From Nitrosopumilaceae archaeon (GTDB lineage: Archaea > Thermoproteota > Nitrososphaeria > Nitrososphaerales > Nitrosopumilaceae), in contig DASQHX010000010.1 in NCBI GenBank assembly GCA_035631875.1, positions 124,001 through 188,000 on the forward strand: 64,000 nucleotides of DNA, in the 5' to 3' direction. The notes under the pieces were generated by a model. That model was not told where the DNA came from. It did no database searches and saw nothing but the letters and a program-made list of their open reading frames with translations. How positions within the stretch are numbered: position 1 is the first letter of the stretch; the number at the start of each line of letters is the position of its first letter. The position numbers and the translations under genes were made by a program. This document shows positions 1 through 64,000 of this stretch, piece after piece.

Positions 1-231
1 ACATACATTACAATTTTGTATAAATCAGTTGAAAGTATATTTTTTTTACATTTTATACAGCTCATAGATATTGTTTTTGTCATTTTATCAAATGAGATCT
101 GTGGCTTCTATAAGGATCAGCGATCAGCTGATCTTGATAAAAAATGACCATCGGTTGACAATCTGTTTTATGTATGATGCCTAATTTGTAACACGTAAAG
201 GTGAAATAAGGGGGCAAAAAACCTCTAACAT

Positions 232-600
232 ATGTGGAATATGGATACAAAAAAAATGTTAGAGTTTTACAACCAATACCAAAATATGGTAAACAGTCCA
301 TTTGCATTTCCACGTATGCCACCAATGGCAAATCATCCTCGTGGGATATCTATGACTGGCAAGCTAAAAGATAGCATAGTTAGAGACAATTCAGTAATGA
401 TGGAAAGATTGTCAGATTTTTACACAATGTTCCAACAATATGCAGCAGGACTTTTTGATTTAGCTCCAAACCAGTTTGGCCCATCTCACCCCATGCATAA
501 AGGAGTAAATTCCGTAAATGCACTTCAAGTTGAAAACGAGCAACTAAAAAAAGAAAACGCCGTATTAAAAAAAGACTTGGAAAAACAAAAGCAAAAATAA
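232..600 (+). CDS. Hypothetical protein with C-terminal coiled coil
   Basis: A 122-residue soluble protein I cannot assign to a family. The first 80 residues are rich in Met, Pro and aromatic residues. The last 30 are a heptad-like Glu/Lys/Leu stretch beginning ALQVENEQLKKEN, a likely coiled coil for oligomerisation. There is no signal peptide and no cysteine pair. ATG is used at 232, with an in-frame alternative ATG at 241. A weak resemblance to small phasin/PhaE-like helical proteins is possible but unproven. The downstream gene starts 31 bases later on the same strand, so the two could be co-transcribed. Confidence 0.6.
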   Translation: MWNMDTKKMLEFYNQYQNMVNSPFAFPRMPPMANHPRGISMTGKLKDSIVRDNSVMMERLSDFYTMFQQYAAGLFDLAPNQFGPSHPMHKGVNSVNALQVENEQLKKENAVLKKDLEKQKQK

Positions 601-631
601 AATCCACCTTTATAAAGCCTAGAACGTCATA

Positions 632-1030
632 TTGAGCATGGTGAAGACCCCAGTTGAGAAATGGCAAGAAGATATTTCAGGTTATAGAAAAAAATGCCAA
701 AAAATTCTTCTATCATCAAAATCGGTAAGATATGTAGGACTAATCAATGAATATGGAAGAACTATGACTGGAATAATAAGACCTGGTACCAAAATATATT
801 TAAAATCAGAACCAGCTAGAAACGAATTCTTTCTAATTTCAACACTATTAACAATGAGACGCTCAAATGACAATGCAATAGGTAGTATGGATTGTGCAAT
901 TTTCAAACATGACAAAGTTACTTTGATTGCATTCCAAAGAAATGAAGGAATTTATTATATTTCGGTGGATAAAAATGCGAGCCTAAGTTCTTTAGATAAA
1001 ATAATTAATAAAATCAAAAAATTAATTTAG
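632..1030 (+). CDS. Conserved archaeal protein, possibly DUF6659-like
   Basis: A 132-residue protein of mixed alpha/beta pattern: an N-terminal helix, strands around YVGLINEYGRTMTG and LIAFQRNEGIYYISV, and a C-terminal Lys-rich helix. This order resembles roadblock/profilin-like small folds and thaumarchaeal proteins I associate with DUF6659, from memory only. The start is TTG at 632, with an ATG two codons later at 638; either is possible. The stop codon interlocks with the stop of the convergent VOC gene, giving a 4-base overlap. Function unknown. Confidence 0.6.
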   Translation: MSMVKTPVEKWQEDISGYRKKCQKILLSSKSVRYVGLINEYGRTMTGIIRPGTKIYLKSEPARNEFFLISTLLTMRRSNDNAIGSMDCAIFKHDKVTLIAFQRNEGIYYISVDKNASLSSLDKIINKIKKLI

Positions 1031-1437
1031 AGTGGGGCAAACCCGTGGAATCCTCGTGCTTGTTTTACACTGTCTGGAGGCGCAGGTTCAAACAAAGATA
1101 TCATATATTTATCAGGATCCAAAACTATTGCGTTTGTACCTGGCTTGTGAGATTCAATGTCTCTGTATATTGTAACGTTTTGTGATTTGAGTTCTTGTAT
1201 TGCTGATTTAATGTCACCAACTACAAGACCAATTACAATGCCATTCTCAATAGACGTGCCCGTGTTTATCTTAGTTGTAGCAGGATGTAAAATAACCGTA
1301 GCACCTTGCTTTCCAAGTTCTACCCAGTTTTCTCTTTTGTTTTTAATTGGCATACCTATTATTTCATTATAAAATTTTACAGATTTTTCCAAGTTTGACA
1401 CAGCAATTATTACACTACCAAGGTGCTTTATGTTCAT
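1027..1437 (-). CDS. VOC-family (glyoxalase/bleomycin resistance-like) protein
   Basis: A 136-residue single VOC module with the typical two beta-alpha-beta-beta-beta halves. The N-terminal half begins IKHLGSVIIAVSNLEKSVKFY. The second half contains GLVVGDIKSAIQEL and ends with the metal-site strand NAIVLDPDKYMISLFEP, whose final Glu is the usual metal ligand. Such proteins dimerise and act on varied substrates (lactoylglutathione, methylmalonyl-CoA, dioxygenase substrates), so the substrate is not predictable here. The length fits one VOC domain pair. Confidence 0.8.
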   Translation of the reverse strand: MNIKHLGSVIIAVSNLEKSVKFYNEIIGMPIKNKRENWVELGKQGATVILHPATTKINTGTSIENGIVIGLVVGDIKSAIQELKSQNVTIYRDIESHKPGTNAIVLDPDKYMISLFEPAPPDSVKQARGFHGFAPL

Positions 1438-1474
1438 AATGAAGTTTGAATATACTTTGTTAAAAACCCTTATG

Positions 1475-1693
1475 CTATACTACTTGAATCATTGTTTCAG
1501 TTCTTTCCACACCTTTGATATTTTGGATTTCAGAGGTAACATCTTTTATCTGTGACAATGATTTAACTTCGATTAAAGCTACTGCGTCAAATTGACCACT
1601 TACTGGAAACGAATCATATACTGATTTTACCATTCGTAATCTTGCGGCAATAAGTTTTTTTGGAGACTTTACCAGTACTACTGCTTTTACCAT
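1475..1693 (-). CDS. Stand-alone Lrp/AsnC ligand-binding (RAM) domain protein
   Basis: A 72-residue protein consisting only of the RAM (SAM) fold of Lrp/AsnC regulators, with the pattern AVVLVKSPKKLIAARL, FDAVALIEVKSLSQI and GVERTETMIQVV. It lacks the helix-turn-helix of full-length Lrp, so by itself it should not bind DNA. Known stand-alone RAM proteins bind amino acids and form oligomers, and may partner with full Lrp proteins. It overlaps the upstream paralogue (start at 1926) by 7 bases, indicating a translationally coupled pair that could form hetero-oligomers. Confidence 0.8.
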   Translation of the reverse strand: MVKAVVLVKSPKKLIAARLRMVKSVYDSFPVSGQFDAVALIEVKSLSQIKDVTSEIQNIKGVERTETMIQVV

Positions 1694-1926
1694 CCCAGGT
1701 TTACCTCCACCTCAATTAAAGTTTCAGTAGTAACAATTTCTCTAATCTTCTTAAAATCAATTACAACATTGTTAATGTCATCCATTGTTCCTTGAAGAAC
1801 TACAACAATATCAGCTCTGCCTGTTACAACCATTATTTCTCGTACCACCTTTCGAATTTTTCGAAGTGTTAGTAGTACATTGTCTACCTTGCCTGGTTTA
1901 ACAGTAATTAGACAAAGTGCGCGCAT
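1687..1926 (-). CDS. Stand-alone Lrp/AsnC ligand-binding (RAM) domain protein
   Basis: A 79-residue RAM-only protein, first of a two-gene pair. Diagnostic segments are ALCLITVKPGKVDNVLLTL, the central GRADIVVVLQGTMDDI (the family GxyDivv core before the ligand loop) and the final strand ETLIEVEV. No DNA-binding domain is present. Its last codons overlap the start of the second RAM gene. It may sense an amino acid and modulate a DNA-binding Lrp encoded elsewhere; the ligand is unknown. Confidence 0.8.
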   Translation of the reverse strand: MRALCLITVKPGKVDNVLLTLRKIRKVVREIMVVTGRADIVVVLQGTMDDINNVVIDFKKIREIVTTETLIEVEVNLGW

Positions 1927-2015
1927 TATTAGTAATATTATTTACGTATGGATAAGTATGATCTTTTAAAAAATATAATTCATACAATAAATCAGTTGAA
2001 ATTAATAGATGCAGA

Positions 2016-2240
2016 TTAATCTTCTGAAGCTTCTTGAGAACGGGCCTCTTCAAGATACGCTTTTCGTGCCTCAAGTTCAGCTTCTTTATCCATATTTGTA
2101 TCATCTTCTACCACGATAATTCCCGCATCATCACTAGAAACCAAATCCTGTTTTAGTTTTGGCTTAGCTTTTGCTGTTGCTTTTTTCTTTTTTTCACTAG
2201 AGCTCTTTTTCTTTGTTTCTTTTTTCTTATCTTTTGCCAA
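2016..2240 (-). CDS. Small Lys/Glu-rich low-complexity protein
   Basis: A 74-residue, highly charged protein. The first 40 residues are dominated by Lys with Ser and Ala. The second half is acidic (SSDDAGIIVVEDDTNMDKE) and ends in a short charged helix. There is no recognisable domain, signal peptide or membrane segment. It is likely intrinsically disordered and may bind nucleic acid through the basic tail, which is inference only. The reading frame is clean from ATG and stands alone next to tRNA-Phe. Confidence 0.55.
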   Translation of the reverse strand: MAKDKKKETKKKSSSEKKKKATAKAKPKLKQDLVSSDDAGIIVVEDDTNMDKEAELEARKAYLEEARSQEASED

Positions 2241-2326
2241 TGACGATTAACCAAAATTGGAGACCATATTATTAAACTTGTCTCAAGATTGTTCGTCGAT
2301 CACATGATCTAATTAATAAAATTCAG

Positions 2327-2400
2327 TGCCGCCGGCGGGACTTGAACGCGCGACAGCTCGGTCTTCAGCCGAGTGCTCTCCCGGGCTGAGCTACGGCGGC
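2327..2400 (-). tRNA. tRNA-Phe (GAA)
   Basis: Read on the minus strand, the segment folds as a complete 74-base cloverleaf. The 7-bp acceptor stem is GCCGCCG/CGGCGGC with discriminator A, followed by a D arm, anticodon stem CTCGG/CCGAG with loop CTGAAGA (anticodon GAA), and a T loop TTCAAGT. The T stem (GCGCG/CCCGC) has one C-C mismatch. No intron is present and CCA is not encoded. Its GC content is far above the surrounding DNA, as expected for a structural RNA. Confidence 0.95.
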
Positions 2401-2440
2401 ACATCGAAATATCCAATTTCGGGGGAATTAAAGTGTGTCT

Positions 2441-2980
2441 TTATTTTTTCCAGGCAATGTCATTGATCATTTTTCTTTTATTGATGACACGTGCTATAAC
2501 AAAAAGCAAATCTGCTAATCTGTTTATGTAAATCTTACATGTCTTGTTTATTTCTTCAATTTCTGCCAAATACACAATGCTAGTTTCTGCTCTACGCGAT
2601 ATTGCACGAGCCATGTGTACTTGTGATGCTATTTGGTCTCCTCCAGGCAATATGAAATAAGAAATTGGACTCAATTCCTTTTCTAGTTCATCTATATGAT
2701 ATTCAAGGAATTCAACCATCTCATCTGTAACTCTATTTGAGATATTTTTTAAATCAGGGTTTGCGAGATCTGCGCCAACTACAAACAAGTCATTTTGAAT
2801 CTTTGTCAGTAAAGATGTAATGTCAGCATCTAATTTTAATGAGAGTGCAATTCCAAGTGAGGAGTTTAATTCATCCACTGTACCATATGCAATTATCCTT
2901 GGACTTGATTTTCGTATACGATTACCTCCTATGAGACCAGTAGAACCATCGTCGCCAGTTTTTGTATATATTTTTACCAT
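2441..2980 (-). CDS. pduO: Cob(I)alamin adenosyltransferase, PduO type
   Basis: A 179-residue enzyme that transfers the adenosyl group of ATP to cob(I)alamin to make adenosylcobalamin. The N-terminus KIYTKTGDDGSTGLIGG is the PduO-family ATP-binding signature. GTVDELNSSLG and the helix ARAISRRAET carry the conserved Arg residues of the active site, and DLLFVIARVIN closes the fold. Length matches the family. It lies alone, with tRNA-Phe downstream. The cobalt transporter genes at 18.3-19.3 kb fit the same cofactor economy. Confidence 0.9.
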   Translation of the reverse strand: MVKIYTKTGDDGSTGLIGGNRIRKSSPRIIAYGTVDELNSSLGIALSLKLDADITSLLTKIQNDLFVVGADLANPDLKNISNRVTDEMVEFLEYHIDELEKELSPISYFILPGGDQIASQVHMARAISRRAETSIVYLAEIEEINKTCKIYINRLADLLFVIARVINKRKMINDIAWKK

Positions 2981-3167
2981 TGATTTATTGGTAGTTTAGG
3001 CGCTTTTATCTTGTTCGAATTATTTAATAGTACAAATAGTTCGGTTAGAACATGTTAAATTATCTACATATTCACTATAAATTACATTTAATTTGCAAGA
3101 ACAAATCCAATGACAAACAAGTAGCAAAATCAAAAAATTCATCACATGACAATAAAAAGGAATCTTA

Positions 3168-3698
3168 ATGTTATTTGATTTTTTTTATATTATATCAGAA
3201 CTAAAAAAAATCCCTCGTAAGGGATGGAAGGATAAAGTTGGTATTACTCATCCTGAATCAGTAGCAGATCATTCATTTAGTGCAGCTGTTATGGCAATGG
3301 TTTTTTCTGATTTAAAAAAATTGAATACTGAAAAAATGTTAAAGATGGCATTACTACATGATCTTTCAGAATCCATTACTGGAGATTTTACACCAGAAGA
3401 AATTTCTAAGAACGATAAAAAAGAAATTGAAGATCAAACAATGAAAGAAATCCTTGCAAAACTACCGTCAGAAATTTCAATCGGATATGAAAAAATATGG
3501 AACGAGTTTCAGGATGGAACTTCAAAAGAATCCATATTGATGCATGAGATTGATCGTCTAGAAATGGCAATACAATCTTTAAAATATAATGCAGAAGGAC
3601 ATCCAAAAGATAAACTTGCATTATTTTTCGAATCTGCAAAAAAGGACATAAAGAGTAAAGAAATTCTAGAAATTTTAGGCGAGATATCCTATAAATAA
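3168..3698 (+). CDS. HD-domain hydrolase (YfbR/HDDC2-like nucleotidase)
   Basis: A 176-residue HD-superfamily metal-dependent phosphohydrolase. His35 in SVADHSF, His64-Asp65 in ALLHDLSESITGDF and a distal Asp in MHEIDRLEM give the H...HD...D metal site. The spacing and the SESITGD extension match the YfbR/HDDC2 5'-deoxyribonucleotidase group, which dephosphorylates dNMPs; substrate is inferred from that likeness. The ATG at 3168 follows a purine-rich AAAAGGA stretch. The next gene starts 22 bases downstream. Confidence 0.8.
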   Translation: MLFDFFYIISELKKIPRKGWKDKVGITHPESVADHSFSAAVMAMVFSDLKKLNTEKMLKMALLHDLSESITGDFTPEEISKNDKKEIEDQTMKEILAKLPSEISIGYEKIWNEFQDGTSKESILMHEIDRLEMAIQSLKYNAEGHPKDKLALFFESAKKDIKSKEILEILGEISYK

Positions 3699-3719
3699 CA
3701 AAACATCAATACAAATTGT

Positions 3720-4067
3720 ATGCAGTATTTTGTAGCCCTCAAGATTGGTGAGAAGCGTGTCAAGGAAGCAAGAATGCACCTAAACAAATATGCAAATGGT
3801 ACAGCAATGCCTGCTCTTGCATTAAAGGACAACAAGACAAATGTCTGGGAACCAGTAGGTGAGGAAAACCTGTATGCTGTTCTAAATGATGGTGGAGGGT
3901 ATGTATTAACAGATGTAAGTGGATACATGGTTGTATTATGTGATAAAAATGGTATTTCAAAAGCCATTGCAAGAGGACTGGATACTGAACGCAAAGATGC
4001 AATAGTGAAGATGTTGCAGGCAGATAGTCTTCAAGAATTCAAAGGTCAAGTATCACTGCCAGTATGA
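3720..4067 (+). CDS. Conserved hypothetical protein
   Basis: A 115-residue soluble protein without a domain I recognise. It has regular alternating strands and helices (QYFVALKIGEKRVKEAR, GGYVLTDVSGYMVVLCDKNG) and a C-terminal helix DAIVKMLQADSLQEF. There are no signal peptide, membrane segments or cysteine clusters. It starts 22 bases after the HD hydrolase on the same strand and may be co-transcribed with it. The convergent metalloprotease ends 62 bases downstream. Confidence 0.65.
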   Translation: MQYFVALKIGEKRVKEARMHLNKYANGTAMPALALKDNKTNVWEPVGEENLYAVLNDGGGYVLTDVSGYMVVLCDKNGISKAIARGLDTERKDAIVKMLQADSLQEFKGQVSLPV

Positions 4068-4129
4068 TATAAAATTAAAAAATAAATGACATGCTAAATT
4101 AATAATAATCTAATCAAATTAAATAAAAT

Positions 4130-5206
4130 TTAGATTTTGATTATTCCGTGTTGGATAATATATTGAATCCCTTTTACAAATTCATCATCAGATATCTGGT
4201 TGTTTTTCCACCACCCAGCATCATTTTTTATCCATGATGGAATTTTTGAAGCTTGTGAATATGGGTTTGTTAAAGTAGTGTTTATGATTTTTTGTTTGAC
4301 AAGATATTGCAGTCCTTTGATAAAATCATCATCTGAGACATAGCCGTTAGCCCACCCTCCAGCATTAGTTTTAATCCAATCTGGGATTAATGCAGGTTGC
4401 GGTACAGGTATTTCACCAAATCCATTATTGCCATAGATTAATTTGATTTCGTATGTGTCATAAGGCGTTATATCAAAATGTGAATTCCCAATTGCAATAA
4501 CAACTGGAACCATAATTGATGGAATACTTGTATACCCATGTATCCATTGTGACAAGTCATTTGGATTATCTGAAAGAAAATGACCCAGTCCTAACGCGTG
4601 GCCCATTTCATGGCGTATTATCATTCCAAGTTGAGCGTCACCTAATGCATAGCCAGTATAATATGGCACCCAATTTGTAGTTGTGTAGATAACGTTTGCA
4701 TCACGGGTTTCATTTTGAATTGCATTTATGTTAACTTGTAAATAATAAACTTGAATACTAGCCTTATGATGTTCATAATCATATTGAGTGATTCCTCCTA
4801 TCTCAGTTTGTAAAGCAGTATCATCTGGTTTTTCTTTATAATTAATTATTATATCACAATTTGAATAATCAAATGTTTTTTGTTGCCAGAGAAAAACTTT
4901 GACAAGGGTAATTTTCCATATTGGAGTATGGCTTGCAGGCGTCCCTTGTGAAGTATTTAATTTTGTAGACCAATCAATTGTCGCATATTCAGTTTGAGTA
5001 AGCATACGATTTCCAATTAAAGGAAAATTTGGATCCGGCGGTGGTTCTACTGCACATATGGTTGGACTATGGGCTAGCTTGAAATTTGTTCGTTGAAAAC
5101 CTTCTACCAGTGCAAACGATTGATGATAGGCATAGACAGATAATAGCAATATGATGAATATTGCTGTAATAGTTAATGTTCTCATGATTATTGAAACATG
5201 TTGCAT
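4130..5206 (-). CDS. Secreted matrixin-like zinc metalloprotease with WIK repeats
   Basis: A 358-residue exported protein. Residues 9-32 form a signal peptide or anchor (MRTLTITAIFIILLLSVYAY), and an internal ATG at residue 8 is an alternative start. The zinc site is H199-E200-x2-H203-x5-H209 within IIRHEMGHALGLGHF, followed by a Met-turn candidate SIMVPV, as in matrixins/metzincins. The C-terminus carries two copies of a roughly 45-residue repeat starting IPDWIKTNAGGW and IPSWIKNDAGWW and ending GLQYLVKQ/GIQYIIQH. I know such repeats from other thaumarchaeal surface proteins, where they probably attach to the cell envelope. Role: extracellular proteolysis, substrate unknown. Confidence 0.85.
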   Translation of the reverse strand: MQHVSIIMRTLTITAIFIILLLSVYAYHQSFALVEGFQRTNFKLAHSPTICAVEPPPDPNFPLIGNRMLTQTEYATIDWSTKLNTSQGTPASHTPIWKITLVKVFLWQQKTFDYSNCDIIINYKEKPDDTALQTEIGGITQYDYEHHKASIQVYYLQVNINAIQNETRDANVIYTTTNWVPYYTGYALGDAQLGMIIRHEMGHALGLGHFLSDNPNDLSQWIHGYTSIPSIMVPVVIAIGNSHFDITPYDTYEIKLIYGNNGFGEIPVPQPALIPDWIKTNAGGWANGYVSDDDFIKGLQYLVKQKIINTTLTNPYSQASKIPSWIKNDAGWWKNNQISDDEFVKGIQYIIQHGIIKI

Positions 5207-5282
5207 TATTTAAAAACAAGATGAGTTGAATCCATTTTAAATTCATTAAACATTAAATTAGTACATTTACTGAATCATAAGA

Positions 5283-6515
5283 ATGACAAAGAAATTTGAA
5301 CATGAGATAGAGGTCAAAGGCCATCTCATAGATTCAATGATACTTACAAAAATATTTGATGTAATAATGGATTTGGGTGGAGAGTTCCAAGTACAGGAAT
5401 TTAGAGTAGGAAAGAGAAAAAAAGACGAAAGCTACGCAAAGCTTCTCGTACAGGGCAAATCACAGAAACATCTTGATGAAATTTTAGAATCAGTATACCG
5501 TGCAGGCGCCACTTCAAAGATACAGCAGGAGATCAAGTTACAACCTGCACCGAAAGACATGGTGATGCCTGATGATTTTTACAGTACAACAAACAATCGT
5601 ACTGATATTTTCTACAAAGACCAGATGATAAAGGTAGAAAACATGATGATGGACAAATGTATTGTAGTTAAGGGAAACCGAGCTTGGTGTTCTCCCATTC
5701 GTGAAATTAAAAAAGGAGACATGATAATTGTGGGGGAAAGAGGAATAAGGATCACGCCTCCTGAAAGACCAAGAGAGGGAGTCAATCTTTTCCAGTTCAT
5801 GGGAAGCAGTAGCTCAAGTGAGCGTCCAACACAACACATTGCAAGAAAAGTTGCCCATGATATCTACAAGACAAAAAAAGAGAAAGGTAAAATTGTTCTA
5901 GTGGGCGGTCCTGCAATTGTACACACTGGCGCGTCTGATTCAATTGCAACACTAATAAGATTAGGGTTTATTGATGCAGTACTTGCTGGAAATGCACTTG
6001 CAGTTCATGATATAGAATATTCCACACTAGGAACTTCACTTGGGATGAATGTTCAAAATGGTACTTTGGCAGTAAGAGGGCATCGAAATCATATGCAGGC
6101 AATAAATTCAGTTTTCAAAGCAGGCACCATACCAAAAATGGTTGCAAATAAGACACTAACAAAAGGAATAATGTACGAATGTGTTAAAAGAAAAATTCCG
6201 TTTGTCTTGGCAGGCTCGTTGCGAGATGATGGACCGCTTCCTGATGTTATAACAGACATGACAGTTGCACAGAAAAAATACAAGGAGATCCTAAAGGATG
6301 CAAAAGTGGTAATAATGATATCAACTATGCTTCATTCTATTGCAACTGGGAACATGTTGCCTGCCGAGGTAAAAGTAATCGTAGTTGACATTAATCAGCC
6401 AACAGTAACCAAATTGATGGACCGAGGAACATGGCAAGCTCTTGGCATAGTCTCTGATGTTGGTGCATTTTTGCCTCTTGTAACACAAGAGATTCAAAAA
6501 TTGATCAAGAATTAG
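5283..6515 (+). CDS. TIGR00300-family LOR/SDH-domain protein (archaeal ornithine cyclodeaminase family)
   Basis: A 410-residue protein with an N-terminal LOR/SDH-type region (residues 1-100, starting KKFEHEIEVKGHLIDS) and a C-terminal Rossmann-like NAD-binding part beginning around GKIVLVGGPAIVHTGASDS. This matches the archaeal TIGR00300 family; a methanogen member has been shown to be an NAD-dependent ornithine cyclodeaminase making proline and ammonia. That reaction is the best guess here. Full family length and clean ATG start; it is a single-gene unit. Confidence 0.8.
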   Translation: MTKKFEHEIEVKGHLIDSMILTKIFDVIMDLGGEFQVQEFRVGKRKKDESYAKLLVQGKSQKHLDEILESVYRAGATSKIQQEIKLQPAPKDMVMPDDFYSTTNNRTDIFYKDQMIKVENMMMDKCIVVKGNRAWCSPIREIKKGDMIIVGERGIRITPPERPREGVNLFQFMGSSSSSERPTQHIARKVAHDIYKTKKEKGKIVLVGGPAIVHTGASDSIATLIRLGFIDAVLAGNALAVHDIEYSTLGTSLGMNVQNGTLAVRGHRNHMQAINSVFKAGTIPKMVANKTLTKGIMYECVKRKIPFVLAGSLRDDGPLPDVITDMTVAQKKYKEILKDAKVVIMISTMLHSIATGNMLPAEVKVIVVDINQPTVTKLMDRGTWQALGIVSDVGAFLPLVTQEIQKLIKN

Positions 6516-6579
6516 TGTTATCTAATCTTACAAATTTGTTTTACCATAGACAATAGTAGGAAATTACAATATGAACATG

Positions 6580-7230
6580 TTATATTGATTTGAGTTTGTA
6601 ACCGTGTTTTTTCATAATTTCCTGCACCTCTTCATCACTTACTTGATCAAACATTTCGTAGAATTCACCCACTGCATTAAAAATATACGGAGATTGTAAA
6701 ACTACTATGTCTGCTAATTGATTTAGTTCAGATATTGTTTCAGGAGGTCCGATAGGTATTGCAATTATGAGTTTTTTTGGTTTTTGTTTTTTTATCCAAT
6801 GAGCAGCTACTGACATGGTTGCCCCTGTAGCAATTCCGTCATCAACTAGAACAATAGTCTTTTCAGCTAAATCATATTCTCTGCTTTCTCTAAATTTCAT
6901 CAATCTGCGTTCAATTTCCTTTCTTTGCTTTGTAATCTCTTCTTCAACAAAACTTTCTGGAATGTTTAGCGCATTAATAATTTTGATGTTTGGAAAATAA
7001 CTTCCGTCATGCATAACTGCGCCTATTGCAAGCTCTTGATTGTCTGGTGCACCAACTTTTCTTGAAACTATAACATCTAATTTACAATTTAAAATAGAAG
7101 AGATCACATCAGCGATGATTACTCCACCTCTAGGTATAGCAAGGATTATAGGATTTTCATCTTTTAACCACAATAGCTTCTCGCAAAGTCTCTTTGCAGC
7201 GTCTGTTCTATCTTTAAAAATCTTATCCAT
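6580..7230 (-). CDS. Phosphoribosyltransferase-family protein (COG1926-like)
   Basis: A 216-residue type I phosphoribosyltransferase. The PRPP-binding motif is at residues 127-138 (VLVDDGIATGAT). Upstream, ILAIPRGGVIIADVIS (the PPi loop region) and SRKVGAPDNQELAIGAV match the COG1926 group rather than orotate or hypoxanthine enzymes. These proteins are often annotated as predicted phosphoribosyltransferases of unknown base specificity. It reads as a single gene. Confidence 0.8.
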   Translation of the reverse strand: MDKIFKDRTDAAKRLCEKLLWLKDENPIILAIPRGGVIIADVISSILNCKLDVIVSRKVGAPDNQELAIGAVMHDGSYFPNIKIINALNIPESFVEEEITKQRKEIERRLMKFRESREYDLAEKTIVLVDDGIATGATMSVAAHWIKKQKPKKLIIAIPIGPPETISELNQLADIVVLQSPYIFNAVGEFYEMFDQVSDEEVQEIMKKHGYKLKSI

Positions 7231-7281
7231 TATTTTTTATTGTATATTATCATATGATTAAAATCTTGCAAAACAAAATAA

Positions 7282-7443
7282 TCAGTGACGATGTTGTTTC
7301 ATGGATTTGAGATCCAACACTATTACTTTTCTTCCAAGAGAGTAATCACTACCACATATTGGACAGTTGAAACTATTCCATCCTATTTGATCAAGAATTA
7401 TTTCTTCGTTGGAATGATTTGCACATGTTAACCTTTGTTCCAT
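7282..7443 (-). CDS. Mini zinc-ribbon protein (53 aa)
   Basis: A 53-residue frame from ATG to TGA in an otherwise gene-free stretch of 342 bases. It contains one early Cys (LTCANHSNEE) and a CPxCG knuckle (FNCPICGSDYSLG), enough for a single zinc site with His12. The C-terminus is basic (KSMKQHRH). The CPxCG form and the lack of a competing frame argue that it is real. Such mini-proteins are common in archaea and usually act as RNA-, DNA- or protein-binding modules; the target is unknown. Confidence 0.65.
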   Translation of the reverse strand: MEQRLTCANHSNEEIILDQIGWNSFNCPICGSDYSLGRKVIVLDLKSMKQHRH

Positions 7444-7572
7444 GAAAAATATACTATATTTTTCTTAATAAGCAGGTGTACTAGATTGTATATGACAATT
7501 GAATGGAATCATGGATCGTCAAGATGATGAGAGAGGTTTAATATTCATATATGATTATTTCTTAATCACATT

Positions 7573-8337
7573 ATGAGATTAAAAGACAAAGTTGCAATAG
7601 TTAGTGGTGCCTCAAGTGACATAGGATTAGAAATTTCAAAAAGATTTGTCGAGGAGGGTGCAAATGTTGTTTTATTAGGCAGAAATTTTGACAAACTTGA
7701 GAAAGCGCGAAAAACAATAAAAAACTATGACACAAAAACAGTCGGAATTCCATGTGATCTTACAAATGAGGCGCAGGTGTTACAGACAGTAAAACAAATT
7801 TCTGATCATTATAGAAAAATAGACATACTTGTAAACAGTGCAGGTCTTATCAACGACCCAATACATTTTCATGAAATGCCCGAATCTGATTGGTCAGCTT
7901 TGATAAACACAAACATCTACGGAACTTTTAGAATTACAAAATCAGTCTTAATTAAAATGCTAGAAAATAAAAGTGGATCAATCATTAACATTGGTTCAAT
8001 ATCAAGTGAACGTGCAATACCAAAGGTACACTTGACGGTATATTGTACAACCAAGGCTGCAATTAACATGTTTACAAAAGGCATAGCTATAGAATATGCA
8101 AGAAAAAACATTCGTTGTAACTGTATAAATCCTGGAATCATCAATGCCGGAATGATAAAACCTTATGTGGATTATCCTGATGCAAGAAAAGTTTTAGAGG
8201 ACAAACAACCATTAAACAGGATAGGAGAACCTGTGGATGTTGCAAATGCTGCTGTCTACTTGGCATCAGATGAAGCAAGTTGGATTACTGGTATGATCTT
8301 AAATGTAGATGGTGGAAAATCCGCCTCTGAAGGATAA
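7573..8337 (+). CDS. Short-chain dehydrogenase/reductase (FabG-like)
   Basis: A 254-residue classical SDR. The cofactor motif is [10 protein letters not shown] near residue 12, where family consensus is TGxxxGIG; the NAG motif is NSAG near 88; and the catalytic set is Ser142/144, Tyr157 and Lys161 (VYCTTK). The C-terminal [21 protein letters not shown] is the standard SDR end. It probably uses NAD(P)H for a keto/hydroxy conversion; substrate unknown. Asp in place of the usual Gly in the glycine-rich loop (ASSDIG versus ASSGIG) is a mild deviation seen in some SDRs. Confidence 0.9.
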
Positions 8338-8374
8338 TTAAAATAAAGAGTGATTGTTTTTTGTTACTTGAATT

Positions 8375-8728
8375 TTATTCCATTCTTTTGTAAATTGATT
8401 TAAAATCTTCTGCTATCAGGTATGCCGTATTCTCAAGATGTGTAACTTCAGTCATGTTTGATTTCCCTCTAGCTAGCTGTCGCATCTGTGTCATGCATTT
8501 GTGGATTTGATTGTGATCTGGTGTCGCCTCATCAGACCAAATATTGAAGCATTCTACAAAATCAAGACAAAAATTCAAGACTATTAATTCCCAATCTTTA
8601 GTGTTGGTTGGATATCCTATGCCCTGAGCAAGTGTACGAAACTCATTACTTCGATCAATAAGGAGCATTTTGAGTGCTTTGTGTGCTTTTTTTAAATCAT
8701 AATTATCTAAAGCGCTTGAACCTTGCAT
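8375..8728 (-). CDS. Conserved hypothetical helical protein
   Basis: A 117-residue, mostly helical soluble protein with no family I recognise. Helices run around LKKAHKALKMLLIDRSNEF, WELIVLNFCLDFVECFNIW and MTQMRQLARG. There is no zinc motif or membrane segment. It is convergent with the SDR gene, 37 bases apart. The frame is well populated with typical codons for this genome, which supports a real gene. Confidence 0.6.
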   Translation of the reverse strand: MQGSSALDNYDLKKAHKALKMLLIDRSNEFRTLAQGIGYPTNTKDWELIVLNFCLDFVECFNIWSDEATPDHNQIHKCMTQMRQLARGKSNMTEVTHLENTAYLIAEDFKSIYKRME

Positions 8729-8782
8729 ACAAATTATATCATTTGGTTTTATTTTAAGGATCTTATTATTTTCATAATTTAT

Positions 8783-9229
8783 CTAATGAATTACGGTAAC
8801 TGGACATGTAGCATGTTCAGAAACATATCTTGCGGTGCTGCCAATTCTTTTGATTGCTGCAAGACCTTTCATGCGTCTGCTACCCATTATTATAAGATCA
8901 GTTTTATTTTTCTTGGCTTGTTTTAAAATTGCGTTAGAAACATCATCATGAACTATTTTGTAAGATGCCTTTGAGCCCTCTTCACGGCATTTTGCTGTCA
9001 CCTTACTAAGATCTTTTTCTCCTTGAGTTGTTAGCTCTTTTACAATTTTTTGATAATTAGTAGCCATCGCACCCACGTATATTGAATCATTAATAGGATA
9101 ATAGAGTGGAACGACCATTAAAATATTCAGTGTTGCGTTAAAATTTCGCGCAATTTCTTTTCCCAACTCTAGCGCTTTTTTTGACATTGGTGATCCCTCG
9201 TATGGAACCAGAATATTTTGAATCATCAT
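8783..9229 (-). CDS. Universal stress protein (UspA family)
   Basis: A 148-residue UspA-fold protein. The N-terminus IQNILVPYEGSPMSKKALEL is the family start, with Tyr in place of the usual Asp after the V-P. The ATP-binding region is LIIMGSRRMKGL followed by RIGSTARYVSEHATCPVTVIH. Because the Gly-Ser/Thr nucleotide motif is kept, it probably binds ATP. Two Met codons open the frame; the second at 9226 is equally plausible. Usp proteins assist under stress, but the specific role is unknown. Confidence 0.88.
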   Translation of the reverse strand: MMIQNILVPYEGSPMSKKALELGKEIARNFNATLNILMVVPLYYPINDSIYVGAMATNYQKIVKELTTQGEKDLSKVTAKCREEGSKASYKIVHDDVSNAILKQAKKNKTDLIIMGSRRMKGLAAIKRIGSTARYVSEHATCPVTVIH

Positions 9230-9315
9230 TCTATAACATTACCATTAATCATCTCTTCTTAATGCTGATTTTATAAGGTTCCGCTTAAAAATAAACCAAT
9301 GAAGAAATAAATGTT

Positions 9316-9624
9316 CTAGTTTGTATTTTGGTTGATTTTCGTTAGTTCATCGTATTCTTCTTGCGGTGTTTTTTTAATAGATTTCATTCCAGGTTTATTT
9401 CTTGGTTTTGATCTTACCATGCAGTTACAACAATTACAGTACAGATCTACCGTGTCAGCGGTTACTGGGTTTTCTTCTCTGTCATGACATCCTTGCCTTG
9501 TGATAAAGACTCCACAAATCTGACATCGTACTTGACCTGACAAATAACGACTTGTCCCATCCCTTGGTTTTCTAATCTTATACTCTTTACAAACACCTTT
9601 ACAGATACCGCTGTCCTTTTCCAC
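9316..9624 (-). CDS. Cys-rich zinc-ribbon protein
   Basis: A 102-residue protein with many Cys residues: ICKGVCKEY near the N-terminus, VRCQICGVF in the middle, GCHDR, then LYCNCCNC. This is enough for two zinc sites of the ribbon type. The remainder is basic (RSKPRNKPG), consistent with nucleic-acid contact. I do not recognise a named family. It lies directly downstream of gatB (54 bases between) on the same strand and could be the last member of the aspS-gatCAB transcript. Confidence 0.65.
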   Translation of the reverse strand: MEKDSGICKGVCKEYKIRKPRDGTSRYLSGQVRCQICGVFITRQGCHDREENPVTADTVDLYCNCCNCMVRSKPRNKPGMKSIKKTPQEEYDELTKINQNTN

Positions 9625-9677
9625 GATTAATTCTCAACAAAGATGAATAAATTTCCATCCATCTATTAAAAAATGCG

Positions 9678-11087
9678 TTATTGTGAATCTAGTTTTTTCT
9701 TGATCATATCAAGAGTAAGTGAGGGATTGGCCTTACCTTTTGTCTTTCTCATCACTTTGCCTACAAGGTAGTTAATTGTATCAGGGTTTTGTTTTGCTTC
9801 AGATACAGCTTTTTGTTCTTCAGTAAAAACTTCGTCTATTGCTTTTACTAGTGATGACTCGTCATCAACATTGCCCAAGTCAAGGCTAGAAATTATTTCT
9901 GAAACAGGTTTCCCTGTCTTTAATATTTCCTGTAAAGCAGTTTTTCCAGAAACTCTTGTAATTTTGTTGTTCAATATGGAATCAGCCAAATCAGATAGAT
10001 GTTTTGGAGTGAGTTTGAGTTGTTCTCGTTGTTCTTTAGTATCAGCAAAGCCTTTGAGATCTGTAGTTATGAGATTTGCAATTTCTTTAGCATTTTTTTC
10101 TGTATGAGATTGTTCAAATAAATCAGAATAAAATTTGTCAGAAGATAGGACTTCGGCAACTTGAGCTGGGATTCCATATTTGTTTATGTATCTCACTTTT
10201 TTGGACATGATGCTTTCTGGCATTGTTTTTTTCAAGTTGTCAAGTAGTGATTTTTCAATTATTATTCTTGGAATATCTTCTTCTGGAAAATAACGGTAAT
10301 CTTGCTCTTCTTCTTTTAATCTAGATGATACAGTAATTTTTCTTGCTTCGTCCCAATGTCTTGTTTCTGCAGGAATTGGTATTCCTCTTTCTGCCAAGCT
10401 TTGCTGTCTTGTTATCTCAAAGTGAAGTGCCTTTTCTATATCACGAAATGAGCCTACGTTTTTAATTTCCACCCTTTCTCCTTTTTCAATTGAAATGTTG
10501 CCATCAACTCTAAAGGCGCCCTCTAGAGACGGATCTGCTACACCTAGATTTTCTACCAAATCAGCTAGAATGTTTAAAAAGATTCTAACTTGTTTGGGAT
10601 TTTCAAAATCAGGTTCAGTTACCATTTCAACAAGTGGAGTTCCTGCCCTGTTGTAGTCAACCAAAGTAATCTGTGTTTTCTCTGAGCTTCCACTATATAC
10701 CAGTCTGCCAGGATCCTCTTCTAGCTGTATTCTTCTGATTTTAATTTCCCTGTCCTCGATTACAATCATTCCATCATAACCAATACTTGTTGGACCATAT
10801 GCGTTATACTGGGTAATCTGGAAATTTTTTGGAAGATCAGGATAGAAATAATTTTTTCTGAAAAATCCAATCTTTGGAGGTATTTTGCATCCTAGTGCGA
10901 TAGACAGCAAGGCTGCTTTTTCAACAGCTTTTTTATTCAAAATAGGCAATGAGCCTGGCAGCCCCATACATACTGGACAAATGTTGGAGTTTGGCTCAAA
11001 ACTCCTATAGTCTGCCTTGCAAGAACAGAATAGCTTACTTTCAAGTTTTGTAAGCTGACAATGAATCTCTAATCCTATCTTTGTCAA
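9678..11087 (-). CDS. gatB: Asp-tRNA(Asn)/Glu-tRNA(Gln) amidotransferase subunit B
   Basis: GatB activates the tRNA-bound Asp or Glu with ATP and receives ammonia from GatA. The 469-residue sequence starts KIGLEIHCQLTKLESKLFC and has the zinc-site cysteines (FCSCKAD...CPVC), the cradle motif PGSLPILN and the HFEITRQ segment. A C-terminal YqeY-like tail ending LVGKVMRKTKGKANP contacts tRNA. It overlaps gatA by 4 bases (ATGA). Since archaea usually make Gln-tRNA with GatDE, this enzyme probably serves Asn-tRNA, in line with the linked aspS. Confidence 0.95.
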   Translation of the reverse strand: MTKIGLEIHCQLTKLESKLFCSCKADYRSFEPNSNICPVCMGLPGSLPILNKKAVEKAALLSIALGCKIPPKIGFFRKNYFYPDLPKNFQITQYNAYGPTSIGYDGMIVIEDREIKIRRIQLEEDPGRLVYSGSSEKTQITLVDYNRAGTPLVEMVTEPDFENPKQVRIFLNILADLVENLGVADPSLEGAFRVDGNISIEKGERVEIKNVGSFRDIEKALHFEITRQQSLAERGIPIPAETRHWDEARKITVSSRLKEEEQDYRYFPEEDIPRIIIEKSLLDNLKKTMPESIMSKKVRYINKYGIPAQVAEVLSSDKFYSDLFEQSHTEKNAKEIANLITTDLKGFADTKEQREQLKLTPKHLSDLADSILNNKITRVSGKTALQEILKTGKPVSEIISSLDLGNVDDESSLVKAIDEVFTEEQKAVSEAKQNPDTINYLVGKVMRKTKGKANPSLTLDMIKKKLDSQ

Positions 11088-12529
11088 ATTGGCACCTCAG
11101 GAAGGTTTGTTGTTTTCTGTAATGCATAAGCTGATTGTAATAGCTGCTTCTCTTGAAGAGAATTTGCAAAGAGTTGAATTCCTATAGGCAATCCATTTGA
11201 CATTGCAAATGGAACAGAAATAGCGGGGATTCCAGAAAGATTTGCAATTATTGTATTAATATCAAGCAAGTAAATCTTCAACGGATCATCAATTTTTTCG
11301 CCAATCTTAAATGGCAGAATTGGCATTGTGGGAGCTAAAAGAAGATCTACTTTTTTAAAGGAGTCAGTAAGTTGTGATTTAATTAGGCTTCTAACTTTTT
11401 GTGCTTTTTGATAATATTTTCCGTAATACCCAGCTGAAAGCACAAATGTTCCAAGCAGCATCCTTCTTGTGACTTCAGGTCCAAGATTGCTTCGTACTTT
11501 GGAAATGTATGAGTTATACTCGTATCCTTCTACACTAAAATCAAAACCGTACCGCAGATTATCAAATCGTGCAAGGTTACTGCTTGCTTCTGCAGATGCC
11601 AAAGTGTAATATGCAGCAACAGAATGTTGTGCTGAATCAAGCGAGATTGGAATACATTCTGCACCAAGTTTTTCAAATGTAGATACGGCGTGTTTTGTAG
11701 CTGATTGGACATCTTTGTCTACTCCCTCGCCAACCATCTCTGAAATTATTCCAATTTTTTTACCTGATACACCTACATCAATATCCTCAGTATAATCAGG
11801 CGTTCCATTTTCAATTGTAGTATTATCATGAGAGTCACGCCCTGCAATAATATTCAAAATAAATGCAACATCTTTGACAGTTCGCGCAAGTGGACCTATC
11901 TGCTCAATACTGTTTGCAAATGATACCAAACCATATCTGCTAATTAGTCCATATGTCGGTTTTAGGCCAACCACAGAACAAAAACTAGCCGGGCTTCTCA
12001 CAGAACCACCAGTATCAGACCCAAGTGATGCAATACACTCAAATGCACTAACAGAAACACCGCTTCCACCTGATGAGCCTCCTGGCACATAATCTGTATT
12101 CCATGGATTTCGGCTAGGGCCAAAATAGCTATATTCTGTTGTAGAGCCCATAGCAAATTCATCCAAATTTGCCTTACCAATAATTATTGCATCTTTTGAT
12201 TTTAATTTTGAAACAACGGTAGCGTCATATGGTGCAACAAAGTCTTCAAGCATTTTTGACGCGCATGTTGTTTTCATACCTTTTGTACAAATATTATCTT
12301 TAATTGAAATCGGCATGCCAAAACATAAGCCAACTTTTTCTTTTGCTCTGATTTTTTTATCTATCTGTTTTGCTTGTTCTATTGCATTTTCATTTATTGA
12401 TATAAACGCATGAAGGTTTTTTTCTACCTTGTTTATTCTCTCTAGTGTTTTTGCAACAAACTCCTCAGAAGAGGATTCGCCATCTCGTAATTTTTGTATA
12501 TATTGAGCTATAGAAATTGCAAGTGTCAT
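11084..12529 (-). CDS. gatA: Asp-tRNA(Asn)/Glu-tRNA(Gln) amidotransferase subunit A
   Basis: GatA is the amidase that frees ammonia from glutamine or asparagine. The Ser-cisSer-Lys triad is visible: Lys in MPISIKDNICTKG, then the signature GGSSGGSGVSVSA and SDTGGSVRSPASF. I start it at the ATG at 12529 (MTLAISIAQYIQ), one base after the gatC stop, rather than the upstream TTG at 12556, which would overlap gatC by 26 bases. That gives 481 residues, normal for GatA. It overlaps gatB by 4 bases. Confidence 0.95.
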   Translation of the reverse strand: MTLAISIAQYIQKLRDGESSSEEFVAKTLERINKVEKNLHAFISINENAIEQAKQIDKKIRAKEKVGLCFGMPISIKDNICTKGMKTTCASKMLEDFVAPYDATVVSKLKSKDAIIIGKANLDEFAMGSTTEYSYFGPSRNPWNTDYVPGGSSGGSGVSVSAFECIASLGSDTGGSVRSPASFCSVVGLKPTYGLISRYGLVSFANSIEQIGPLARTVKDVAFILNIIAGRDSHDNTTIENGTPDYTEDIDVGVSGKKIGIISEMVGEGVDKDVQSATKHAVSTFEKLGAECIPISLDSAQHSVAAYYTLASAEASSNLARFDNLRYGFDFSVEGYEYNSYISKVRSNLGPEVTRRMLLGTFVLSAGYYGKYYQKAQKVRSLIKSQLTDSFKKVDLLLAPTMPILPFKIGEKIDDPLKIYLLDINTIIANLSGIPAISVPFAMSNGLPIGIQLFANSLQEKQLLQSAYALQKTTNLPEVPI

Positions 12530-12530
12530 C

Positions 12531-12797
12531 TTAAACCATCTTTGGAGCCCTAACAAAATTTTCTCTAGTCTTTTTTAATTTTTCAATAAGATTCTCTCCA
12601 TATGGCACAAATTTATCTTCACGTAGATCATCAAGTGTTAATTCTTGTCTAAGTAAATCCTCTGTAGTAATCTCCACTTTATCCAAGCGTTCAAAATAAT
12701 TCAAAATCTGTTCTACTTGTAAAATATATTTTTGTGGATCTCTAATCTCTATTTTTATTAAATCACTAAGGTGTTCTATTTCTTTTTTATCTACCAT
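12531..12797 (-). CDS. gatC: Asp-tRNA(Asn)/Glu-tRNA(Gln) amidotransferase subunit C
   Basis: An 88-residue GatC, the small belt subunit that stabilises GatA-GatB. The N-terminal helix IEHLSDLIKIEI and the middle QVEQILNYFERLDKVEI match the family, and the end FVRAPKMV is the usual GatC tail. It lies 8 bases after aspS and one base before gatA, so translation of the four genes is likely coupled. Confidence 0.9.
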   Translation of the reverse strand: MVDKKEIEHLSDLIKIEIRDPQKYILQVEQILNYFERLDKVEITTEDLLRQELTLDDLREDKFVPYGENLIEKLKKTRENFVRAPKMV

Positions 12798-12805
12798 TAT
12801 TTTCC

Positions 12806-14119
12806 CTACGGTGTGAGTCTATCCACGTCTCTTGGATAAAATGTTACATCTCTAATATTTTCTGTCCCTGTTAGTGCCATCATCAATCTTTCAAGACCAA
12901 TTCCACATCCTGCATGAGGCGGAACACCATAATCAAATACTCTAAGATGATAATCAAATGGGTCAAGCTTGAACCCTTTGTTTTTCATTCTTTCCTCAAG
13001 ATCAGATCTTTTTTCGATTCTGGTACTACCAGATGAGAGCTCCAAGTCACCATACATGAAATCAAATGATTCAGATAGTTTATGGTCATCTGCTTTTGCT
13101 TTCACATAAAATGGCTTTGGACCCAATGGCCAATCCTTTATAAAATAAAATCCTGTAATGTTGAGTTTTTTCAGATTAGATGCATACAGATCGTCTCCCC
13201 ACTCAGTAGTTATTCCAGCTTTTTGCATCTTTTCAATTAGCTCAGAATATGTATACTGTGGGATAGAATCAGAAATTTCAGGAGTTTGAAATTTAACATC
13301 AGAATTTAATTTTTCATTATAATCTTGTATTACCAGTACGACTCGTTTTACTATATTTTCAATGTGTCTCATAATATCGTTGTAATCTGCAAATGCTTCT
13401 TCTAGATCTATTGAAATAGCCTCAGAGAGATGTCTGTTTGTTCTAGAAGGTTCAGCTCTAAAAATAGGAGCAATTTCAAAAACTTTCTCAAAGCTCATTG
13501 TCAACTGTTCTTTGTAAAGTTGTGGGCTTTGGGCAAGAAATGCTTCTTTGTTATAGTAAAATATTGGAAATAGTGCAGCACCTCCTTCGGTAGCTGTAGC
13601 AATCATTTTTGGTGTATTTACTTCTACAAACTCTTTTTCATACAGATAATCACGGATGGATTTTAAAACTAGACTTCGTGCCTTGAAAACATGTTGTAAA
13701 ATACTTCTTCGGAGATCTACTGCACGTATTTCTAAACGAGTATCAATGTTGGCAACAGTTTTTGCTTGTGATGTAAAAGGTGCAATCTTTTCTGCTTGAG
13801 AAAAAACTTTCATTTCAAGAGGACTAATCTCTGCGCCATGTGGAGCCTTGTTTGAGGGTTTGATTGTTCCTTTTATGGCAATACTTGACTGTTCTTTTAG
13901 CTTTACAATTTCTTGCCGTAATTCTTCTCTAGAATCACCTTTCTTAGCAGTAATTTGAATATCCCCATTTTTGTCAGTAATCATCATAAAAATGAGATTT
14001 CCGTGGTCTCTCACACTAGATACCCAACCCATCACAATTACTTCTTTTCCTTCCATGGAGGGATTAATTTCGTTTGAATAAATCGTTCTACGCCAAATTC
14101 CAAGATTATTGTCTGTCAA
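12806..14119 (-). CDS. aspS: Aspartate--tRNA(Asp/Asn) ligase, probably non-discriminating
   Basis: A 437-residue class IIb AspRS. The N-terminal OB-fold anticodon domain contains MGWVSSVRDHG. The catalytic core shows QSPQLYKEQL (flipping-loop Lys), motif 2 FRAEPSRTNRHLSE and motif 3 GIGLERLMMAL, ending FYPRDVDRLTP. TTG at 14119 is the start; the upstream ATG is out of frame. From memory, archaeal AspRS specificity depends on residues equivalent to Thermococcus W26 and K85. Here these are Ser34 and Pro93, and Pro is the non-discriminating form. Linkage to gatCAB supports mischarging of tRNA(Asn). A second AspRS-like gene is at 60047. Confidence 0.88.
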   Translation of the reverse strand: MTDNNLGIWRRTIYSNEINPSMEGKEVIVMGWVSSVRDHGNLIFMMITDKNGDIQITAKKGDSREELRQEIVKLKEQSSIAIKGTIKPSNKAPHGAEISPLEMKVFSQAEKIAPFTSQAKTVANIDTRLEIRAVDLRRSILQHVFKARSLVLKSIRDYLYEKEFVEVNTPKMIATATEGGAALFPIFYYNKEAFLAQSPQLYKEQLTMSFEKVFEIAPIFRAEPSRTNRHLSEAISIDLEEAFADYNDIMRHIENIVKRVVLVIQDYNEKLNSDVKFQTPEISDSIPQYTYSELIEKMQKAGITTEWGDDLYASNLKKLNITGFYFIKDWPLGPKPFYVKAKADDHKLSESFDFMYGDLELSSGSTRIEKRSDLEERMKNKGFKLDPFDYHLRVFDYGVPPHAGCGIGLERLMMALTGTENIRDVTFYPRDVDRLTP

Positions 14120-14207
14120 ACCTTTTCATCAAATCTGTTCTACTTAGTGTTAATTTATGTTTTGAATACCACATTCATGTAATTCTCAATTAGATGCAAG
14201 CATTAAA

Positions 14208-14275
14208 GGGGATAAAAAGTGGTTCTTGTTGAGAGTTTATCCCACAAGTTAAACCACATACCTGTGTCGGGTATG
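14208..14275. promoter_or_regulatory. Pseudoknot-capable RNA element upstream of aspS
   Basis: Three complementary sets interlock. GGGATAA (14209-14215) pairs with TTATCCC (14237-14243). GTGGTTCTTGT (14219-14229) pairs with ACAAG (14244-14248) plus AACCAC (14252-14257), with a TTA bulge. The two helices cross, as in an H-type pseudoknot. A separate hairpin CATACC/GGTATG spans 14257-14275. On the minus strand a TATA-like GATATATC at 14279-14286 would place a transcript start near 14254, right at the first helix. Strand and function are unproven. It could be a leader of aspS or a small RNA. Confidence 0.45.
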
Positions 14276-14338
14276 CTGATATATCTTGATGCAGATTAAA
14301 AAAGAGTTGTCAATATTTTTTGTGACAAAAACCTGGTT

Positions 14339-14851
14339 TCAAACTTTGATAATTCTGTTTTTTATAAGAAATGGAATCATGGAATTAGAGGATATTATGA
14401 TAGATTCTGTTCCAACTGCATTATAACTTTTTGAATTTGAGATATTTTCTTTTTTAAAGTTTATAATTTTTTTACGCATCATGCGAAAAACAGCTTGACA
14501 TGCATCTTCACTAAATTTTACTTTGACACTAATATCATTTTTTATAATGTTAATTTCCAGATTCTCAAATAAAGACACATATTTTGTTACTATTTTTCCA
14601 TATCTTCTTGTAACTTCACCGTCTGCAATTAACAAGCCATTTTTTATAAGCGAATTAATTTTTCTATAAGAAGATGTTTGTGGTAATTTTGATGCACTTA
14701 TGATATCTAAAATTATACGTGGCTTGTTTGCAGTTATATTTAGAATTTTTTTCTTGTCTTCATCAGCATAAGAATGAAGAATTAAGGAAATTATGGATTT
14801 ATCTTTTATAGTAACTAATTTTGTGTGATTACCATACACTAATTTTTCCAT
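14339..14851 (-). CDS. Winged-helix transcriptional regulator (ArsR-like)
   Basis: A 170-residue protein with a helix-turn-helix at residues 45-85 (RIILDIISASKLPQTSSYRK, then INSLIKNGLLIADG, a wing and VTRRYGKIVTKY). The second half has strands (LEINIIKNDISVKVKF) and a helix with one Cys. No metal-binding Cys cluster is evident. Residue pattern and helix order resemble the regulator at 17233, suggesting one thaumarchaeal family. The inducing signal is unknown. It sits upstream of the pseudoknot element and aspS on the same strand. Confidence 0.7.
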   Translation of the reverse strand: MEKLVYGNHTKLVTIKDKSIISLILHSYADEDKKKILNITANKPRIILDIISASKLPQTSSYRKINSLIKNGLLIADGEVTRRYGKIVTKYVSLFENLEINIIKNDISVKVKFSEDACQAVFRMMRKKIINFKKENISNSKSYNAVGTESIIISSNSMIPFLIKNRIIKV

Positions 14852-14980
14852 GTTTGAACCATCTTGAATATCAAAATTAATAATATATGGACTTTGTGAT
14901 AGCAGGTCTGGTTTACATGTCTATTCTAATTTTAAATCGTCTTCAAAACCTCTATAAATTAAACAGAATTATGCATATTA

Positions 14981-15196
14981 TTGGCACTTACTAATAGGGA
15001 AAAATTGATCATTTCAATATCAAACGCCATTACCTTGTATTCACAAAAATTACAGGATGATACACTTCCTCAAAACCAATCAGTCATAGATTTTATTCTT
15101 AAAACCATTCCTGAAAGTTCAAGATCTGATTTATCAATGGAGTTAATTGATGATGTGTTTTCTTTTATTTCAAATTCTCACATGGAACTTTCATAA
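14981..15196 (+). CDS. Small conserved hypothetical protein
   Basis: A 71-residue helical protein starting with TTG at 14981. A TATA box (CTATAAATT near 14952-14960) lies about 25 bases upstream, which supports a leaderless start at this codon. Sequence such as REKLIISISNAITLYSQK and DLSMELIDDVFSFIS suggests three helices. No motif is recognisable. It precedes purP by 26 bases and could be co-transcribed with it. Confidence 0.55.
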   Translation: MALTNREKLIISISNAITLYSQKLQDDTLPQNQSVIDFILKTIPESSRSDLSMELIDDVFSFISNSHMELS

Positions 15197-15222
15197 AGAA
15201 CCGCCTATAAGGAAAATTACAG

Positions 15223-16248
15223 ATGACATCCATAGCTACACTTGGTTCTCATTGTGCATTACAGGTCTTAAAAGGAGCAAAAGATGAGGGATTTAAGACC
15301 ATACTTGTATGTGAAAAAAAACGTGAAAAACTTTATCGTAGATTTAAGTTCATAGACAAACTAATCCTAGTTGATACATTTTTAGAATTATCAGAACTAA
15401 AATGCTCTTCACAGCTAAAAGATGATGATGCAATAATAATCCCACATGGCACCCTTATTTCTCAAATGAATTCATCACAAATAGAATCAATTAAAATTCC
15501 AGTTTTTGGCAACAAATGGATACTCAGATGGGAATCAGATAGAAAAATGAAAGAAAAACTAATGGTGGAGTCAAATCTCAATGTTCCCAAGACAATCCCT
15601 AGTCCAAAAGACATCAGTACGCTAGTGATAGCAAAAAGACATGGAGCCGCTGGAGGCAAAGGGTATTTTTTGACTACAAGTGAAAAAGACTATAACAAAA
15701 AACGTGACAAGTTAATTGCTCAAGGCATTATCAAAGGAGACAGTGATCTATATCTCCAAGAATATGCATTTGGAGTATCCGCGTATCTTCAATATTTTTA
15801 TTCACCATTGACTGGAGAATTGGAATTTTTTGGAGTAGATAGAAGATATGAATCGGATATCGATGGACTTGGAAGAATTCCAGCACCACAGCAAATGGAT
15901 ATTGATTTGATTCCATCTTTTAATGTGATTGGAAACAGTCCAATAGTCTTAAGAGAATCACTTCTTGACGAAGTCTATTCAATGGGAGACCGGTTTGTAG
16001 ATACGGCAAAAAGACTAGTTGCCCCTGGAATGAATGGTCCGTTTTGTTTAGAAGGAGTTTATGATGATAATGGAAAATTTACCACATTCGAGTTTTCTGC
16101 ACGAATAGTTGCAGGTACCAATCTGTATGTAGACGGGTCACCGTATTCGACATTTCTTTATGATGAACCTATGAGCATGGGAAAAAGGATAGCTCGCGAA
16201 ATCAAGAAGGCTAAAAGTGACAATCAGCTTGCAAAAATAACAACCTAA
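15223..16248 (+). CDS. purP: FAICAR synthetase PurP (formate-dependent AICAR formyltransferase)
   Basis: A 341-residue ATP-grasp enzyme that formylates AICAR with formate and ATP in archaeal purine synthesis, replacing the folate-dependent PurH step. The N-terminus SIATLGSHCALQVLKGAKDEGF carries the conserved GSH/ALQ region. The ATP-grasp segments are KRHGAAGGKGYFL and LYLQEYAFGVSAYLQYF, and the metal-ligand end is FCLEGVYDD...FEFSARIVAGTN. Length is normal. ATG at 15223 follows a purine-rich AAGGAAAA. Confidence 0.92.
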   Translation: MTSIATLGSHCALQVLKGAKDEGFKTILVCEKKREKLYRRFKFIDKLILVDTFLELSELKCSSQLKDDDAIIIPHGTLISQMNSSQIESIKIPVFGNKWILRWESDRKMKEKLMVESNLNVPKTIPSPKDISTLVIAKRHGAAGGKGYFLTTSEKDYNKKRDKLIAQGIIKGDSDLYLQEYAFGVSAYLQYFYSPLTGELEFFGVDRRYESDIDGLGRIPAPQQMDIDLIPSFNVIGNSPIVLRESLLDEVYSMGDRFVDTAKRLVAPGMNGPFCLEGVYDDNGKFTTFEFSARIVAGTNLYVDGSPYSTFLYDEPMSMGKRIAREIKKAKSDNQLAKITT

Positions 16249-16274
16249 AACTTTTGTTTTTAATTGGAAAATAT

Positions 16275-17123
16275 TTATGAACCACCAAGTGTGACCACAA
16301 GATCTGTAACAAACCCAATACACAGACCGATAAAAATGCCAACCATCAGAACATCGTTTGTTGTATGTTTTCTTCCCGTATTGTACATTAACATAGAAAC
16401 GTAAATGAGTGCACCGCCTGCAATGGATAAGAACAATATGTATGCAATATTAGAGTTCCACAAACTACCAAGTATTGTACCGATAAATGTCGGTCCACCA
16501 CCAATTAGGCCTACCTTTGCAAGAAATTTGGCAGATGGCTTTGTTAGAAGGCCTGTAAGTGGACCTGCAATTCCAAATCCTTCAGTAGTATTATGAGCAC
16601 CAAATCCTATTATCAGAATTATTGCAAGTCCTATCTGTCCTGCAATATATGATTGACCAATAGCCAATCCTTCGCTAAAGTTATGAGAGCCAATTCCAAT
16701 TGCAATCATCATGGCAAGCTTGTATGCACTTGCATCGTGGAATACTTTGTGGAGATGGTCATCGCCGCTCTTGATATTTTCAAGAGATAAAATTTGTGGG
16801 AATTTTTTTGTCATTATCTTTGTTTCATAGTATACTAATCCAATAAGACCAATAGCAATTCCACCAAACATTGCAGCAAGATCAACTATTGCGTCTCCTG
16901 TACCTCCTTTTCCAGAAAATGCGTTAGTTGCTGCATTTGATGCAGTCTCATATGCATGACTAAAGACGTCAATTATTAAAAATACTAAAATTCCTAACGC
17001 AAGAGCATTAAGAAATCCCTTCTTTTTTGAACTAAGATTTTGTAATCTAGCAACTGGAAGACCAAGAAATATTGTGAACCCGGCTATGGCGCCCAAAAGT
17101 AAGAGCTGCCAGTAATCTATCAT
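16275..17123 (-). CDS. ZIP-family divalent metal transporter
   Basis: A 282-residue membrane protein with about eight hydrophobic segments. Two ZIP metal-site helices are clear: SHNFSEGLAIGQS and AHNTTEGFGIAGP (HNxxEG in both TM4 and TM5). ZIP proteins import Zn, Fe, Mn or related divalent ions down the gradient. Substrate is not readable. The promoter faces the regulator at 17233 and contains two copies of an 18-base palindromic site plus a 12-bp inverted repeat, implying metal-dependent repression. Confidence 0.9.
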   Translation of the reverse strand: MIDYWQLLLLGAIAGFTIFLGLPVARLQNLSSKKKGFLNALALGILVFLIIDVFSHAYETASNAATNAFSGKGGTGDAIVDLAAMFGGIAIGLIGLVYYETKIMTKKFPQILSLENIKSGDDHLHKVFHDASAYKLAMMIAIGIGSHNFSEGLAIGQSYIAGQIGLAIILIIGFGAHNTTEGFGIAGPLTGLLTKPSAKFLAKVGLIGGGPTFIGTILGSLWNSNIAYILFLSIAGGALIYVSMLMYNTGRKHTTNDVLMVGIFIGLCIGFVTDLVVTLGGS

Positions 17124-17130
17124 ACATCTT

Positions 17131-17223
17131 AGTTAGGACAAGCTAACTTTATTTAAACGAGAAACTCATTCTAAAATCTTAGAATGAGTTACATGTCACT
17201 TAAATAGTTAGGCTGTCCTAATT
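17131..17223. promoter_or_regulatory. Operator cluster between ZIP transporter and regulator genes
   Basis: Site 1, AGTTAGGACAAGCTAACT (17131-17148), has perfect AGTTAG/CTAACT arms. Site 2, AGTTAGGCTGTCCTAATT (17206-17223), contains the perfect TTAGG-N4-CCTAA palindrome. Reverse-complemented, site 2 matches site 1 at 15 of 18 positions. Between them lies AACTCATTCTAA-AATC-TTAGAATGAGTT (17163-17190), a perfect 12-bp inverted repeat. TTAGG...CCTAA resembles DtxR/MntR/SirR-type operators as I recall them. TTTAAA-like TATA elements for both genes lie between the sites. Confidence 0.65.
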
Positions 17224-17232
17224 GAAAAATCA

Positions 17233-17571
17233 TTGAGAAAAAGACATTCACTTTCGCAATTAAAAAAATATGATGTAAATCAAAAAATCATTGAAGCTCT
17301 AGCTGATGCGCAATCAAGAGTAATTTTGTTTTCCATAATCAAACAAGGAAAAACAGCAATGGAATTATCCGAAACACATAGAATTCCTCTTAGTTCAGTT
17401 TACAAAAAGATTTCAGATCTTGAAGATATTGCTCTTGTTAAAGTTGACAAATGGATATTATCAGACAATGGCAAGAAATTTAAAATTTACAAAAGCAGAA
17501 TAAGTAGAGCAGACGTAAGCATAAAAAAACCAGAACCCACAATTATTCTAACTCCAAATGATCAAAGATGA
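17233..17571 (+). CDS. Winged-helix transcriptional regulator
   Basis: A 112-residue protein with an HTH near residues 25-65 (RVILFSIIKQGKTAMELSET and IPLSSVYKKISDLEDIALVK), followed by a short wing and a basic tail. The TTG start at 17233 is 10 bases after an operator-like palindrome. It is divergent from the ZIP transporter and may autoregulate while controlling transport. No His/Cys metal cluster is evident, so it may not be the metal sensor itself. Confidence 0.7.
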   Translation: MRKRHSLSQLKKYDVNQKIIEALADAQSRVILFSIIKQGKTAMELSETHRIPLSSVYKKISDLEDIALVKVDKWILSDNGKKFKIYKSRISRADVSIKKPEPTIILTPNDQR

Positions 17572-17585
17572 TAGTTTGAATAACT

Positions 17586-18224
17586 TTAGTGTTTTTCATG
17601 ATTTGCAATTGTATGTAATGCCGCACTTTTAGCAGCCAGTTCAGCAGTTCTTTTGTTATCAGAACTTCCTATTATTATCACATCGTTGTCATTAGGAACT
17701 AATTTCTTTATGATTAACGAATGTATTTTTGGGTTATTTCTTAACAAATCTTCTTGTGTATCTGGCATTAGAAGTCTACCATTTTTAAATATCAGTGTGG
17801 TCGCACCTACTGCGCCCAATTTGATAGCGGCATCTCGTTGTTCGATGCCACTTCCAACATTATAGGCAATATCCTTTACCAATACCGCATAGTTGAATTT
17901 TCCTAACGCAATTGAACATTTGAAAACGTCCATCTCATTTGGAATTACATCATGTAATTTCTCATACACTGTTTTTCCTTTATTTGTGGGCCACATTCCG
18001 GCATTAGAGTTTTCTACCAAGCCTGACATTTTCATATGTTTTACAAGCGTCTTTACAGAGCCCTCTCCAAGACCTAATTCACGCATTAATAATGATCGGC
18101 TTATTTTTTTCTTATTTTCCATTAACTGCATTGTTTTTAACACATGAACTGAATCAAAACTTAGCAATCTACTGGGAGCGTATCTTTCTGCTACTTTGGA
18201 GAGCAGTCGTAGTACCTGATGCAT
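17586..18224 (-). CDS. HTH regulator with C-terminal DUF4443-like domain
   Basis: A 212-residue protein. Residues 25-85 form a winged helix (HVLKTMQLMENKKKISRSLL, then GLGEGSVKTLVKHMKMSGLV). The C-terminal part (FNYAVLVKDIAYNVGSGIEQ, GAVGATTLIFKNGRLLMPDT) matches what I recall of DUF4443, a likely ligand-sensing domain found behind archaeal HTH modules. It is divergent from cbtB across a symmetric promoter, so control of cobalt transport is the natural hypothesis. Confidence 0.75.
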   Translation of the reverse strand: MHQVLRLLSKVAERYAPSRLLSFDSVHVLKTMQLMENKKKISRSLLMRELGLGEGSVKTLVKHMKMSGLVENSNAGMWPTNKGKTVYEKLHDVIPNEMDVFKCSIALGKFNYAVLVKDIAYNVGSGIEQRDAAIKLGAVGATTLIFKNGRLLMPDTQEDLLRNNPKIHSLIIKKLVPNDNDVIIIGSSDNKRTAELAAKSAALHTIANHEKH

Positions 18225-18249
18225 TTGTTTTCAGTCCTGTTTAGATCGC

Positions 18250-18331
18250 TAATTGTATTTAAATTAATTTTAGAAAAGCAAGAGTTGGATAAACCATCCA
18301 ATCGCTTAAATACAATTCAATTTCTAAAATA
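18250..18331. promoter_or_regulatory. Symmetric bidirectional promoter of DUF4443 regulator and cbtBA
   Basis: The intergenic region holds three inverted-repeat pairs: ATTGTATTTAA with TTAAATACAAT (11 bp), ATTTTAGAAA with TTTCTAAAAT (10 bp) and TTGGAT-AAACC-ATCCAA (6 bp). The two TTAAATACAAT copies face opposite ways and each lies 25-35 bases from a start codon, so both serve as TATA boxes for leaderless transcripts. The outer repeats and central hairpin are candidate operator half-sites for the neighbouring regulator. Confidence 0.55.
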
Positions 18332-18335
18332 GAAA

Positions 18336-18554
18336 ATGACAAACATTTTGCAACAACTAACAAAATCAAGTCATGGAGTTCCAAAATTAGCCATAGGAAT
18401 TCTTTTGGTATTGTTCGGAGTTGGCTTTTTTAGTATGGGATTCGATCAAGGTCAGCTGTTTAGTATGATTGAAGGTCCAAAAGCATACGGCGATATGTAT
18501 CTTCACGAGTTCTCACATGACATGAGACACGCATCAGGTTTTCCATGTCACTAG
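18336..18554 (+). CDS. cbtB: Cobalt transporter subunit CbtB
   Basis: A 72-residue protein with one membrane helix (LAIGILLVLFGVGFFSMGF) and a C-terminal His-rich tail HEFSHDMRHASGFPCH, the typical CbtB metal-binding end. CbtB works with CbtA, encoded 9 bases downstream, in cobalt uptake for cobalamin synthesis. The ATG is about 25-30 bases after a TATA box, consistent with a leaderless mRNA. Confidence 0.88.
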   Translation: MTNILQQLTKSSHGVPKLAIGILLVLFGVGFFSMGFDQGQLFSMIEGPKAYGDMYLHEFSHDMRHASGFPCH

Positions 18555-18563
18555 TGGTTTTTA

Positions 18564-19286
18564 ATGAAAACCTCGATTTTTCTTGCCATAGTTCTAATTT
18601 CGGGTTTTTCTGCAGGGCTTGTTCATGGTCTTGTCAATCTTGCAATAGTAGAACCATATCTTGATACCGCAATAGGAATAGAAAATCAAAATAAATTTTT
18701 AGAAGGGCAAGTAAAAGATACTCCACAGTTTTGGGATGAATTTAGCAAATACAGAACATGGCAAAAAGAAGGCGGTGTTCTATCAGGCGGAATATTAGGA
18801 CTTTCTACAGGTGCACTATTTGGCATAGTGTTTGCATATTCAAGAAATAAAATCCCAAGTAAACATAATGTCAAAAAAGCACTAATTCTTGCAGGAATAA
18901 TGTGGTTTACATTATTTTTTATTCCATTTTTGAAATATCCAGCTAATCCTCCAACAGTTGGCGATCCAAATACAATAATGTTTAGAAGTTCAATCTATAT
19001 TGCATTCATAGCATTATCTGGTCTTGGTGCGCTTGGTTTTGCAAAATTATACAACAGATTACAAAATAAAAAATTCCTCATACTTATAGGATATGCTGTA
19101 TACATGATCATGGTTTTCTTACTAATGCCCCAAAACCCAGACAAGATTACAGCACCATTGGATCTGATAAATGGTTTCAGAATAGCATCTCTGGGTACAA
19201 TGACATTGTATTGGATTGTCAATGCATTAATACTTGGTTTACTTTGGCAAAAATTTCATCCAGATATAGTTACAACAAGAACCTAA
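18564..19286 (+). CDS. cbtA: Cobalt transporter subunit CbtA
   Basis: A 240-residue membrane protein with about six hydrophobic helices. The start FLAIVLISGFSAGLVHGL carries the conserved helix with His, and the middle shows GGVLSGGILGLSTGALFG and the FIPFLKYPANPP motif typical of CbtA. It acts with CbtB as a secondary cobalt importer. The gene follows cbtB by 9 bases. Confidence 0.88.
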   Translation: MKTSIFLAIVLISGFSAGLVHGLVNLAIVEPYLDTAIGIENQNKFLEGQVKDTPQFWDEFSKYRTWQKEGGVLSGGILGLSTGALFGIVFAYSRNKIPSKHNVKKALILAGIMWFTLFFIPFLKYPANPPTVGDPNTIMFRSSIYIAFIALSGLGALGFAKLYNRLQNKKFLILIGYAVYMIMVFLLMPQNPDKITAPLDLINGFRIASLGTMTLYWIVNALILGLLWQKFHPDIVTTRT

Positions 19287-19352
19287 CATACACCTCAAGC
19301 CCATAATTTTACATTGAAAAATTTTGTGATGTCATATTAAGATGAAAGGATT

Positions 19353-20648
19353 TTATTCTCTTCTTAATGCTACCATCGGAGATAGTCTTGACGCCTTCCA
19401 TGCAGGAAACAATCCCGCAGCAATACTTAGAATTACTGACAATATCCAAACTTTGATCATGTCAACTGGAAGAAATATCGGAGATACGTGTGGCGAACTT
19501 GCAACTGCGCTAGCGGCTGCACGTACACCACCAGCAAATGCACCACCACCTCCGCCTCCACCCCCAGTAGGTAAACTAACTGATATAGAACTTAATGCAT
19601 AGCCTGCACCTATTCCAACAATTAATCCAATTGTTGCACCCAAGATTCCAATCAAAACAGCCTCCACTAAAAACAATGCAAGAATATCCTTACCTTGTGC
19701 ACCTATTGCTTTCATAGTACCAATCTCACGGATCCTTTCTGTTACAGAATTGTAAAGTGTTGTAACAATTCCAACTGCACCAACAACTAATGCAATCATT
19801 CCAACACTTAGAATAAAGGCACTGTTTCCGTTTGTCAGATTTAATCTTGTAGCCATTATGGCTTTTGGAGTGATAACTCCAATTGTACTTCCGTATAGAC
19901 CGGTAATTTCCTGTTGTACAGTATCTACACTATCAGATGTTTGTGCTGCAACATTTAAAACATCATACTTGCCTGATTTGTGAAATATTTGATTACCAGT
20001 AGGTTCGTTTATGATAACCGCTCTGTCTATTTGATTATATCCAGTAGACTGCAAAACTCCTGATACTATAAAGCTTCTAGATTGTTGTTGTGATTTTCCA
20101 TTGGCATCAGGATAAGAATATGTTACTTTAACAGTTTGACCTACAGTGATCAATGTACTTGTAGCACCAGGCGGATTTGCAATACTATCACCAACAAGCA
20201 TTGCAGAACTATCGGTTTCCTTTACTACAGAACCATCTACATATTGCACATTTGGTACAATGGTTGTCAATTTTTGAGGATCAATTGCAATGACAGAAGC
20301 TCGAATGATACGTCCTTGAGTGTTTAGTGTAACAGAACCAGTGTATTCTGGTACAACATCATCAACAGCAGGAAGGGATTTAATCTTGGTTACCGCCACA
20401 TTGTTGAGTATGATAGATGTTGCTGTTGTATCTACATTAAACGTTCTCTGACCTGAAGTTACAAAAAGTACATTTGTTGCCAAATTGTTTAATTGTTGAT
20501 TGACAAATGCGCTTTGTCCAGCACTAAGCCCGTTTAGACCAATCATGAGACTGCTTCCAACCAATACCATAAGTACAGTAAGAACAGTACGAACCTTTCT
20601 ATCGCTTAGTGCACCAAAGGATAATGAAAAAATTTCTGTTGGTTGCAT
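19353..20648 (-). CDS. ABC transporter permease, MacB/FtsX type
   Basis: A 431-residue permease with MacB-like topology. TM1 is in VRTVLTVLMVLVGSSLMI, followed by a long extracytoplasmic domain (about 230 residues), TM2 (FILSVGMIALVVGAVGIV), the cytoplasmic coupling segment REIGTMKAIGAQGKDI, TM3 and TM4, ending FPAWKASRLSPMVALR. The extracytoplasmic loop before TM4 carries eight consecutive Gly then AFAGGVRAAA, an odd low-complexity insert. It is the last gene of a three-gene ABC unit, 13 bases after the CARDB-like protein. Likely exports a molecule or moves envelope proteins; cargo unknown. Confidence 0.88.
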   Translation of the reverse strand: MQPTEIFSLSFGALSDRKVRTVLTVLMVLVGSSLMIGLNGLSAGQSAFVNQQLNNLATNVLFVTSGQRTFNVDTTATSIILNNVAVTKIKSLPAVDDVVPEYTGSVTLNTQGRIIRASVIAIDPQKLTTIVPNVQYVDGSVVKETDSSAMLVGDSIANPPGATSTLITVGQTVKVTYSYPDANGKSQQQSRSFIVSGVLQSTGYNQIDRAVIINEPTGNQIFHKSGKYDVLNVAAQTSDSVDTVQQEITGLYGSTIGVITPKAIMATRLNLTNGNSAFILSVGMIALVVGAVGIVTTLYNSVTERIREIGTMKAIGAQGKDILALFLVEAVLIGILGATIGLIVGIGAGYALSSISVSLPTGGGGGGGGAFAGGVRAAASAVASSPHVSPIFLPVDMIKVWILSVILSIAAGLFPAWKASRLSPMVALRRE

Positions 20649-20661
20649 AAACTAGTTCCTT

Positions 20662-22803
20662 TTACTTTTTATCAGAAATGGAATCATCAAGTAACGCTTC
20701 AATATCAACATCTTTTTTATTATTTTTTTGAATCTTATTCTTTGAAGAATTACGTTTTTTCATGATAAAAACTGTTGCTACTACTGCTGATGCCCCGGTG
20801 ACTGGAAGATAAATAAACATCATCATTCCACCACGAATTCCAAATAATGTATTAAATCCTGAACCTTGTCTTGCATTAGCAAATGAAGTCGGTTGTTGTG
20901 CATTGACAGTTCCATTGAGAGTCAACTCATGAACATGTTTCAAATCGTCAGCATATACAACTTTGAATGAGACTTGATGAATACCAGGCATTATTGTTCC
21001 TGAAAGCGGAATACTAAATGGTGTTGGAGAGTCAGAAGAGAGATCTCCAATGTATTGTGGTGTAGAATCAGCAAGTATTGCTTGTGCGGAAGATAAGGAT
21101 CCACCTCTAATATGTTGTCCTGAACCACCTCCAGAATATTGTCCTGAACCACCTCCAGAAGGTTGTTCGGAACCACTGCCTCCAAAGAGTTGTCCTAATC
21201 CTCCTCCAGAATTGCCTCCCTGTGTAGTATCAATTGATTGAGCATTTCGTCCATACGTATTATTTTGAATTGGACTTTCAAGTAATTCAGGATGGAGTAA
21301 TTGAACTCTAGTAAACAATCCTGTTGTACTTCCTTGATTTAAGAGAGTTCCAGTAAGGGTTTGGGTACTTCCCACATTACTTACAGAAATGCCATTTACT
21401 TGTATGTTGATGTCACCAACTACATATGCACCAAGATTCAGACTGCTGGTTTTTGCCACACCATTTGAGATGTAGCTTGCAGCAACTGTAAATGATGCAG
21501 GGGTATCAATTACATTAGTGGATGCAAAGACTTGAGTAGAGAATCTTTCAGAATCGCCAGGATTCATAATTGGCACTGTCCATTGAGAATCTCCAACTAC
21601 ACTGATAGAACTCGGTGTGGCTTGTTGTGGAGCTGCAGATGGAGGTGTTAAAGAGATGATCAGGTTTGAAAGTATAGTTCTGCCAGTGTTTGTAACTGTA
21701 AAGTTCAGATTTTCCAACTTTCCTGCAGTTAAAAGTGGTGAACCATTTTTGTTGTCTGGCGATATGTTCAATGTAGACGTAGTAACGTCTGGAGATATTA
21801 CTAGTCCAGTTGAAATGGTTGATGACAGTTTATAGCCATATGCATTTCCATATGCAAGTTGAAGTTGTACATCTTGAGTACTACCACTTGCAGAACTACT
21901 TGGATAAATTGATGTAGTGATAATGCTTTTTCCGTAGGCAGGAATAGTACCAATGTTGAATGTATTTGCACCAAGGTTTACCAATTGAGTCGTTGATGAC
22001 TGTAATGTTAACGCGGAACTGCCACTTGAACTTCCTGTTGTTTTTCCTTGACCTAATCCTATTAGAGAAACAACCACTCCAGTAGCATCTGAGCTGCCTT
22101 TGTTTTCTATAGCTATACTTACATCACTTGGTTGATTTGGAGGAATGCTTGTAGTAATTGGAACTGCATCCAAGACAACTTTGCCTGGAAGCATGAAAGG
22201 TACAGTAATCAGCGCAGAATTACACAACGTAAAGGAACCTGAATCATAATAATTAACCACAAGCGGTGTTGGGTATAGACCGACCTTGACCTTATCTGAC
22301 ACATTAATATCAAAAAAAAGAGTAAATGTAGAACCGTTAGTTACAGTATTATCATAACTAGCAAGAGCTGGATTATTTGCTCCAGCTCGTAGTGTAGCTT
22401 TGAATATGTTTTGAGCTGAAGGATCTCCGCTTGTTCCAGTAGGTGAATATCCAGATGGGAGATTAAGTACTCCTGTCACATCAATAATACTAACAGGACT
22501 TCGGTTGACCATAACAACAGCAAGTGTAGATGGGCCTTCTCCTGGGCCTATCTCTTTTTTTAATGGAGTACCACTGGTCGTAGATGATGCGCTTTGATCT
22601 GTCCAAAATGAATCCAAATATACTGGACCCCTGTAGCTGGAATCCTGTATGTTAACAATTGAGCTACTACATGACGGTGTGTCAGCGTATGCATCAAATG
22701 AATTCGAAAGTGAGAGAGACATTATCAAAAGCAGAGACAAGACTGATGTTTTTAATACAAGAGATCTTTGTAATTTACCAAAAACAGATTTTATTGATGA
22801 CAT
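20662..22803 (-). CDS. Secreted CARDB/NEW3-like protein with C-terminal anchor
   Basis: A 713-residue surface protein. The N-terminal signal peptide is about residues 18-42 (SVLSLLLIMSLSLSNSFDAY). The body has several beta-sandwich modules with COG1361/NEW3-type phrases (VAIENKGSSDATGVVVSL, LNFTVTNTGRTILSNLIISL). Then come an 8-residue Gly-Ser repeat region (SGGGSGQY/SGGGSGQH) and a TM helix near 660-685, followed by a Lys-rich tail. Lying between ATPase and permease genes, it is probably the extracytoplasmic partner of the exporter, like an adaptor, but of a different fold from bacterial MacA. Confidence 0.8.
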   Translation of the reverse strand: MSSIKSVFGKLQRSLVLKTSVLSLLLIMSLSLSNSFDAYADTPSCSSSIVNIQDSSYRGPVYLDSFWTDQSASSTTSGTPLKKEIGPGEGPSTLAVVMVNRSPVSIIDVTGVLNLPSGYSPTGTSGDPSAQNIFKATLRAGANNPALASYDNTVTNGSTFTLFFDINVSDKVKVGLYPTPLVVNYYDSGSFTLCNSALITVPFMLPGKVVLDAVPITTSIPPNQPSDVSIAIENKGSSDATGVVVSLIGLGQGKTTGSSSGSSALTLQSSTTQLVNLGANTFNIGTIPAYGKSIITTSIYPSSSASGSTQDVQLQLAYGNAYGYKLSSTISTGLVISPDVTTSTLNISPDNKNGSPLLTAGKLENLNFTVTNTGRTILSNLIISLTPPSAAPQQATPSSISVVGDSQWTVPIMNPGDSERFSTQVFASTNVIDTPASFTVAASYISNGVAKTSSLNLGAYVVGDINIQVNGISVSNVGSTQTLTGTLLNQGSTTGLFTRVQLLHPELLESPIQNNTYGRNAQSIDTTQGGNSGGGLGQLFGGSGSEQPSGGGSGQYSGGGSGQHIRGGSLSSAQAILADSTPQYIGDLSSDSPTPFSIPLSGTIMPGIHQVSFKVVYADDLKHVHELTLNGTVNAQQPTSFANARQGSGFNTLFGIRGGMMMFIYLPVTGASAVVATVFIMKKRNSSKNKIQKNNKKDVDIEALLDDSISDKK
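21115..21186 (-). repeat. 24-base tandem repeat coding the Gly-Ser linker
   Basis: About three copies of a 24-base unit (TTGTCCTGAACCACCTCCAG plus four bases, plus-strand sense) start at 21115, 21139 and 21163; the first two are almost identical and the third is degenerate. They encode the 8-residue Gly/Ser/Gln repeat in the surface protein. Copy number could change by slippage and alter linker length. Confidence 0.75.
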
Positions 22804-23619
22804 TTAATTTATGGTGTCTCTTTCCACCTTTCCATCTCTTAGAAAGATGGATCTATCTGTAGACTCTGCAAGTTCTGGATTGTGTGTTACCATGATTATT
22901 GTTCTTTTAAATTTGTTTGATAATGTCTTTAGCAAGTGAAAAATATCATCCCCTGTTTTTGTGTCAAGGTTTCCTGTGGGTTCATCTGCAAGAATTATTG
23001 TTGGATCGTTTACCAAGGATCTAGCTATTGCTACTCTTTGCTGCTGTCCTCCACTAAGGTTTGATGGTTTGTGTTTTGCCTTGTCTGCTATTCCTAGCGC
23101 CTGTAGAATTTTCATAGATCTTCTGTTTCTGTCTGTACGTGACATTCCTGATATTATTGCAGGTAGCTCTACATTTTTTTGTACTGTAGTTCTGTTAATC
23201 AAATTAAAGGATTGGAAAATAAAGCCAATCATGTTATTTCGTATTGTTGCGATTTCGGTGTCTTTTAGAGAAAAGATGTCAATTCCGCCTATGTAGACCT
23301 TGCCAATCGTAGGTCTGTCCAAGGCTCCAATTAGATTAAGTAGTGTAGATTTTCCGCTTCCAGATGGACCTACAATTGATACAAACTCGCCTTTTTTTAT
23401 TGTAAAGTTAATTTTTCGTAGTGCAACTACTTTTCCTGCTGCTCCAGAATCATATATCTTTGAAAGATTTTCAATTTTCAAAGATATGGAATCATCATTT
23501 GTAGATCTTGTAGATTCAGTAAATTGTGTAGGAGATCCTACTGTAAAGTCATTATGAATTTTAAGATCAGAAATTGGGTTGTTTATTTCATGATCCATTA
23601 ACTTTACACTAGTGTTCAA
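22804..23619 (-). CDS. ABC transporter ATP-binding protein (MacB/LolD type)
   Basis: A 271-residue ATPase. Walker A is VGPSGSGKSTLLN, Q-loop IFQSFNLINR, signature LSGGQQQRVAIARS, Walker B IILADEPTGNLD, and H-loop MVTHNPE. These features, including GNLDTKTGD, match the LolD/MacB class that partners FtsX-type permeases. The first 45 residues precede the domain and are of low conservation, so an internal start is possible. Its stop abuts the ATG of the secreted partner with no gap. Confidence 0.93.
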   Translation of the reverse strand: MNTSVKLMDHEINNPISDLKIHNDFTVGSPTQFTESTRSTNDDSISLKIENLSKIYDSGAAGKVVALRKINFTIKKGEFVSIVGPSGSGKSTLLNLIGALDRPTIGKVYIGGIDIFSLKDTEIATIRNNMIGFIFQSFNLINRTTVQKNVELPAIISGMSRTDRNRRSMKILQALGIADKAKHKPSNLSGGQQQRVAIARSLVNDPTIILADEPTGNLDTKTGDDIFHLLKTLSNKFKRTIIMVTHNPELAESTDRSIFLRDGKVERDTIN

Positions 23620-23658
23620 AAAATCTCCTACGTAACATATAGTTATTCATAATAAAAC

Positions 23659-23702
23659 GATTGTCGAACCTTGTTCACTAACAAGGTTACTGAAAGACAA
23701 TC
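23659..23702. promoter_or_regulatory. Long inverted repeat upstream of the ABC operon
   Basis: GATTGTC (23659-23665), AACCTTGTT (23667-23675), a CACT loop, AACAAGGTT (23680-23688) and GACAATC (23696-23702) form two nested perfect inverted repeats of 7 and 9 bp. The element lies 40 bases before the ATPase start in the 255-base divergent region shared with the winged-helix gene at 23875. It could be an operator for that regulator or a leader hairpin. The rest of the region is AT-rich, with TATA-like stretches only. Confidence 0.5.
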
Positions 23703-23874
23703 AAATTCTTTTCGTCACTGAGCTTATGTGGGTTTTTTCTTATTTACATATTGTTTACACAGATTATGTAAATAGCTATAACATATTTCACACATATAGA
23801 AACTCAAATATAATTAGATAGAAAAATTTCACATAAATTTAATACTTGTATTAACTAGTGATAGGACGGTATCC

Positions 23875-24180
23875 TTGTCACATGAATATAGAGATAGAGT
23901 CTACATAAGAAAGGATATAATATTAAAATTGACAGAACATGGTGAGATGAATCAAACATCACTTTTAAGCTATTGTGGTTTGAATCTGATGAAACATAAA
24001 GACATACTTGACAGTTTAGAAAAAAAAGGATTCATAAAAAAAACAGAAGAACCCTGGGGAAGTAAAAAAATGATCAAATATGCTGTAACTCAAAAAGGAA
24101 GAGAATTTTGTAAGCTAGTTTTAGAACCTTATGAGAATATGTTTCCACGAAAGGAGAAAAAAGATGAAGAACAAAGTTAG
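23875..24180 (+). CDS. Winged-helix DNA-binding protein
   Basis: A 101-residue single-domain winged helix: helix IILKLTEHGEMNQTSLL, recognition region GLNLMKHKDILDSLEKKGFI, then a wing (TEEPWGSKKMIKYAVTQKGR) and a charged tail. This pattern is typical of thaumarchaeal small regulators. The start is TTG at 23875 (SHEYRDRVYIRK). It is divergent from the ABC operon, with a long inverted repeat between, so it is a candidate regulator of that operon. Confidence 0.75.
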   Translation: MSHEYRDRVYIRKDIILKLTEHGEMNQTSLLSYCGLNLMKHKDILDSLEKKGFIKKTEEPWGSKKMIKYAVTQKGREFCKLVLEPYENMFPRKEKKDEEQS

Positions 24181-24218
24181 CGAAGCGTTTTATTGGGATA
24201 TTTCCAAGTGATATCAAA

Positions 24219-24761
24219 ATGTCAGAATCAGAAACAAATCCAGATGATAAAGAAATCAAAGAAAAAAAGGGTAACAGCGGAAATAATGATAAATCAAAGG
24301 GAGAAAATTTATTTAAAGTTCTAGATGAACTTCTTGCTCATACAAATAGTTCTAGACGTTTGTTTTTAATATTTATTGCATCTGCACTTCTTTTTGCACC
24401 CATTGCTTTAGGATTAGGTGGAGTATTACTAGGACATCCCACTTACAACATCAGGCATTTGGAAGGAATGATGGGAGGATATACGGCCAATATGCCAATG
24501 AACGGCGCACATCTTCAATTAGTTTCACAAAATGGAACAGTCATAAAAGATATCCCTATTCAACAAATGCAACAACACCCACATGGTACAGGAACCATAT
24601 TTTTAGGAATTAGTATCTTTATTATAATTTCCATCATATTTGCAGGAATATTGTTGTTTATTGCAATAAAGGAGTATCGTTTCTTTTCCAAATGGAATAA
24701 GAGATTCATAAAATACAAGTCATTAAATGACAAAATCGATAAAGAGCTTGGAGAAGACTAG
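24219..24761 (+). CDS. Two-TM membrane protein with Met/His-rich external loop
   Basis: A 180-residue protein. The N-terminus is highly charged. TM1 is about 48-70 (FLIFIASALLFAPIALGLGG) and TM2 about 125-150 (IFLGISIFIIISIIFAGILL), with a cytoplasmic basic tail. The loop between them is rich in Met and His (HLEGMMGGYTANMPMNGAHL and IQQMQQHPHG), which suggests copper or other soft-metal contact; this is inference. It begins 38 bases after the winged-helix gene and is probably co-transcribed. No family recognised. Confidence 0.6.
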   Translation: MSESETNPDDKEIKEKKGNSGNNDKSKGENLFKVLDELLAHTNSSRRLFLIFIASALLFAPIALGLGGVLLGHPTYNIRHLEGMMGGYTANMPMNGAHLQLVSQNGTVIKDIPIQQMQQHPHGTGTIFLGISIFIIISIIFAGILLFIAIKEYRFFSKWNKRFIKYKSLNDKIDKELGED

Positions 24762-24911
24762 TCATAATTATCAGATGAGAATAGTGCAGTCATGTCAACT
24801 AGATAGAATCTGATAAAGATTTACTCAGTTTTAAAAATATCGCGGCGTCATAAATTTAGAAAAATAAAGGCTGTGACAATCTTAATATTCAATTCAAAAT
24901 GCAACACAGTT

Positions 24912-25550
24912 ATGAATAGATACTACATGGTTGCTATACCTGCGATTATTACAATTGCTGCTTTATCTTACATGCTTTATCCACATCAAACCCAAGATAC
25001 CAAAGTAACTCCACAAACACTAATGCAAAACGGTTCACCTATATTGGGAAATCCAAATGCTCCAATTACCATAGTAGAATGGGGAGACTATCAGTGCACT
25101 TATTGTCATGCATTTTATAAAAATAGTGAAGATTCACTCATCAAAGAATATGTTGATACTGGAAAGGTCAATTTCATATTTCGTGACTTTCCTCTTAATG
25201 GTCCAGATTCTATTCTTGCAGCAGAAGCATCGTATTGTGCAAATGATCAAGGCAAGTATTGGGAATATCATGATGAGTTATACAAAAATTGGGCAGGAGA
25301 AAAAACAGGCTGGGTAAATAGAAACTCGTTAGATCAATTTGCCAACACTGTAGGAATAGATACAACTCAGTTTGATAAGTGTCTTGACGATAAAAAATAT
25401 GAACAAAAAGTTTTGGATAATCAAAAATTTGGTGAGAATATAGGAATCAATGCAACCCCGTCATTTTTGATTTTTAATAGTAAGAATGGAACTAAAATTG
25501 AAGGTGCACAGCCATTTTCTTTCTTTAAACAAGTTTTAGATTCATTCTAA
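24912..25550 (+). CDS. Membrane-anchored DsbA-like thiol-disulfide oxidoreductase
   Basis: Starting at the ATG at 24912, a 212-residue protein. An N-terminal anchor (YMVAIPAIITIAALSYML) is followed by a thioredoxin fold with a helical insert. The active site is C62-T-Y-C65 in GDYQCTYCHAFY, and the cis-Pro loop is INATPSFLIF. A further Cys pair in SYCANDQ and DKCLDD may be structural. An upstream GTG at 24873 would break the signal-anchor pattern, and a TATA-like CTTAATATT 25 bases before 24912 supports this start. It probably oxidises or isomerises exported proteins. Confidence 0.88.
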   Translation: MNRYYMVAIPAIITIAALSYMLYPHQTQDTKVTPQTLMQNGSPILGNPNAPITIVEWGDYQCTYCHAFYKNSEDSLIKEYVDTGKVNFIFRDFPLNGPDSILAAEASYCANDQGKYWEYHDELYKNWAGEKTGWVNRNSLDQFANTVGIDTTQFDKCLDDKKYEQKVLDNQKFGENIGINATPSFLIFNSKNGTKIEGAQPFSFFKQVLDSF

Positions 25551-25586
25551 CCAAACTTAATATTCATAATCTCAAAAGGTCATTTA

Positions 25587-26861
25587 ATGGTCAAACCCAC
25601 AATTCAAAAACAAGATTCTGTAAAAATGTACAAGTTACGAAAAACACTAGAGGAACTTTCAGATAAATCTGGTCGTGGAACAGAACTTATTTCATTATAC
25701 GTACCGCCAAAGAAAGCATTACATGAAGTGATAAACGGATTACGTGAAGAACAAGGAACTGCAGATAATATCAAATCTGATCTTACAAGAACTCATGTTG
25801 TTGATGCACTTTCACGTGTAATACAAAGATTAAAGCTATACAAAAAACCTCCTGATAATGGTCTTGTTGTTTTTTGTGGTGCACTTCCTGCAGAAGGAGG
25901 AGGTCCAATAGGTAGTGAAGTAATCAAGCTTTACGAAATAGAGCCGCCAAAGGAGCTGCAGACGTTTCTTTACAGATGTGATGATCATTTTCATGTTGAT
26001 TTACTAAAAGACATGTTAAAAGATGATAACATGATTGGATTCTTAGCAATCGATGCAAAAGATGCTGGATGGGGTTTGTTACACGGTGAAAAGCTTGAGG
26101 TATTATCAGAAACATCGTCAGGAGTAGCAGGCAAACACAGACAGGGAGGTCAGTCAGCTAGAAGATTTGAAAGATTACGGGAAATGGAGCTCAACTCATA
26201 TTATAACCGAGTTGCAGATACCACAAAAGAATATTTTATTGATATTTATCCAATAAAGGGACTGATAATATCAGGACCAGGTCCCACAAAAGAGACTTTC
26301 ATAAGAGAAGGATATTTGGAATATCGTTTACAAAACAACATTATAGCAACCCTTGATGCATCATATGCAGGATCAGAAGGAGTTCGTGAAGCATTTGCCA
26401 GAGCACAAGAAGTATTATCAGACTATAGAATGGTAGAAGAGAAAAAACTTGTTGAAAAACTCTTCCAAGAAATTAATTTTAGAAGAGGGCTTGCAGTATA
26501 TGGATTGAAGGATATCATTGATCTTTTAAAAAGAAATGTCGTAAACATGGTGCTTATCACTGATGATACCAATCTACGAAAACTTGATGTCACATGTAGA
26601 AGATGCCAAAATATACAAACAGAGATTTTGGAACGACCCAAACTCATACAAAGAACACAGGAACTTTTAAGCTCACCATGTCCTAATTGTAAGAGCATGG
26701 ATTCTGAATCTGCTGAACATGATATCGTAGACTATCTGTCAATAGTTGCTGGCGAAACGGGTGCAAAAATAGAGGTAATATCAGGTTCAACAGAATATGG
26801 TGCAATGTTATCCAGTATTGGAAAAGTCGGGGCATTTTTAAGATATAATCCAAATCAATAA
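25587..26861 (+). CDS. prf1: Peptide chain release factor aRF1
   Basis: A 424-residue archaeal/eukaryotic class 1 release factor that recognises all three stop codons. Domain 1 has the NIKS-type motif in TADNIKSDLTR, domain 2 has GGQ in KHRQGGQSARRF near residue 187, and domain 3 has a zinc-ribbon-like region with CRRCQN and SPCPNCKSMD. The N-terminus KLRKTLEELSDKSGRGTELI is typical. Length is normal for aRF1. It is monocistronic or followed by the thioredoxin gene 78 bases later. Confidence 0.96.
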   Translation: MVKPTIQKQDSVKMYKLRKTLEELSDKSGRGTELISLYVPPKKALHEVINGLREEQGTADNIKSDLTRTHVVDALSRVIQRLKLYKKPPDNGLVVFCGALPAEGGGPIGSEVIKLYEIEPPKELQTFLYRCDDHFHVDLLKDMLKDDNMIGFLAIDAKDAGWGLLHGEKLEVLSETSSGVAGKHRQGGQSARRFERLREMELNSYYNRVADTTKEYFIDIYPIKGLIISGPGPTKETFIREGYLEYRLQNNIIATLDASYAGSEGVREAFARAQEVLSDYRMVEEKKLVEKLFQEINFRRGLAVYGLKDIIDLLKRNVVNMVLITDDTNLRKLDVTCRRCQNIQTEILERPKLIQRTQELLSSPCPNCKSMDSESAEHDIVDYLSIVAGETGAKIEVISGSTEYGAMLSSIGKVGAFLRYNPNQ

Positions 26862-26939
26862 CAGGATATGTAGAATCGTATTTTATAATAAAAAATTAAT
26901 TTCGGTAGCTCTAAATATTTTATAAAATCAACATATTCT

Positions 26940-27257
26940 ATGGAACATGTATTACCTGAAGAGTTTGATTCTAAGATTTTAAACAGTAGAGAAAAAACAC
27001 TAGTTCTCTTTTATGCTGACTGGTGTCCTTATTGTACAAATTTTAAACCAACTTTTGAAGAAATTGATTCAGACAAGGCACAGAAAAAAGCAGCGTTAGT
27101 AAATGAGGATGAGAATCCACTTTGGGACAGATTCAACATACAGGCCGTGCCCACTATGATTGTTTTTCAAGATGGAAAACCCGTTGCCAGAAGAGATGCC
27201 AAAAAACATGTCGGTTTGACAAGATCAGACATGGAATCCATAATAAAGGAACTTTAA
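26940..27257 (+). CDS. Thioredoxin-family protein
   Basis: A 105-residue single thioredoxin fold. The active site is C29-P-Y-C32 in YADWCPYCTNF, and the cis-Pro loop is QAVPTMIVFQDGKPVARRDA. No signal peptide, so cytoplasmic. The CPYC motif is the glutaredoxin-like variant of CGPC, suggesting a different redox potential from standard thioredoxin. Probably reduces protein disulfides. Confidence 0.9.
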   Translation: MEHVLPEEFDSKILNSREKTLVLFYADWCPYCTNFKPTFEEIDSDKAQKKAALVNEDENPLWDRFNIQAVPTMIVFQDGKPVARRDAKKHVGLTRSDMESIIKEL

Positions 27258-27291
27258 GACCATTTTTATGGAACGTGTATGATCAGTATGC

Positions 27292-27669
27292 ATGCAAGCA
27301 AAGTGCAAGATTAGATTTGATTTTACAACAACAGATTCTGCCTATTACATAGGCGGAAGATATGATCCTTTGATTATACTGACAGATATTGAAGGAAAAT
27401 TACCCGCACATATTCAAAAATCACAGTATAAGAATGATAAAAATACTGCAAAAATATCTGCAGAATATTTTATTATTTATGATGATGTGAATCTTCCAAC
27501 CCAAGAGGCAGAGGGTTCTTTTGCAAGATTTGTGGGTGAAGATCCATATGAAAAGTTATTTGAAAATGATATTGAATTGGTAAAAAACCTAATAAAAACA
27601 ACATATGGTGTAAGCAAAACTCAGAATGATAAAATTGGACATAAAATAATACACGACATAATAATTTAA
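27292..27669 (+). CDS. Conserved hypothetical protein
   Basis: A 125-residue soluble protein beginning MQAKCKIRFDFTTTDSAYYI. The pattern of beta strands and a middle IYDDVNLPTQEAEG followed by a C-terminal helix ELVKNLIKTTYGVS does not match a family I know. It lies 34 bases after the thioredoxin gene on the same strand. The frame is intact and its composition matches neighbours. Confidence 0.55.
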   Translation: MQAKCKIRFDFTTTDSAYYIGGRYDPLIILTDIEGKLPAHIQKSQYKNDKNTAKISAEYFIIYDDVNLPTQEAEGSFARFVGEDPYEKLFENDIELVKNLIKTTYGVSKTQNDKIGHKIIHDIII

Positions 27670-27738
27670 TCAGGATTTAATTTCAATACAAGATCAGAAT
27701 CTTCACATAATATCATTTTAGAAATTTAAATGAAACGA

Positions 27739-28155
27739 TTATTGAATTAATTCTGCATGTTTTCTTATTTTTGCAGCCAGGTTTTCCAGATCATCATCAT
27801 TTGAAATCATTCTTTTTGTCCATGCTGTGCCAGTACTAGAATACCTAGGCACTATGTGAACATGAACATGCGGAATTATCTGATTTGCTGCTTTTCCATT
27901 ATTTTGCGCTATGTTAAATCCATCTGCACTAGTAACTTTCAATATGGCATGTGCAATAACAGGAATTTTTGAGAATAATGAAGAAACATCCTCTGTGTTC
28001 ATATCAGTAATTCTTTCATGATGATCTCTAGGTATGACAAGTGTATGGCCTCTTTGTATCGGGTATTTATCCATTATAGCAACGTGAGTTTTATCCTCAT
28101 AAACAAAATGAGCCTTTACTTTTCCTTCAACAATGTCACAAAAAAGACAATTCAT
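27739..28155 (-). CDS. HIT-family nucleotide hydrolase/transferase
   Basis: A 138-residue HIT protein (histidine triad). The triad is H96-V-H98-V-H100 within IIPHVHVHIVPR. The N-terminal CLFCDIVEG contains the zinc-type Cys pair seen in HIT proteins, and DKYPIQRGHTLVIPRDHHE is the family body. Members hydrolyse adenosine nucleotide phosphoramidates or Ap4A. Which nucleotide is used is not readable here. Confidence 0.92.
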   Translation of the reverse strand: MNCLFCDIVEGKVKAHFVYEDKTHVAIMDKYPIQRGHTLVIPRDHHERITDMNTEDVSSLFSKIPVIAHAILKVTSADGFNIAQNNGKAANQIIPHVHVHIVPRYSSTGTAWTKRMISNDDDLENLAAKIRKHAELIQ

Positions 28156-28233
28156 AGAATACTACGTTTTAGTATTTTATTTAAATTAATGCCAAAATGA
28201 TGCACCTGTTAGTCAAAAGGATTTGAAATCAAT

Positions 28234-29046
28234 TCATCTGAGGCCTTCTTTATTATCATAAATATTTTTTTTATCATGTGATTTTTTGAAGATCTTGATA
28301 TGATCATACAATCCAAATGAAAACAAGAGATAAGACCATAAAAATAAAATATCTACTGGATGTCCAGTATAATACGAATTGTCTAACGAGAAATATTGAA
28401 AGGCAGTATCAGCAACAACTTCAAATATCATTCCAATTAACAATAGCGACCACAAAAAGTTTACTTTTCCTTTAAAAAATAATGCCGTACCAATCATAGA
28501 CGGAATCAATACAATTGCATCTGCTATTGGATAAATTGATCCCAGAATAATTGCAAATTCAGATTCTCCAGAATTGTTGTCAAATGTCATGTATAGATTT
28601 GGAATTAGAATCGTAACAGCAATTATTGATGTAATTACTATCATTTTTTTCGATATTGCATTTTTGAATGGGTATATGTATAGAATTGAAAATATAAAAT
28701 AAAACGGATATGCTAACAAATAGAAAAAATCTGCACTAGATGGAAATGGTTTTTCCTTGTACACTAGCTCATTAACTAACCATATTTGTTCTGCTACAAA
28801 CCACATTGCAGCAAATATAGTAAAAATAAGCCATGCTTTTCCATGACTGCCAGTCATGCTATTTCTTTTTGTTAAAATCCCAGATAGAATCACCACGGAG
28901 GCAGGTATTGGTATAAAAATAAGATTTGTAAATAAATCAGCTGTTTCTTTTCCAATTGATTCAGCAATTATAAATCCAAAACCAGTAGCAACTAAAGAAA
29001 TTAACAGATATTTTTGTAATTGAAGTTTTTCTAATCTTGTTTCCAT
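28234..29046 (-). CDS. Multi-spanning membrane protein of unknown function
   Basis: A 270-residue protein with about eight hydrophobic helices, for example YLLISLVATGFGFIIAESIG, LIFTIFAAMWFVAEQIWLV, LLAYPFYFIFSILYIYPF and LFLWSYLLFSFGLYDHIKIF. The C-terminal tail is short and basic. Conserved-looking aromatic and acidic residues lie near the membrane (SSADFFYLLAYP, YPIADAIVLIPS). No transporter or enzyme motif is recognised. Confidence 0.65.
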   Translation of the reverse strand: METRLEKLQLQKYLLISLVATGFGFIIAESIGKETADLFTNLIFIPIPASVVILSGILTKRNSMTGSHGKAWLIFTIFAAMWFVAEQIWLVNELVYKEKPFPSSADFFYLLAYPFYFIFSILYIYPFKNAISKKMIVITSIIAVTILIPNLYMTFDNNSGESEFAIILGSIYPIADAIVLIPSMIGTALFFKGKVNFLWSLLLIGMIFEVVADTAFQYFSLDNSYYTGHPVDILFLWSYLLFSFGLYDHIKIFKKSHDKKNIYDNKEGLR

Positions 29047-29156
29047 TTTTATAATCTGTACCTTACAACAAAAATTCGTTATGTGTTATAAATTAACATT
29101 GTATCAAAGATTATTACTAAAACCATTTACACTGCAGATCAATTAACAAGATGATT

Positions 29157-29729
29157 CTATTCACCTTCAGGAAATTGATAAAATGCAGGTATGTTAGTTG
29201 GTGGATTACCATACACTAGTGCAATTTCATCATGAGCGTGTAACGATGTATCTTTCAAGCTAGTAGTCACAGCTTGTCCATTTACATAGATTATAGGAGA
29301 TCTATCAGTTGGCGGCATTCCTATACTAGTCGATTGCCAAATGTCAAAGAATTGGCCTAGTGTAAATCCTCTTTCTTGTGGAGACTCTATGTGTATTACA
29401 CCATCTGGAGTATGGGTATGTAACCAATACAGACAGCTATTATTGTTTTCAATTCCAATAAATGCCGGAACTGTTAATGGATGACCATCAACAAAAATAT
29501 CAAGGTGAGCATGTACATGAAAAGTAACGTATTCAGTAGTATCGCATTCAATTCCATCTATAAGGACTGAATTACCTGCCCTAGTGTTATCTAATTTTGG
29601 TATTGCAACTGCCAATATTGCCACAATAGATGCAATTATGGCTATTGCAATTATCTTATTTTTGAATTTTTTTGGTCGTCTTTCATCATTATGTTTTTTA
29701 TCAAAACCTTCATCCTTGTTTTTGCCCAT
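29157..29729 (-). CDS. Membrane-anchored extracytoplasmic protein with HxHxH motifs
   Basis: A 190-residue protein. A charged N-terminus leads into one TM helix (residues 25-44, KIIAIAIIASIVAILAVAIP) and an outside domain. Three histidine clusters are visible: H71-V-H73-A-H75 (FHVHAHLDIFVDGH), H104-T-H106 (WLHTHTPDGVIHIES) and H164-A-H166 (LHAHDEIALVYG). These suggest a metal site, perhaps copper or zinc. It is divergent from a smaller-similarity paralogue at 29885 with the same layout. No established function is known to me. Confidence 0.65.
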   Translation of the reverse strand: MGKNKDEGFDKKHNDERRPKKFKNKIIAIAIIASIVAILAVAIPKLDNTRAGNSVLIDGIECDTTEYVTFHVHAHLDIFVDGHPLTVPAFIGIENNNSCLYWLHTHTPDGVIHIESPQERGFTLGQFFDIWQSTSIGMPPTDRSPIIYVNGQAVTTSLKDTSLHAHDEIALVYGNPPTNIPAFYQFPEGE

Positions 29730-29884
29730 TGTCTAACCGTATTCTATTTTTCAACTTATTAATTCCATCGAAATTTTCATGTTTAAATTTTGGGTCGTGG
29801 TTTTACCGGAATTAGTGAAGATATAGACTAATGGTTGTTACTAGATACTGTTATTTAGGGCAAAAATTTGACTTTGATCAATTT

Positions 29885-30487
29885 ATGGGCAAAAAAGATC
29901 GTGAAGAGCGAGTAAAGGAACGAGAGAGCTACGTTGAAAAACATCAGAAACAAAAGATGAAGTACAAACTAATAGCTCTTGGTGTTTTTGGAGGCATTAT
30001 AGCTGTACTTGCAATTTCAAGTTATAATTTCTATGTGCTATCTACCACTGTAACTCCAACTGGAGTTCCGCCTGGAGCAGGTCCTCTTGGAGGAATTCAC
30101 ATTCACGCAGGATTATTAACAATGATTTACGGTCAGATGTTTGATTATTCTACTCCAGCTTATCAGATAAAAAGCCCATACATATCATTTCAGAAGGACA
30201 ATGGTGAGACTGTTCACATGCTAGCTGCAAATGTGACTATGGGTTATTTGTTTAAGTCACTTCACATAGGGTTAACTGACAAATGTTTCATCTTTCCAGA
30301 TAAGAGGCAGTTTTGCAGTGATAACACCTATACTCTAAAATTCTACGTCAATCACCAACAAGTGCCAAGCATACTTAATTATGTATTTAAAAACAATGAC
30401 AGAATTTTAATTTCGTATGGTAATGATACTCAATCTCAGATAAATGATCAACTAGCAAGAGTTGATTCCTTCAACTTAATTACCTAG
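29885..30487 (+). CDS. Membrane-anchored extracytoplasmic protein, paralogue of 29157
   Basis: From the ATG at 29885, a 200-residue protein: charged N-terminus (GKKDREERVKERE), TM helix 27-46 (YKLIALGVFGGIIAVLAISS), then an external domain with H72-x-H74 in GGIHIHAGLLT, two Cys in TDKCFIFPDKRQFCSD, and the terminal NDRILISYGND, which parallels DEIALVYGN of the divergent gene. The upstream ATG at 29831 would add 18 uncharacteristic residues, while both paralogues begin MGK at my chosen start. The stop interlocks with that of the convergent FN3 gene (CTAG). Confidence 0.65.
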   Translation: MGKKDREERVKERESYVEKHQKQKMKYKLIALGVFGGIIAVLAISSYNFYVLSTTVTPTGVPPGAGPLGGIHIHAGLLTMIYGQMFDYSTPAYQIKSPYISFQKDNGETVHMLAANVTMGYLFKSLHIGLTDKCFIFPDKRQFCSDNTYTLKFYVNHQQVPSILNYVFKNNDRILISYGNDTQSQINDQLARVDSFNLIT

Positions 30488-31674
30488 GGTTCTTTAAGCG
30501 CATCTTTTAGTCTGTTGAACTCTTCAATTGATATTTCTCCTTTGGCAAGTCTATTTTTTAAAATCATAAATGAATAATCTTCTTCTACAAAATCATTATA
30601 TTTTTCTACAGATTTTTTAGGATCATCAACATTCTTCTTATTCATTGGTTTGAAATCAGAATTAAACCATAGTTTATTTTTCTTTGCATAAAGAACTGCC
30701 ACGATCACCCCCACACCAGCTAAAGCAATCAGAGGATACAACATATTATTAAAATTAACTGATAATGGGTTATTTTCTGATGTTGTTCCCGTATTAGATG
30801 AAGTATTACCTATAGAATCTCCAAGATTCACATTTTCGTTCAGTGAGATTTTCTCAGATTTTGCTTGCGTTAATTGTAGTCGTTTTGCATTTTCAATTCT
30901 TTTTTGAATTTCTTCATAAATTGCTTGAGCATCAGTGGTTTGTGTAGTTCCAGTATTATTTTGTGTTGAGGTTCCAGATGAACTTGGTGTAGTTGGTGTT
31001 GACGTAGACATGGTTGTGGCATACGCTACGTTAGATGGATTACTTGTACCTGCAGAGTTTATTGCAGATACCCTATAGGAATATTGTTTACTTGGAGTCA
31101 ATCCAGCATCTTGATATGTCAATGTCAAAGTATTTTGAATTGCACTAAACCCGTTTCCATCATTTCTTTCAATTTTATATCCTGTTATCGGCGAACCTCC
31201 ATTCATCGTAGGTGTCAACCAAGAAAGATCAATTTCTGTTGATGAGAAAGAAGTTGCGGTCAGACTAACTGGCGAAGATGGTGTTATTGATGAGCCATCA
31301 GGTGAAAATATAAAAGTTATAGTTTTACCAGTTGCTTTATTCATAACGAATGCAGTAGCATTGTAAATTCCCTTAACTGAAAAGTTTTTTTGATTATTTG
31401 GAGTGCTAGTATCAACCATGATTTGAAAATTGTTAGCATTATCTGTAGTTCCAGACGCTAAAAGTGCAAAGTTGTCAGGACCATAAATCACAATATACAC
31501 ATTTTGTGAATCACCTGGTGCAGTTTTGCCAGAAAAAACAATCTGGTTTCCTCCTTTGTAAAATCCAGCATTGGTTTGAAACGATGTTACTTCTGCATAT
31601 GCAGGTAAAATTACTGATGAAACCAATGGAATTACAAATAAAATCGAGAGTAGATTCACCAAACTAATTTTCAT
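30484..31674 (-). CDS. Surface protein with fibronectin type III domain, TM and SHOCT-like tail
   Basis: A 396-residue secreted/anchored protein. The signal peptide (VNLLSILFVIPLVSSVILPA) is followed by a beta domain, then an FN3 domain (TATSFSSTEIDLSWLTPTMN to SKQYSYRVSAINSAGTS), a Thr/Ser/Asn-rich linker with likely glycosylation sequons, and a TM helix (LYPLIALAGVGVIVAVLY). The cytoplasmic end FMILKNRLAKGEISIEEFNR resembles a SHOCT module. It may be an adhesin or signalling surface protein; role inferred. Confidence 0.75.
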   Translation of the reverse strand: MKISLVNLLSILFVIPLVSSVILPAYAEVTSFQTNAGFYKGGNQIVFSGKTAPGDSQNVYIVIYGPDNFALLASGTTDNANNFQIMVDTSTPNNQKNFSVKGIYNATAFVMNKATGKTITFIFSPDGSSITPSSPVSLTATSFSSTEIDLSWLTPTMNGGSPITGYKIERNDGNGFSAIQNTLTLTYQDAGLTPSKQYSYRVSAINSAGTSNPSNVAYATTMSTSTPTTPSSSGTSTQNNTGTTQTTDAQAIYEEIQKRIENAKRLQLTQAKSEKISLNENVNLGDSIGNTSSNTGTTSENNPLSVNFNNMLYPLIALAGVGVIVAVLYAKKNKLWFNSDFKPMNKKNVDDPKKSVEKYNDFVEEDYSFMILKNRLAKGEISIEEFNRLKDALKEP

Positions 31675-31772
31675 AGACTGTTTTTTACTTACATAATTAT
31701 TAAAAACGCGTAGAATTGATACTTTTCAATGTAAAGCTAAAATTATGCCAGTTTTCTTCCAAATGTATCAAA

Positions 31773-33455
31773 ATGGAAATATCTAGTAGAAATGTTGTAG
31801 TAGGACCATCAAGAGCCCCTCACAGAGCAATGTACAAAGCAATGGGATTAAATGATGAGGATCTTGGAAAACCATTCATTGGTGTATCTCACACTGGAAA
31901 TGAGGCCACACCATGTAACATACACCTTGGAAGATTAGCCCAAAAAGCAAAGGAGGGAGTAAGTGATTCTGGAGGTACTCCAAGAGAATTTGCAACAATT
32001 GCAGTAAGTGATGGCATTGCAATGGGTCATGAAGGTATGAAAGCATCTCTAGTCAGCAGAGAAATAATTGCAGATTCAATTGAGATAATGGTAAGAGCTC
32101 ATCAATACGACGGATTAGTTGGAATAGCAGGCTGCGATAAAAGTTTACCAGGCACTATGATGGGAATGGCAAGATTGAATCTTCCATCAGTTTTTGTATA
32201 TGGTGGTACCATCATGCCAGGAATTTATGAAGGAAAGCAAGTCACAGTACAGGATGTTTACGAGGCAGTTGGTTCCTATGAGGCAGGTCAATTAACTCTT
32301 GAAGCTTTGAAAAATCTTGAAAACGTAGCATGTCCAAATGCAGGCTCCTGTGGCGGTATGTATACTGCAAATACCATGGCGTCAATTAGCGAAGCAATTG
32401 GAATTGCATTACCAGGTAGTGCATCTCCTCCAGCTGAAGATCCACGAAGAGAAAAAATAGTATACGATAGCGGCAGGGCAGTTCTAAATCTTTTAGAAAA
32501 TGGGATAAGACCAAAAGATATTTTTACATTTGAGGCATTTGAAAATGCAATTACGGTTGCAAATGCAATAGGTGGCTCTACTAATGCAATTCTTCATCTT
32601 TTAGCTTTATCTCGTGAGATTGGAGTACGGCTTACACTAGAAGATTTTGAGAGAGTTAGAAAAAAGACGCCTCATATTGCAGACATGAGACCTGGAGGAT
32701 TTTATGTAATGTTAGATTTAGACAAGATTGGAGGAATTCCAATTTTAATGAAGAGTTTGGCTAAGAAAAATCTCTTAAATGAAAACGTAATGACTGCTAC
32801 TGGTAAAACTCTCAAGCAGAATCTAGATTCAATTGCACTTTCATTTGATGCTAATCAAAATGTACTCAAACCAATTGAATCCCCAATTCATAGAACTGGA
32901 ACACTGGAAATTCTCAGAGGTTCACTTGCACCAGATGGTGCAGTTGTAAAAGTAGCTGGAGTACACGCGACAGAATTTCGAGGTAACGCCAAAGTTTTTG
33001 ATAGAGAAGAAGATGCATTTGATGCCATTTCAAAAAGAGAAATAAAAGAAAACGATGTTGTAATAATAAGATATGAGGGTCCTAAAGGAGGACCCGGTAT
33101 GAGAGAAATGCTAGGAGTTACTGCTGCACTGGTAGGACAAAAACTTGGAGAAAAAGTTTGCTTAGTAACAGACGGAAGATTCTCAGGTGCGACAAGAGGT
33201 CTTATGATAGGCCATGTTTCTCCAGAAGCTGCTGTTGGTGGAAACATCGCTCTAGTAAAAGAAGGTGATGAAATCATAATCAATATTGAAAAAAATACTT
33301 TGGATATGTCAGTATCTGAAAGTGAACTTGCACAAAGACGTAAAGAGTGGAAGCCTAGAAAGCCAAATTATGAAACTGGTGCATTAGCGAAATATGCATC
33401 ACTTGTAGGTTCTGCCTCCGAAGGCGCAATTACTAGTCCACTAGGACAAAACTAA
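31773..33455 (+). CDS. ilvD: Dihydroxy-acid dehydratase
   Basis: IlvD dehydrates 2,3-dihydroxy acids to the keto acids of valine and isoleucine. The 560-residue protein starts at ATG 31773 ([20 protein letters not shown]). Upstream TTG at 31716 would add 19 atypical residues. Fe-S ligands are in [12 protein letters not shown] and [19 protein letters not shown], and the C-terminal [19 protein letters not shown] is diagnostic. It is not linked to ilvBN here, which lie at 54 kb. Confidence 0.96.
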
Positions 33456-33468
33456 TTTTTCTAAAAAT

Positions 33469-33687
33469 TTAGAAATCTACTGGAAGATGATACTGACAAA
33501 AAAGTCTAGTTTTTTCTCTAATTGTTTTTGCGGTTATTGACACTCCATCTTCTAGCCCTTTCTCGCAAATACTACAAACTGCATTTTTGACAACTGTTTT
33601 GAGAGGAGTTGTTTTTTTAACAAAATATAGATCTTGGAATAACAAAATTTCGTTTCTATTTTGACTTGTAGCCAATATCTGCGACAT
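33469..33687 (-). CDS. Small Cys-containing protein
   Basis: About 72 residues from the ATG at 33687. A TATA-like TTTATATC on the minus strand, near 33712, is 25 bases upstream, and an earlier ATG at 33696 would fall too near the TATA. The protein has CSICEKGLEDGVS and a later FCQYHL, which together give a possible C2-CH zinc site. The end of the gene lies 13 bases from the ilvD stop, convergent. No family recognised. Confidence 0.5.
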   Translation of the reverse strand: MSQILATSQNRNEILLFQDLYFVKKTTPLKTVVKNAVCSICEKGLEDGVSITAKTIREKTRLFCQYHLPVDF

Positions 33688-33718
33688 GCATACCATACGT
33701 CAAGATCTGATATAAAGG

Positions 33719-33735
33719 TACCGTACTATACCGTA
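33719..33735. repeat. Direct repeat TACCGTA-N3-TACCGTA upstream of trpE
   Basis: Two exact 7-base copies at 33719-33725 and 33729-33735, separated by CTA (10-base periodicity, about one helical turn). A one-mismatch copy TACCATA lies at 33691. They lie about 40 bases before the trpE TATA box (TTTTAAATA near 33773-33781) and look like an activator or repressor site. Confidence 0.4.
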
Positions 33736-33809
33736 AGTTTCTGAGATTCTAATGCTTCCAAACTAGTTGCTTAATTTTAAATAGAGTTAGAACAGGACTT
33801 TCTATATGG

Positions 33810-35165
33810 GTGGCCACATTTGGACATTCGAAGCTTAGTATAGTACCCCTAGAGTTTACTGGCTCCCAATTCGAACTATATAATAAAATTTCAAGAAATT
33901 ATCATCATTCTTTTTTGTTTGAATCATTAACTGGTCCTGAGGAATTAGCAGAAACCTCGATTATGGGATTTGATCCTTCAATTGTAATCAAAGGATATGC
34001 AGACAGAATAGTATTACGTGACAAAAATGCAAATACAAGAACAATTCTAACAAACGATCCTCTATCGGAAATAAAAAAACTGCTTCATGAAATTCCTGAT
34101 CAAAAATATCGCTATCTTGGAGGAGCAGTTGGAATAATAAATTATGATGCCATAAGATTATGGGAAAAGATTCCAGACTCACATAAAAAAGAAGACATGC
34201 CACTAATGGAATTTGGAATTTACATGGATGGAATCTTGTATGACAATAAGGAAAAAAAATCATATTATTTTTATTATGATAAAAATAGAATTGACAGTGT
34301 AAGATTTTCCGAGACAGAATTTGAAAAGTTTTCGTCGTCAGAAATTTCAGAAAACCTAAACAAACAACAATTTGAAAATATGGTAGACAAGGCAAAAAAA
34401 TACATACATGATGGAGACATCTTTCAAGTAGTACTTTCTAGAAAATTCAAATTTTCTGCAGAGGGGGATTTACTCAGAGTATACAAATCGCTCAGACAGA
34501 TAAATCCATCACCTTATCTTTATCATATGAAAATGGGTAGCAGAACCATTATTGGCTCTAGCCCGGAAATGCTACTTAGGGTAACTGGAAAAGTTGTTGA
34601 GACATTTCCTATTGCAGGCACTAGACCAATAACAGATAATGAGAAAAAAAACGAGATACTAAAAGTGGAAATGCTAAACGATGAGAAAGAGCTAGCTGAA
34701 CACACAATGCTTGTAGATCTTGGTCGAAATGACATAGGACGTGTTTGTAAATATGGTTCTGTACATGTAAAAGAGCTCATGGCTGTCAAAAAATTCAGTC
34801 ATGTACAACACATAGTTACTCATGTTGTTGGAATCTTAGATCAAAAATACGATGCTTTTGATGCAATGAAAGCAGTATTTCCTGCAGGTACTGTTTCTGG
34901 TGCACCAAAAATTCGTGCAATGGAGATAATTGACGAGTTAGAGCCTGATGAACGTGGGCCATATGCAGGAGCAGTTGGATATTTTTCTTTTAATGGTTGT
35001 TGTGATTTTGCCATTGCAATCAGAACCATATTTTTTGAAGGAAAAAACGGATTTATTCAAACAGGAGCTGGCATAGTTTCAGACTCTAAAGCTGATAATG
35101 AATGGTTAGAAACTCAACACAAAGCAAATGCAATGCTTAGTGCGCTAAAGGAGGCATCAAAATGA
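33810..35165 (+). CDS. trpE: Anthranilate synthase component I
   Basis: TrpE makes anthranilate from chorismate with ammonia from TrpG. The 451-residue chain has the TrpE core: GDIFQVVLSRKF, INPSPYLYHMKMGSR, IIGSSPEMLLR, TFPIAGTRP and VGYFSFNGCCDFAIAIRT. The N-terminal FLFESLTGPEELAE corresponds to the LLES-type tryptophan-binding site, so feedback inhibition is plausible. GTG at 33810 is the start and lies about 30 bases after a TATA-like TTTTAAATA. It overlaps trpG by 4 bases. Confidence 0.95.
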   Translation: MATFGHSKLSIVPLEFTGSQFELYNKISRNYHHSFLFESLTGPEELAETSIMGFDPSIVIKGYADRIVLRDKNANTRTILTNDPLSEIKKLLHEIPDQKYRYLGGAVGIINYDAIRLWEKIPDSHKKEDMPLMEFGIYMDGILYDNKEKKSYYFYYDKNRIDSVRFSETEFEKFSSSEISENLNKQQFENMVDKAKKYIHDGDIFQVVLSRKFKFSAEGDLLRVYKSLRQINPSPYLYHMKMGSRTIIGSSPEMLLRVTGKVVETFPIAGTRPITDNEKKNEILKVEMLNDEKELAEHTMLVDLGRNDIGRVCKYGSVHVKELMAVKKFSHVQHIVTHVVGILDQKYDAFDAMKAVFPAGTVSGAPKIRAMEIIDELEPDERGPYAGAVGYFSFNGCCDFAIAIRTIFFEGKNGFIQTGAGIVSDSKADNEWLETQHKANAMLSALKEASK

Positions 35166-35749
35166 AATTTTTAATAATTGACAACTACGATTCATTTGTT
35201 TACAATATTGCACAGATTCTTGGAGAGCTTGATGTTACATCAGATGTAATCAGAAATGACAAAATAACACTTGATGAGATTAAAAAACAAAATTATGATG
35301 CAATAGTGATATCACCGGGACCAGGAACGCCAGAAGATGAGAAATACTTTGGGATAAGTAGTAAAGTAATAACAGAACTAGGTCCAACAACACCAATTCT
35401 TGGAGTCTGTTTAGGTCATCAAGGAATCATCCATGCATTTGGCGGAAAAGTTGTAAACGCTGGTAATGTAAGACATGGAAAGACAAGTCCGGTGGAGCAT
35501 TACAAATCTCCATTATTTGAAGGAGTCCAAAATCCATTCAAAGCTACAAGATACCATTCGCTAGTAGGGGACAAGACTGTGATTCCAGATGTACTCAAAG
35601 TAACTGCAGTTGCACAAGATGATAAGGAAATAATGGCAGTAAGTCATAAAAAATACATCATAGAGGGCGTACAGTTTCATCCAGAATCAGTAATGACTGG
35701 AGAAGGGAAAAAAATTCTAGCCAATTTCATAAAGTTGATAAAAAAATGA
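35162..35749 (+). CDS. trpG: Anthranilate synthase component II (glutamine amidotransferase)
   Basis: A 195-residue class I amidotransferase that supplies ammonia to TrpE. The start FLIIDNYDSFVYNIAQILG, nucleophile Cys in ILGVCLGHQGI, and the His-Glu dyad in GVQFHPESV are all present. Length fits a single-function TrpG. It overlaps trpE and trpD by ATGA at both ends. Confidence 0.95.
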   Translation: MKFLIIDNYDSFVYNIAQILGELDVTSDVIRNDKITLDEIKKQNYDAIVISPGPGTPEDEKYFGISSKVITELGPTTPILGVCLGHQGIIHAFGGKVVNAGNVRHGKTSPVEHYKSPLFEGVQNPFKATRYHSLVGDKTVIPDVLKVTAVAQDDKEIMAVSHKKYIIEGVQFHPESVMTGEGKKILANFIKLIKK

Positions 35750-36792
35750 TTTCAGAATTAACAAACAAACTTTCATTGTATCAGGATCTTGGTTATGATG
35801 AAATGAGTAGTGTTATGGATGAGTTATTCAAAGGACAAATTCCTCCGCAAGAAGGAGCCAATTTTTTAAGAAATTTAACTGACAAAGGAGAATCTGATGA
35901 AGAACTTTTGGCAATGCTAGACAAAATGCAACAATATGCTATTCATATCAACCCAAAAAGATCCGGTAGAATAATTGACGTATGTGGTACAGGCGGTGAT
36001 AAGATGAAAACATTCAATGTCTCCACAACAGCTGCATTTGTAATAAATGGTGTAGGTGGAACAGTGGCAAAGCACGGAAACAGATCAGTTTCTGGAATTT
36101 ATGGTAGCGCAGATATTTTTGAATATTTTGGATATGATCTAAGTATGTCACAAGAAAGAGTGACTGAAATTATAGAAAAATGTGGAATAGGATTTATGTT
36201 TGCACAGAAATTTCATCCAGCAATGAAAAACATTGCAGAGGCAAGAAAAATTCTTGGGTCAAGAACCGCGTTTAATTTACTTGGACCATTAAGTAATCCA
36301 GCAAGAGTAAAGAACCAATTAGTGGGAGTATTTTCTGCAGACTATCTTGAAAGAATAGTATTATTGTTAAAGTCACGTAATGCAGAAAATGTGATGACGG
36401 TATTATCTCATGACGGTCTTGATGAGCTATCCACTACATCAAAAAACCAAATATGTCATCTCAAAAATGGCAAAATCAGTATTAGAGTTCTAAACCCTAT
36501 AGATTTCGGATTAACAAAAGGATCTTTAGGAGACATTCAGATTTCATCAAAGGATGATGCCATAAAGTCATTTATTTCGGTCTTAAGAGGAACTGCAAAT
36601 AAATCAATGATCGAGGTAACAGCACTTAATGCAGCAGCGGGTTTGATAATTTCAGACATAGCAGATGATTTTCATGATGCAATACCAATGGCATTAGATT
36701 CTATAAAAAGTGGTAAAGCATATGATGCATTTAGAAATTTTATTCGTTTTTGTGGCAATATAGAAAAAGTTGAGGAATTTGAAAAATCATGA
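35746..36792 (+). CDS. trpD: Anthranilate phosphoribosyltransferase
   Basis: TrpD joins anthranilate to PRPP. The 348-residue sequence shows the PRPP loop IDVCGTGGDKMKTFNVST, the KHGNRSVSGIYGSAD segment and the catalytic-site GIGFMFAQKFHPAMK. The N-terminal helical domain starts ISELTNKLSLYQDLGYDE. It overlaps both neighbours by 4 bases. Confidence 0.95.
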   Translation: MISELTNKLSLYQDLGYDEMSSVMDELFKGQIPPQEGANFLRNLTDKGESDEELLAMLDKMQQYAIHINPKRSGRIIDVCGTGGDKMKTFNVSTTAAFVINGVGGTVAKHGNRSVSGIYGSADIFEYFGYDLSMSQERVTEIIEKCGIGFMFAQKFHPAMKNIAEARKILGSRTAFNLLGPLSNPARVKNQLVGVFSADYLERIVLLLKSRNAENVMTVLSHDGLDELSTTSKNQICHLKNGKISIRVLNPIDFGLTKGSLGDIQISSKDDAIKSFISVLRGTANKSMIEVTALNAAAGLIISDIADDFHDAIPMALDSIKSGKAYDAFRNFIRFCGNIEKVEEFEKS

Positions 36793-37562
36793 AGGATATG
36801 CTACAAAAGCTTGCAAATAATTCGCAAAAAGCAATAGACGATGGAGTCTATAATATAACAGAGAACCTCCCACGATCAAAAAGCAGCATACTAGAAGAAA
36901 TTAGAAAAAACAAACATGCCTCGCTAATTACAGAAGTAAAATTTTCTTCTCCATCACTTGGAAACATTCGTAACATCTCAGACCCAGTAGACATAGCAAG
37001 ATTGATGGCGCAAGGCGGTGCGGTTGGTCTTTCTATACTAACACAACCTCATCTTTTTAATGGTTCGCCAGAGTATTTTCAAAAAATTCGCAAGCAAATT
37101 AGCATACCACTTTTAATGAAAGATATCATAATTGATAAAACACAGTTAGATGCAGCTGAAAAAATAGGTGCTGATTGCATATTGCTCATACAATCAATTT
37201 TTGACAAAAAATTTGCCAAAGATATTAATGAATTTATTGCTTATGCACATAAGAAAAACCTAACAGTATTTTTAGAGGTACACACAAAAAATGAATTTAT
37301 CAGTTCAGTAAAAACGGATGCAGATGTACTTGGAATAAACAATCGTAATTTAGATACATTAGAAATTGATCTAAATACTACAAAAGAGATACTCAAAGAT
37401 CGAAAAGAAAAGAGAATAATTCTTTCTGAGAGCGGTATAGAATCTCCAAAAGATATCAAATTCCTTCATAAATGTGGTGCAGACGCATTTCTAGTTGGAA
37501 GTAGCATAATGAAGAGTAAAGATATCAAGGGATATGTAGAAAAGTTGGTGTTATCAATATGA
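36789..37562 (+). CDS. trpC: Indole-3-glycerol phosphate synthase
   Basis: A 257-residue TIM barrel that closes the indole ring. The N-terminal helix is followed by [17 protein letters not shown] (catalytic Lys and the SPS motif), [31 protein letters not shown] and [13 protein letters not shown]. No TrpF domain is fused to it. The gene overlaps trpD and trpB by 4 bases. Confidence 0.95.
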
Positions 37563-38761
37563 AAATAAAATACCCAAAAGGAGGAAAGTTTGGTGAATTT
37601 GGAGGAAGATACATTCCAGAGACGCTAGTTCCAGCAGTAGAGGAATTAGAAGAGGCTTATCTGAAATTTAAAAATGACAAAGAATTCAAAAAAGAACTAT
37701 CCTATTATTTACGTGAATATGCAGGAAGACCCACCCCGTTATATTTTGCAAAAAATTTGACTGAAAAAATAGGGGGTGCAAAAATATATCTAAAAAGAGA
37801 AGATCTCTTACATGGCGGAGCCCATAAAATAAACAACACATTGGGTCAGGCGCTTCTTGCAAAAAAAATGAAGAAGAAAAGAATCATTGCAGAAACAGGA
37901 GCGGGACAACATGGAGTTGCAACTGCAATGGCTTGCGCATCACTTAGTTTGCCATCTGAAGTATACATGGGATATAAGGATACTCAACGCCAAAAGCTAA
38001 ATGTATTTAGGATGAAACTTCTTGGCTCTTTGGTTCATCCTGTAATGGAGGGAACCCAGACACTTAAAGACGCAATAAACGAAGCAATCAGGGATTGGAT
38101 TACAAATGTAGAGACCACCTACTATCTTCTTGGTTCAGCTGTTGGCCCACACCCATATCCAGTCATGGTGAGGGACTTTCAATCAGTGATTGGAGATGAG
38201 ATCAAATCACAGATGAAGGCAATTGAAAAGAAAACTCCAGATGCGATAATTGCGTGCGTTGGCGGAGGCTCTAATGCCATTGGTACATTTTATCCATTGA
38301 TAGATTCAGATACCGAAATGTTTGGCATTGAGGCAGGTGGAGAAGGAATTGACACATACCATCATTCTGCAACACTAATGGCAGGATCAAAAGGAGTACT
38401 ACATGGAATGCTAACATATCTTTTACAAGACAAGGAAGGCCAGATTCTTGACACACATAGTGTTGCAGCAGGATTAGATTATCCTGGTGTTGGCCCAGAG
38501 CACTCTTACTTGAAAGATAACAAGCGTGTAAAATATGATAGTGTTAGTGATCAGAACGCAATTGATGCATTTTTGATGCTTGCAAAATATGAAGGAATCA
38601 TACCTGCGTTAGAGTCATCACATGCTGTTGCGTACGCTATAAAAATTGCAAGAAAATTTTCCAAAAGCGATTCTATTGTTATTACTTTATCCGGACGCGG
38701 AGATAAAGATGTTGAAGTAGTAGAAAATTATCTGAATCAAAATGTCAAAAATAAAAAATAA
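37559..38761 (+). CDS. trpB: Tryptophan synthase beta chain
   Basis: A 400-residue PLP enzyme that condenses indole with serine. The Schiff-base Lys is K90 in [12 protein letters not shown], and the glycine-rich phosphate loop is [13 protein letters not shown]. The N-terminus [20 protein letters not shown] is the standard TrpB1 type, which pairs with TrpA, rather than TrpB2. It overlaps trpA by 20 bases. Confidence 0.96.
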
Positions 38762-39548
38762 ATTTTTGGAACTAAAGTCCAAAAATCAAAAAGCATTGAT
38801 CGCATATGTAGTAGCTGGATATCCTAGTGAGAATGATACACTATCTGCGATACGAGGGTTAGTAAAAGGAGGAGCTGATATAATCGAGATTGGATTACCT
38901 TTTTCAGATCCTCTTGCAGACGGACCTGTGATTCAAAATGCAAGCTATATCGCATTACAAAAAGGAATCAATCTTTCAAAGTTTCTCAATCTGACCAAAA
39001 AAATAAGAAAAGAGACAGAACTACCTCTAGTATTGATGACATACACAAATCTACTCTACAAACAAGGTTATGACAGATTTATTGCACTTGCAAAAAAGGC
39101 AGGAATTGACGGATTCATACTGCCTGACATGGCAATAGAAGAAGCCAGAGATTACCTAACGGCCATACGTAAAAACAAGGCTGACTCTATTTTTCTAATA
39201 TCACCAAATACATCGCCTAAAAGAATTAAAAAAATTGTTTTAGCATCATCTGGATTTTTGTATCTTGTTTCAATATTTGGAATAACTGGCAAGCAACAAA
39301 AAATTCAACAATATACAATAGACGCAATCAAAAACACAAAAAAACTAGTTAACGGAAAGATTCCAATCGGAGTAGGTTTTGGTGTAAACACCCCTCAACA
39401 AGTCAAATTCTTTATTCAAAAGGGGGCAGATGCAGTAATAGTCGGAAGCGCATTTTTAAGATTGATTGAAAAAGTGCCTCCAAAAAAGATCGAATCAGAG
39501 ATTTCCAAATTTACACGAGGTCTCAAAGTAGCAACAATTTTACAATAA
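38742..39548 (+). CDS. trpA: Tryptophan synthase alpha chain
   Basis: A 268-residue TIM barrel that cleaves indole-3-glycerol phosphate. The catalytic Glu is in [19 protein letters not shown] and the Asp in [28 protein letters not shown] is the phosphate-site region. It is the last gene of the trp operon, with pyrG starting 31 bases later. No trpF gene was found in the operon. Confidence 0.95.
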
Positions 39549-39579
39549 GGAATAAAAAGAGCATTTGTTATTCATAGAT

Positions 39580-41190
39580 ATGCAGGCAGAATCTGTAAAA
39601 TATATTTTTGTAACAGGAGGAGTTATGTCTGGCCTCGGAAAGGGTGTAGTCTCATCTTCGATCGCAAAGTTACTGCAGTTATCAAATCAAAAAGTTTCGT
39701 GTGTAAAAATTGATCCCTATCTGAACTATGATGCTGGAACCATGAATCCTATTGCACATGGCGAAGTCTTTGTAACCGAAGATGGTGGAGAGTGCGATAT
39801 GGATATTGGAAACTATGAAAGGTTTCTCAACCAGAACATCCCAAAATCTCACAACATAACTACAGCTCAAATTTATTCAAGAGTAATAGAATCTGAAAGA
39901 CGTGGAGAGTATCTAGGAGCATGTGTCCAGATCATACCACATGTAACTGATGCTATAAAAGAAAGAATTAGAAATATTGCAAAAAGCGAAGATTTGAACG
40001 TACTAGTAGTAGAGTGTGGCGGAACAGTAGGAGATATTGAGAGTCTTCCTTTTCTTGAAGCATTAAGACAAATAAGATTAGAGGATGGCCCAGAAAATGT
40101 CATTTTTGTACATGTTACACTTGCACCATCACTTGATGTAGTAGGGGAACAAAAGACAAAACCTACTCAGCATAGCGTACAAGAACTCCGCAGAATTGGC
40201 ATCCAACCAGATTTGTTGGCAGTAAGATGCTCATATCCACTTGAAACAGCAGCAAAGAAAAAGATATCACTTTTTTCAAACGTATCTGTTAAAGATGTAT
40301 TTTCATGTCATGACGCAGATTCAATTTTGACAATACCACAGATGCTGTATGATCAAGGAATTATCGATATTATTTTTAAGAAATTCGGCAAAGTTGGTTT
40401 GGTAAATACTTCGGCAAACTGGGACAGGTGGAATTCAATTGTAAATTCTTTTGCATTAATAAATCAATCTGTAAAGATAGCAATGGTTGGAAAATATGTA
40501 AAACTTGCAGATAGCTATGTTAGTGTAAATCAAGCACTCAAACATGCGGGTGCAAAAATTGGAAAAAATGTTATGATAGACTGGATTGATTCTGAAGAAT
40601 TAAATGGAAATATTGACAAGCTCTCATCATACCAAGGCATACTAGTACCCGGAGGTTTTGGTGATAGAGGTTCTGAGGGAATCATAAAGACTGCAAACTA
40701 TGCAAGAGAGAAAAACATACCATATCTTGGAATCTGTTTTGGATTCCAACTTGCAGCAGTAGCTTTTGGTCGTTATGTTTGCGGATTAGATAATGCAAAC
40801 TCTACTGAGATTTCTCCAAATACTGAAAACCCAGTGATTGATCTTTTGCCAGAACAAAAAACAATTGAAAACAAGGGTGGTTCACTAAGACTTGGATCAA
40901 ACGAAATCAAAGTAGATGACAATACTCTAGCGTTCAAACTTTACAAATCAAATACAATTCTCAAAAGACATAGACATAGATACGAATTCAATCAAAAATA
41001 TCTTGATGCATTTACCAATAAAGGAATGACCTTTTCAGGATATAGTGATAATAAAAAACGAATGGAGATACTTGAAATTCCTACACATAGATTCTACCTA
41101 GGTGTACAATTCCACCCGGAATTTAACAGTAGACCTGGATTTCCAGAGGCATCGTTTGAAGCTTTTGTAAATGCTGCGGCTCAGGCATAA
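39580..41190 (+). CDS. pyrG: CTP synthase
   Basis: PyrG aminates UTP to CTP with glutamine. I start at ATG 39580 ([20 protein letters not shown]), giving 536 residues; an upstream TTG at 39565 would add five residues. The synthetase domain has [25 protein letters not shown] and [16 protein letters not shown]. The amidotransferase domain has GICFGFQLA and the QFHPEF His-Glu pair. The stop codon abuts the convergent NAD kinase stop with no intervening base. Confidence 0.96.
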
Positions 41191-42183
41191 TTACTTCGGA
41201 ATTTCGTAGATTCTTTGTCGTGTATCTCGTAAAGAAACCCTTCTTTTGACATATCCTTTGTCAAGCAGATGACGCAAAGCAAGTCTTACTGTTCTATCTG
41301 GGAGAAGTGTTTTGGCGGATAATTCTTTTTGGGTTAATGAACCCTCATACTCTAATGTCTTTAACAAGAGTTTTGAGCTAGGTGGCATGTTTAGAAGATC
41401 GTCTGCAAGCTTTACTTTCCTTGTTAATGCAGATACAGTAGTAGAATCCTTCTTCATTCGTATTATATTTGCAGGTATTGGAAATTTTGTACATGCAACC
41501 ATTTGATCTACTTTGAAGCGATCCTTTCCATCCATAACTATTTCACATCTAAGGCTAGATGAAATGTCGTCAATCTCAATGGAACTTTCATCAGACACTA
41601 TTAGTGGCCTTCTTGTAATATCTAATGAGTTTACTGAAACAATTCCAAAAACTTTGGAATCTTGGAATATTGCTGGTCCGCCTGCAGACATTGAATACGC
41701 AGATGAGCCAATGGGTGTTGTTATAATAACACCGTCGCTGCTGTCATGCCAGACTTCCTCACCATTTATTCGTAATACGTGTTCAACCAACGTCGCGCTC
41801 TTTGATGAAAATATTGCAACATCGTTTAGTACAGGGTAAACACTTTTGCCATCAATTTTTACACCAAGACGTGTAACATGTTCTATTGTAAAATCTGTTT
41901 TTTTCAATCTATTTAGAAATGTAGGAAATTCCTTTAAATCAAGCTGTGCAAGATACCCGCTTGATTCAAATTCATTTATACCAAGCACTGGAACAGTAGT
42001 ATTCAAGTCTTGATGAAAATAATTCCTAACTCCTCTGTCACCGCCAGTAACTACCACATAATCAACATCTTTGGAAAGTTGTTTGTTGCCAAGTAGAAAT
42101 GATTCTATGCCATGACTTTCAAGTGATAGTTTTACGGATTTTACTGTTCTTTCTTGATCTTGACTAAATATTGCTACTCGCAT
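41191..42183 (-). CDS. nadK: NAD kinase fused to a C-terminal winged-helix domain
   Basis: A 330-residue protein. Residues 1-255 are an NAD kinase: catalytic Asp49 in VVVTGGDRGVRNYF (family consensus GGDGT; here Arg-Gly replaces Gly-Thr), LNDVAIF, and the NAD-binding GSSAYSMSAGGPA. Residues 265-330 form a winged helix (LLLKTLEYEGSLTQKELSAK and LPDRTVRLALRHLLDKGYVK). The kinase makes NADP from NAD. The attached DNA-binding-like domain suggests a link between NADP level and gene control, or an oligomerisation role; both are inference. Confidence 0.88.
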   Translation of the reverse strand: MRVAIFSQDQERTVKSVKLSLESHGIESFLLGNKQLSKDVDYVVVTGGDRGVRNYFHQDLNTTVPVLGINEFESSGYLAQLDLKEFPTFLNRLKKTDFTIEHVTRLGVKIDGKSVYPVLNDVAIFSSKSATLVEHVLRINGEEVWHDSSDGVIITTPIGSSAYSMSAGGPAIFQDSKVFGIVSVNSLDITRRPLIVSDESSIEIDDISSSLRCEIVMDGKDRFKVDQMVACTKFPIPANIIRMKKDSTTVSALTRKVKLADDLLNMPPSSKLLLKTLEYEGSLTQKELSAKTLLPDRTVRLALRHLLDKGYVKRRVSLRDTRQRIYEIPK

Positions 42184-42348
42184 GATGTGAATTGAGTTTT
42201 GTACAATAATAAACTATCATTAGTACGGTTTTAGATACAATGTAAAAACAAGCGAGATTTATCAATAAAGAGTGAATCCCTATTTGTTCATTGATTGCCA
42301 AATTTGGCAGATCTTTCTTATATAATTGAAATAGGTAAAAACTATAAA

Positions 42349-42552
42349 ATGGTTGACATAGTTACTGCTTTAGAAAATATTACACCGGCTGGAATTGTTG
42401 GAATTATGCTCATATTCATTGCAATATTCATGCTAGTGTCAGCAGGTAGTTGGGCCATCACAAAATATACAAGATCAAAAAATGATACAGTTAATCAGAA
42501 AAATGAGATATCTCCATCTAAAATCATTAAAGAAGAACTACAAACCGAATAA
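42349..42552 (+). CDS. Small single-TM membrane protein
   Basis: From the ATG at 42349 the protein has 67 residues: a short N-terminus (VDIVTALENITPAG), one TM helix (IVGIMLIFIAIFMLVSAGSW) and a charged tail ending in Glu. A clear TATA box CTTATATAA at 42318-42326 lies 25-30 bases upstream and fits a leaderless transcript from this ATG; an upstream TTG at 42295 is before the TATA and therefore unlikely. No family recognised. Confidence 0.6.
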   Translation: MVDIVTALENITPAGIVGIMLIFIAIFMLVSAGSWAITKYTRSKNDTVNQKNEISPSKIIKEELQTE

Positions 42553-42617
42553 AGAATTCCATATTTATCTTCAAAATGAGTTGTTGAAATAGTAGAATTT
42601 TTTTGTGCAATAAAAGC

Positions 42618-43493
42618 CTAGATGTGCTTGAATTTTACTTGATTGTACATGTATGCAGCATTTTTTTCAATATCACCTTGATACGGAATCTTGGAAAGCC
42701 CTGTTTCTTTTGTCTCAAGTGCTGCTTGTGCAGATCCTACAGCAAAACAAATTGCCCATAAAACATCTTTTTCTTTTAGAAAAGTGCATGCAAAAGTTGC
42801 ACAAAAAATATCACCTACTCCTGTAGTATCGCCAATTTCGATATTTGGAATAGTCAAATAGTATAACCTATCATGTGCAAGCAGTGTAATTTCACGCTTG
42901 TTTGTATACAGGATATATTTTGCTCCTTTTTTTTGTAGTGCCAACATTGCGCTAGTTTCCGTCAAACCTGTAAGTGAAAAGGCCTCTTCAGGATCTACTT
43001 TGATTGCAGATATTCTTGAGAGATCAAGACTAGTTCGTTCAAGAAATATCTTATTTTTTTCATCTACTCTTCGTAGAAAACCCTGTGGATCAAGTAATGT
43101 AAATTCAGAATTTTCTTTTATTTTATCAAGTGTTTCTTCAGATATCTCATCAAATACAGGACTAACTATACAACCATCTACATCTGATTTTTCATATTCT
43201 ATTTCATCACATTTTGTTTTCAAATACAGATTCCTATTAGTCCCAGAAATCTCTAGTAAAAATCTTGTAGTAGGATTTTGTGAAAGGGCATTTTGTGGAA
43301 TAGTGATTTTATTTTTTTCCAAGTATTCATGAAATCCAAAATCAGATCCTATTTTTGTGTGAAGATCTACATCAAATTTTAGGGCCCTAGCAGTCAATCC
43401 ACAATAACAAGCTGGTCCACCGGCAGTCTCAACTATAGTACTTGCTCTAGAGATTTCATCAATAGTACAATGCGAAAATATTCCAATCTTCAT
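42618..43493 (-). CDS. PfkB-family carbohydrate/nucleoside kinase
   Basis: A 291-residue ribokinase-like kinase. The N-terminal Gly-Gly motif is in VETAGGPACYCGLTARAL. The ATP/anion-hole motif is in EIGDTTGVGDIFCATFACTF, with the catalytic Asp of GVGD. The sugar or nucleoside substrate cannot be told from sequence; archaeal members phosphorylate ribose, nucleosides or fructose phosphates. The substrate domain includes RFLLEISGTNRNLYL. Confidence 0.85.
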   Translation of the reverse strand: MKIGIFSHCTIDEISRASTIVETAGGPACYCGLTARALKFDVDLHTKIGSDFGFHEYLEKNKITIPQNALSQNPTTRFLLEISGTNRNLYLKTKCDEIEYEKSDVDGCIVSPVFDEISEETLDKIKENSEFTLLDPQGFLRRVDEKNKIFLERTSLDLSRISAIKVDPEEAFSLTGLTETSAMLALQKKGAKYILYTNKREITLLAHDRLYYLTIPNIEIGDTTGVGDIFCATFACTFLKEKDVLWAICFAVGSAQAALETKETGLSKIPYQGDIEKNAAYMYNQVKFKHI

Positions 43494-43519
43494 CTGTTTC
43501 TTGGATAAGTAGTACCCAT

Positions 43520-43618
43520 TTAGTCTTTTTTCGATCCTTTATTACCTAAACATACCATACACAATATCTGTCCTTTTTCTACAATCAATTCAACATTGGA
43601 TAATAAACAAAATGGCAT
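43520..43618 (-). CDS. Candidate mini-protein with CxxC (32 aa)
   Basis: A 32-residue frame in the 386-base gap between the PfkB kinase and rps26e. It has Cys at position 4 and a CMVC knuckle in GQILCMVCLGNKG, and is otherwise hydrophobic then basic. The frame could be chance at this length. The knuckle and its neighbour at 43707 make a real zinc protein plausible. Confidence 0.4.
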   Translation of the reverse strand: MPFCLLSNVELIVEKGQILCMVCLGNKGSKKD

Positions 43619-43706
43619 AGGCCATGCATAATTCATTATAAGGCATACTAACTTAAATTTGTTAAATTTCAAGCACTGGTTTATACTATAATTTTTATTC
43701 TTGAAT

Positions 43707-43835
43707 TTAATCTAATTTTTCTTGCACAGTAAAACATTTTGTACATTTATACAAAAATCGGTTTTCTTGAATCCACTCATGTTTTCCATCCTTAGATTTT
43801 AGACAGTATAGATCTCGGTATTTTGTATAAAACAC
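43707..43835 (-). CDS. Mini zinc-binding protein (42 aa)
   Basis: A 42-residue frame from GTG at 43835 (VFYTKYRDLYCLKSKDGKHE) to TAA. It holds one Cys, a His and the KCTKC pair in LYKCTKCFTVQEKLD, enough for one zinc site. The basic, aromatic composition looks like a compact zinc ribbon rather than random sequence. An in-frame TGA lies just upstream of the GTG. It shares the region with the rps26e promoter on the other strand. Function unknown. Confidence 0.6.
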   Translation of the reverse strand: MFYTKYRDLYCLKSKDGKHEWIQENRFLYKCTKCFTVQEKLD

Positions 43836-43879
43836 GTTAGGTCAAATATCATTATAAAGAGGCAAATTAGAGTATAGGC

Positions 43880-44167
43880 ATGCCATTAAAGCGAGCTAGT
43901 CGTGGACGACAAAAGGGAGGAAAGGGATCCTCTGGACGTATCCAGTGTACAAATTGTGGTGCTACCGTTCCACGAGACAAGGCAAAAAAGGTCACATCTA
44001 GATTGAATCTAGTTGAACACACACTTGCAAAAGAGCTAAGAGCTCAGGGAGCATACATTGCATCTCCAACAGTATTGAAATGGTATTGTATTTCATGCGC
44101 AATTCATTTTGGCATACTAAAGATTAGATCTGCAGACTCTAGAAGAAATACCGGCAGACTACGATAG
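43880..44167 (+). CDS. rps26e: Small ribosomal subunit protein eS26 (S26e)
   Basis: A 95-residue S26e. The N-terminus PLKRASRGRQKGGKGSSGRI is basic, and the zinc site is CTNCGATVPRDKA plus YCISCAIHFG. S26e occurs in eukaryotes and only some archaea (Crenarchaeota and Thaumarchaeota among them), so it also supports the taxonomic call. The stop codon directly abuts the stop of the convergent phospholipid synthase gene. Confidence 0.95.
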   Translation: MPLKRASRGRQKGGKGSSGRIQCTNCGATVPRDKAKKVTSRLNLVEHTLAKELRAQGAYIASPTVLKWYCISCAIHFGILKIRSADSRRNTGRLR

Positions 44168-44743
44168 TCAATCTTTAATGTGTCTAGCCGTTGCAATTAT
44201 TCTTTGAATAAAAGTTATTCCTGCTATAATTGCCACAATTATTACGGCATAATTTAGGAATCCCGCCATTCCAACAATAGCAATTACTAACAGTCGTTCT
44301 GCTCTTTCCCCAATTCCTATTCCTTGTAGCTGTACTCCAAGCGATTCAGCTCTTGCTCTTGTATAACTTACAAGAAGCGATAGTGTAATTGCTAAAAGAA
44401 CTACATATCCATCAACACCATATCCACCTATCAATATTCCAAGAAATATTGCTACTTCAGCAATCTTGTCAAATACAGAGTCCAAAAAGGCGCCTTTTTT
44501 TGAGGTCTTTTGTGTAACTCGCGCAACCTGTCCATCAACAATATCAAAAAATCCTGAAACCAAAAGCAAGATTCCCCCAATTATAAAAGAATATTCAAAA
44601 TGTAGAGCATAGATTACAGCTGACGCAAATGCAAATACAAGACCTACTGCAGTCCAAAAATTTGCAGACAGACCTGTTGATGCAAATATTGTTCCAATTT
44701 TTTGCAGAGTAGGTTTTAGACATTCCCTGAAATTGTTAAGCAT
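44168..44743 (-). CDS. CDP-alcohol phosphatidyltransferase-family enzyme
   Basis: A 191-residue membrane enzyme with about five TM helices. The CDP-alcohol motif (D-x2-DG-x2-AR-x8-G-x3-D-x3-D) is visible as DIVDGQVARVTQKTSKKGAF followed by LDSVFDK. Archaeal homologues make archaetidylinositol phosphate, archaetidylserine or archaetidylglycerol phosphate from CDP-archaeol. Which head group is used here is unclear; the inositol-phosphate enzyme is one reasonable guess. Confidence 0.88.
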   Translation of the reverse strand: MLNNFRECLKPTLQKIGTIFASTGLSANFWTAVGLVFAFASAVIYALHFEYSFIIGGILLLVSGFFDIVDGQVARVTQKTSKKGAFLDSVFDKIAEVAIFLGILIGGYGVDGYVVLLAITLSLLVSYTRARAESLGVQLQGIGIGERAERLLVIAIVGMAGFLNYAVIIVAIIAGITFIQRIIATARHIKD

Positions 44744-44879
44744 TGGATATCAACAATTTGTCAATAATTTATACTATTATAAACAAATCAATCTCAATCA
44801 GCATAGATGGAGTTTTCTCACCATATTACCACATGAGAGTTAAAGGTGAGGTTGTTAGAATTACTAGGTAGATCAAACG

Positions 44880-45239
44880 ATGGTTGAGTTAGACGATATA
44901 ACAAAAGTGCAAATCGTTAGAATGATTCTTGAAAAACAAACTGAGAAGGCACTAGAAAAACTAAGTGAATTGTATCATGTTACTCCTCCACAGATAGTTG
45001 TTGGAACCATAAAAGGGAAAAGAAGAACGGTTTATGCTCTTTATATTCCAAAAGAAAGAAAAATCTACGCACTAAATTCTGATATCTTCTTCAATCCTTT
45101 TGTGGTTTTACACGAATATTATCACCACATACGATCAAAGCTTGGAGTCCATCGTGGCTCAGAAAGAAATGCAAATAAGTTTGCTCAAGAATTTATTGAT
45201 GCATATAAGAAAAGCGTAGAAACATCTAACAGAATGTAA
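44880..45239 (+). CDS. Small putative zinc protease (HExxH)
   Basis: A 119-residue soluble protein. The metal motif is HEYYHH in VVLHEYYHHIRSKLGVH, and the downstream RGSERNANKFAQEFIDA offers the third ligand Glu, as in ImmA/IrrE or SprT-like gluzincins. The N-terminal region is helical (RMILEKQTEKALEKLSELYH). No substrate or partner is known. It could be a regulated intracellular protease. Confidence 0.65.
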   Translation: MVELDDITKVQIVRMILEKQTEKALEKLSELYHVTPPQIVVGTIKGKRRTVYALYIPKERKIYALNSDIFFNPFVVLHEYYHHIRSKLGVHRGSERNANKFAQEFIDAYKKSVETSNRM

Positions 45240-45307
45240 TCTTTCTAAATATAAAACTAAAACCCTAATTTTTGCAAGTATATATAATATTGAATACAAG
45301 ATGATGC

Positions 45308-45520
45308 ATGGGCATTATTGCAAAAGGTGCCAAGTGCAATGTTATTGGTTGCGATAAGGACGGAATTCGCTCATTGACTACAACCAAAGTAGAAGGAACC
45401 GGCCTTAGTATTTCTGGCAATTCAAAAAAAACAGTTTTGTGTAAAGAACATTACAAGGAATGGAAAAAAGCAACGAAAGAAGATAGGGATGTGGAAAGAG
45501 CTAGATATGACAGATTCTAG
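45308..45520 (+). CDS. Small Cys/His protein
   Basis: A 70-residue protein with CNVIGCDKDG at the N-terminus and LCKEHYKEW later, a C2...CH arrangement likely binding zinc. The end is highly charged (KEDRDVERARYDRF). The layout (CxxxxC ... CKxHY) recurs in the protein at 48873, so the two may be distant relatives. No named family recognised. Confidence 0.65.
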   Translation: MGIIAKGAKCNVIGCDKDGIRSLTTTKVEGTGLSISGNSKKTVLCKEHYKEWKKATKEDRDVERARYDRF

Positions 45521-45620
45521 TCTTTTTTATTAAAATATACTTTGAAAAATCTTTGTAATATTTATCCAGTTTTTGGTCATAGGCCAAGGTTTATCTAAAG
45601 TATTGACAGCATTTCATCAT

Positions 45621-46241
45621 ATGAAACTAATTCAATTATTACTAGTCTTAACTTTGACTACAAGTTTTCTAGCTAGCGGTATAATGTCAGCCTCAGCATT
45701 ACAAGGTTCAACAAATGATCAACCCTGCACCACGTCAAATCCCTGTCAAAAAATATGTGGTAATCATGTTTGTGCACCAGGCGAGGTCTATCCACCACTA
45801 TTAGATAACACAAAAATTCAAAATACTACTGTTATAGTAGGAGATGGATCTGGATATTCAATATCTCAGAATACAACCAATAAAAATAATACGCTTCAAA
45901 ATATGTCATCATCACAAATTCAAATGACAACAGGAATATCGTCTATCTACGACATGAATGGTACCAGAATGGTGTCAGATAGCAAAATGTGTTTATCTGG
46001 TGTTGATACATGTGTTATGATAAAAATGCTACATGCACCTCCATTAAAACAAATGAATGTTGGAATTGGTGCTCTTGACGTGAGCTGTAAGACAGATTTT
46101 CAACTAGTATTAAAAACAACCAATAACTTGCCAGCTTGTGTAAGCCCATCGACTGCAAATGAACTTGTCAAAAGAGGATGGGCACTAAGTCAGGATGCAA
46201 TCATGAAAGAAAAATTGATGTTCGAACCCAATAGCCAGTGA
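45621..46241 (+). CDS. Secreted protein of unknown function
   Basis: From ATG 45621, about 206 residues. The signal peptide is KLIQLLLVLTLTTSFLASG with a likely cleavage near SASA. A Cys-rich patch (PCTTSNPCQKICGNHVCAPG) follows, then Asn/Thr-rich sequence with many N-glycosylation sequons. A second Cys-containing part has SGVDTCVMIK and DVSCKTDFQ. The upstream GTG at 45573 would put 16 residues before the signal peptide and is unlikely. Function unknown. Confidence 0.65.
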   Translation: MKLIQLLLVLTLTTSFLASGIMSASALQGSTNDQPCTTSNPCQKICGNHVCAPGEVYPPLLDNTKIQNTTVIVGDGSGYSISQNTTNKNNTLQNMSSSQIQMTTGISSIYDMNGTRMVSDSKMCLSGVDTCVMIKMLHAPPLKQMNVGIGALDVSCKTDFQLVLKTTNNLPACVSPSTANELVKRGWALSQDAIMKEKLMFEPNSQ

Positions 46242-46246
46242 GATTT

Positions 46247-46369
46247 TTAGGCTGTAACTAACTCAATTTGTCGCGGCGAGTGTTTTGAAATATCTTTATG
46301 TATAATTGCATGAGTTTCCTGTTTGAAGGTTAAATTACACCTATAACATTTCCATGCTATCATACTCAT
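46247..46369 (-). CDS. Mini zinc-finger protein (40 aa)
   Basis: A 40-residue frame with two Met codons at the start (MSMIAWKCYRC...). The zinc residues are KCYRCNLTFKQETHAIIHKD, giving C-x2-C-x9-H-x3-H, a short C2H2-like finger. A TATA box (TTTTATATAG on the minus strand, near 46396) lies 27 bases before the first ATG, a strong sign of a leaderless gene. It ends 5 bases from the convergent secreted-protein stop. Function unknown, likely nucleic-acid or protein binding. Confidence 0.72.
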   Translation of the reverse strand: MSMIAWKCYRCNLTFKQETHAIIHKDISKHSPRQIELVTA

Positions 46370-46511
46370 ACTTTCATTAAATCAGTTTTTTCTATATAAA
46401 ATCCGCGTAGCTTTCGTACTTTTCAATATCATATTTTAATTATAACAAAATATGTGTCCAGTAACTTTGTTAAACTAACGTTAAATATGTTAAAAATATA
46501 ACAATGAGATA

Positions 46512-46958
46512 ATGAAAGAGGAAAGAGTCAACCTAAGCAATGTTGATGTAGACAATCTAATAAACGCCACTAAACAACACTTCCAAGAATTGGGCCTTCA
46601 GATAATTCATGAGGACAAGTTTGAGAATTATTGGAGTATTAAGGCACATAAAGGTGGGAAGCTTGCTACTGTAACTGGCAGCATCAGAGATGTGGAGGTA
46701 CTAGTAACTGGTGCAAATAACAACTATGAATTAACTCTTCGAACAGGAGCATGGGGCAGAGATATTGCAATTCCTGCACTTCTTGCAAGCATGGTTTCGT
46801 TGGGAGGTGCGGCAGCTGTTGCAGCGGCTGAGGTTTATCGAGCACATAAATTTGAAAAAAACTTTTGGGATTGGCTTAACAACCAAGTATCTCAGATAAG
46901 CAGCAAAGCAACAATAAGCCAGCCAAAGATCATCTCCCATGATACATCAGCGAAATAA
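46512..46958 (+). CDS. Conserved hypothetical protein
   Basis: A 148-residue protein. The N-terminal half is alpha/beta (VDNLINATKQHFQELGLQII, then strands ATVTGSIRDVEVLVTG and YELTLRTGAWG). A hydrophobic Ala/Gly-rich stretch (IPALLASMVSLGGAAAVAAA) follows and may associate with membrane, then a helix with a basic tail. No family recognised. A long AT-rich upstream region carries the promoter. Confidence 0.55.
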   Translation: MKEERVNLSNVDVDNLINATKQHFQELGLQIIHEDKFENYWSIKAHKGGKLATVTGSIRDVEVLVTGANNNYELTLRTGAWGRDIAIPALLASMVSLGGAAAVAAAEVYRAHKFEKNFWDWLNNQVSQISSKATISQPKIISHDTSAK

Positions 46959-47040
46959 TTTCTCTATCTTCATGTTTTTTATATATCAATTACAAAATTG
47001 TCACATGGTATTTTAATGCCAACAAACCTTTCGATATAAA

Positions 47041-48813
47041 ATGACTTTATTTAAACAAGGACCTTGGAATTTGACTGATCTTGTAACCGATCCAAAAAGT
47101 ACTGCGTTTAGAAAACAGCTTGAAGAAATTGAAACCAAAGTAAGAAATTTTGAAAAAATGAAAAAGTATCTTAAACCAAACATTTCTACTCAAAAATTTG
47201 CACATATCCTCAGTTCCCTTGAGGAGATATCTGAAAAGTTTAGCAAAGTTAGCGGATATGCTTCTTTAGAATATTCTGCAGATACTCAATCAGATGAAGC
47301 CACATCATTATTAACTAGAATGACAAAGCTTGGTTCTCAGATTGAAAATCGTACATTATATTTTGATCAATGGTGGAAAAAACAATTGGATGAAAAAAAT
47401 GCAAACAGACTAATAAAATCATCAGGCGAATTATCAGAATTTTTAAGATTTAAAAGATTGTTGGCCAAATATTCGCTTTCAGAATCTGAAGAAAAAATAA
47501 TCAATACATTAGATGTTACCGGTAGCACTGCACTAGTAAAACTTTATGATAAGATCACAAATGCATTCCAGTATGTAGTAAAAATCGATGGAAAGTTGAA
47601 AAAATACAACAGAGAAGAACTTGGTGTACTTGTTAGAAACCCTAAATCCAAAACAAGAGAAGTTGCCTACAAAGCACTCTTGTCTCAATACGATAGACAA
47701 AAAGGAGTTCTTGGTGAAATATATCAAAATCTGGTACAAAATTGGAAAGATGAGAGCATTGAGATTAGAGGATACGCATCCCCAATATCGGTCAGAAATA
47801 TCGCTAATGACACAGATGACAAGACAGTTAATTCTCTTCTTTCTGTTTGCAAGTATAATGCATCAGTATTTCAAAAATTCTTTACACTAAAAGCAAGAAT
47901 GCTTGGAATGAAAAAACTTCGACGTTATGACATCTATGCTCCAACATTAAAGGTAAAACAAAAGTCATACAAGTATGATCAGGCAGTCAAGATGGTTTTA
48001 CAGACACTAAATGGTTTTAGCCCAACATTATCAGAATATGCAAAAAAAGTCTTTATACAAAACCATGTTGATTCTTCTATCAGACCTGGAAAAAGAAGCG
48101 GCGCATTTTGTAGCACCATATCACCAAAGATAACACCGTATGTTCTTGTAAATTTCAAAGGCAAATCAAATGATGTGTTTACATTGGCTCATGAATTGGG
48201 CCATGCCATACACAGCATTGCAGCATCAGACAAATCAATTTTTGTTGCAGAAGCACCGTTACCATTAGCAGAAACCGCATCAACATTTTCAGAGATGTTG
48301 TTGTTTGATGAGATTCTAAACAAAGTTTCTAATGAAGAGAAAAAATCAATATTAACAGAACATATAGATGATCTTTATTCAACCATATCAAGACAGGCCT
48401 TTTTTACATTATTTGAAATTGCAGCACATAAAAAAATCGGTGAAGGTGCAACTGTAGAAGACATTTCAAATGAATATATGAAAACCCTCAAAGAACAATT
48501 TGCCAATTCAATTAACATGACAGGTGATTTTGGTGTAGAGTGGAGTTGTATTCCACACTTTTATCACTCTCCGTTTTACTGCTATGCGTATTCATTTGGA
48601 AATCTGTTGGCATTATCGTTTTTCCAGAGATACAAAAATGAGGGCAAATCCTTTGCACCTACGTATATCAAAATTCTTTCTGCAGGAGGATCAAAGAAAC
48701 CAGAAATTCTGTTAAAAGAATATGACATAGATATTTCATCCGAAAAATTCTGGCAAGACGGTTTTGAGTATATCAAAAATCAAGTTAACAGACTCTCAAA
48801 ACTAGATAATTAA
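47041..48813 (+). CDS. pepF: M3-family oligoendopeptidase (PepF-like)
   Basis: A 590-residue zinc metallopeptidase. The HExxH site is in FTLAHELGHAIHS, with the third ligand Glu in ETASTFSEMLLFDEI, and the C-terminal YHSPFYCYAYSFGNLLA is characteristic of the M3B oligoendopeptidase F branch. It degrades oligopeptides in the cytoplasm. There is no signal peptide. Length is right for PepF. The end is followed by a GC-rich double-hairpin element. Confidence 0.93.
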   Translation: MTLFKQGPWNLTDLVTDPKSTAFRKQLEEIETKVRNFEKMKKYLKPNISTQKFAHILSSLEEISEKFSKVSGYASLEYSADTQSDEATSLLTRMTKLGSQIENRTLYFDQWWKKQLDEKNANRLIKSSGELSEFLRFKRLLAKYSLSESEEKIINTLDVTGSTALVKLYDKITNAFQYVVKIDGKLKKYNREELGVLVRNPKSKTREVAYKALLSQYDRQKGVLGEIYQNLVQNWKDESIEIRGYASPISVRNIANDTDDKTVNSLLSVCKYNASVFQKFFTLKARMLGMKKLRRYDIYAPTLKVKQKSYKYDQAVKMVLQTLNGFSPTLSEYAKKVFIQNHVDSSIRPGKRSGAFCSTISPKITPYVLVNFKGKSNDVFTLAHELGHAIHSIAASDKSIFVAEAPLPLAETASTFSEMLLFDEILNKVSNEEKKSILTEHIDDLYSTISRQAFFTLFEIAAHKKIGEGATVEDISNEYMKTLKEQFANSINMTGDFGVEWSCIPHFYHSPFYCYAYSFGNLLALSFFQRYKNEGKSFAPTYIKILSAGGSKKPEILLKEYDIDISSEKFWQDGFEYIKNQVNRLSKLDN

Positions 48814-48817
48814 AATC

Positions 48818-48872
48818 GCCTAGCAGCCAAGCGCCCCCAGCTGCTAGGCATGTTCCCCTGCGGTTTGAACCG
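48818..48872. other. GC-rich double-hairpin element
   Basis: A perfect 10-bp inverted repeat GCCTAGCAGC (48818-48827) / GCTGCTAGGC (48840-48849) encloses a 12-base loop CAAGCGCCCCCA. After ATGTTCCCCTG a second repeat CGGTT-TG-AACCG spans 48861-48872. The GC content is well above that of the flanking DNA, a usual sign of structured RNA in AT-rich archaea. It lies between the pepF stop and the ATG of the next gene, and could be a terminator-like structure, a leader element or a small RNA. Confidence 0.5.
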
Positions 48873-49124
48873 ATGTCAACAAGAATGAGCACAAATTACC
48901 ATTTAAACCATTGGAATCCTGATCGCTTAACTAAAACTATTTTATTTTATTTCACGTACAAAGGCCAAGTGAAATATCCAAGATGTTGCAATAAAGATCC
49001 AGTATATTTGATTACTTATGACTGTGGGCCTGACCCAAAGGAAACCATTCTTGTATGCAAGGATCATTATTCAGAAGAACCATTTCAACGATTTGCAATC
49101 AAAATTGAAAAATTGCAAGAGTAG
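48873..49124 (+). CDS. Small Cys/His protein
   Basis: An 83-residue protein (or 79 from a second ATG at 48885). CCNKDPVYLITYDCGPD plus LVCKDHYSEEPFQRF gives Cys and His candidates for one zinc site. The CKxHY element resembles that at 45308. The ATG at 48873 immediately follows the double-hairpin element. Function unknown. Confidence 0.6.
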   Translation: MSTRMSTNYHLNHWNPDRLTKTILFYFTYKGQVKYPRCCNKDPVYLITYDCGPDPKETILVCKDHYSEEPFQRFAIKIEKLQE

Positions 49125-49156
49125 ACTTAATAGTTCGATCTAAAAAAGTCCATTTA

Positions 49157-50347
49157 TTGAAATACATAATTATTTTTTCTCTTGTTTTTTCAATTTTACT
49201 TTTCAATGTTTTTAGTGCATATGCACAACAACCTCAACTTGCATCATTTCATGAGGTAGCCCAAGTTCTAGTTGATCAAAAATTTCAAAATCAAACAACT
49301 GCATTCATAGGACTTGAATCTACCAGTCCATTAGAAATGCGTGTCCCTACCGGACTTGATCAAAAAATACGCAATACCGCTAATGTTACCTCTGTTACAA
49401 TAACAAATGCACAGACCTGTGTTGAAGGAGTTCCAAAATATGATTCGTGTGTTTTGGTGACTATAAATGATCAATCACTTATACAATCATACAACATTAC
49501 AAAAATTCAGACACAATCTAAGATAATAGGAGATGGTTTGATAGGTGACATTAACAGTGCATTTCACTTAAATTCTGAGTTTAACAATGTCTACATAAAT
49601 CCAAAAGGAGAATATAGTAATGCGTTGGGTACATCTGGTGCAGTTTCAGGGAATAGGACAATTTCTATAGTATACACAATGTCAAGTTCTAAATCAGATT
49701 ATTTGTTCGATGGTTTTACTTCCATATTACTACCTCCACAAATAAAAGATGCCGGAGGGTTTTTGGATGCAGCAAAAAAAATGGTAAGTAATTCTAATTC
49801 ATCTGTAACTTTTGCCATAATACCAAGAACAGATGTATCAATTTATCAACTTCAAGTATCAGAACGTTTTCCAATTAAAAGTACTATAACTACAATTAGT
49901 CCTCTGGATCTTTTTGGAGTCGACAAGCTAGATAGATCAAGTTATTTTAACTCAGGGTTTTTCCCTCTAAACTCAATTCTTCAAATCACTATATTATCAA
50001 ATCAGCCAGAAGCAATTACAGATCACGGAGGAAATCTTGTTCCAACTCAAGTGAGAAATGGACAAAAACTTCCATCAGATCTTACAAAAGCAGGATGGTT
50101 ATTTGATCCAAGTTCTGGCAACCAGATAACAGCAGTCTATCTTTTTGGAACAACTACATCTGCCAGTAAAAATGATCTAACATTAACCATAGGAAATGGA
50201 ACTACTGGAATTGAAAACCCAGTTAACTCAACCACACCTACTCCAACACCTGTCAAACCCACGAACATAGATTATTCACCATACGTTTTAATTGGAATTG
50301 TTGCAGCTGCAGGCGTTGCAATTTACATATTTCTTAGAAAGCGGTAA
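49157..50347 (+). CDS. Secreted, C-terminally anchored surface protein
   Basis: A 396-residue protein starting with TTG (KYIIIFSLVFSILLFNVFSA), a signal peptide. The extracytoplasmic part is beta-rich with many Asn sequons, and one Cys pair in TCVEGVPKYDSCVLV. A Thr/Pro-rich stalk (NSTTPTPTPVKPTN) leads to a TM helix (YVLIGIVAAAGVAIYIFLRK). This is a standard archaeal surface-protein layout. No domain recognised. The stop abuts the convergent pdaD stop. Confidence 0.65.
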   Translation: MKYIIIFSLVFSILLFNVFSAYAQQPQLASFHEVAQVLVDQKFQNQTTAFIGLESTSPLEMRVPTGLDQKIRNTANVTSVTITNAQTCVEGVPKYDSCVLVTINDQSLIQSYNITKIQTQSKIIGDGLIGDINSAFHLNSEFNNVYINPKGEYSNALGTSGAVSGNRTISIVYTMSSSKSDYLFDGFTSILLPPQIKDAGGFLDAAKKMVSNSNSSVTFAIIPRTDVSIYQLQVSERFPIKSTITTISPLDLFGVDKLDRSSYFNSGFFPLNSILQITILSNQPEAITDHGGNLVPTQVRNGQKLPSDLTKAGWLFDPSSGNQITAVYLFGTTTSASKNDLTLTIGNGTTGIENPVNSTTPTPTPVKPTNIDYSPYVLIGIVAAAGVAIYIFLRKR

Positions 50348-50899
50348 CTAGAGAATTAAGACTGCTGCCGCAAAAACTGTAGTCCAACGTCCTTTTGGAT
50401 CTCCAATAGCACTTTGTGTAATATTTCTTGTTTTGTAAATTTCTCCTGAAATTTTCCATTGTTTTCTTTTTTCGTCCCAGCTTTTTTCAAGATCAAATTT
50501 TACTCCAAGTGAGGAGGCAAGCATTTGTGCTGCAATATCCTCAGCATAGTCTCCAGCTTCCTTTTCTGTTTCTCCAAACGATTCATATTCTGATAAATAA
50601 CCATATTTGGCTTTATCAGCAGGTTCAGCAATTCCAACAGAGGCAGCCATCAACCTATGCGGCTCGTTACTTTGTTGTCTAGAATAAATTACAAATTGAA
50701 CGCTGCCTGGGCGGATCAGTTTTAGCCCCTCTGCGCGAGAGATCAACTTTGCACCTGGTGGGAAAATACTAGATATCAAAACTAGGTTAGTACCAGAAAT
50801 GCCAGCATCTCGTAGTGCATATTCAAAACTTGTTAGTTTATCTTGGTGAACACCCTTACCTCTGGTAAGAAATAATTTTTTTGCAACTAGATCTAGCAC
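50348..50899 (-). CDS. pdaD: Pyruvoyl-dependent arginine decarboxylase
   Basis: A 183-residue proenzyme that self-cleaves at a Ser-Ser bond to generate a pyruvoyl cofactor and decarboxylates arginine to agmatine for polyamine synthesis. The start KLFLTRGKGVHQDKLTSFEY and the site LVLISSIFPPGAKLI (S43-S44) match the family, as do GIAEPADKAKYGYLSEYE and the following FGETEKEAGDYAED. Length and layout are normal. Confidence 0.94.
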   Translation of the reverse strand: MLDLVAKKLFLTRGKGVHQDKLTSFEYALRDAGISGTNLVLISSIFPPGAKLISRAEGLKLIRPGSVQFVIYSRQQSNEPHRLMAASVGIAEPADKAKYGYLSEYESFGETEKEAGDYAEDIAAQMLASSLGVKFDLEKSWDEKRKQWKISGEIYKTRNITQSAIGDPKGRWTTVFAAAVLIL

Positions 50900-50951
50900 T
50901 ATCCATTTCTATTTACTGATCTTTAAATATTTATGGATGAAATATTGAAAA

Positions 50952-51452
50952 TTATTTCAAGGATTTCAGTGACGCAATAATCTCTTTACCATGAGATTCA
51001 ACCTTAATCTCTCGGAAAATTTTTACAATTTTTCCTTCTTTGTCTATGACAAAGGTAGAACGTTTGGCCAAACCAGCCAGATTGAGGCCAGCATAAGTTT
51101 TACAAGTTTCTTTTTTAGGATCACTTAAATGTAAATATGGAATCTTATATTCTTCGACAAATTTCTTTTGATCCTCAATTGTATCCACAGATATAGCAAA
51201 CAATACAGCATCCATAGCCACAATCTCAGGATATGCTGAGACTATAGTTTGAGCCATTTTGAAGACTTTTTTTGATGGACATGCAAACAAATGGTTTTTA
51301 GGATAAAAACACAAAACTGTATTTTTTTTGCCCTTAAAATAACTAAGTTTTGTCACACTGCCATCATTAGCCTGTAGTTCAAAGTCTGGTGCTACCTCTC
51401 CTTCGTGCATAAATATCATTTTCCTATCTGGTTTAATACTATTTTGGAACAT
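50952..51452 (-). CDS. Peroxiredoxin of the AhpC/TSA-BCP type, divergent active site
   Basis: A 166-residue thioredoxin-fold peroxiredoxin (MHEGEVAPDFELQANDGSV start; the true start may be the internal Met at residue 12 or 15). The peroxidatic Cys is C58 in FYPKNHLFACPSKKV. Family consensus is P-x3-T-x2-C; here Leu55 stands where the catalytic Thr should be. A second Cys at ETCKTYAG could be the resolving Cys. Probably reduces peroxides, but altered geometry raises doubt about rate or substrate. Confidence 0.8.
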   Translation of the reverse strand: MFQNSIKPDRKMIFMHEGEVAPDFELQANDGSVTKLSYFKGKKNTVLCFYPKNHLFACPSKKVFKMAQTIVSAYPEIVAMDAVLFAISVDTIEDQKKFVEEYKIPYLHLSDPKKETCKTYAGLNLAGLAKRSTFVIDKEGKIVKIFREIKVESHGKEIIASLKSLK

Positions 51453-51560
51453 TTATGGAAATACAAAATTCTATAATTGAATGATCTAAAATATGGAAAA
51501 GCTTTTTGAAAGTTAATCAGTACAAACAAAAATTAAGACATGGCGTTTTAGAAATATAAT

Positions 51561-52604
51561 ATGAAAGCAGCGTACGTAAAAGGTCCAGCAGATGTAGAGA
51601 TAAGAACCATAGAAAAACCAGACGTAAAAAGAGGTGAAATATCAGTTAGGATGCATGCGTGTGGTGTCTGTGGCTCAGATTTAGAGAAAATCTATGGACA
51701 GTACAGTCAACCCTCAATGAGACTAGGACATGAACCATCAGGAATAATTGTACAGGTAGGAGAAAATGTCAAAGATTTCAAAAAAGGGGACAAAGTATTC
51801 GTTCATCACCATGTACCTTGTTATTCGTGTCATTTTTGTTTACATGGGAATGAAACCATGTGTCAGAAATATTCTGAAACAAATCTTCTTCCATGTGGGC
51901 TTGCGGAGGAATTTGTTGTACCAGAATGGAATGTATCTCATGGCGGAGTCATAAAAATACCAGATATCATGAGTTTTGAGGAAGCTGCAATGATAGAACC
52001 ACTTGCATGTTGTATAAGAGCATGGAATAAAATTAAAATAAAAAAAGGAGATTCAGTTGCAATTTTTGGTGCAGGTCCTACTGGAATGATGCATGTAATG
52101 TTAAGCAAATTTTATGGATTAAATGAAATTTTTTGTTTTGATGTGAATGATTTCAGATTGGATTTTGCAAAAAAATTTCAAATAACTGAATCTATAAAAT
52201 CAACAGATTCCATGGCCCATGAAAAAATCCTTTCAAAGACACAGGATAGAGGGGTTGACATAGCAATTGTTGCGACAGGTAGTCTTAGTGCAATAACTCA
52301 AGCCATAGAGTTTGTAAGAAAAGGAGGAACAATAGTTTTGTTTGGTGTTCCAACCAAAGATGCTAAGCTTCAACTCGATGTCAGCAAAGTATACTCTAAG
52401 GAAATAACAATAATTCCAAGCTATGCTGCGTCAGAAACTGATACCGTGATAGCTTTCAGATTAATTCAGGATAACAGCGTACAAGTCAAAAAGCTGATAA
52501 CACATAGATTTGATCTTACAGAATCAAAAAAAGCGTTAGAATACGCACATCAAGGAAATGATGCTATGAAAATAATTATAACAAATTCAGAAACGCTTAA
52601 CTAA
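51561..52604 (+). CDS. Zinc-dependent alcohol/polyol dehydrogenase (MDR family)
   Basis: A 347-residue medium-chain dehydrogenase. Catalytic zinc ligands are C37 (HACGVCGSDLEK) and H57-E58 (GHEPSG). The structural zinc has C87, C90, C93 and C101 (CYSCHFCLHGNETMC). The Rossmann motif is AIFGAGPTGMMHV. It resembles sorbitol/threonine dehydrogenase-type MDRs. It is followed 22 bases later by a class I aldolase, so the two may act in one sugar or sugar-acid step. Confidence 0.9.
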   Translation: MKAAYVKGPADVEIRTIEKPDVKRGEISVRMHACGVCGSDLEKIYGQYSQPSMRLGHEPSGIIVQVGENVKDFKKGDKVFVHHHVPCYSCHFCLHGNETMCQKYSETNLLPCGLAEEFVVPEWNVSHGGVIKIPDIMSFEEAAMIEPLACCIRAWNKIKIKKGDSVAIFGAGPTGMMHVMLSKFYGLNEIFCFDVNDFRLDFAKKFQITESIKSTDSMAHEKILSKTQDRGVDIAIVATGSLSAITQAIEFVRKGGTIVLFGVPTKDAKLQLDVSKVYSKEITIIPSYAASETDTVIAFRLIQDNSVQVKKLITHRFDLTESKKALEYAHQGNDAMKIIITNSETLN

Positions 52605-52626
52605 GGTTTTTTTGGAACATTAAGAT

Positions 52627-53508
52627 ATGGATTGGGGATTAAAAAATAGGCTAGCACGCATAATCAGACCACATAGTGGTCGTGGAGTTATGCTAGCAGT
52701 AGATCATGGTTATTTCTTAGGTCCAACAGAGCGCCTTGAAGTTCCACGTAAAACAATCCAGCCGTTGTTACCTTATGCAGATTCTCTCATGTTGACACGA
52801 GGTATTTTGAGAACTTCGGTTGATGAGAAGTATTCTATTCCCATAGTCCTTAGAGTTTCAGGAGGTTCTAGCATCATAGGAAAAGACCTCTCAAATGAAA
52901 AGATAACCACTTCCGTAAAGGAGGCAATAAGGCTTAACGCAACTGCGCTTGCATTATCAATATTTGTAGGGGCACCATACGAACATGAATCACTTATAAA
53001 TCTAGGAAAGCTTGTAGACGAGGGCGAAGAGTACGGCATACCTGTTCTTGCAGTTACCGCAGTTGGAAAAGAACTTGAAAAACGCGATGCCAGATATCTT
53101 GCATTATCATGTAGAATTGCAGCGGAGTTTGGTGCACATATTGTTAAAACATATTATTGTGAAAACTTTGAAAAAGTAGTAAACAGTTGCCCCGTACCTG
53201 TAATAATAGCAGGTGGACCAAAGCTAGATTCTGAGCTTGATGCATTACAATTAACTTATGATGCACTGCATGCAGGTGCTGTTGGAGTAGACATGGGAAG
53301 AAACATCTGGCAGTCAGACTATCCAGTTCCAATGATAAAGGCAGTTCGTGCACTGGTACATCAACGTGTTACTGTCAAAGAAGCACACGAAATATTTACC
53401 AAAAATAAAGAAATTGAAAAAAACCCAAAACCCGCATCTGAAACAATTACCGATCAACCTAAAACTAAAACAAAATCGACAAAATCAAAAAAGACCAAAT
53501 CAAACTAG
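52627..53508 (+). CDS. Class I aldolase (DeoC/LacD, LsrF-like)
   Basis: A 293-residue TIM barrel Schiff-base aldolase. The core shows MLAVDHGYFLGPTERLEVP, the Lys in AHIVKTYYCENF as Schiff-base candidate, and IIAGGPKLDSEL. It matches the archaeal FBA/ADTH synthase/LsrF group. LsrF is the closest I recall because of YFLGPTERL, but function in archaea may be the first step of an aromatic or sugar pathway. The Lys/Thr-rich tail (KTKTKSTKSKKTKSN) is unusual and probably disordered. Confidence 0.75.
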   Translation: MDWGLKNRLARIIRPHSGRGVMLAVDHGYFLGPTERLEVPRKTIQPLLPYADSLMLTRGILRTSVDEKYSIPIVLRVSGGSSIIGKDLSNEKITTSVKEAIRLNATALALSIFVGAPYEHESLINLGKLVDEGEEYGIPVLAVTAVGKELEKRDARYLALSCRIAAEFGAHIVKTYYCENFEKVVNSCPVPVIIAGGPKLDSELDALQLTYDALHAGAVGVDMGRNIWQSDYPVPMIKAVRALVHQRVTVKEAHEIFTKNKEIEKNPKPASETITDQPKTKTKSTKSKKTKSN

Positions 53509-53981
53509 TCTGATATTTTAGAAAGATGCACATGTACTATTTTCCACTTAGTTGATTTTATCAAAACAAACGTTGCTCTACTTAACATAGAAATGTGTTG
53601 TCCTCTGAAACTATAGTTATCGACTATCATCCCTGTTTGTCTTAATTGAAACGTAACGACTACACTGTTTTCAAAAAGATCTATCTTGGGATTTATTATT
53701 TCATATTCATAATCAGATATGCTAACAAACCTTAATTCTTGTAAGGCAATTGTTGTTGCATAATCTTTGAGGTCAAATGGAGGTACATCACTATAGCTCG
53801 AAAATCGTGTATCATTTAGTTGTATAGCAGCTAACGGTGCAAGATTTTTTGTTTTTCCAGCATCAAAAAAAATCTTTATTATTTCCAGTATTTCTTCTCT
53901 GTCAGACAAAATCAACTTTGCTTGAGGAGCTTCGTGTTTAAGTTTTTTGAAAAGCACACAAAATTCATTATTTTTTGTCAT
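53505..53981 (-). CDS. SnoaL/DUF4440-like NTF2-fold protein
   Basis: A 158-residue protein. A long N-terminal helix (EEILEIIKIFFDAGKTKNLA) and the strand ending LIKSTKWKIVHVHLSKI are typical of NTF2-like SnoaL/DUF4440 proteins, which hold small ligands or act as isomerases. No catalytic residues can be read. Its stop interlocks with the convergent aldolase stop (CTAG). Confidence 0.65.
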   Translation of the reverse strand: MTKNNEFCVLFKKLKHEAPQAKLILSDREEILEIIKIFFDAGKTKNLAPLAAIQLNDTRFSSYSDVPPFDLKDYATTIALQELRFVSISDYEYEIINPKIDLFENSVVVTFQLRQTGMIVDNYSFRGQHISMLSRATFVLIKSTKWKIVHVHLSKISD

Positions 53982-54089
53982 GTGATAGTAAAGTATAATG
54001 AAATAATTATCATGTATCTAGGTAGTTTTTAACAAATTTAGTCGATTTTTCTAGCAATATTTATAAATTATTCTTGTTGAAATTCTATA

Positions 54090-54189
54090 GACTGAAATGA
54101 AGTTAGGAGGATCGGCGAGCATTTCTAGTATTCTATTGCTAGTCGACCTTATGCTGTAAGAACACAGCTTAGTTTCTGGTGAAAAATTT
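54090..54189 (+). promoter_or_regulatory. Structured leader before ilvB
   Basis: A TATA box (ATTTATAAATT at 54059-54069) predicts transcription starting near 54090, leaving a leader of about 100 bases before the ilvB ATG, unlike the leaderless genes elsewhere. It holds a 20-codon frame, a Shine-Dalgarno-like AGGAGG at 54105-54110 with no start codon at the usual distance, and competing hairpins: AGCAT (54118-54122)/ATGCT (54151-54155) versus GCTGT (54153-54157)/ACAGC (54164-54168), plus CTAG/CTAG inside. This is the layout of an attenuator-like switch, but unproven. Confidence 0.5.
54097..54159 (+). CDS. Candidate BCAA-rich leader peptide (20 aa)
   Basis: An ATG-to-TAA frame of 20 codons whose second half reads SISSILLLVDLML: six Leu, two Ile and one Val in 20. 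It ends 30 bases before ilvB. In bacteria such peptides sense branched-chain aminoacyl-tRNA supply by ribosome stalling. No comparable archaeal case is known to me, so this is a hypothesis supported by position and composition only. Confidence 0.4.
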   Translation: MKLGGSASISSILLLVDLML

Positions 54190-55878
54190 ATGGAAAAAAT
54201 GTCAGGTGCTAGATCATTAATGGTTGCCCTTGAGAAGGAGGGTGTGGAGCTAGCCTTCGGGCTACCCGGAGGTGCAAACTTGCCAATCTATGACGAGTTA
54301 TACAAAAGCAACATTCGCCACATATTGGTAAGACATGAACAATCTGCATCACATATGGCAGACGGATTTGGGAGAGTAAGCAGGAGACCTGGAGTCTGTT
54401 TTGCAACCTCAGGTCCTGGTGCAACAAACATTGTAACTGGAATTGCAACAGCCCAAGCTGATTCTGCTCCAATGATTGCCATCACTGGACAAGTTCCATC
54501 AAAGATGATAGGTAAAGATGCATTTCAAGAAAGCGATATTATTGGTATTACAAACCCAATCGTCAAATATGCTTTTCAACCAATGGACGCAGCTGAAATT
54601 CCAACAGTGGTAAAAAAAGCATTTTACATTTCATCAACAGGAAGACCAGGTCCTGTCTTAATAGATATTCCAAAAGATGTACAGCAAAATGAAGCCGAAA
54701 TGCATTTTCCAAACGAGGTCAAAGTCAGAGGATATCATCCTTGGGTAGATCCAGACATCAGAGAAATTGAACGTGCAATAGACATGCTTCTCTCAGCAGA
54801 AAGGCCAATAATTCTTGCAGGTGGTGGAGTAATAATTTCTAGTGCTTTTGCAGAATTACAATCAATAGCAGAACTTCTCATGATACCTGTAGTAACTACT
54901 TTTAAAGGAAAAGGATCATTTCCAGAAAATCATCCATTATCACTTGGTCCAATAGGAATGCATGGACATGCAGAAGCAAACAAAATGATGGTTGAGGCAG
55001 ACTGTGTTCTTGCTGCAGGTTCTAGATTTTCAGATAGATCGGTCGGAACATTTGAAGAATTTGAAAAAAGATTAAAAATCATACATATGGATGTAGATCC
55101 AGCAGAGATTGGCAAAAATCAAACAACAACTGTTGCCGTAGTAGGAGACATCAAGGCGTCATTGAGAATAATGGTAAAGATGCTAGTTCAAAAAGCAATC
55201 AAGCGTGGTGACGACAATCCTTGGTTAAAACGAGTAAATGAAACTAGGGATTATTATAGAGAAAATTTGAAGCTTCATCCACATCCACTTGGTGCAGCTA
55301 AAATTTTACGCAAGTTAAGAGAAGTGTTACCTCATCAATCAATTGTAACTACAGAAGTAGGTCAACATCAGATGTGGGCTTCATTATTTTTCGATGTCAT
55401 CCAACCTGGTACTTTCTTTAGTTCAACAGGTCTTGGCACTATGGGTTGGGGATTTCCAGCTGCAATTGGAGCAAAGGCAGCAAAACCAAGTGTTCCAGTA
55501 TTAGATATTGCGGGAGAAGGTAGTTTTAACATGACAGAAAATTCACTTGCCGTATCAGTTTTGGATAATTTGCCTGTAATTGTTTTGTTGATGAATAACT
55601 TTTCACTTGGAATGGTAGCACAATGGCAGAGAACATTTTACGATCGAAGGATGATCGGAATTGATCTTAAAAACTGCCCAGACTATGTTAAATTAGCAGA
55701 AGCATATGGAGCTCAAGGCATAAGAGCCGAGTCGATTGATGAAGTTGGCAAAGCTGTTCAAACCGCACTCAAAAGTGATGTTGCAACTGTAATTGACATA
55801 CCAATAGATCCACAAGAAGATGTTTTACCATTTGTAGCACCTGGTACGCCACTCAAGGACATGATCCTACCATCATAG
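54190..55878 (+). CDS. ilvB: Acetolactate synthase, large (catalytic) subunit
   Basis: A 562-residue ThDP enzyme that joins pyruvate units, or pyruvate with 2-oxobutyrate, in valine, leucine and isoleucine synthesis. The catalytic Glu is E50 in ILVRHEQSASHMADGF. GPGATNIVTGIATA and STGLGTMGWGFPAAIGA match AHAS. The ThDP-Mg motif reads GEG at 442-444 (IAGEGSFNMTENSL) ending MNN, where family consensus is GDG. It is first in ilvB-ilvN-leuA, with 8 bases to ilvN. Confidence 0.95.
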   Translation: MEKMSGARSLMVALEKEGVELAFGLPGGANLPIYDELYKSNIRHILVRHEQSASHMADGFGRVSRRPGVCFATSGPGATNIVTGIATAQADSAPMIAITGQVPSKMIGKDAFQESDIIGITNPIVKYAFQPMDAAEIPTVVKKAFYISSTGRPGPVLIDIPKDVQQNEAEMHFPNEVKVRGYHPWVDPDIREIERAIDMLLSAERPIILAGGGVIISSAFAELQSIAELLMIPVVTTFKGKGSFPENHPLSLGPIGMHGHAEANKMMVEADCVLAAGSRFSDRSVGTFEEFEKRLKIIHMDVDPAEIGKNQTTTVAVVGDIKASLRIMVKMLVQKAIKRGDDNPWLKRVNETRDYYRENLKLHPHPLGAAKILRKLREVLPHQSIVTTEVGQHQMWASLFFDVIQPGTFFSSTGLGTMGWGFPAAIGAKAAKPSVPVLDIAGEGSFNMTENSLAVSVLDNLPVIVLLMNNFSLGMVAQWQRTFYDRRMIGIDLKNCPDYVKLAEAYGAQGIRAESIDEVGKAVQTALKSDVATVIDIPIDPQEDVLPFVAPGTPLKDMILPS

Positions 55879-55886
55879 GGATTCCC

Positions 55887-56378
55887 ATGTGGTCCATAAT
55901 TTCCGTACTAGTAGAGAATAAACCAGGAGTCTTGTTTAAAGTGACAAATCTTTTCAGATCAAGAAATTACAACATAGATAGCATTTCAGTAGGTATAACT
56001 GAAAATCCAGAATTCTCCAGAATGACGATCACTACGTCTGCTGATGAAAAACAACTCAATCAAATAATAAAACAGCTTGACAAATTGATCGATACTGTTG
56101 AGGTAAAACGCTTAGAAGAGAAGATGAGTGTATATAGAGAACTAGTACTCATGAAGATCAAAGTAAGTAAGCCGTCAGACAGCATGGAAATAATGAATCT
56201 TGCAAATGCTTTCAAATGCCAAGTTCATGATGTGAGAAAGACCTCAATCATAATAGAGATAACTGCTACACCAGACAGAATTAATGCATTTGAGGATCTA
56301 GTGCGAGGGTATGGAATTTTAGAAATCGCAAGAACTGGAATATGTGCACTTTCAAGAGGTGGTGTCAATGAAGATTAG
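55887..56378 (+). CDS. ilvN: Acetolactate synthase, small (regulatory) subunit
   Basis: A 163-residue regulatory subunit with an N-terminal ACT domain (SIISVLVENKPGVLFKVTNL, RNYNIDSISVG) that binds valine for feedback inhibition, and a C-terminal ALS-small domain (RELVLMKIKVSKPSDSMEI, VHDVRKTSIIIEITATPDRI). Length and domain order are normal. It overlaps leuA by 11 bases. Confidence 0.95.
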   Translation: MWSIISVLVENKPGVLFKVTNLFRSRNYNIDSISVGITENPEFSRMTITTSADEKQLNQIIKQLDKLIDTVEVKRLEEKMSVYRELVLMKIKVSKPSDSMEIMNLANAFKCQVHDVRKTSIIIEITATPDRINAFEDLVRGYGILEIARTGICALSRGGVNED

Positions 56379-57885
56379 AATTTTTGATACAACACTAAGA
56401 GATGGTGAACAAACACCTGGAGTAGCTCTAACACCAGAACAGAAACTAGGTATTGCAGAAAAGCTAGATGCACTTGGTGTTGATGCTATAGAAGCTGGAT
56501 TTCCAGTAATTTCCGATGGAGAAATGCAAGGTATCAAGTTGATATGTAATGCAAATTTTCGTGCAGAAATATGTGGTTTAGCAAGGACAGATAAAAAAGA
56601 CATAGATGCAGCAGTTACAGCAGGTCTCAAATACATCCACACATTTATCGCAACATCAGACATACATCTCAAGTACAAACTAAAACTATCACGAGATCAA
56701 GCATTGGCAAAAGCAATAGAAGCTGTAGAATATGGAAAATCTCTTGGTTTGCAGGTAGAGTTCTCTGCTGAGGATGCAACAAGAACTGATAGAGACTTTC
56801 TTAAAAAAGTTTTCAAAGAAGTTGCAAATGCAGGTGCAGATAGAATAGACATACCAGACACGGTGGGATATTCCACTCCAGGATATATTGCAGAGATAAC
56901 TAAAGATGCGATTGAAGCAACACATCTACCAATTAGTGTACATTGCCACAATGATTTTGGTCTTGCAGTTGCAAATGCAATTTCTTCAATACAAGTAGGT
57001 GCTCAATGTGCACATGTCACAATAAATGGAATAGGGGAAAGAGCAGGCAATGCATCTCTTGAAGAGTTGGTAATGTCACTTCAATGCTTACAATTTGATA
57101 AAAAATATGAGACAAACATTAACACAAAACTTCTCTATGAGACCTCAAGGTATGTCTCCAGCATAGTAGGAATTCACGTACAACCAAACAAAGCTATCGT
57201 TGGTGAAAACGCCTTTGGACACGAATCTGGAATACATACCCATGGCGTTTTGAGTAATCCATTGACCTATGAGCCAATTAGTCCAGAACTTGTAGGCAGA
57301 ACAAGATGGTTCCAAGTAGGAAAACATGCAGGTGCTCATGGAGTTTCCGCAATGCTTGAAGAATATGGGATTCAACCAACAAGGGAACAAGCTCATGAAA
57401 TTCTTGAGAGAGTAAAAAAACTTGGAGATCAAGGAAAACATGTCACTGATGTAGAATTGCTTTCAATAACAGGAGAAGTCATGCAAACACAAGGTCTAAA
57501 GAGACTAGTACATCTTACAGGATTTTCTGTCTCAACTGGTATGGGCAACATGCCATATGCATTTGTCAAATTAAACATAGAAGGAAAAGACTTTATCGGA
57601 ACTGATTATGGTGTAGGTCCTGTAGACGCATCAATAAACGCAATTCAAAAAATAACTGGCGAGATAGCCAAAGTACGAATTAAAGATTACAAGTTAGATT
57701 CCATAGCTGGTGGCTCTGATGCACTTTGTGAAGTAACAATAAAGGTAGAAGATGCATATGGTAATCTTGCATCAGCAAAATCAATAGGAGAAGACATTGT
57801 AATTACTAGCGTACAAGCCATGATTGATGGCATAAACAGAATAATGCTCAAGAAAATTCTCAAGCAGAAAAATTTAGGAAAATAG
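56368..57885 (+). CDS. leuA: 2-isopropylmalate synthase
   Basis: From the ATG at 56368 (KIRIFDTTLRDGEQTPGVAL), 505 residues. LeuA condenses 2-ketoisovalerate with acetyl-CoA. The catalytic TIM barrel has the RDGEQTPG motif and the HCHNDFGLAVAN metal site. The C-terminal domain (TGFSVSTGMGNMPYAFVKLN) is the regulatory leucine-binding part. An upstream ATG at 56344 would overlap ilvN by 35 bases and is not needed. Citramalate synthase is a less likely alternative. Confidence 0.92.
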   Translation: MKIRIFDTTLRDGEQTPGVALTPEQKLGIAEKLDALGVDAIEAGFPVISDGEMQGIKLICNANFRAEICGLARTDKKDIDAAVTAGLKYIHTFIATSDIHLKYKLKLSRDQALAKAIEAVEYGKSLGLQVEFSAEDATRTDRDFLKKVFKEVANAGADRIDIPDTVGYSTPGYIAEITKDAIEATHLPISVHCHNDFGLAVANAISSIQVGAQCAHVTINGIGERAGNASLEELVMSLQCLQFDKKYETNINTKLLYETSRYVSSIVGIHVQPNKAIVGENAFGHESGIHTHGVLSNPLTYEPISPELVGRTRWFQVGKHAGAHGVSAMLEEYGIQPTREQAHEILERVKKLGDQGKHVTDVELLSITGEVMQTQGLKRLVHLTGFSVSTGMGNMPYAFVKLNIEGKDFIGTDYGVGPVDASINAIQKITGEIAKVRIKDYKLDSIAGGSDALCEVTIKVEDAYGNLASAKSIGEDIVITSVQAMIDGINRIMLKKILKQKNLGK

Positions 57886-57963
57886 ATGCAATCAGGCTTA
57901 AAAAATACACTTAGAAATTTTAAGTTTTATACAATTTATTATCTGCCAAATAATTGAAGAAAC

Positions 57964-58578
57964 ATGTTTCTTAAACTATCTAGTCCCTCTCCCATCACAT
58001 TATTATTGATTATTGTAAATGGTGTGATTTTTGCATATGGTACTTTATCAAATTCGCAAGATCAAATCATTTCCCACTATGGATTTGTTCCCGATAATTT
58101 ATTTCGCTACAATCACCCTTTATCAGATGACATAATCAGATTATTTTCCTCAATGTTCATTCATGCAAATATTGCCCATATTGCATTCAACCTTTTGGCA
58201 CTTGCATATTTGGGAGGCTTTGCAGAAAGATCAATTGGCATACCCAGATATCTCTTGATTTATTTATCAGCAGGAGTCTCAGGCGCATTGCTGCATGGAA
58301 TTATTGCATCATTCATTTTGGGAAATGGTTCAAGTGTTTTGATTGGAGCGTCTGGAGCAATTTCAGGCATAATGGGAATTACAGCTGCACTTGGCGACAT
58401 CAGAGGATATTACTGGCTTGCCATACAGATCCTATTTGCATTTGTCGGCTCGTTTGCGTCAATATCAATAGCGTTCATGGCACATGTTGGCGGGTTCATA
58501 GCTGGATTGCTATTGACAAAATTACTAATTGAGATAGAGCGTAAAAAAAGAAAGGGATACTGGAGCTATTCACAATAA
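57964..58578 (+). CDS. Rhomboid-family intramembrane serine protease
   Basis: A 204-residue protein with six TM helices. The catalytic Ser130 is in LIGASGAISGIMG and the His174 in AFMAHVGGFIAGLL. The H72-x3-N76 motif (HIAFNLLALAY) lines the oxyanion region. Substrate is unknown; rhomboids cleave membrane proteins. It sits between leuA and the leuB-like gene, so may be a passenger. Confidence 0.92.
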   Translation: MFLKLSSPSPITLLLIIVNGVIFAYGTLSNSQDQIISHYGFVPDNLFRYNHPLSDDIIRLFSSMFIHANIAHIAFNLLALAYLGGFAERSIGIPRYLLIYLSAGVSGALLHGIIASFILGNGSSVLIGASGAISGIMGITAALGDIRGYYWLAIQILFAFVGSFASISIAFMAHVGGFIAGLLLTKLLIEIERKKRKGYWSYSQ

Positions 58579-58664
58579 TTTTATGTTTTATCATCAACAT
58601 AGAATTTTAGTCTGAACAAAAAGAAAGCATAATTTTATTTAACAAGCAAGGACAGTCATACCTG

Positions 58665-59681
58665 ATGTATCAAATTGCTCTCATAACAGGAGATGGTATA
58701 GGACCGGAGATTTCGGAGTCTGTGATCAAAGTTTTAGAAACAGTAAATGACAAACTTGATTTAAAAATAAAAATAGAAAAACTTGAAGCTGGTGATAATG
58801 CATTAAAAAAAACAGGAAAAGCGTTACCTGAATCAACTTTAGAATCTGTTAAAAAATCAAACGCATGCTTGAAGGCTCCAGTAGGTGAAAGTGCCGCAGA
58901 TGTAATCATAGTATTAAGAAGAATGTTAAACCTCTATGCAAACATCAGACCTGCAAAGTCATACCCTAACATGCCAGCGCTAAAGGACAACATAGACTTG
59001 GTCATAGTTAGGGAAAATACAGAGGACCTTTACACGGGCATGGAGTTTGATATTGGAAATACAGTAGTAGCTTTACGTACAATTTCAGAAGATGCGTCAA
59101 AACGTATAGCAAAATACGCATTTTTAATGGCAGATCAGCGAAACCAAAAAAGAAAGGTCACATGCGTTCACAAGTCCAATGTCATGAGAAAAACAGATGG
59201 TCTTTTTGCCAGATCTTGTAGTGAAATAGCGAAAGGCTTTCAGGATATACACTTTGAGCAGATGTATGTAGATGCATGTGCCATGAATCTCATTAGGCAG
59301 CCAGAAACGTTTGATGTAATTGTTACTACCAATTTGTTTGGCGATATTTTATCTGATGAGGCAGCTCAGGTGGTTGGAGGTTTAGGTATGGCGCCTGCAG
59401 CAAACATAGGAGATAATTTTGCATTATTTGAGCCTGTTCACGGAGCTGCATTTGATATTGCTGGAAAACAAGCTGCAAATCCATCTTCATTCATTCTTTC
59501 TGCAAAAATGATGTTTGAATGGCTCGGAATGAAAAACAATGATCAGAAATGTTTCACGGTAGCAAAAAAAATAGAATCAGCGGTATATGGTGTAGTACAA
59601 AAAGGATTAAAGACAAAGGATATTGGTGGCAATATTACAACTAGTGAATTTGCTAGGCATGTAATTTCAAACATTACTTAA
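58665..59681 (+). CDS. leuB: Isocitrate/isopropylmalate dehydrogenase family, probably LeuB
   Basis: A 338-residue beta-decarboxylating dehydrogenase. It shows ALITGDGIGPEISESVIKVL, VIVRENTEDLYTGMEFD, and NLFGDILSDEAAQVVGGLGM. The ENTEDLY motif occurs in archaeal homoisocitrate/isopropylmalate enzymes. Linkage to leuA suggests 3-isopropylmalate dehydrogenase for leucine synthesis; NAD-isocitrate or homoisocitrate dehydrogenase remain possible. It overlaps the convergent gene by 8 bases. Confidence 0.85.
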   Translation: MYQIALITGDGIGPEISESVIKVLETVNDKLDLKIKIEKLEAGDNALKKTGKALPESTLESVKKSNACLKAPVGESAADVIIVLRRMLNLYANIRPAKSYPNMPALKDNIDLVIVRENTEDLYTGMEFDIGNTVVALRTISEDASKRIAKYAFLMADQRNQKRKVTCVHKSNVMRKTDGLFARSCSEIAKGFQDIHFEQMYVDACAMNLIRQPETFDVIVTTNLFGDILSDEAAQVVGGLGMAPAANIGDNFALFEPVHGAAFDIAGKQAANPSSFILSAKMMFEWLGMKNNDQKCFTVAKKIESAVYGVVQKGLKTKDIGGNITTSEFARHVISNIT

Positions 59682-60027
59682 GATCTGATTTTGGCGGCTC
59701 TAGTGACCAAAAAAACATTGCAAGACATACTGGAATCATAATCAGAACGGCGACACCAAACGAAACCCAATAAAACGTTGGATCAATACCAGGAATTAGC
59801 GGTATTGGAAATACAGTATATGCCCATACAAATGCTATAAATCCAAGAAGGATTTTGTTTCTTTTGAAAATCTTCCAACCAAGTTTTCTTTTTGTTATGT
59901 AACAACGTTTACATCTTGTCCTATCATCTGTCATACACGATGTACAACAACGTTTTTCACAAAAGTAGCATCTACGGTCTCCAAATTCAGAGCCACAGAA
60001 ATCACACTGTTGCACGGATATTTTCAC
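59674..60027 (-). CDS. Zinc-finger membrane protein
   Basis: Starting with GTG at 60027 (VKISVQQCDFCGSEFGDRRC), about 117 residues. The N-terminal part has CDFCG, CYFCEKRCCTSC and CKRC, enough for a double zinc cluster. Two TM helices follow (ILLGFIAFVWAYTVFPI and FYWVSFGVAVLIMIPVCL). I avoid the earlier in-frame start because it would run into the AspRS-like gene. Resembles B-box/zinc-finger-plus-TM proteins of unknown role. Confidence 0.65.
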   Translation of the reverse strand: MKISVQQCDFCGSEFGDRRCYFCEKRCCTSCMTDDRTRCKRCYITKRKLGWKIFKRNKILLGFIAFVWAYTVFPIPLIPGIDPTFYWVSFGVAVLIMIPVCLAMFFWSLEPPKSDLK

Positions 60028-60046
60028 CAGAATAAGATTTATCTTT

Positions 60047-61336
60047 TTATGGAGAAAGTCTTTCTGGATCACGCGGATACAAGACAACTTCTCTAACATT
60101 ATCTATTTTTGTAAGAACAGACATCAATCTATCAAGGCCTAGACCCCAACCTGAATGAGGCGGCATGCCCCAGTCAAATGCTCTCAGATGATCTGCAAAT
60201 TGGTGAGGATTAAGCCCTTGTTCCTCAAGCCTTGATTTTAATTTTTTTGGATCATGTAATCTTGTACCGCCTGAAGAGAGTTCAAGATATCCGTACTGGA
60301 GGTCAAATGAACGAGACAGGGTGGGATCATCGTCTTTTTCATGTATGTAAAAGGGTTTTAGTTTCATGGGCCAATCAATTAAAAAGTAAAAGCCTGGATG
60401 TCTTTCTCCTAATGTACGTAGATGCGAATCCTGTAAATCATCTCCAATTTCAAGTTTTATTCCATCATTTGATAATTCTTCAATTGCTTTTTTGTATGTT
60501 AGGCGTTCAAATGGAGTAGAAGGCTTTTTGATTTCAATGCCAAGTATCTTTTGTTCTATGGTACAGTTCTTTTCTGTATAATCAAATACATTAGTTACAA
60601 CTCGCTCTAAAATATCCATCACATCAAAATAATCCATAAATGCAGCTTCAATATCTACACTTGTAAATTCTGTAAGGTGTCTTACTGTATGTGATTTTTC
60701 AGCTCTATAATAAGATGCAATTTCAAAAACGCGTTCTAGACCTATTGTAAGTTGTTCCTTGTAAAGTTGTGGGCTCTGAGCAAGATATGCTTGTTTTTCA
60801 AAATATTTTAATGAGAAAAGATTTGCTCCTCCTTCACTCGCACTGCCAATTATTTTTGGAGTATTTACTTCAATGAAATGATTTTCTGTAAGTGTTTTTC
60901 TAATTGAGACAAGTGTATGATGTCTTAATTTAAAAATAGATGCAGTTTTTTGATTACGAAGATCAAGTGCTCTTGCGTTTAACCGGTTATCAATATTACT
61001 TTCTAGCCTTCCAATAGGATCTATTGGCAATGGATGTACAGCTAGTGTCAAGATGTCAACTTTTTCAGATTTAATTTCAAATGGGAAATCTCTGGCTTTT
61101 GATTGTTGAACAGTACCAGTTATCCTAACTACACTTTGTTTATTCAATTCCTTGGCTTGCTCTAGTGATTCATTTCCTACAAGAACAATTTGTGCAACAC
61201 CTGTAACATCACGCAGAGTCAAGAATGTAAGTTTACCAAGCTCTCGTATGTCCTCTATCCAACCACCAACCATAACCTTTGTTCCTATCATAGAAGGTTC
61301 AAGGTGACCAATGTAATGAGTTCTTTTGAAATCCAT
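60047..61336 (-). CDS. Second aspartyl-tRNA synthetase-like enzyme
   Basis: A 429-residue class IIb synthetase with an OB anticodon domain (GWIEDIRELGKLTF) and catalytic motifs QSPQLYKEQL, motif 2 YRAEKSHTVRHLTEF and motif 3 GLGLDRLMSVLTK. Compared with the gatCAB-linked copy it has Glu28 and Arg82 where that has Ser34 and Pro93, at sites I recall as determining Asp/Asn tRNA choice. It may be the discriminating AspRS. The K of QSPQLYK argues against an AsnRS. It follows the KH-type gene by 10 bases. Confidence 0.85.
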   Translation of the reverse strand: MDFKRTHYIGHLEPSMIGTKVMVGGWIEDIRELGKLTFLTLRDVTGVAQIVLVGNESLEQAKELNKQSVVRITGTVQQSKARDFPFEIKSEKVDILTLAVHPLPIDPIGRLESNIDNRLNARALDLRNQKTASIFKLRHHTLVSIRKTLTENHFIEVNTPKIIGSASEGGANLFSLKYFEKQAYLAQSPQLYKEQLTIGLERVFEIASYYRAEKSHTVRHLTEFTSVDIEAAFMDYFDVMDILERVVTNVFDYTEKNCTIEQKILGIEIKKPSTPFERLTYKKAIEELSNDGIKLEIGDDLQDSHLRTLGERHPGFYFLIDWPMKLKPFYIHEKDDDPTLSRSFDLQYGYLELSSGGTRLHDPKKLKSRLEEQGLNPHQFADHLRAFDWGMPPHSGWGLGLDRLMSVLTKIDNVREVVLYPRDPERLSP

Positions 61337-61346
61337 GAGATTACTC

Positions 61347-61856
61347 TTATTTTCTCTCGAACTCTACTGCAAGTTCTATTCCACGTAGGTCTTTTGATAT
61401 GGAGACTACCTTATCTGTATCAATTGGAAATCTAGGTGTTCTTTTTCCAGATACAATCACTTTTGTTTTTTGAATACCGCCTGGAACCCAAACACGGTTA
61501 ATAGCTAATATTTTGATTGGAAAGAATAGATCTTCAATGAATTTCTTATCAGATGCACTTTCTTCTACGAGCCATATCTTTCCTGGAAATTCGCCTTGTA
61601 GTAATCTATAAAGCTCTCTGCTTTGTCTTACCATCATAATATCGGAACTGCTTAAATACAAAACATAGTTGCCAGTTGATTCCTGACATGAATTAAGAGT
61701 AAATTTTTCAATTTGAGGTATTTTTTGTGAAAGATGTACCAGTTTGATTGCTGCTTCCACATCTGTTTTAGTTAATTTCCCCGAATCTAGTTTTGACTCA
61801 CATTGCGGACAAAGAATACCATTCATGGCATCAAAAGTACAAATTGGCGTTCTCAA
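61347..61856 (-). CDS. Zinc-ribbon plus KH/NusA-like RNA-binding protein
   Basis: A 169-residue protein. TTG start at 61856 gives ICTFDAMNGILCPQCESKLD, with Cys6, Cys16 and Cys19 as a zinc ribbon. The C-terminal part (LQGEFPGKIWLVEESASDKK then PIKILAINRVWVPGG and VIVSGKRTPRFPIDTDKVV) resembles the second KH region of archaeal NusA-like proteins. It probably binds RNA in transcription or translation. It begins the three-gene unit with the second AspRS. Confidence 0.5.
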   Translation of the reverse strand: MRTPICTFDAMNGILCPQCESKLDSGKLTKTDVEAAIKLVHLSQKIPQIEKFTLNSCQESTGNYVLYLSSSDIMMVRQSRELYRLLQGEFPGKIWLVEESASDKKFIEDLFFPIKILAINRVWVPGGIQKTKVIVSGKRTPRFPIDTDKVVSISKDLRGIELAVEFERK

Positions 61857-61941
61857 GTAAATCGGTTTTTTAACTTACTAAAACTAGAATATAACCCCTT
61901 CTTCCAAAACCCACATTTAGATCATTGATCTAAAATGATCG

Positions 61942-62877
61942 ATGCATTACATTTCTGTAACTGGTCTTAAAACACAATACAAAACACATACAGGGATTAT
62001 TCATGCAGTAGATGACGTAAGTTTTTTTTTAGAAAATGGTGAATCTATTGGAATTGCTGGCGAAAGTGCATGTGGAAAGAGTACCCTTGGACTTTCCATA
62101 ATGAGATCACTTCAAGGTGGCAGAGTGGTTTTAGGGGACATATTATTTGAAGGCAAATCCATAATTAAAATACCAGAATCAGAATTTACAAAAAAATATC
62201 GGTGGAAAGAAATTGCCATGATATTTCAGGGAGCCATGAATTCGTTAGATCCCGTGTTCACAATAGAACAACAATTACATGAAATTTTAAAGCAGCATAA
62301 ATATCCAGGTGACTTTAATGTGAAATCTTCTGAAACCCTAATCTCTGTTGGCCTCAATAATTCTATATTAAAAAAATTTCCTCACGAGCTTAGTGGAGGC
62401 ATGAAACAAAGGATTGTCATTGCAATGGCGCTTCTTTTAAATCCAAAATTTGTAATTGCTGATGAACCAACAACTGCCTTAGATGTGCTCGTACAAGCAC
62501 AGATTATCAATCTACTCAAAAAACTGAAAAAAAATGGAATGAGCATTATGTTAATCACACATGACTTGGCAATAATATCTGAAATTGCTGAAAAAATTGG
62601 GGTAATGTATGGCGGCAAGATGGTAGAGTTTGGCAATTCATCGGAAATTTACAAAAATCCAAGACATCCATACACACAAGGCCTACTTGAATCCATACCA
62701 TCACTGAAAGAAAATAAAAAGCCAAAATTCATCCGTGGAAATCCTCCTAGTTTGATAAATTCTTCGGAAGGATGTAGATTTTATGAAAGATGTCCACACG
62801 CAATGGAAAAATGTAAAAAGGAACCACCTAAAATTAAAACAGACTCTGGGTATGTTTTGTGTTGGCTCTATGAATAA
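61942..62877 (+). CDS. oppD: Oligopeptide/dipeptide ABC transporter ATPase (OppD-like)
   Basis: A 311-residue ATPase. Walker A is GESACGKSTLGLS, Q-loop IFQGAMNSLDPVF, signature LSGGMKQRIVIAMALL, Walker B FVIADEPTTALDV. The C-terminal oligo_HPY end with HPYTQGLLESIPSL and CRFYERCPHAMEKC is typical of OppD/DppD, including the Cys cluster. No permease, binding protein or OppF partner is next to it, so partners must be elsewhere. Start ATG at 61942. Confidence 0.92.
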   Translation: MHYISVTGLKTQYKTHTGIIHAVDDVSFFLENGESIGIAGESACGKSTLGLSIMRSLQGGRVVLGDILFEGKSIIKIPESEFTKKYRWKEIAMIFQGAMNSLDPVFTIEQQLHEILKQHKYPGDFNVKSSETLISVGLNNSILKKFPHELSGGMKQRIVIAMALLLNPKFVIADEPTTALDVLVQAQIINLLKKLKKNGMSIMLITHDLAIISEIAEKIGVMYGGKMVEFGNSSEIYKNPRHPYTQGLLESIPSLKENKKPKFIRGNPPSLINSSEGCRFYERCPHAMEKCKKEPPKIKTDSGYVLCWLYE

Positions 62878-62960
62878 TTTTATGGGAATATTTGTTCTAG
62901 CAACTCATAACAAAACGCAGTATTCAATTGTTAATATTATTTAATAATTTTAAAAAATCA

Positions 62961-63890
62961 CTACGGTGCGTATTGTGTGTAATTTGCGCCTGTACCGATA
63001 TTACATGTTGATGGATGTGCAGCATCATAGCAACCAGCTATTTTTTGATTTATTACATCCATGCCTTGTGCAATCAACACATTTCTGTCTCGTGCATTCT
63101 CATCAGTTGTTGAAACTTGATCTATACCAACATAATGTGAACCAGATGCTACATTCATTTCATCAAGTAGTGCTATTGCTCTTGCTTCAGAATCTGCCAA
63201 AGTTTTTTCAATATATGCTTGTCTATCTCTTCCATTCTCATCAGTTGAAACACTTGTTAAGCTAGCATAGTTTGTAGTCAAACTTGCCAATTGAGCTGCC
63301 AAATCAGTATTTTGTTGTTCCAGTGTTGCTATCCCTTGTTGTATCAACACATTTCTGTTTCGTGCATTCTCATCAGTTGTTGAAACTTGATCTATACCAA
63401 CATAGTGTGGACTTAGACTTGCTAATGCTAGCGCTATTTTGTAATTGTTTTTATCCATTTGTGCCATTGACAGTGCAATCTGAGTATTTCTATCCATGTG
63501 TACCGTCTCATCAGTAGAAGTGCTTGTTAGACCTGCATAACCTGTAGAAAATTTGTCTAAGCCTAAAACATGAATCTCGCTAAAGATTGTCATACCCTTT
63601 GCTTGTGAATATATTTGACCGTTTGCAATGTTTACATTTCTATCAACTAACACAGTTTCATCAGTTGTAGTACTTGTTGAACCAGCATAGTTAGTACTTT
63701 GATCTAATGGCAATACATGAGTATCAGAATATTTCTGTAGTGCCCTTGCAGCTCCAATAGCTGCATTCTGTTGAATGGTACTTTGGCTATCATCAGCAGA
63801 TGCCAAATTGACAAGGTATTGACCGCTAAATCCAAACATTACAATAATCATTAAACCGGCTAGTATCTTTTTTTGCACGATTTCTATCAT
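62961..63890 (-). CDS. Secreted protein with five STTDE-type repeats
   Basis: A 309-residue exported protein with a signal peptide (KILAGLMIIVMFGFSGQYLV). The body holds five repeats built on [NGH]Y[AV]Gxx(S/T)STTDE-x3-DRN: NYAGSTSTTTDETVLVDRN, GYAGLTSTSTDETVHMDRN, HYVGIDQVSTTDENARNRN, NYASLTSVSTDENGRDRQ and HYVGIDQVSTTDENARDRN. Repeats are about 45-50 residues apart, separated by helices. A CYDAAHPSTC disulfide loop closes the protein. I know no family; it may form a surface fibre or bind a metal via the acidic DExxxxDR motif. Confidence 0.7.
   Translation of the reverse strand: MIEIVQKKILAGLMIIVMFGFSGQYLVNLASADDSQSTIQQNAAIGAARALQKYSDTHVLPLDQSTNYAGSTSTTTDETVLVDRNVNIANGQIYSQAKGMTIFSEIHVLGLDKFSTGYAGLTSTSTDETVHMDRNTQIALSMAQMDKNNYKIALALASLSPHYVGIDQVSTTDENARNRNVLIQQGIATLEQQNTDLAAQLASLTTNYASLTSVSTDENGRDRQAYIEKTLADSEARAIALLDEMNVASGSHYVGIDQVSTTDENARDRNVLIAQGMDVINQKIAGCYDAAHPSTCNIGTGANYTQYAP
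63073..63409. repeat. Near-identical 67-base direct repeats within the secreted protein gene
   Basis: Segments 63073-63139 and 63343-63409 differ at only about two positions. They encode the two HYVGIDQVSTTDE repeats, 270 bases (90 residues) apart. The near-identity at DNA level suggests recent duplication or gene conversion between repeats. Confidence 0.75.
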
Positions 63891-64000
63891 ATTTCATGGG
63901 TTTTAAAACCTTGCGATAATGAGATTTTGACGATAATGATCGCTTGATATAATTCGAATTTCTTAATATCATATTGGAAGAGATTCTTTCAGTACAAAAT

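Follow-up and report, generated by a model that had tools for sequence, protein, structure and literature searches.

We found that the ilvB-ilvN-leuA transcription unit of a Nitrosotalea-like archaeon is preceded by a leader that very probably acts by ribosome-mediated attenuation and would sense charged Leu and Val tRNA. The window (the whole stretch of DNA that was analysed, 64,000 nucleotides) carries an ilvB that is 90% identical to that of Nitrosotalea devanaterra (LN890280), and profile matches place the genes 3' of the leader (ilvB, ilvN and leuA) in Val and Leu synthesis. We collected the regions upstream of ilvB from the genus, family, order, and class of this archaeon, which comprise ammonia oxidizers and related archaea. 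Comparison of these regions supports the order of promoter, upstream ORF (uORF), helix, Shine-Dalgarno sequence, and ilvB, as well as the selection on Leu and Val codons and the presence of the helix. The features of the locus in the window are as follows.

54060-54069, + strand: TATA box TTTATAAATT, promoter of the ilvB leader, seen in the sequence and with its spacing kept in relatives
54089-54091, + strand: predicted transcription start, about 7 nt 5' of the uORF ATG, inferred from TATA spacing in the window
54097-54159, + strand: leader peptide uORF, MKLGGSASISSILLLVDLML and stop, the proposed sensor, with a conserved C-terminus, second-position constraint, and rare Leu codons
54112-54146, + strand: helix P1 within the uORF, UCGGC (54112-54116) with GUCGA (54142-54146), with pairing in relatives
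54118-54155, + strand: alternative helix proposed in an earlier note, AGCAU (54118-54122) with AUGCU (54151-54155), a weak candidate and possible anti-structure
54133-54156, + strand: Leu/Val-rich last 8 codons of the uORF
54153-54168, + strand: stop-codon hairpin P2, GCUGU (54153-54157) with ACAGC (54164-54168), with pairing in relatives
54157-54159, + strand: uORF stop codon TAA
54178-54182, + strand: ilvB Shine-Dalgarno sequence GGTGA, 7 nt 5' of the ATG, seen in the sequence
54190-55878, + strand: ilvB, acetolactate synthase large subunit, ATG at 54190 (TIGR00118, over cut-off)
55887-56378, + strand: ilvN, acetolactate synthase small subunit (NF008864, TIGR00119)
56344-57885, + strand: leuA-type 2-isopropylmalate synthase (NF002085, and TIGR02090 over cut-off)

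Two neighboring genes are recorded here for completeness. A rhomboid-family membrane protease gene (57964-58578) is located between leuA and the leuB-like dehydrogenase gene of the ilv-leu cluster, and the gene divergent from the leader (53505-53981, minus strand; 158 amino acids) had no NCBIfam match.

For the other genes in the window, TTTATA or TTTATT boxes peak at 28-31 nt 5' of the ATG, which is the spacing of leaderless transcripts, and no such box occurs within 80 nt 5' of the ilvB ATG. Because ilvB lacks a near box and the uORF ATG lies 37 nt past the TATA box, transcription is expected to start near 54090, approximately 7 nt before the uORF ATG. The earlier note, made from the letters of the window alone, had claimed a leader of about 100 bases for ilvB amid leaderless genes; this spacing makes the claim plausible, and the predicted start site would place the uORF nearly at the 5' end of a leader of about 100 nt (a near-leaderless uORF). 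In relatives, the TATA box precedes the uORF ATG by about 30-41 nt.

Promoter arrangements differ in two groups of relatives. Leaders of genus g53 (L196, L324, and L327) have no uORF and carry a TATATATA box 33 nt before the ilvB ATG, which suggests that in this genus the leader was lost along with a promoter change, the new promoter making ilvB leaderless. Marine Nitrosopumilaceae leaders (L149, L161, L120, and others) contain an almost invariant TTAAAATTATGG approximately 32 nt before the ilvB ATG, and in two genomes without the uORF (L158 and L186) it is replaced by TTTTAAATTATGG, which is more like a TATA box; the marine site is possibly a second promoter.

The 20-codon frame with nine Leu, Ile, or Val codons that had been noted before ilvB is indeed present at 54097-54159, and its stop codon lies 31 nt from the ilvB start. 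A TATA-spaced short ORF with a Leu/Val-rich tail immediately before the stop was found in about 110 of the 118 distinct ilvB leaders in our first family and order set (mostly Nitrosopumilaceae), and two of the eight exceptions are variants, with a TTG start (L090) or a longer spacing (L119). When the pattern was defined as a TATA-spaced ORF with at least five Leu, Ile, or Val among its last 8 codons, 55 of 60 non-redundant leaders contained it, compared with 0.44% of 12,000 dinucleotide shuffles. Beyond this set, the majority of the remaining families in the order have the uORF, and outside the order it was found at 11 of 17 loci of the class, so that the Leu/Ile/Val codons expected to be conserved in relatives are kept at the family level, the order level, and partly the class level. 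Among the ilvB leaders compared, those of families f2 and f22, of genera g29 and g53, and of a few single genomes showed no uORF, and five Methanosarcina-type outgroups had no such uORF upstream of ilvB.

Conservation is concentrated at the C-terminus of the peptide. The N-terminal residues drift freely, and the C-terminal 8 codons are 75% Leu, Val, or Ile (L 241, V 101, and I 19 of 480 residues in the 60 non-redundant leaders), with Leu as the final residue in 54 of the 60. Examples of tails are LLVDLML, LLVELVL, SLVDIIL, LPVVLTL, and LSVVVLL, and in other families LILVIILLL, VLPLVVLL, LIVLLIVV, and NVILLIIV. These data bear on two alternatives in which the peptide itself matters. The first, that the uORF encodes a small protein with a function of its own, or is what remains of a decayed N-terminal extension of ilvB, and is not a regulator, seems barely credible to us: the uORF is in frame with ilvB in the window, but that match is not general, the hydrophobic tail has only 8-10 residues, fewer than a membrane helix requires, and the N-terminal part is free to drift. 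The second is nascent-peptide arrest, in which an LLVDLxL tail ending at the stop would block the ribosome exit tunnel upon binding of a ligand. An LLVD/E-L-x-L tail before the stop does recur in many Nitrosopumilaceae, as do identical CTA GTY codons, yet the tail varies freely while remaining Leu/Val-rich (LPVVLTL, LSVVVLL, LIVLLIVV, VILLIIV) and L, V, and I interchange, and we consider peptide arrest improbable.

Compared with the ilvB genes, the Leu codons of the uORF tails are shifted toward CTG (35% vs 6%) and CTA (24% vs 10%) and away from TTA (7% vs 27%); the over-used codons, CTG and CTA, are the rare ones in the ilvB genes themselves. Phe and Met together make up only 13 of 374 NTN codons (p ~1e-32), and Ile is scarce in Nitrosopumilaceae uORF tails. 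From the near-absence of Phe and Met and the scarcity of Ile, the uORF appears to sense Leu and Val. In the last 9 codons, differences between relatives number 626, 151, and 444 at codon positions 1, 2, and 3, and independent pairs give 35, 18, and 34 (p=0.007). Position 2 is thus the most constrained, as would follow if L, V, and I are exchanged among themselves yet retained as a group. We dropped the classical dN/dS ratio as evidence: it was not low (0.55 in the C-terminus), and the ratio in frame +1 was lower. Because interchange among L, V, and I is counted as non-synonymous, dN/dS is not low in this setting and codon position 2 is the informative measure.

In nearly all families that carry the uORF, a helix is present directly at its stop codon. 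The mean z value of the post-stop structure was -2.35 in leaders of the Nitrosotalea/Nitrosotenuis type, -2.41 in the order's other families, and -2.43 in the class outside the order, and that of the control, the stretch of 45 nt 5' of the uORF, was +0.56, +0.11, and -0.61 in the respective groups. The 5' arm of the helix begins a median of 0 nt past the uORF stop in the other families of the order. Compensatory changes in the stem were found between families, including CCCAGCC:GGCUGGG against CCCAGCG:CGCUGGG, and AAACUUGUAG:CUACAAGUUU against AACCUUGUAG:CUGCAGGGUU. Within the clade of the window, hairpin P2 (GCUGU:ACAGC) is paired in 95% of cells, and helix P1 in 90% of cells across 30 Nitrosotalea/Nitrosotenuis leaders, with G-U/A-U changes only and no double changes; covariation is weak in this clade because P1 and P2 are nearly invariant there. 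The helix conservation and covariation that the earlier note had proposed to look for were therefore recovered at the stop codon between families, whereas the clade of the window itself is close to invariant.

Other elements proposed in the leader fared differently. Two mutually exclusive hairpins had been suggested, of which GCUGU:ACAGC is conserved. The partner, AGCAU:AUGCU, is paired in 88% of cells, but its covariation is not above that of controls and the segment is missing from Nitrosotenuis-type leaders; these data argue weakly for a switch, and leave AGCAU:AUGCU as a possible alternative pairing. The AGGAGG at 54105-54110, thought to resemble a Shine-Dalgarno sequence, instead encodes Leu-Gly-Gly and is found in the KLGG subclade only. 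The true ilvB Shine-Dalgarno sequence is GGTGA, and such a sequence is present in 49 of 85 non-redundant leaders at a median spacing of 8 nt.

Marine Nitrosopumilus leaders have weak local structure after the stop (mean z -0.5) and form a different helix, in which the region of the uORF start is paired with the RNA just past the stop. The pairs include TGAGCACA:TGTGCTCA, TGGATACA:TGTGTCCA, GACCACA:TGTGGTC, and GACTGAT:GTCAGTC. The dG of this helix was -7.9 for a leader's own arms and -5.3 for swapped arms, and 0 of 10,000 permutations matched the own pairs, a comparison in which relatedness is not fully controlled.

The comparison of leaders also bears on whether the RNA alone might be the regulator. 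A ligand-binding riboswitch, or an RNA or DNA operator bound by protein, with an incidental ORF, would account for the conserved helices and for the nearly invariant TTAAAATTATGG of marine leaders. Between families, however, the RNA sequence varies while the Leu/Val codons persist in one frame, and Rfam covariance models, T-box and riboswitches included, gave no match above gathering and no meaningful match for the leader or its relatives. Because the Leu/Val codons are conserved and the RNA sequence is not, the ligand-binding leader RNA that had been offered as an alternative is disfavored, and we regard it as very improbable. The conserved peptide, the stop-codon structure with its compensatory changes, and the lack of a matching Rfam family all favor the other proposal of the earlier note, peptide-sensing attenuation.

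The arrangement of codons and helix suggests how such an attenuator would operate. A ribosome would start on the uORF, whose ATG is a few nucleotides from the 5' end of the mRNA, and decode the stretch of Leu and Val codons, often rare ones, up to the stop codon. When charged Leu or Val tRNA is low, the ribosome would come to a halt on the final codons and sit over the 5' arm of the helix, the helix would be blocked, and ilvB would be on. When Leu and Val are ample, the ribosome would complete the uORF and depart, the helix would form, and expression would drop. Since the helix begins where the Leu/Val codons end, at the stop, a stalled ribosome could itself mask the helix, and no separate anti-terminator would be needed. 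That the uORF is translated, that ribosomes stall on it, in which direction control works, and whether the block is on transcription or translation are points that we infer; the block may be early transcription termination, perhaps aided by FttA/aCPSF1 or by U-tracts, or a lower level of translation.

The evidence on the mode of the block is mixed. U-rich UUAGUUUCU is located directly 3' of hairpin P2 in the window, and U-tracts in this position are confined to the Nitrosotalea/Nitrosotenuis type and a small number of other leaders, most families being without one. As one example outside that type, leader L354 (G378) has an intrinsic-terminator hairpin, GCGGCC..GGCCGC with U6 (GCGGCCTCCTCTCTCGGGCCGCTTTTTT), right after its Leu/Val uORF. 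The accessibility of the Shine-Dalgarno sequence showed no consistent shift with modelled ribosome position, and we therefore rejected its sequestration as a general mechanism. Given the patchy U-tract and the inconsistent accessibility, neither termination nor sequestration is uniform.

These observations are also relevant to translational coupling without transcription attenuation, in which ribosomes on the uORF, slowed by its Leu/Val codons, would hold the leader open or initiate again at ilvB. In keeping with this explanation, ilvB has its own Shine-Dalgarno sequence shortly 3' of the uORF, most families have no U-tract past the hairpin, and in family f18 (L346, L349, and L353) the uORF stop codon overlaps the ilvB Shine-Dalgarno sequence (TAGGAGGTGA); the f18 leaders, two of which (L349 and L353) also have a hairpin with UUUU inside the uORF, may be a translationally coupled variant. 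The lack of a consistent change in accessibility and the U-tract hairpins of L354 and the Nitrosotenuis-type leaders argue against coupling as the sole mechanism, and we judge it rather unlikely. Since the U-tract after the hairpin in Nitrosotalea/Nitrosotenuis-type leaders and L354 points to termination, we lean slightly toward transcription attenuation over translational control.

The uORF appears to be particular to ilvB among the amino acid loci that we searched. The identical uORF test gave 0 matches in 335 kb of his and trp loci of relatives, with no consistent His- or Trp-rich uORFs 5' of hisG and trpE. In 281 kb surrounding ilvC and ilvD there were only four scattered Leu/Val uORF matches; most of these were antisense or lay near the ends of a locus, and we rejected a Leu/Val uORF for these two genes.

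The leader shares with amino acid attenuators a uORF between the promoter and the first pathway gene and a codon run for the product of that pathway. Ribosome-mediated transcription attenuators of bacterial ilv/leu operons include those of Mycobacterium tuberculosis ilvB1NC, with a uORF containing LVVI (PMC13236596), and of Corynebacterium glutamicum ilvBNC (PMC11857589). Like the bacterial ilv/leu systems, the archaeal leader places a short uORF rich in branched-chain amino acids between promoter and ilvB and has hairpins 3' of that uORF, with the same operon logic. Unlike them, it has an archaeal promoter and a near-leaderless uORF, its Leu/Val codons run to the stop where the hairpin starts, and neither a consistent U-tract nor a consistent anti-terminator was seen. 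The leaderless poly-cysteine uORF attenuators of mycobacteria (Canestrari et al. 2020, as cited in PMC9031893) are similar in having a uORF at or near the mRNA 5' end, a run of cognate codons, and control of a downstream gene; as outlined there, they concern cysteine and bacteria, whereas in the archaeal leader the helix past the stop is conserved and control may be exerted at transcription. Termination in archaea at U-tracts and by FttA (aCPSF1), which the abstracts of PMC8716108 and PMC11616081 treat apart from leader peptides, is a possible effector of the OFF state, a link to the leader that is ours. By analogy, the ilvB leader would work like the bacterial ilv attenuators and the mycobacterial Cys uORFs; we do not claim membership in their class, because its terminator and anti-terminator features are ambiguous and translation of its uORF is predicted only.

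In the open-access literature, within which subscription papers and preprints mostly do not fall, we found no archaeal leader-peptide attenuator; the earlier note likewise knew of none for ilv genes in this archaeal phylum. Attenuation goes unmentioned in a review of archaeal transcription-translation coupling, and a Ribo-seq study in archaea reports on uORFs only in general terms. The novelty of an archaeal attenuator is therefore provisional. Tentatively, and with less confidence than we place in attenuation at this locus, we propose that the leader represents an ancient attenuator inherited across the class Nitrososphaeria, with a near-leaderless Leu/Val uORF, direct masking of the hairpin without a dedicated anti-terminator, and termination by U-tract/FttA, and that it may be the first ribosome-mediated attenuator in Archaea.

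Leader-peptide attenuation is a bacterial mechanism that relies on close coupling of the ribosome and RNA polymerase. If our reading is true, an archaeal case spanning the class would count as evidence that in archaea, too, translation is coupled to gene control in a like manner, and the leader would provide a natural assay for archaeal coupling and termination. It would also explain how branched-chain amino acid synthesis is controlled in some of the most abundant archaea of the ocean and soil.
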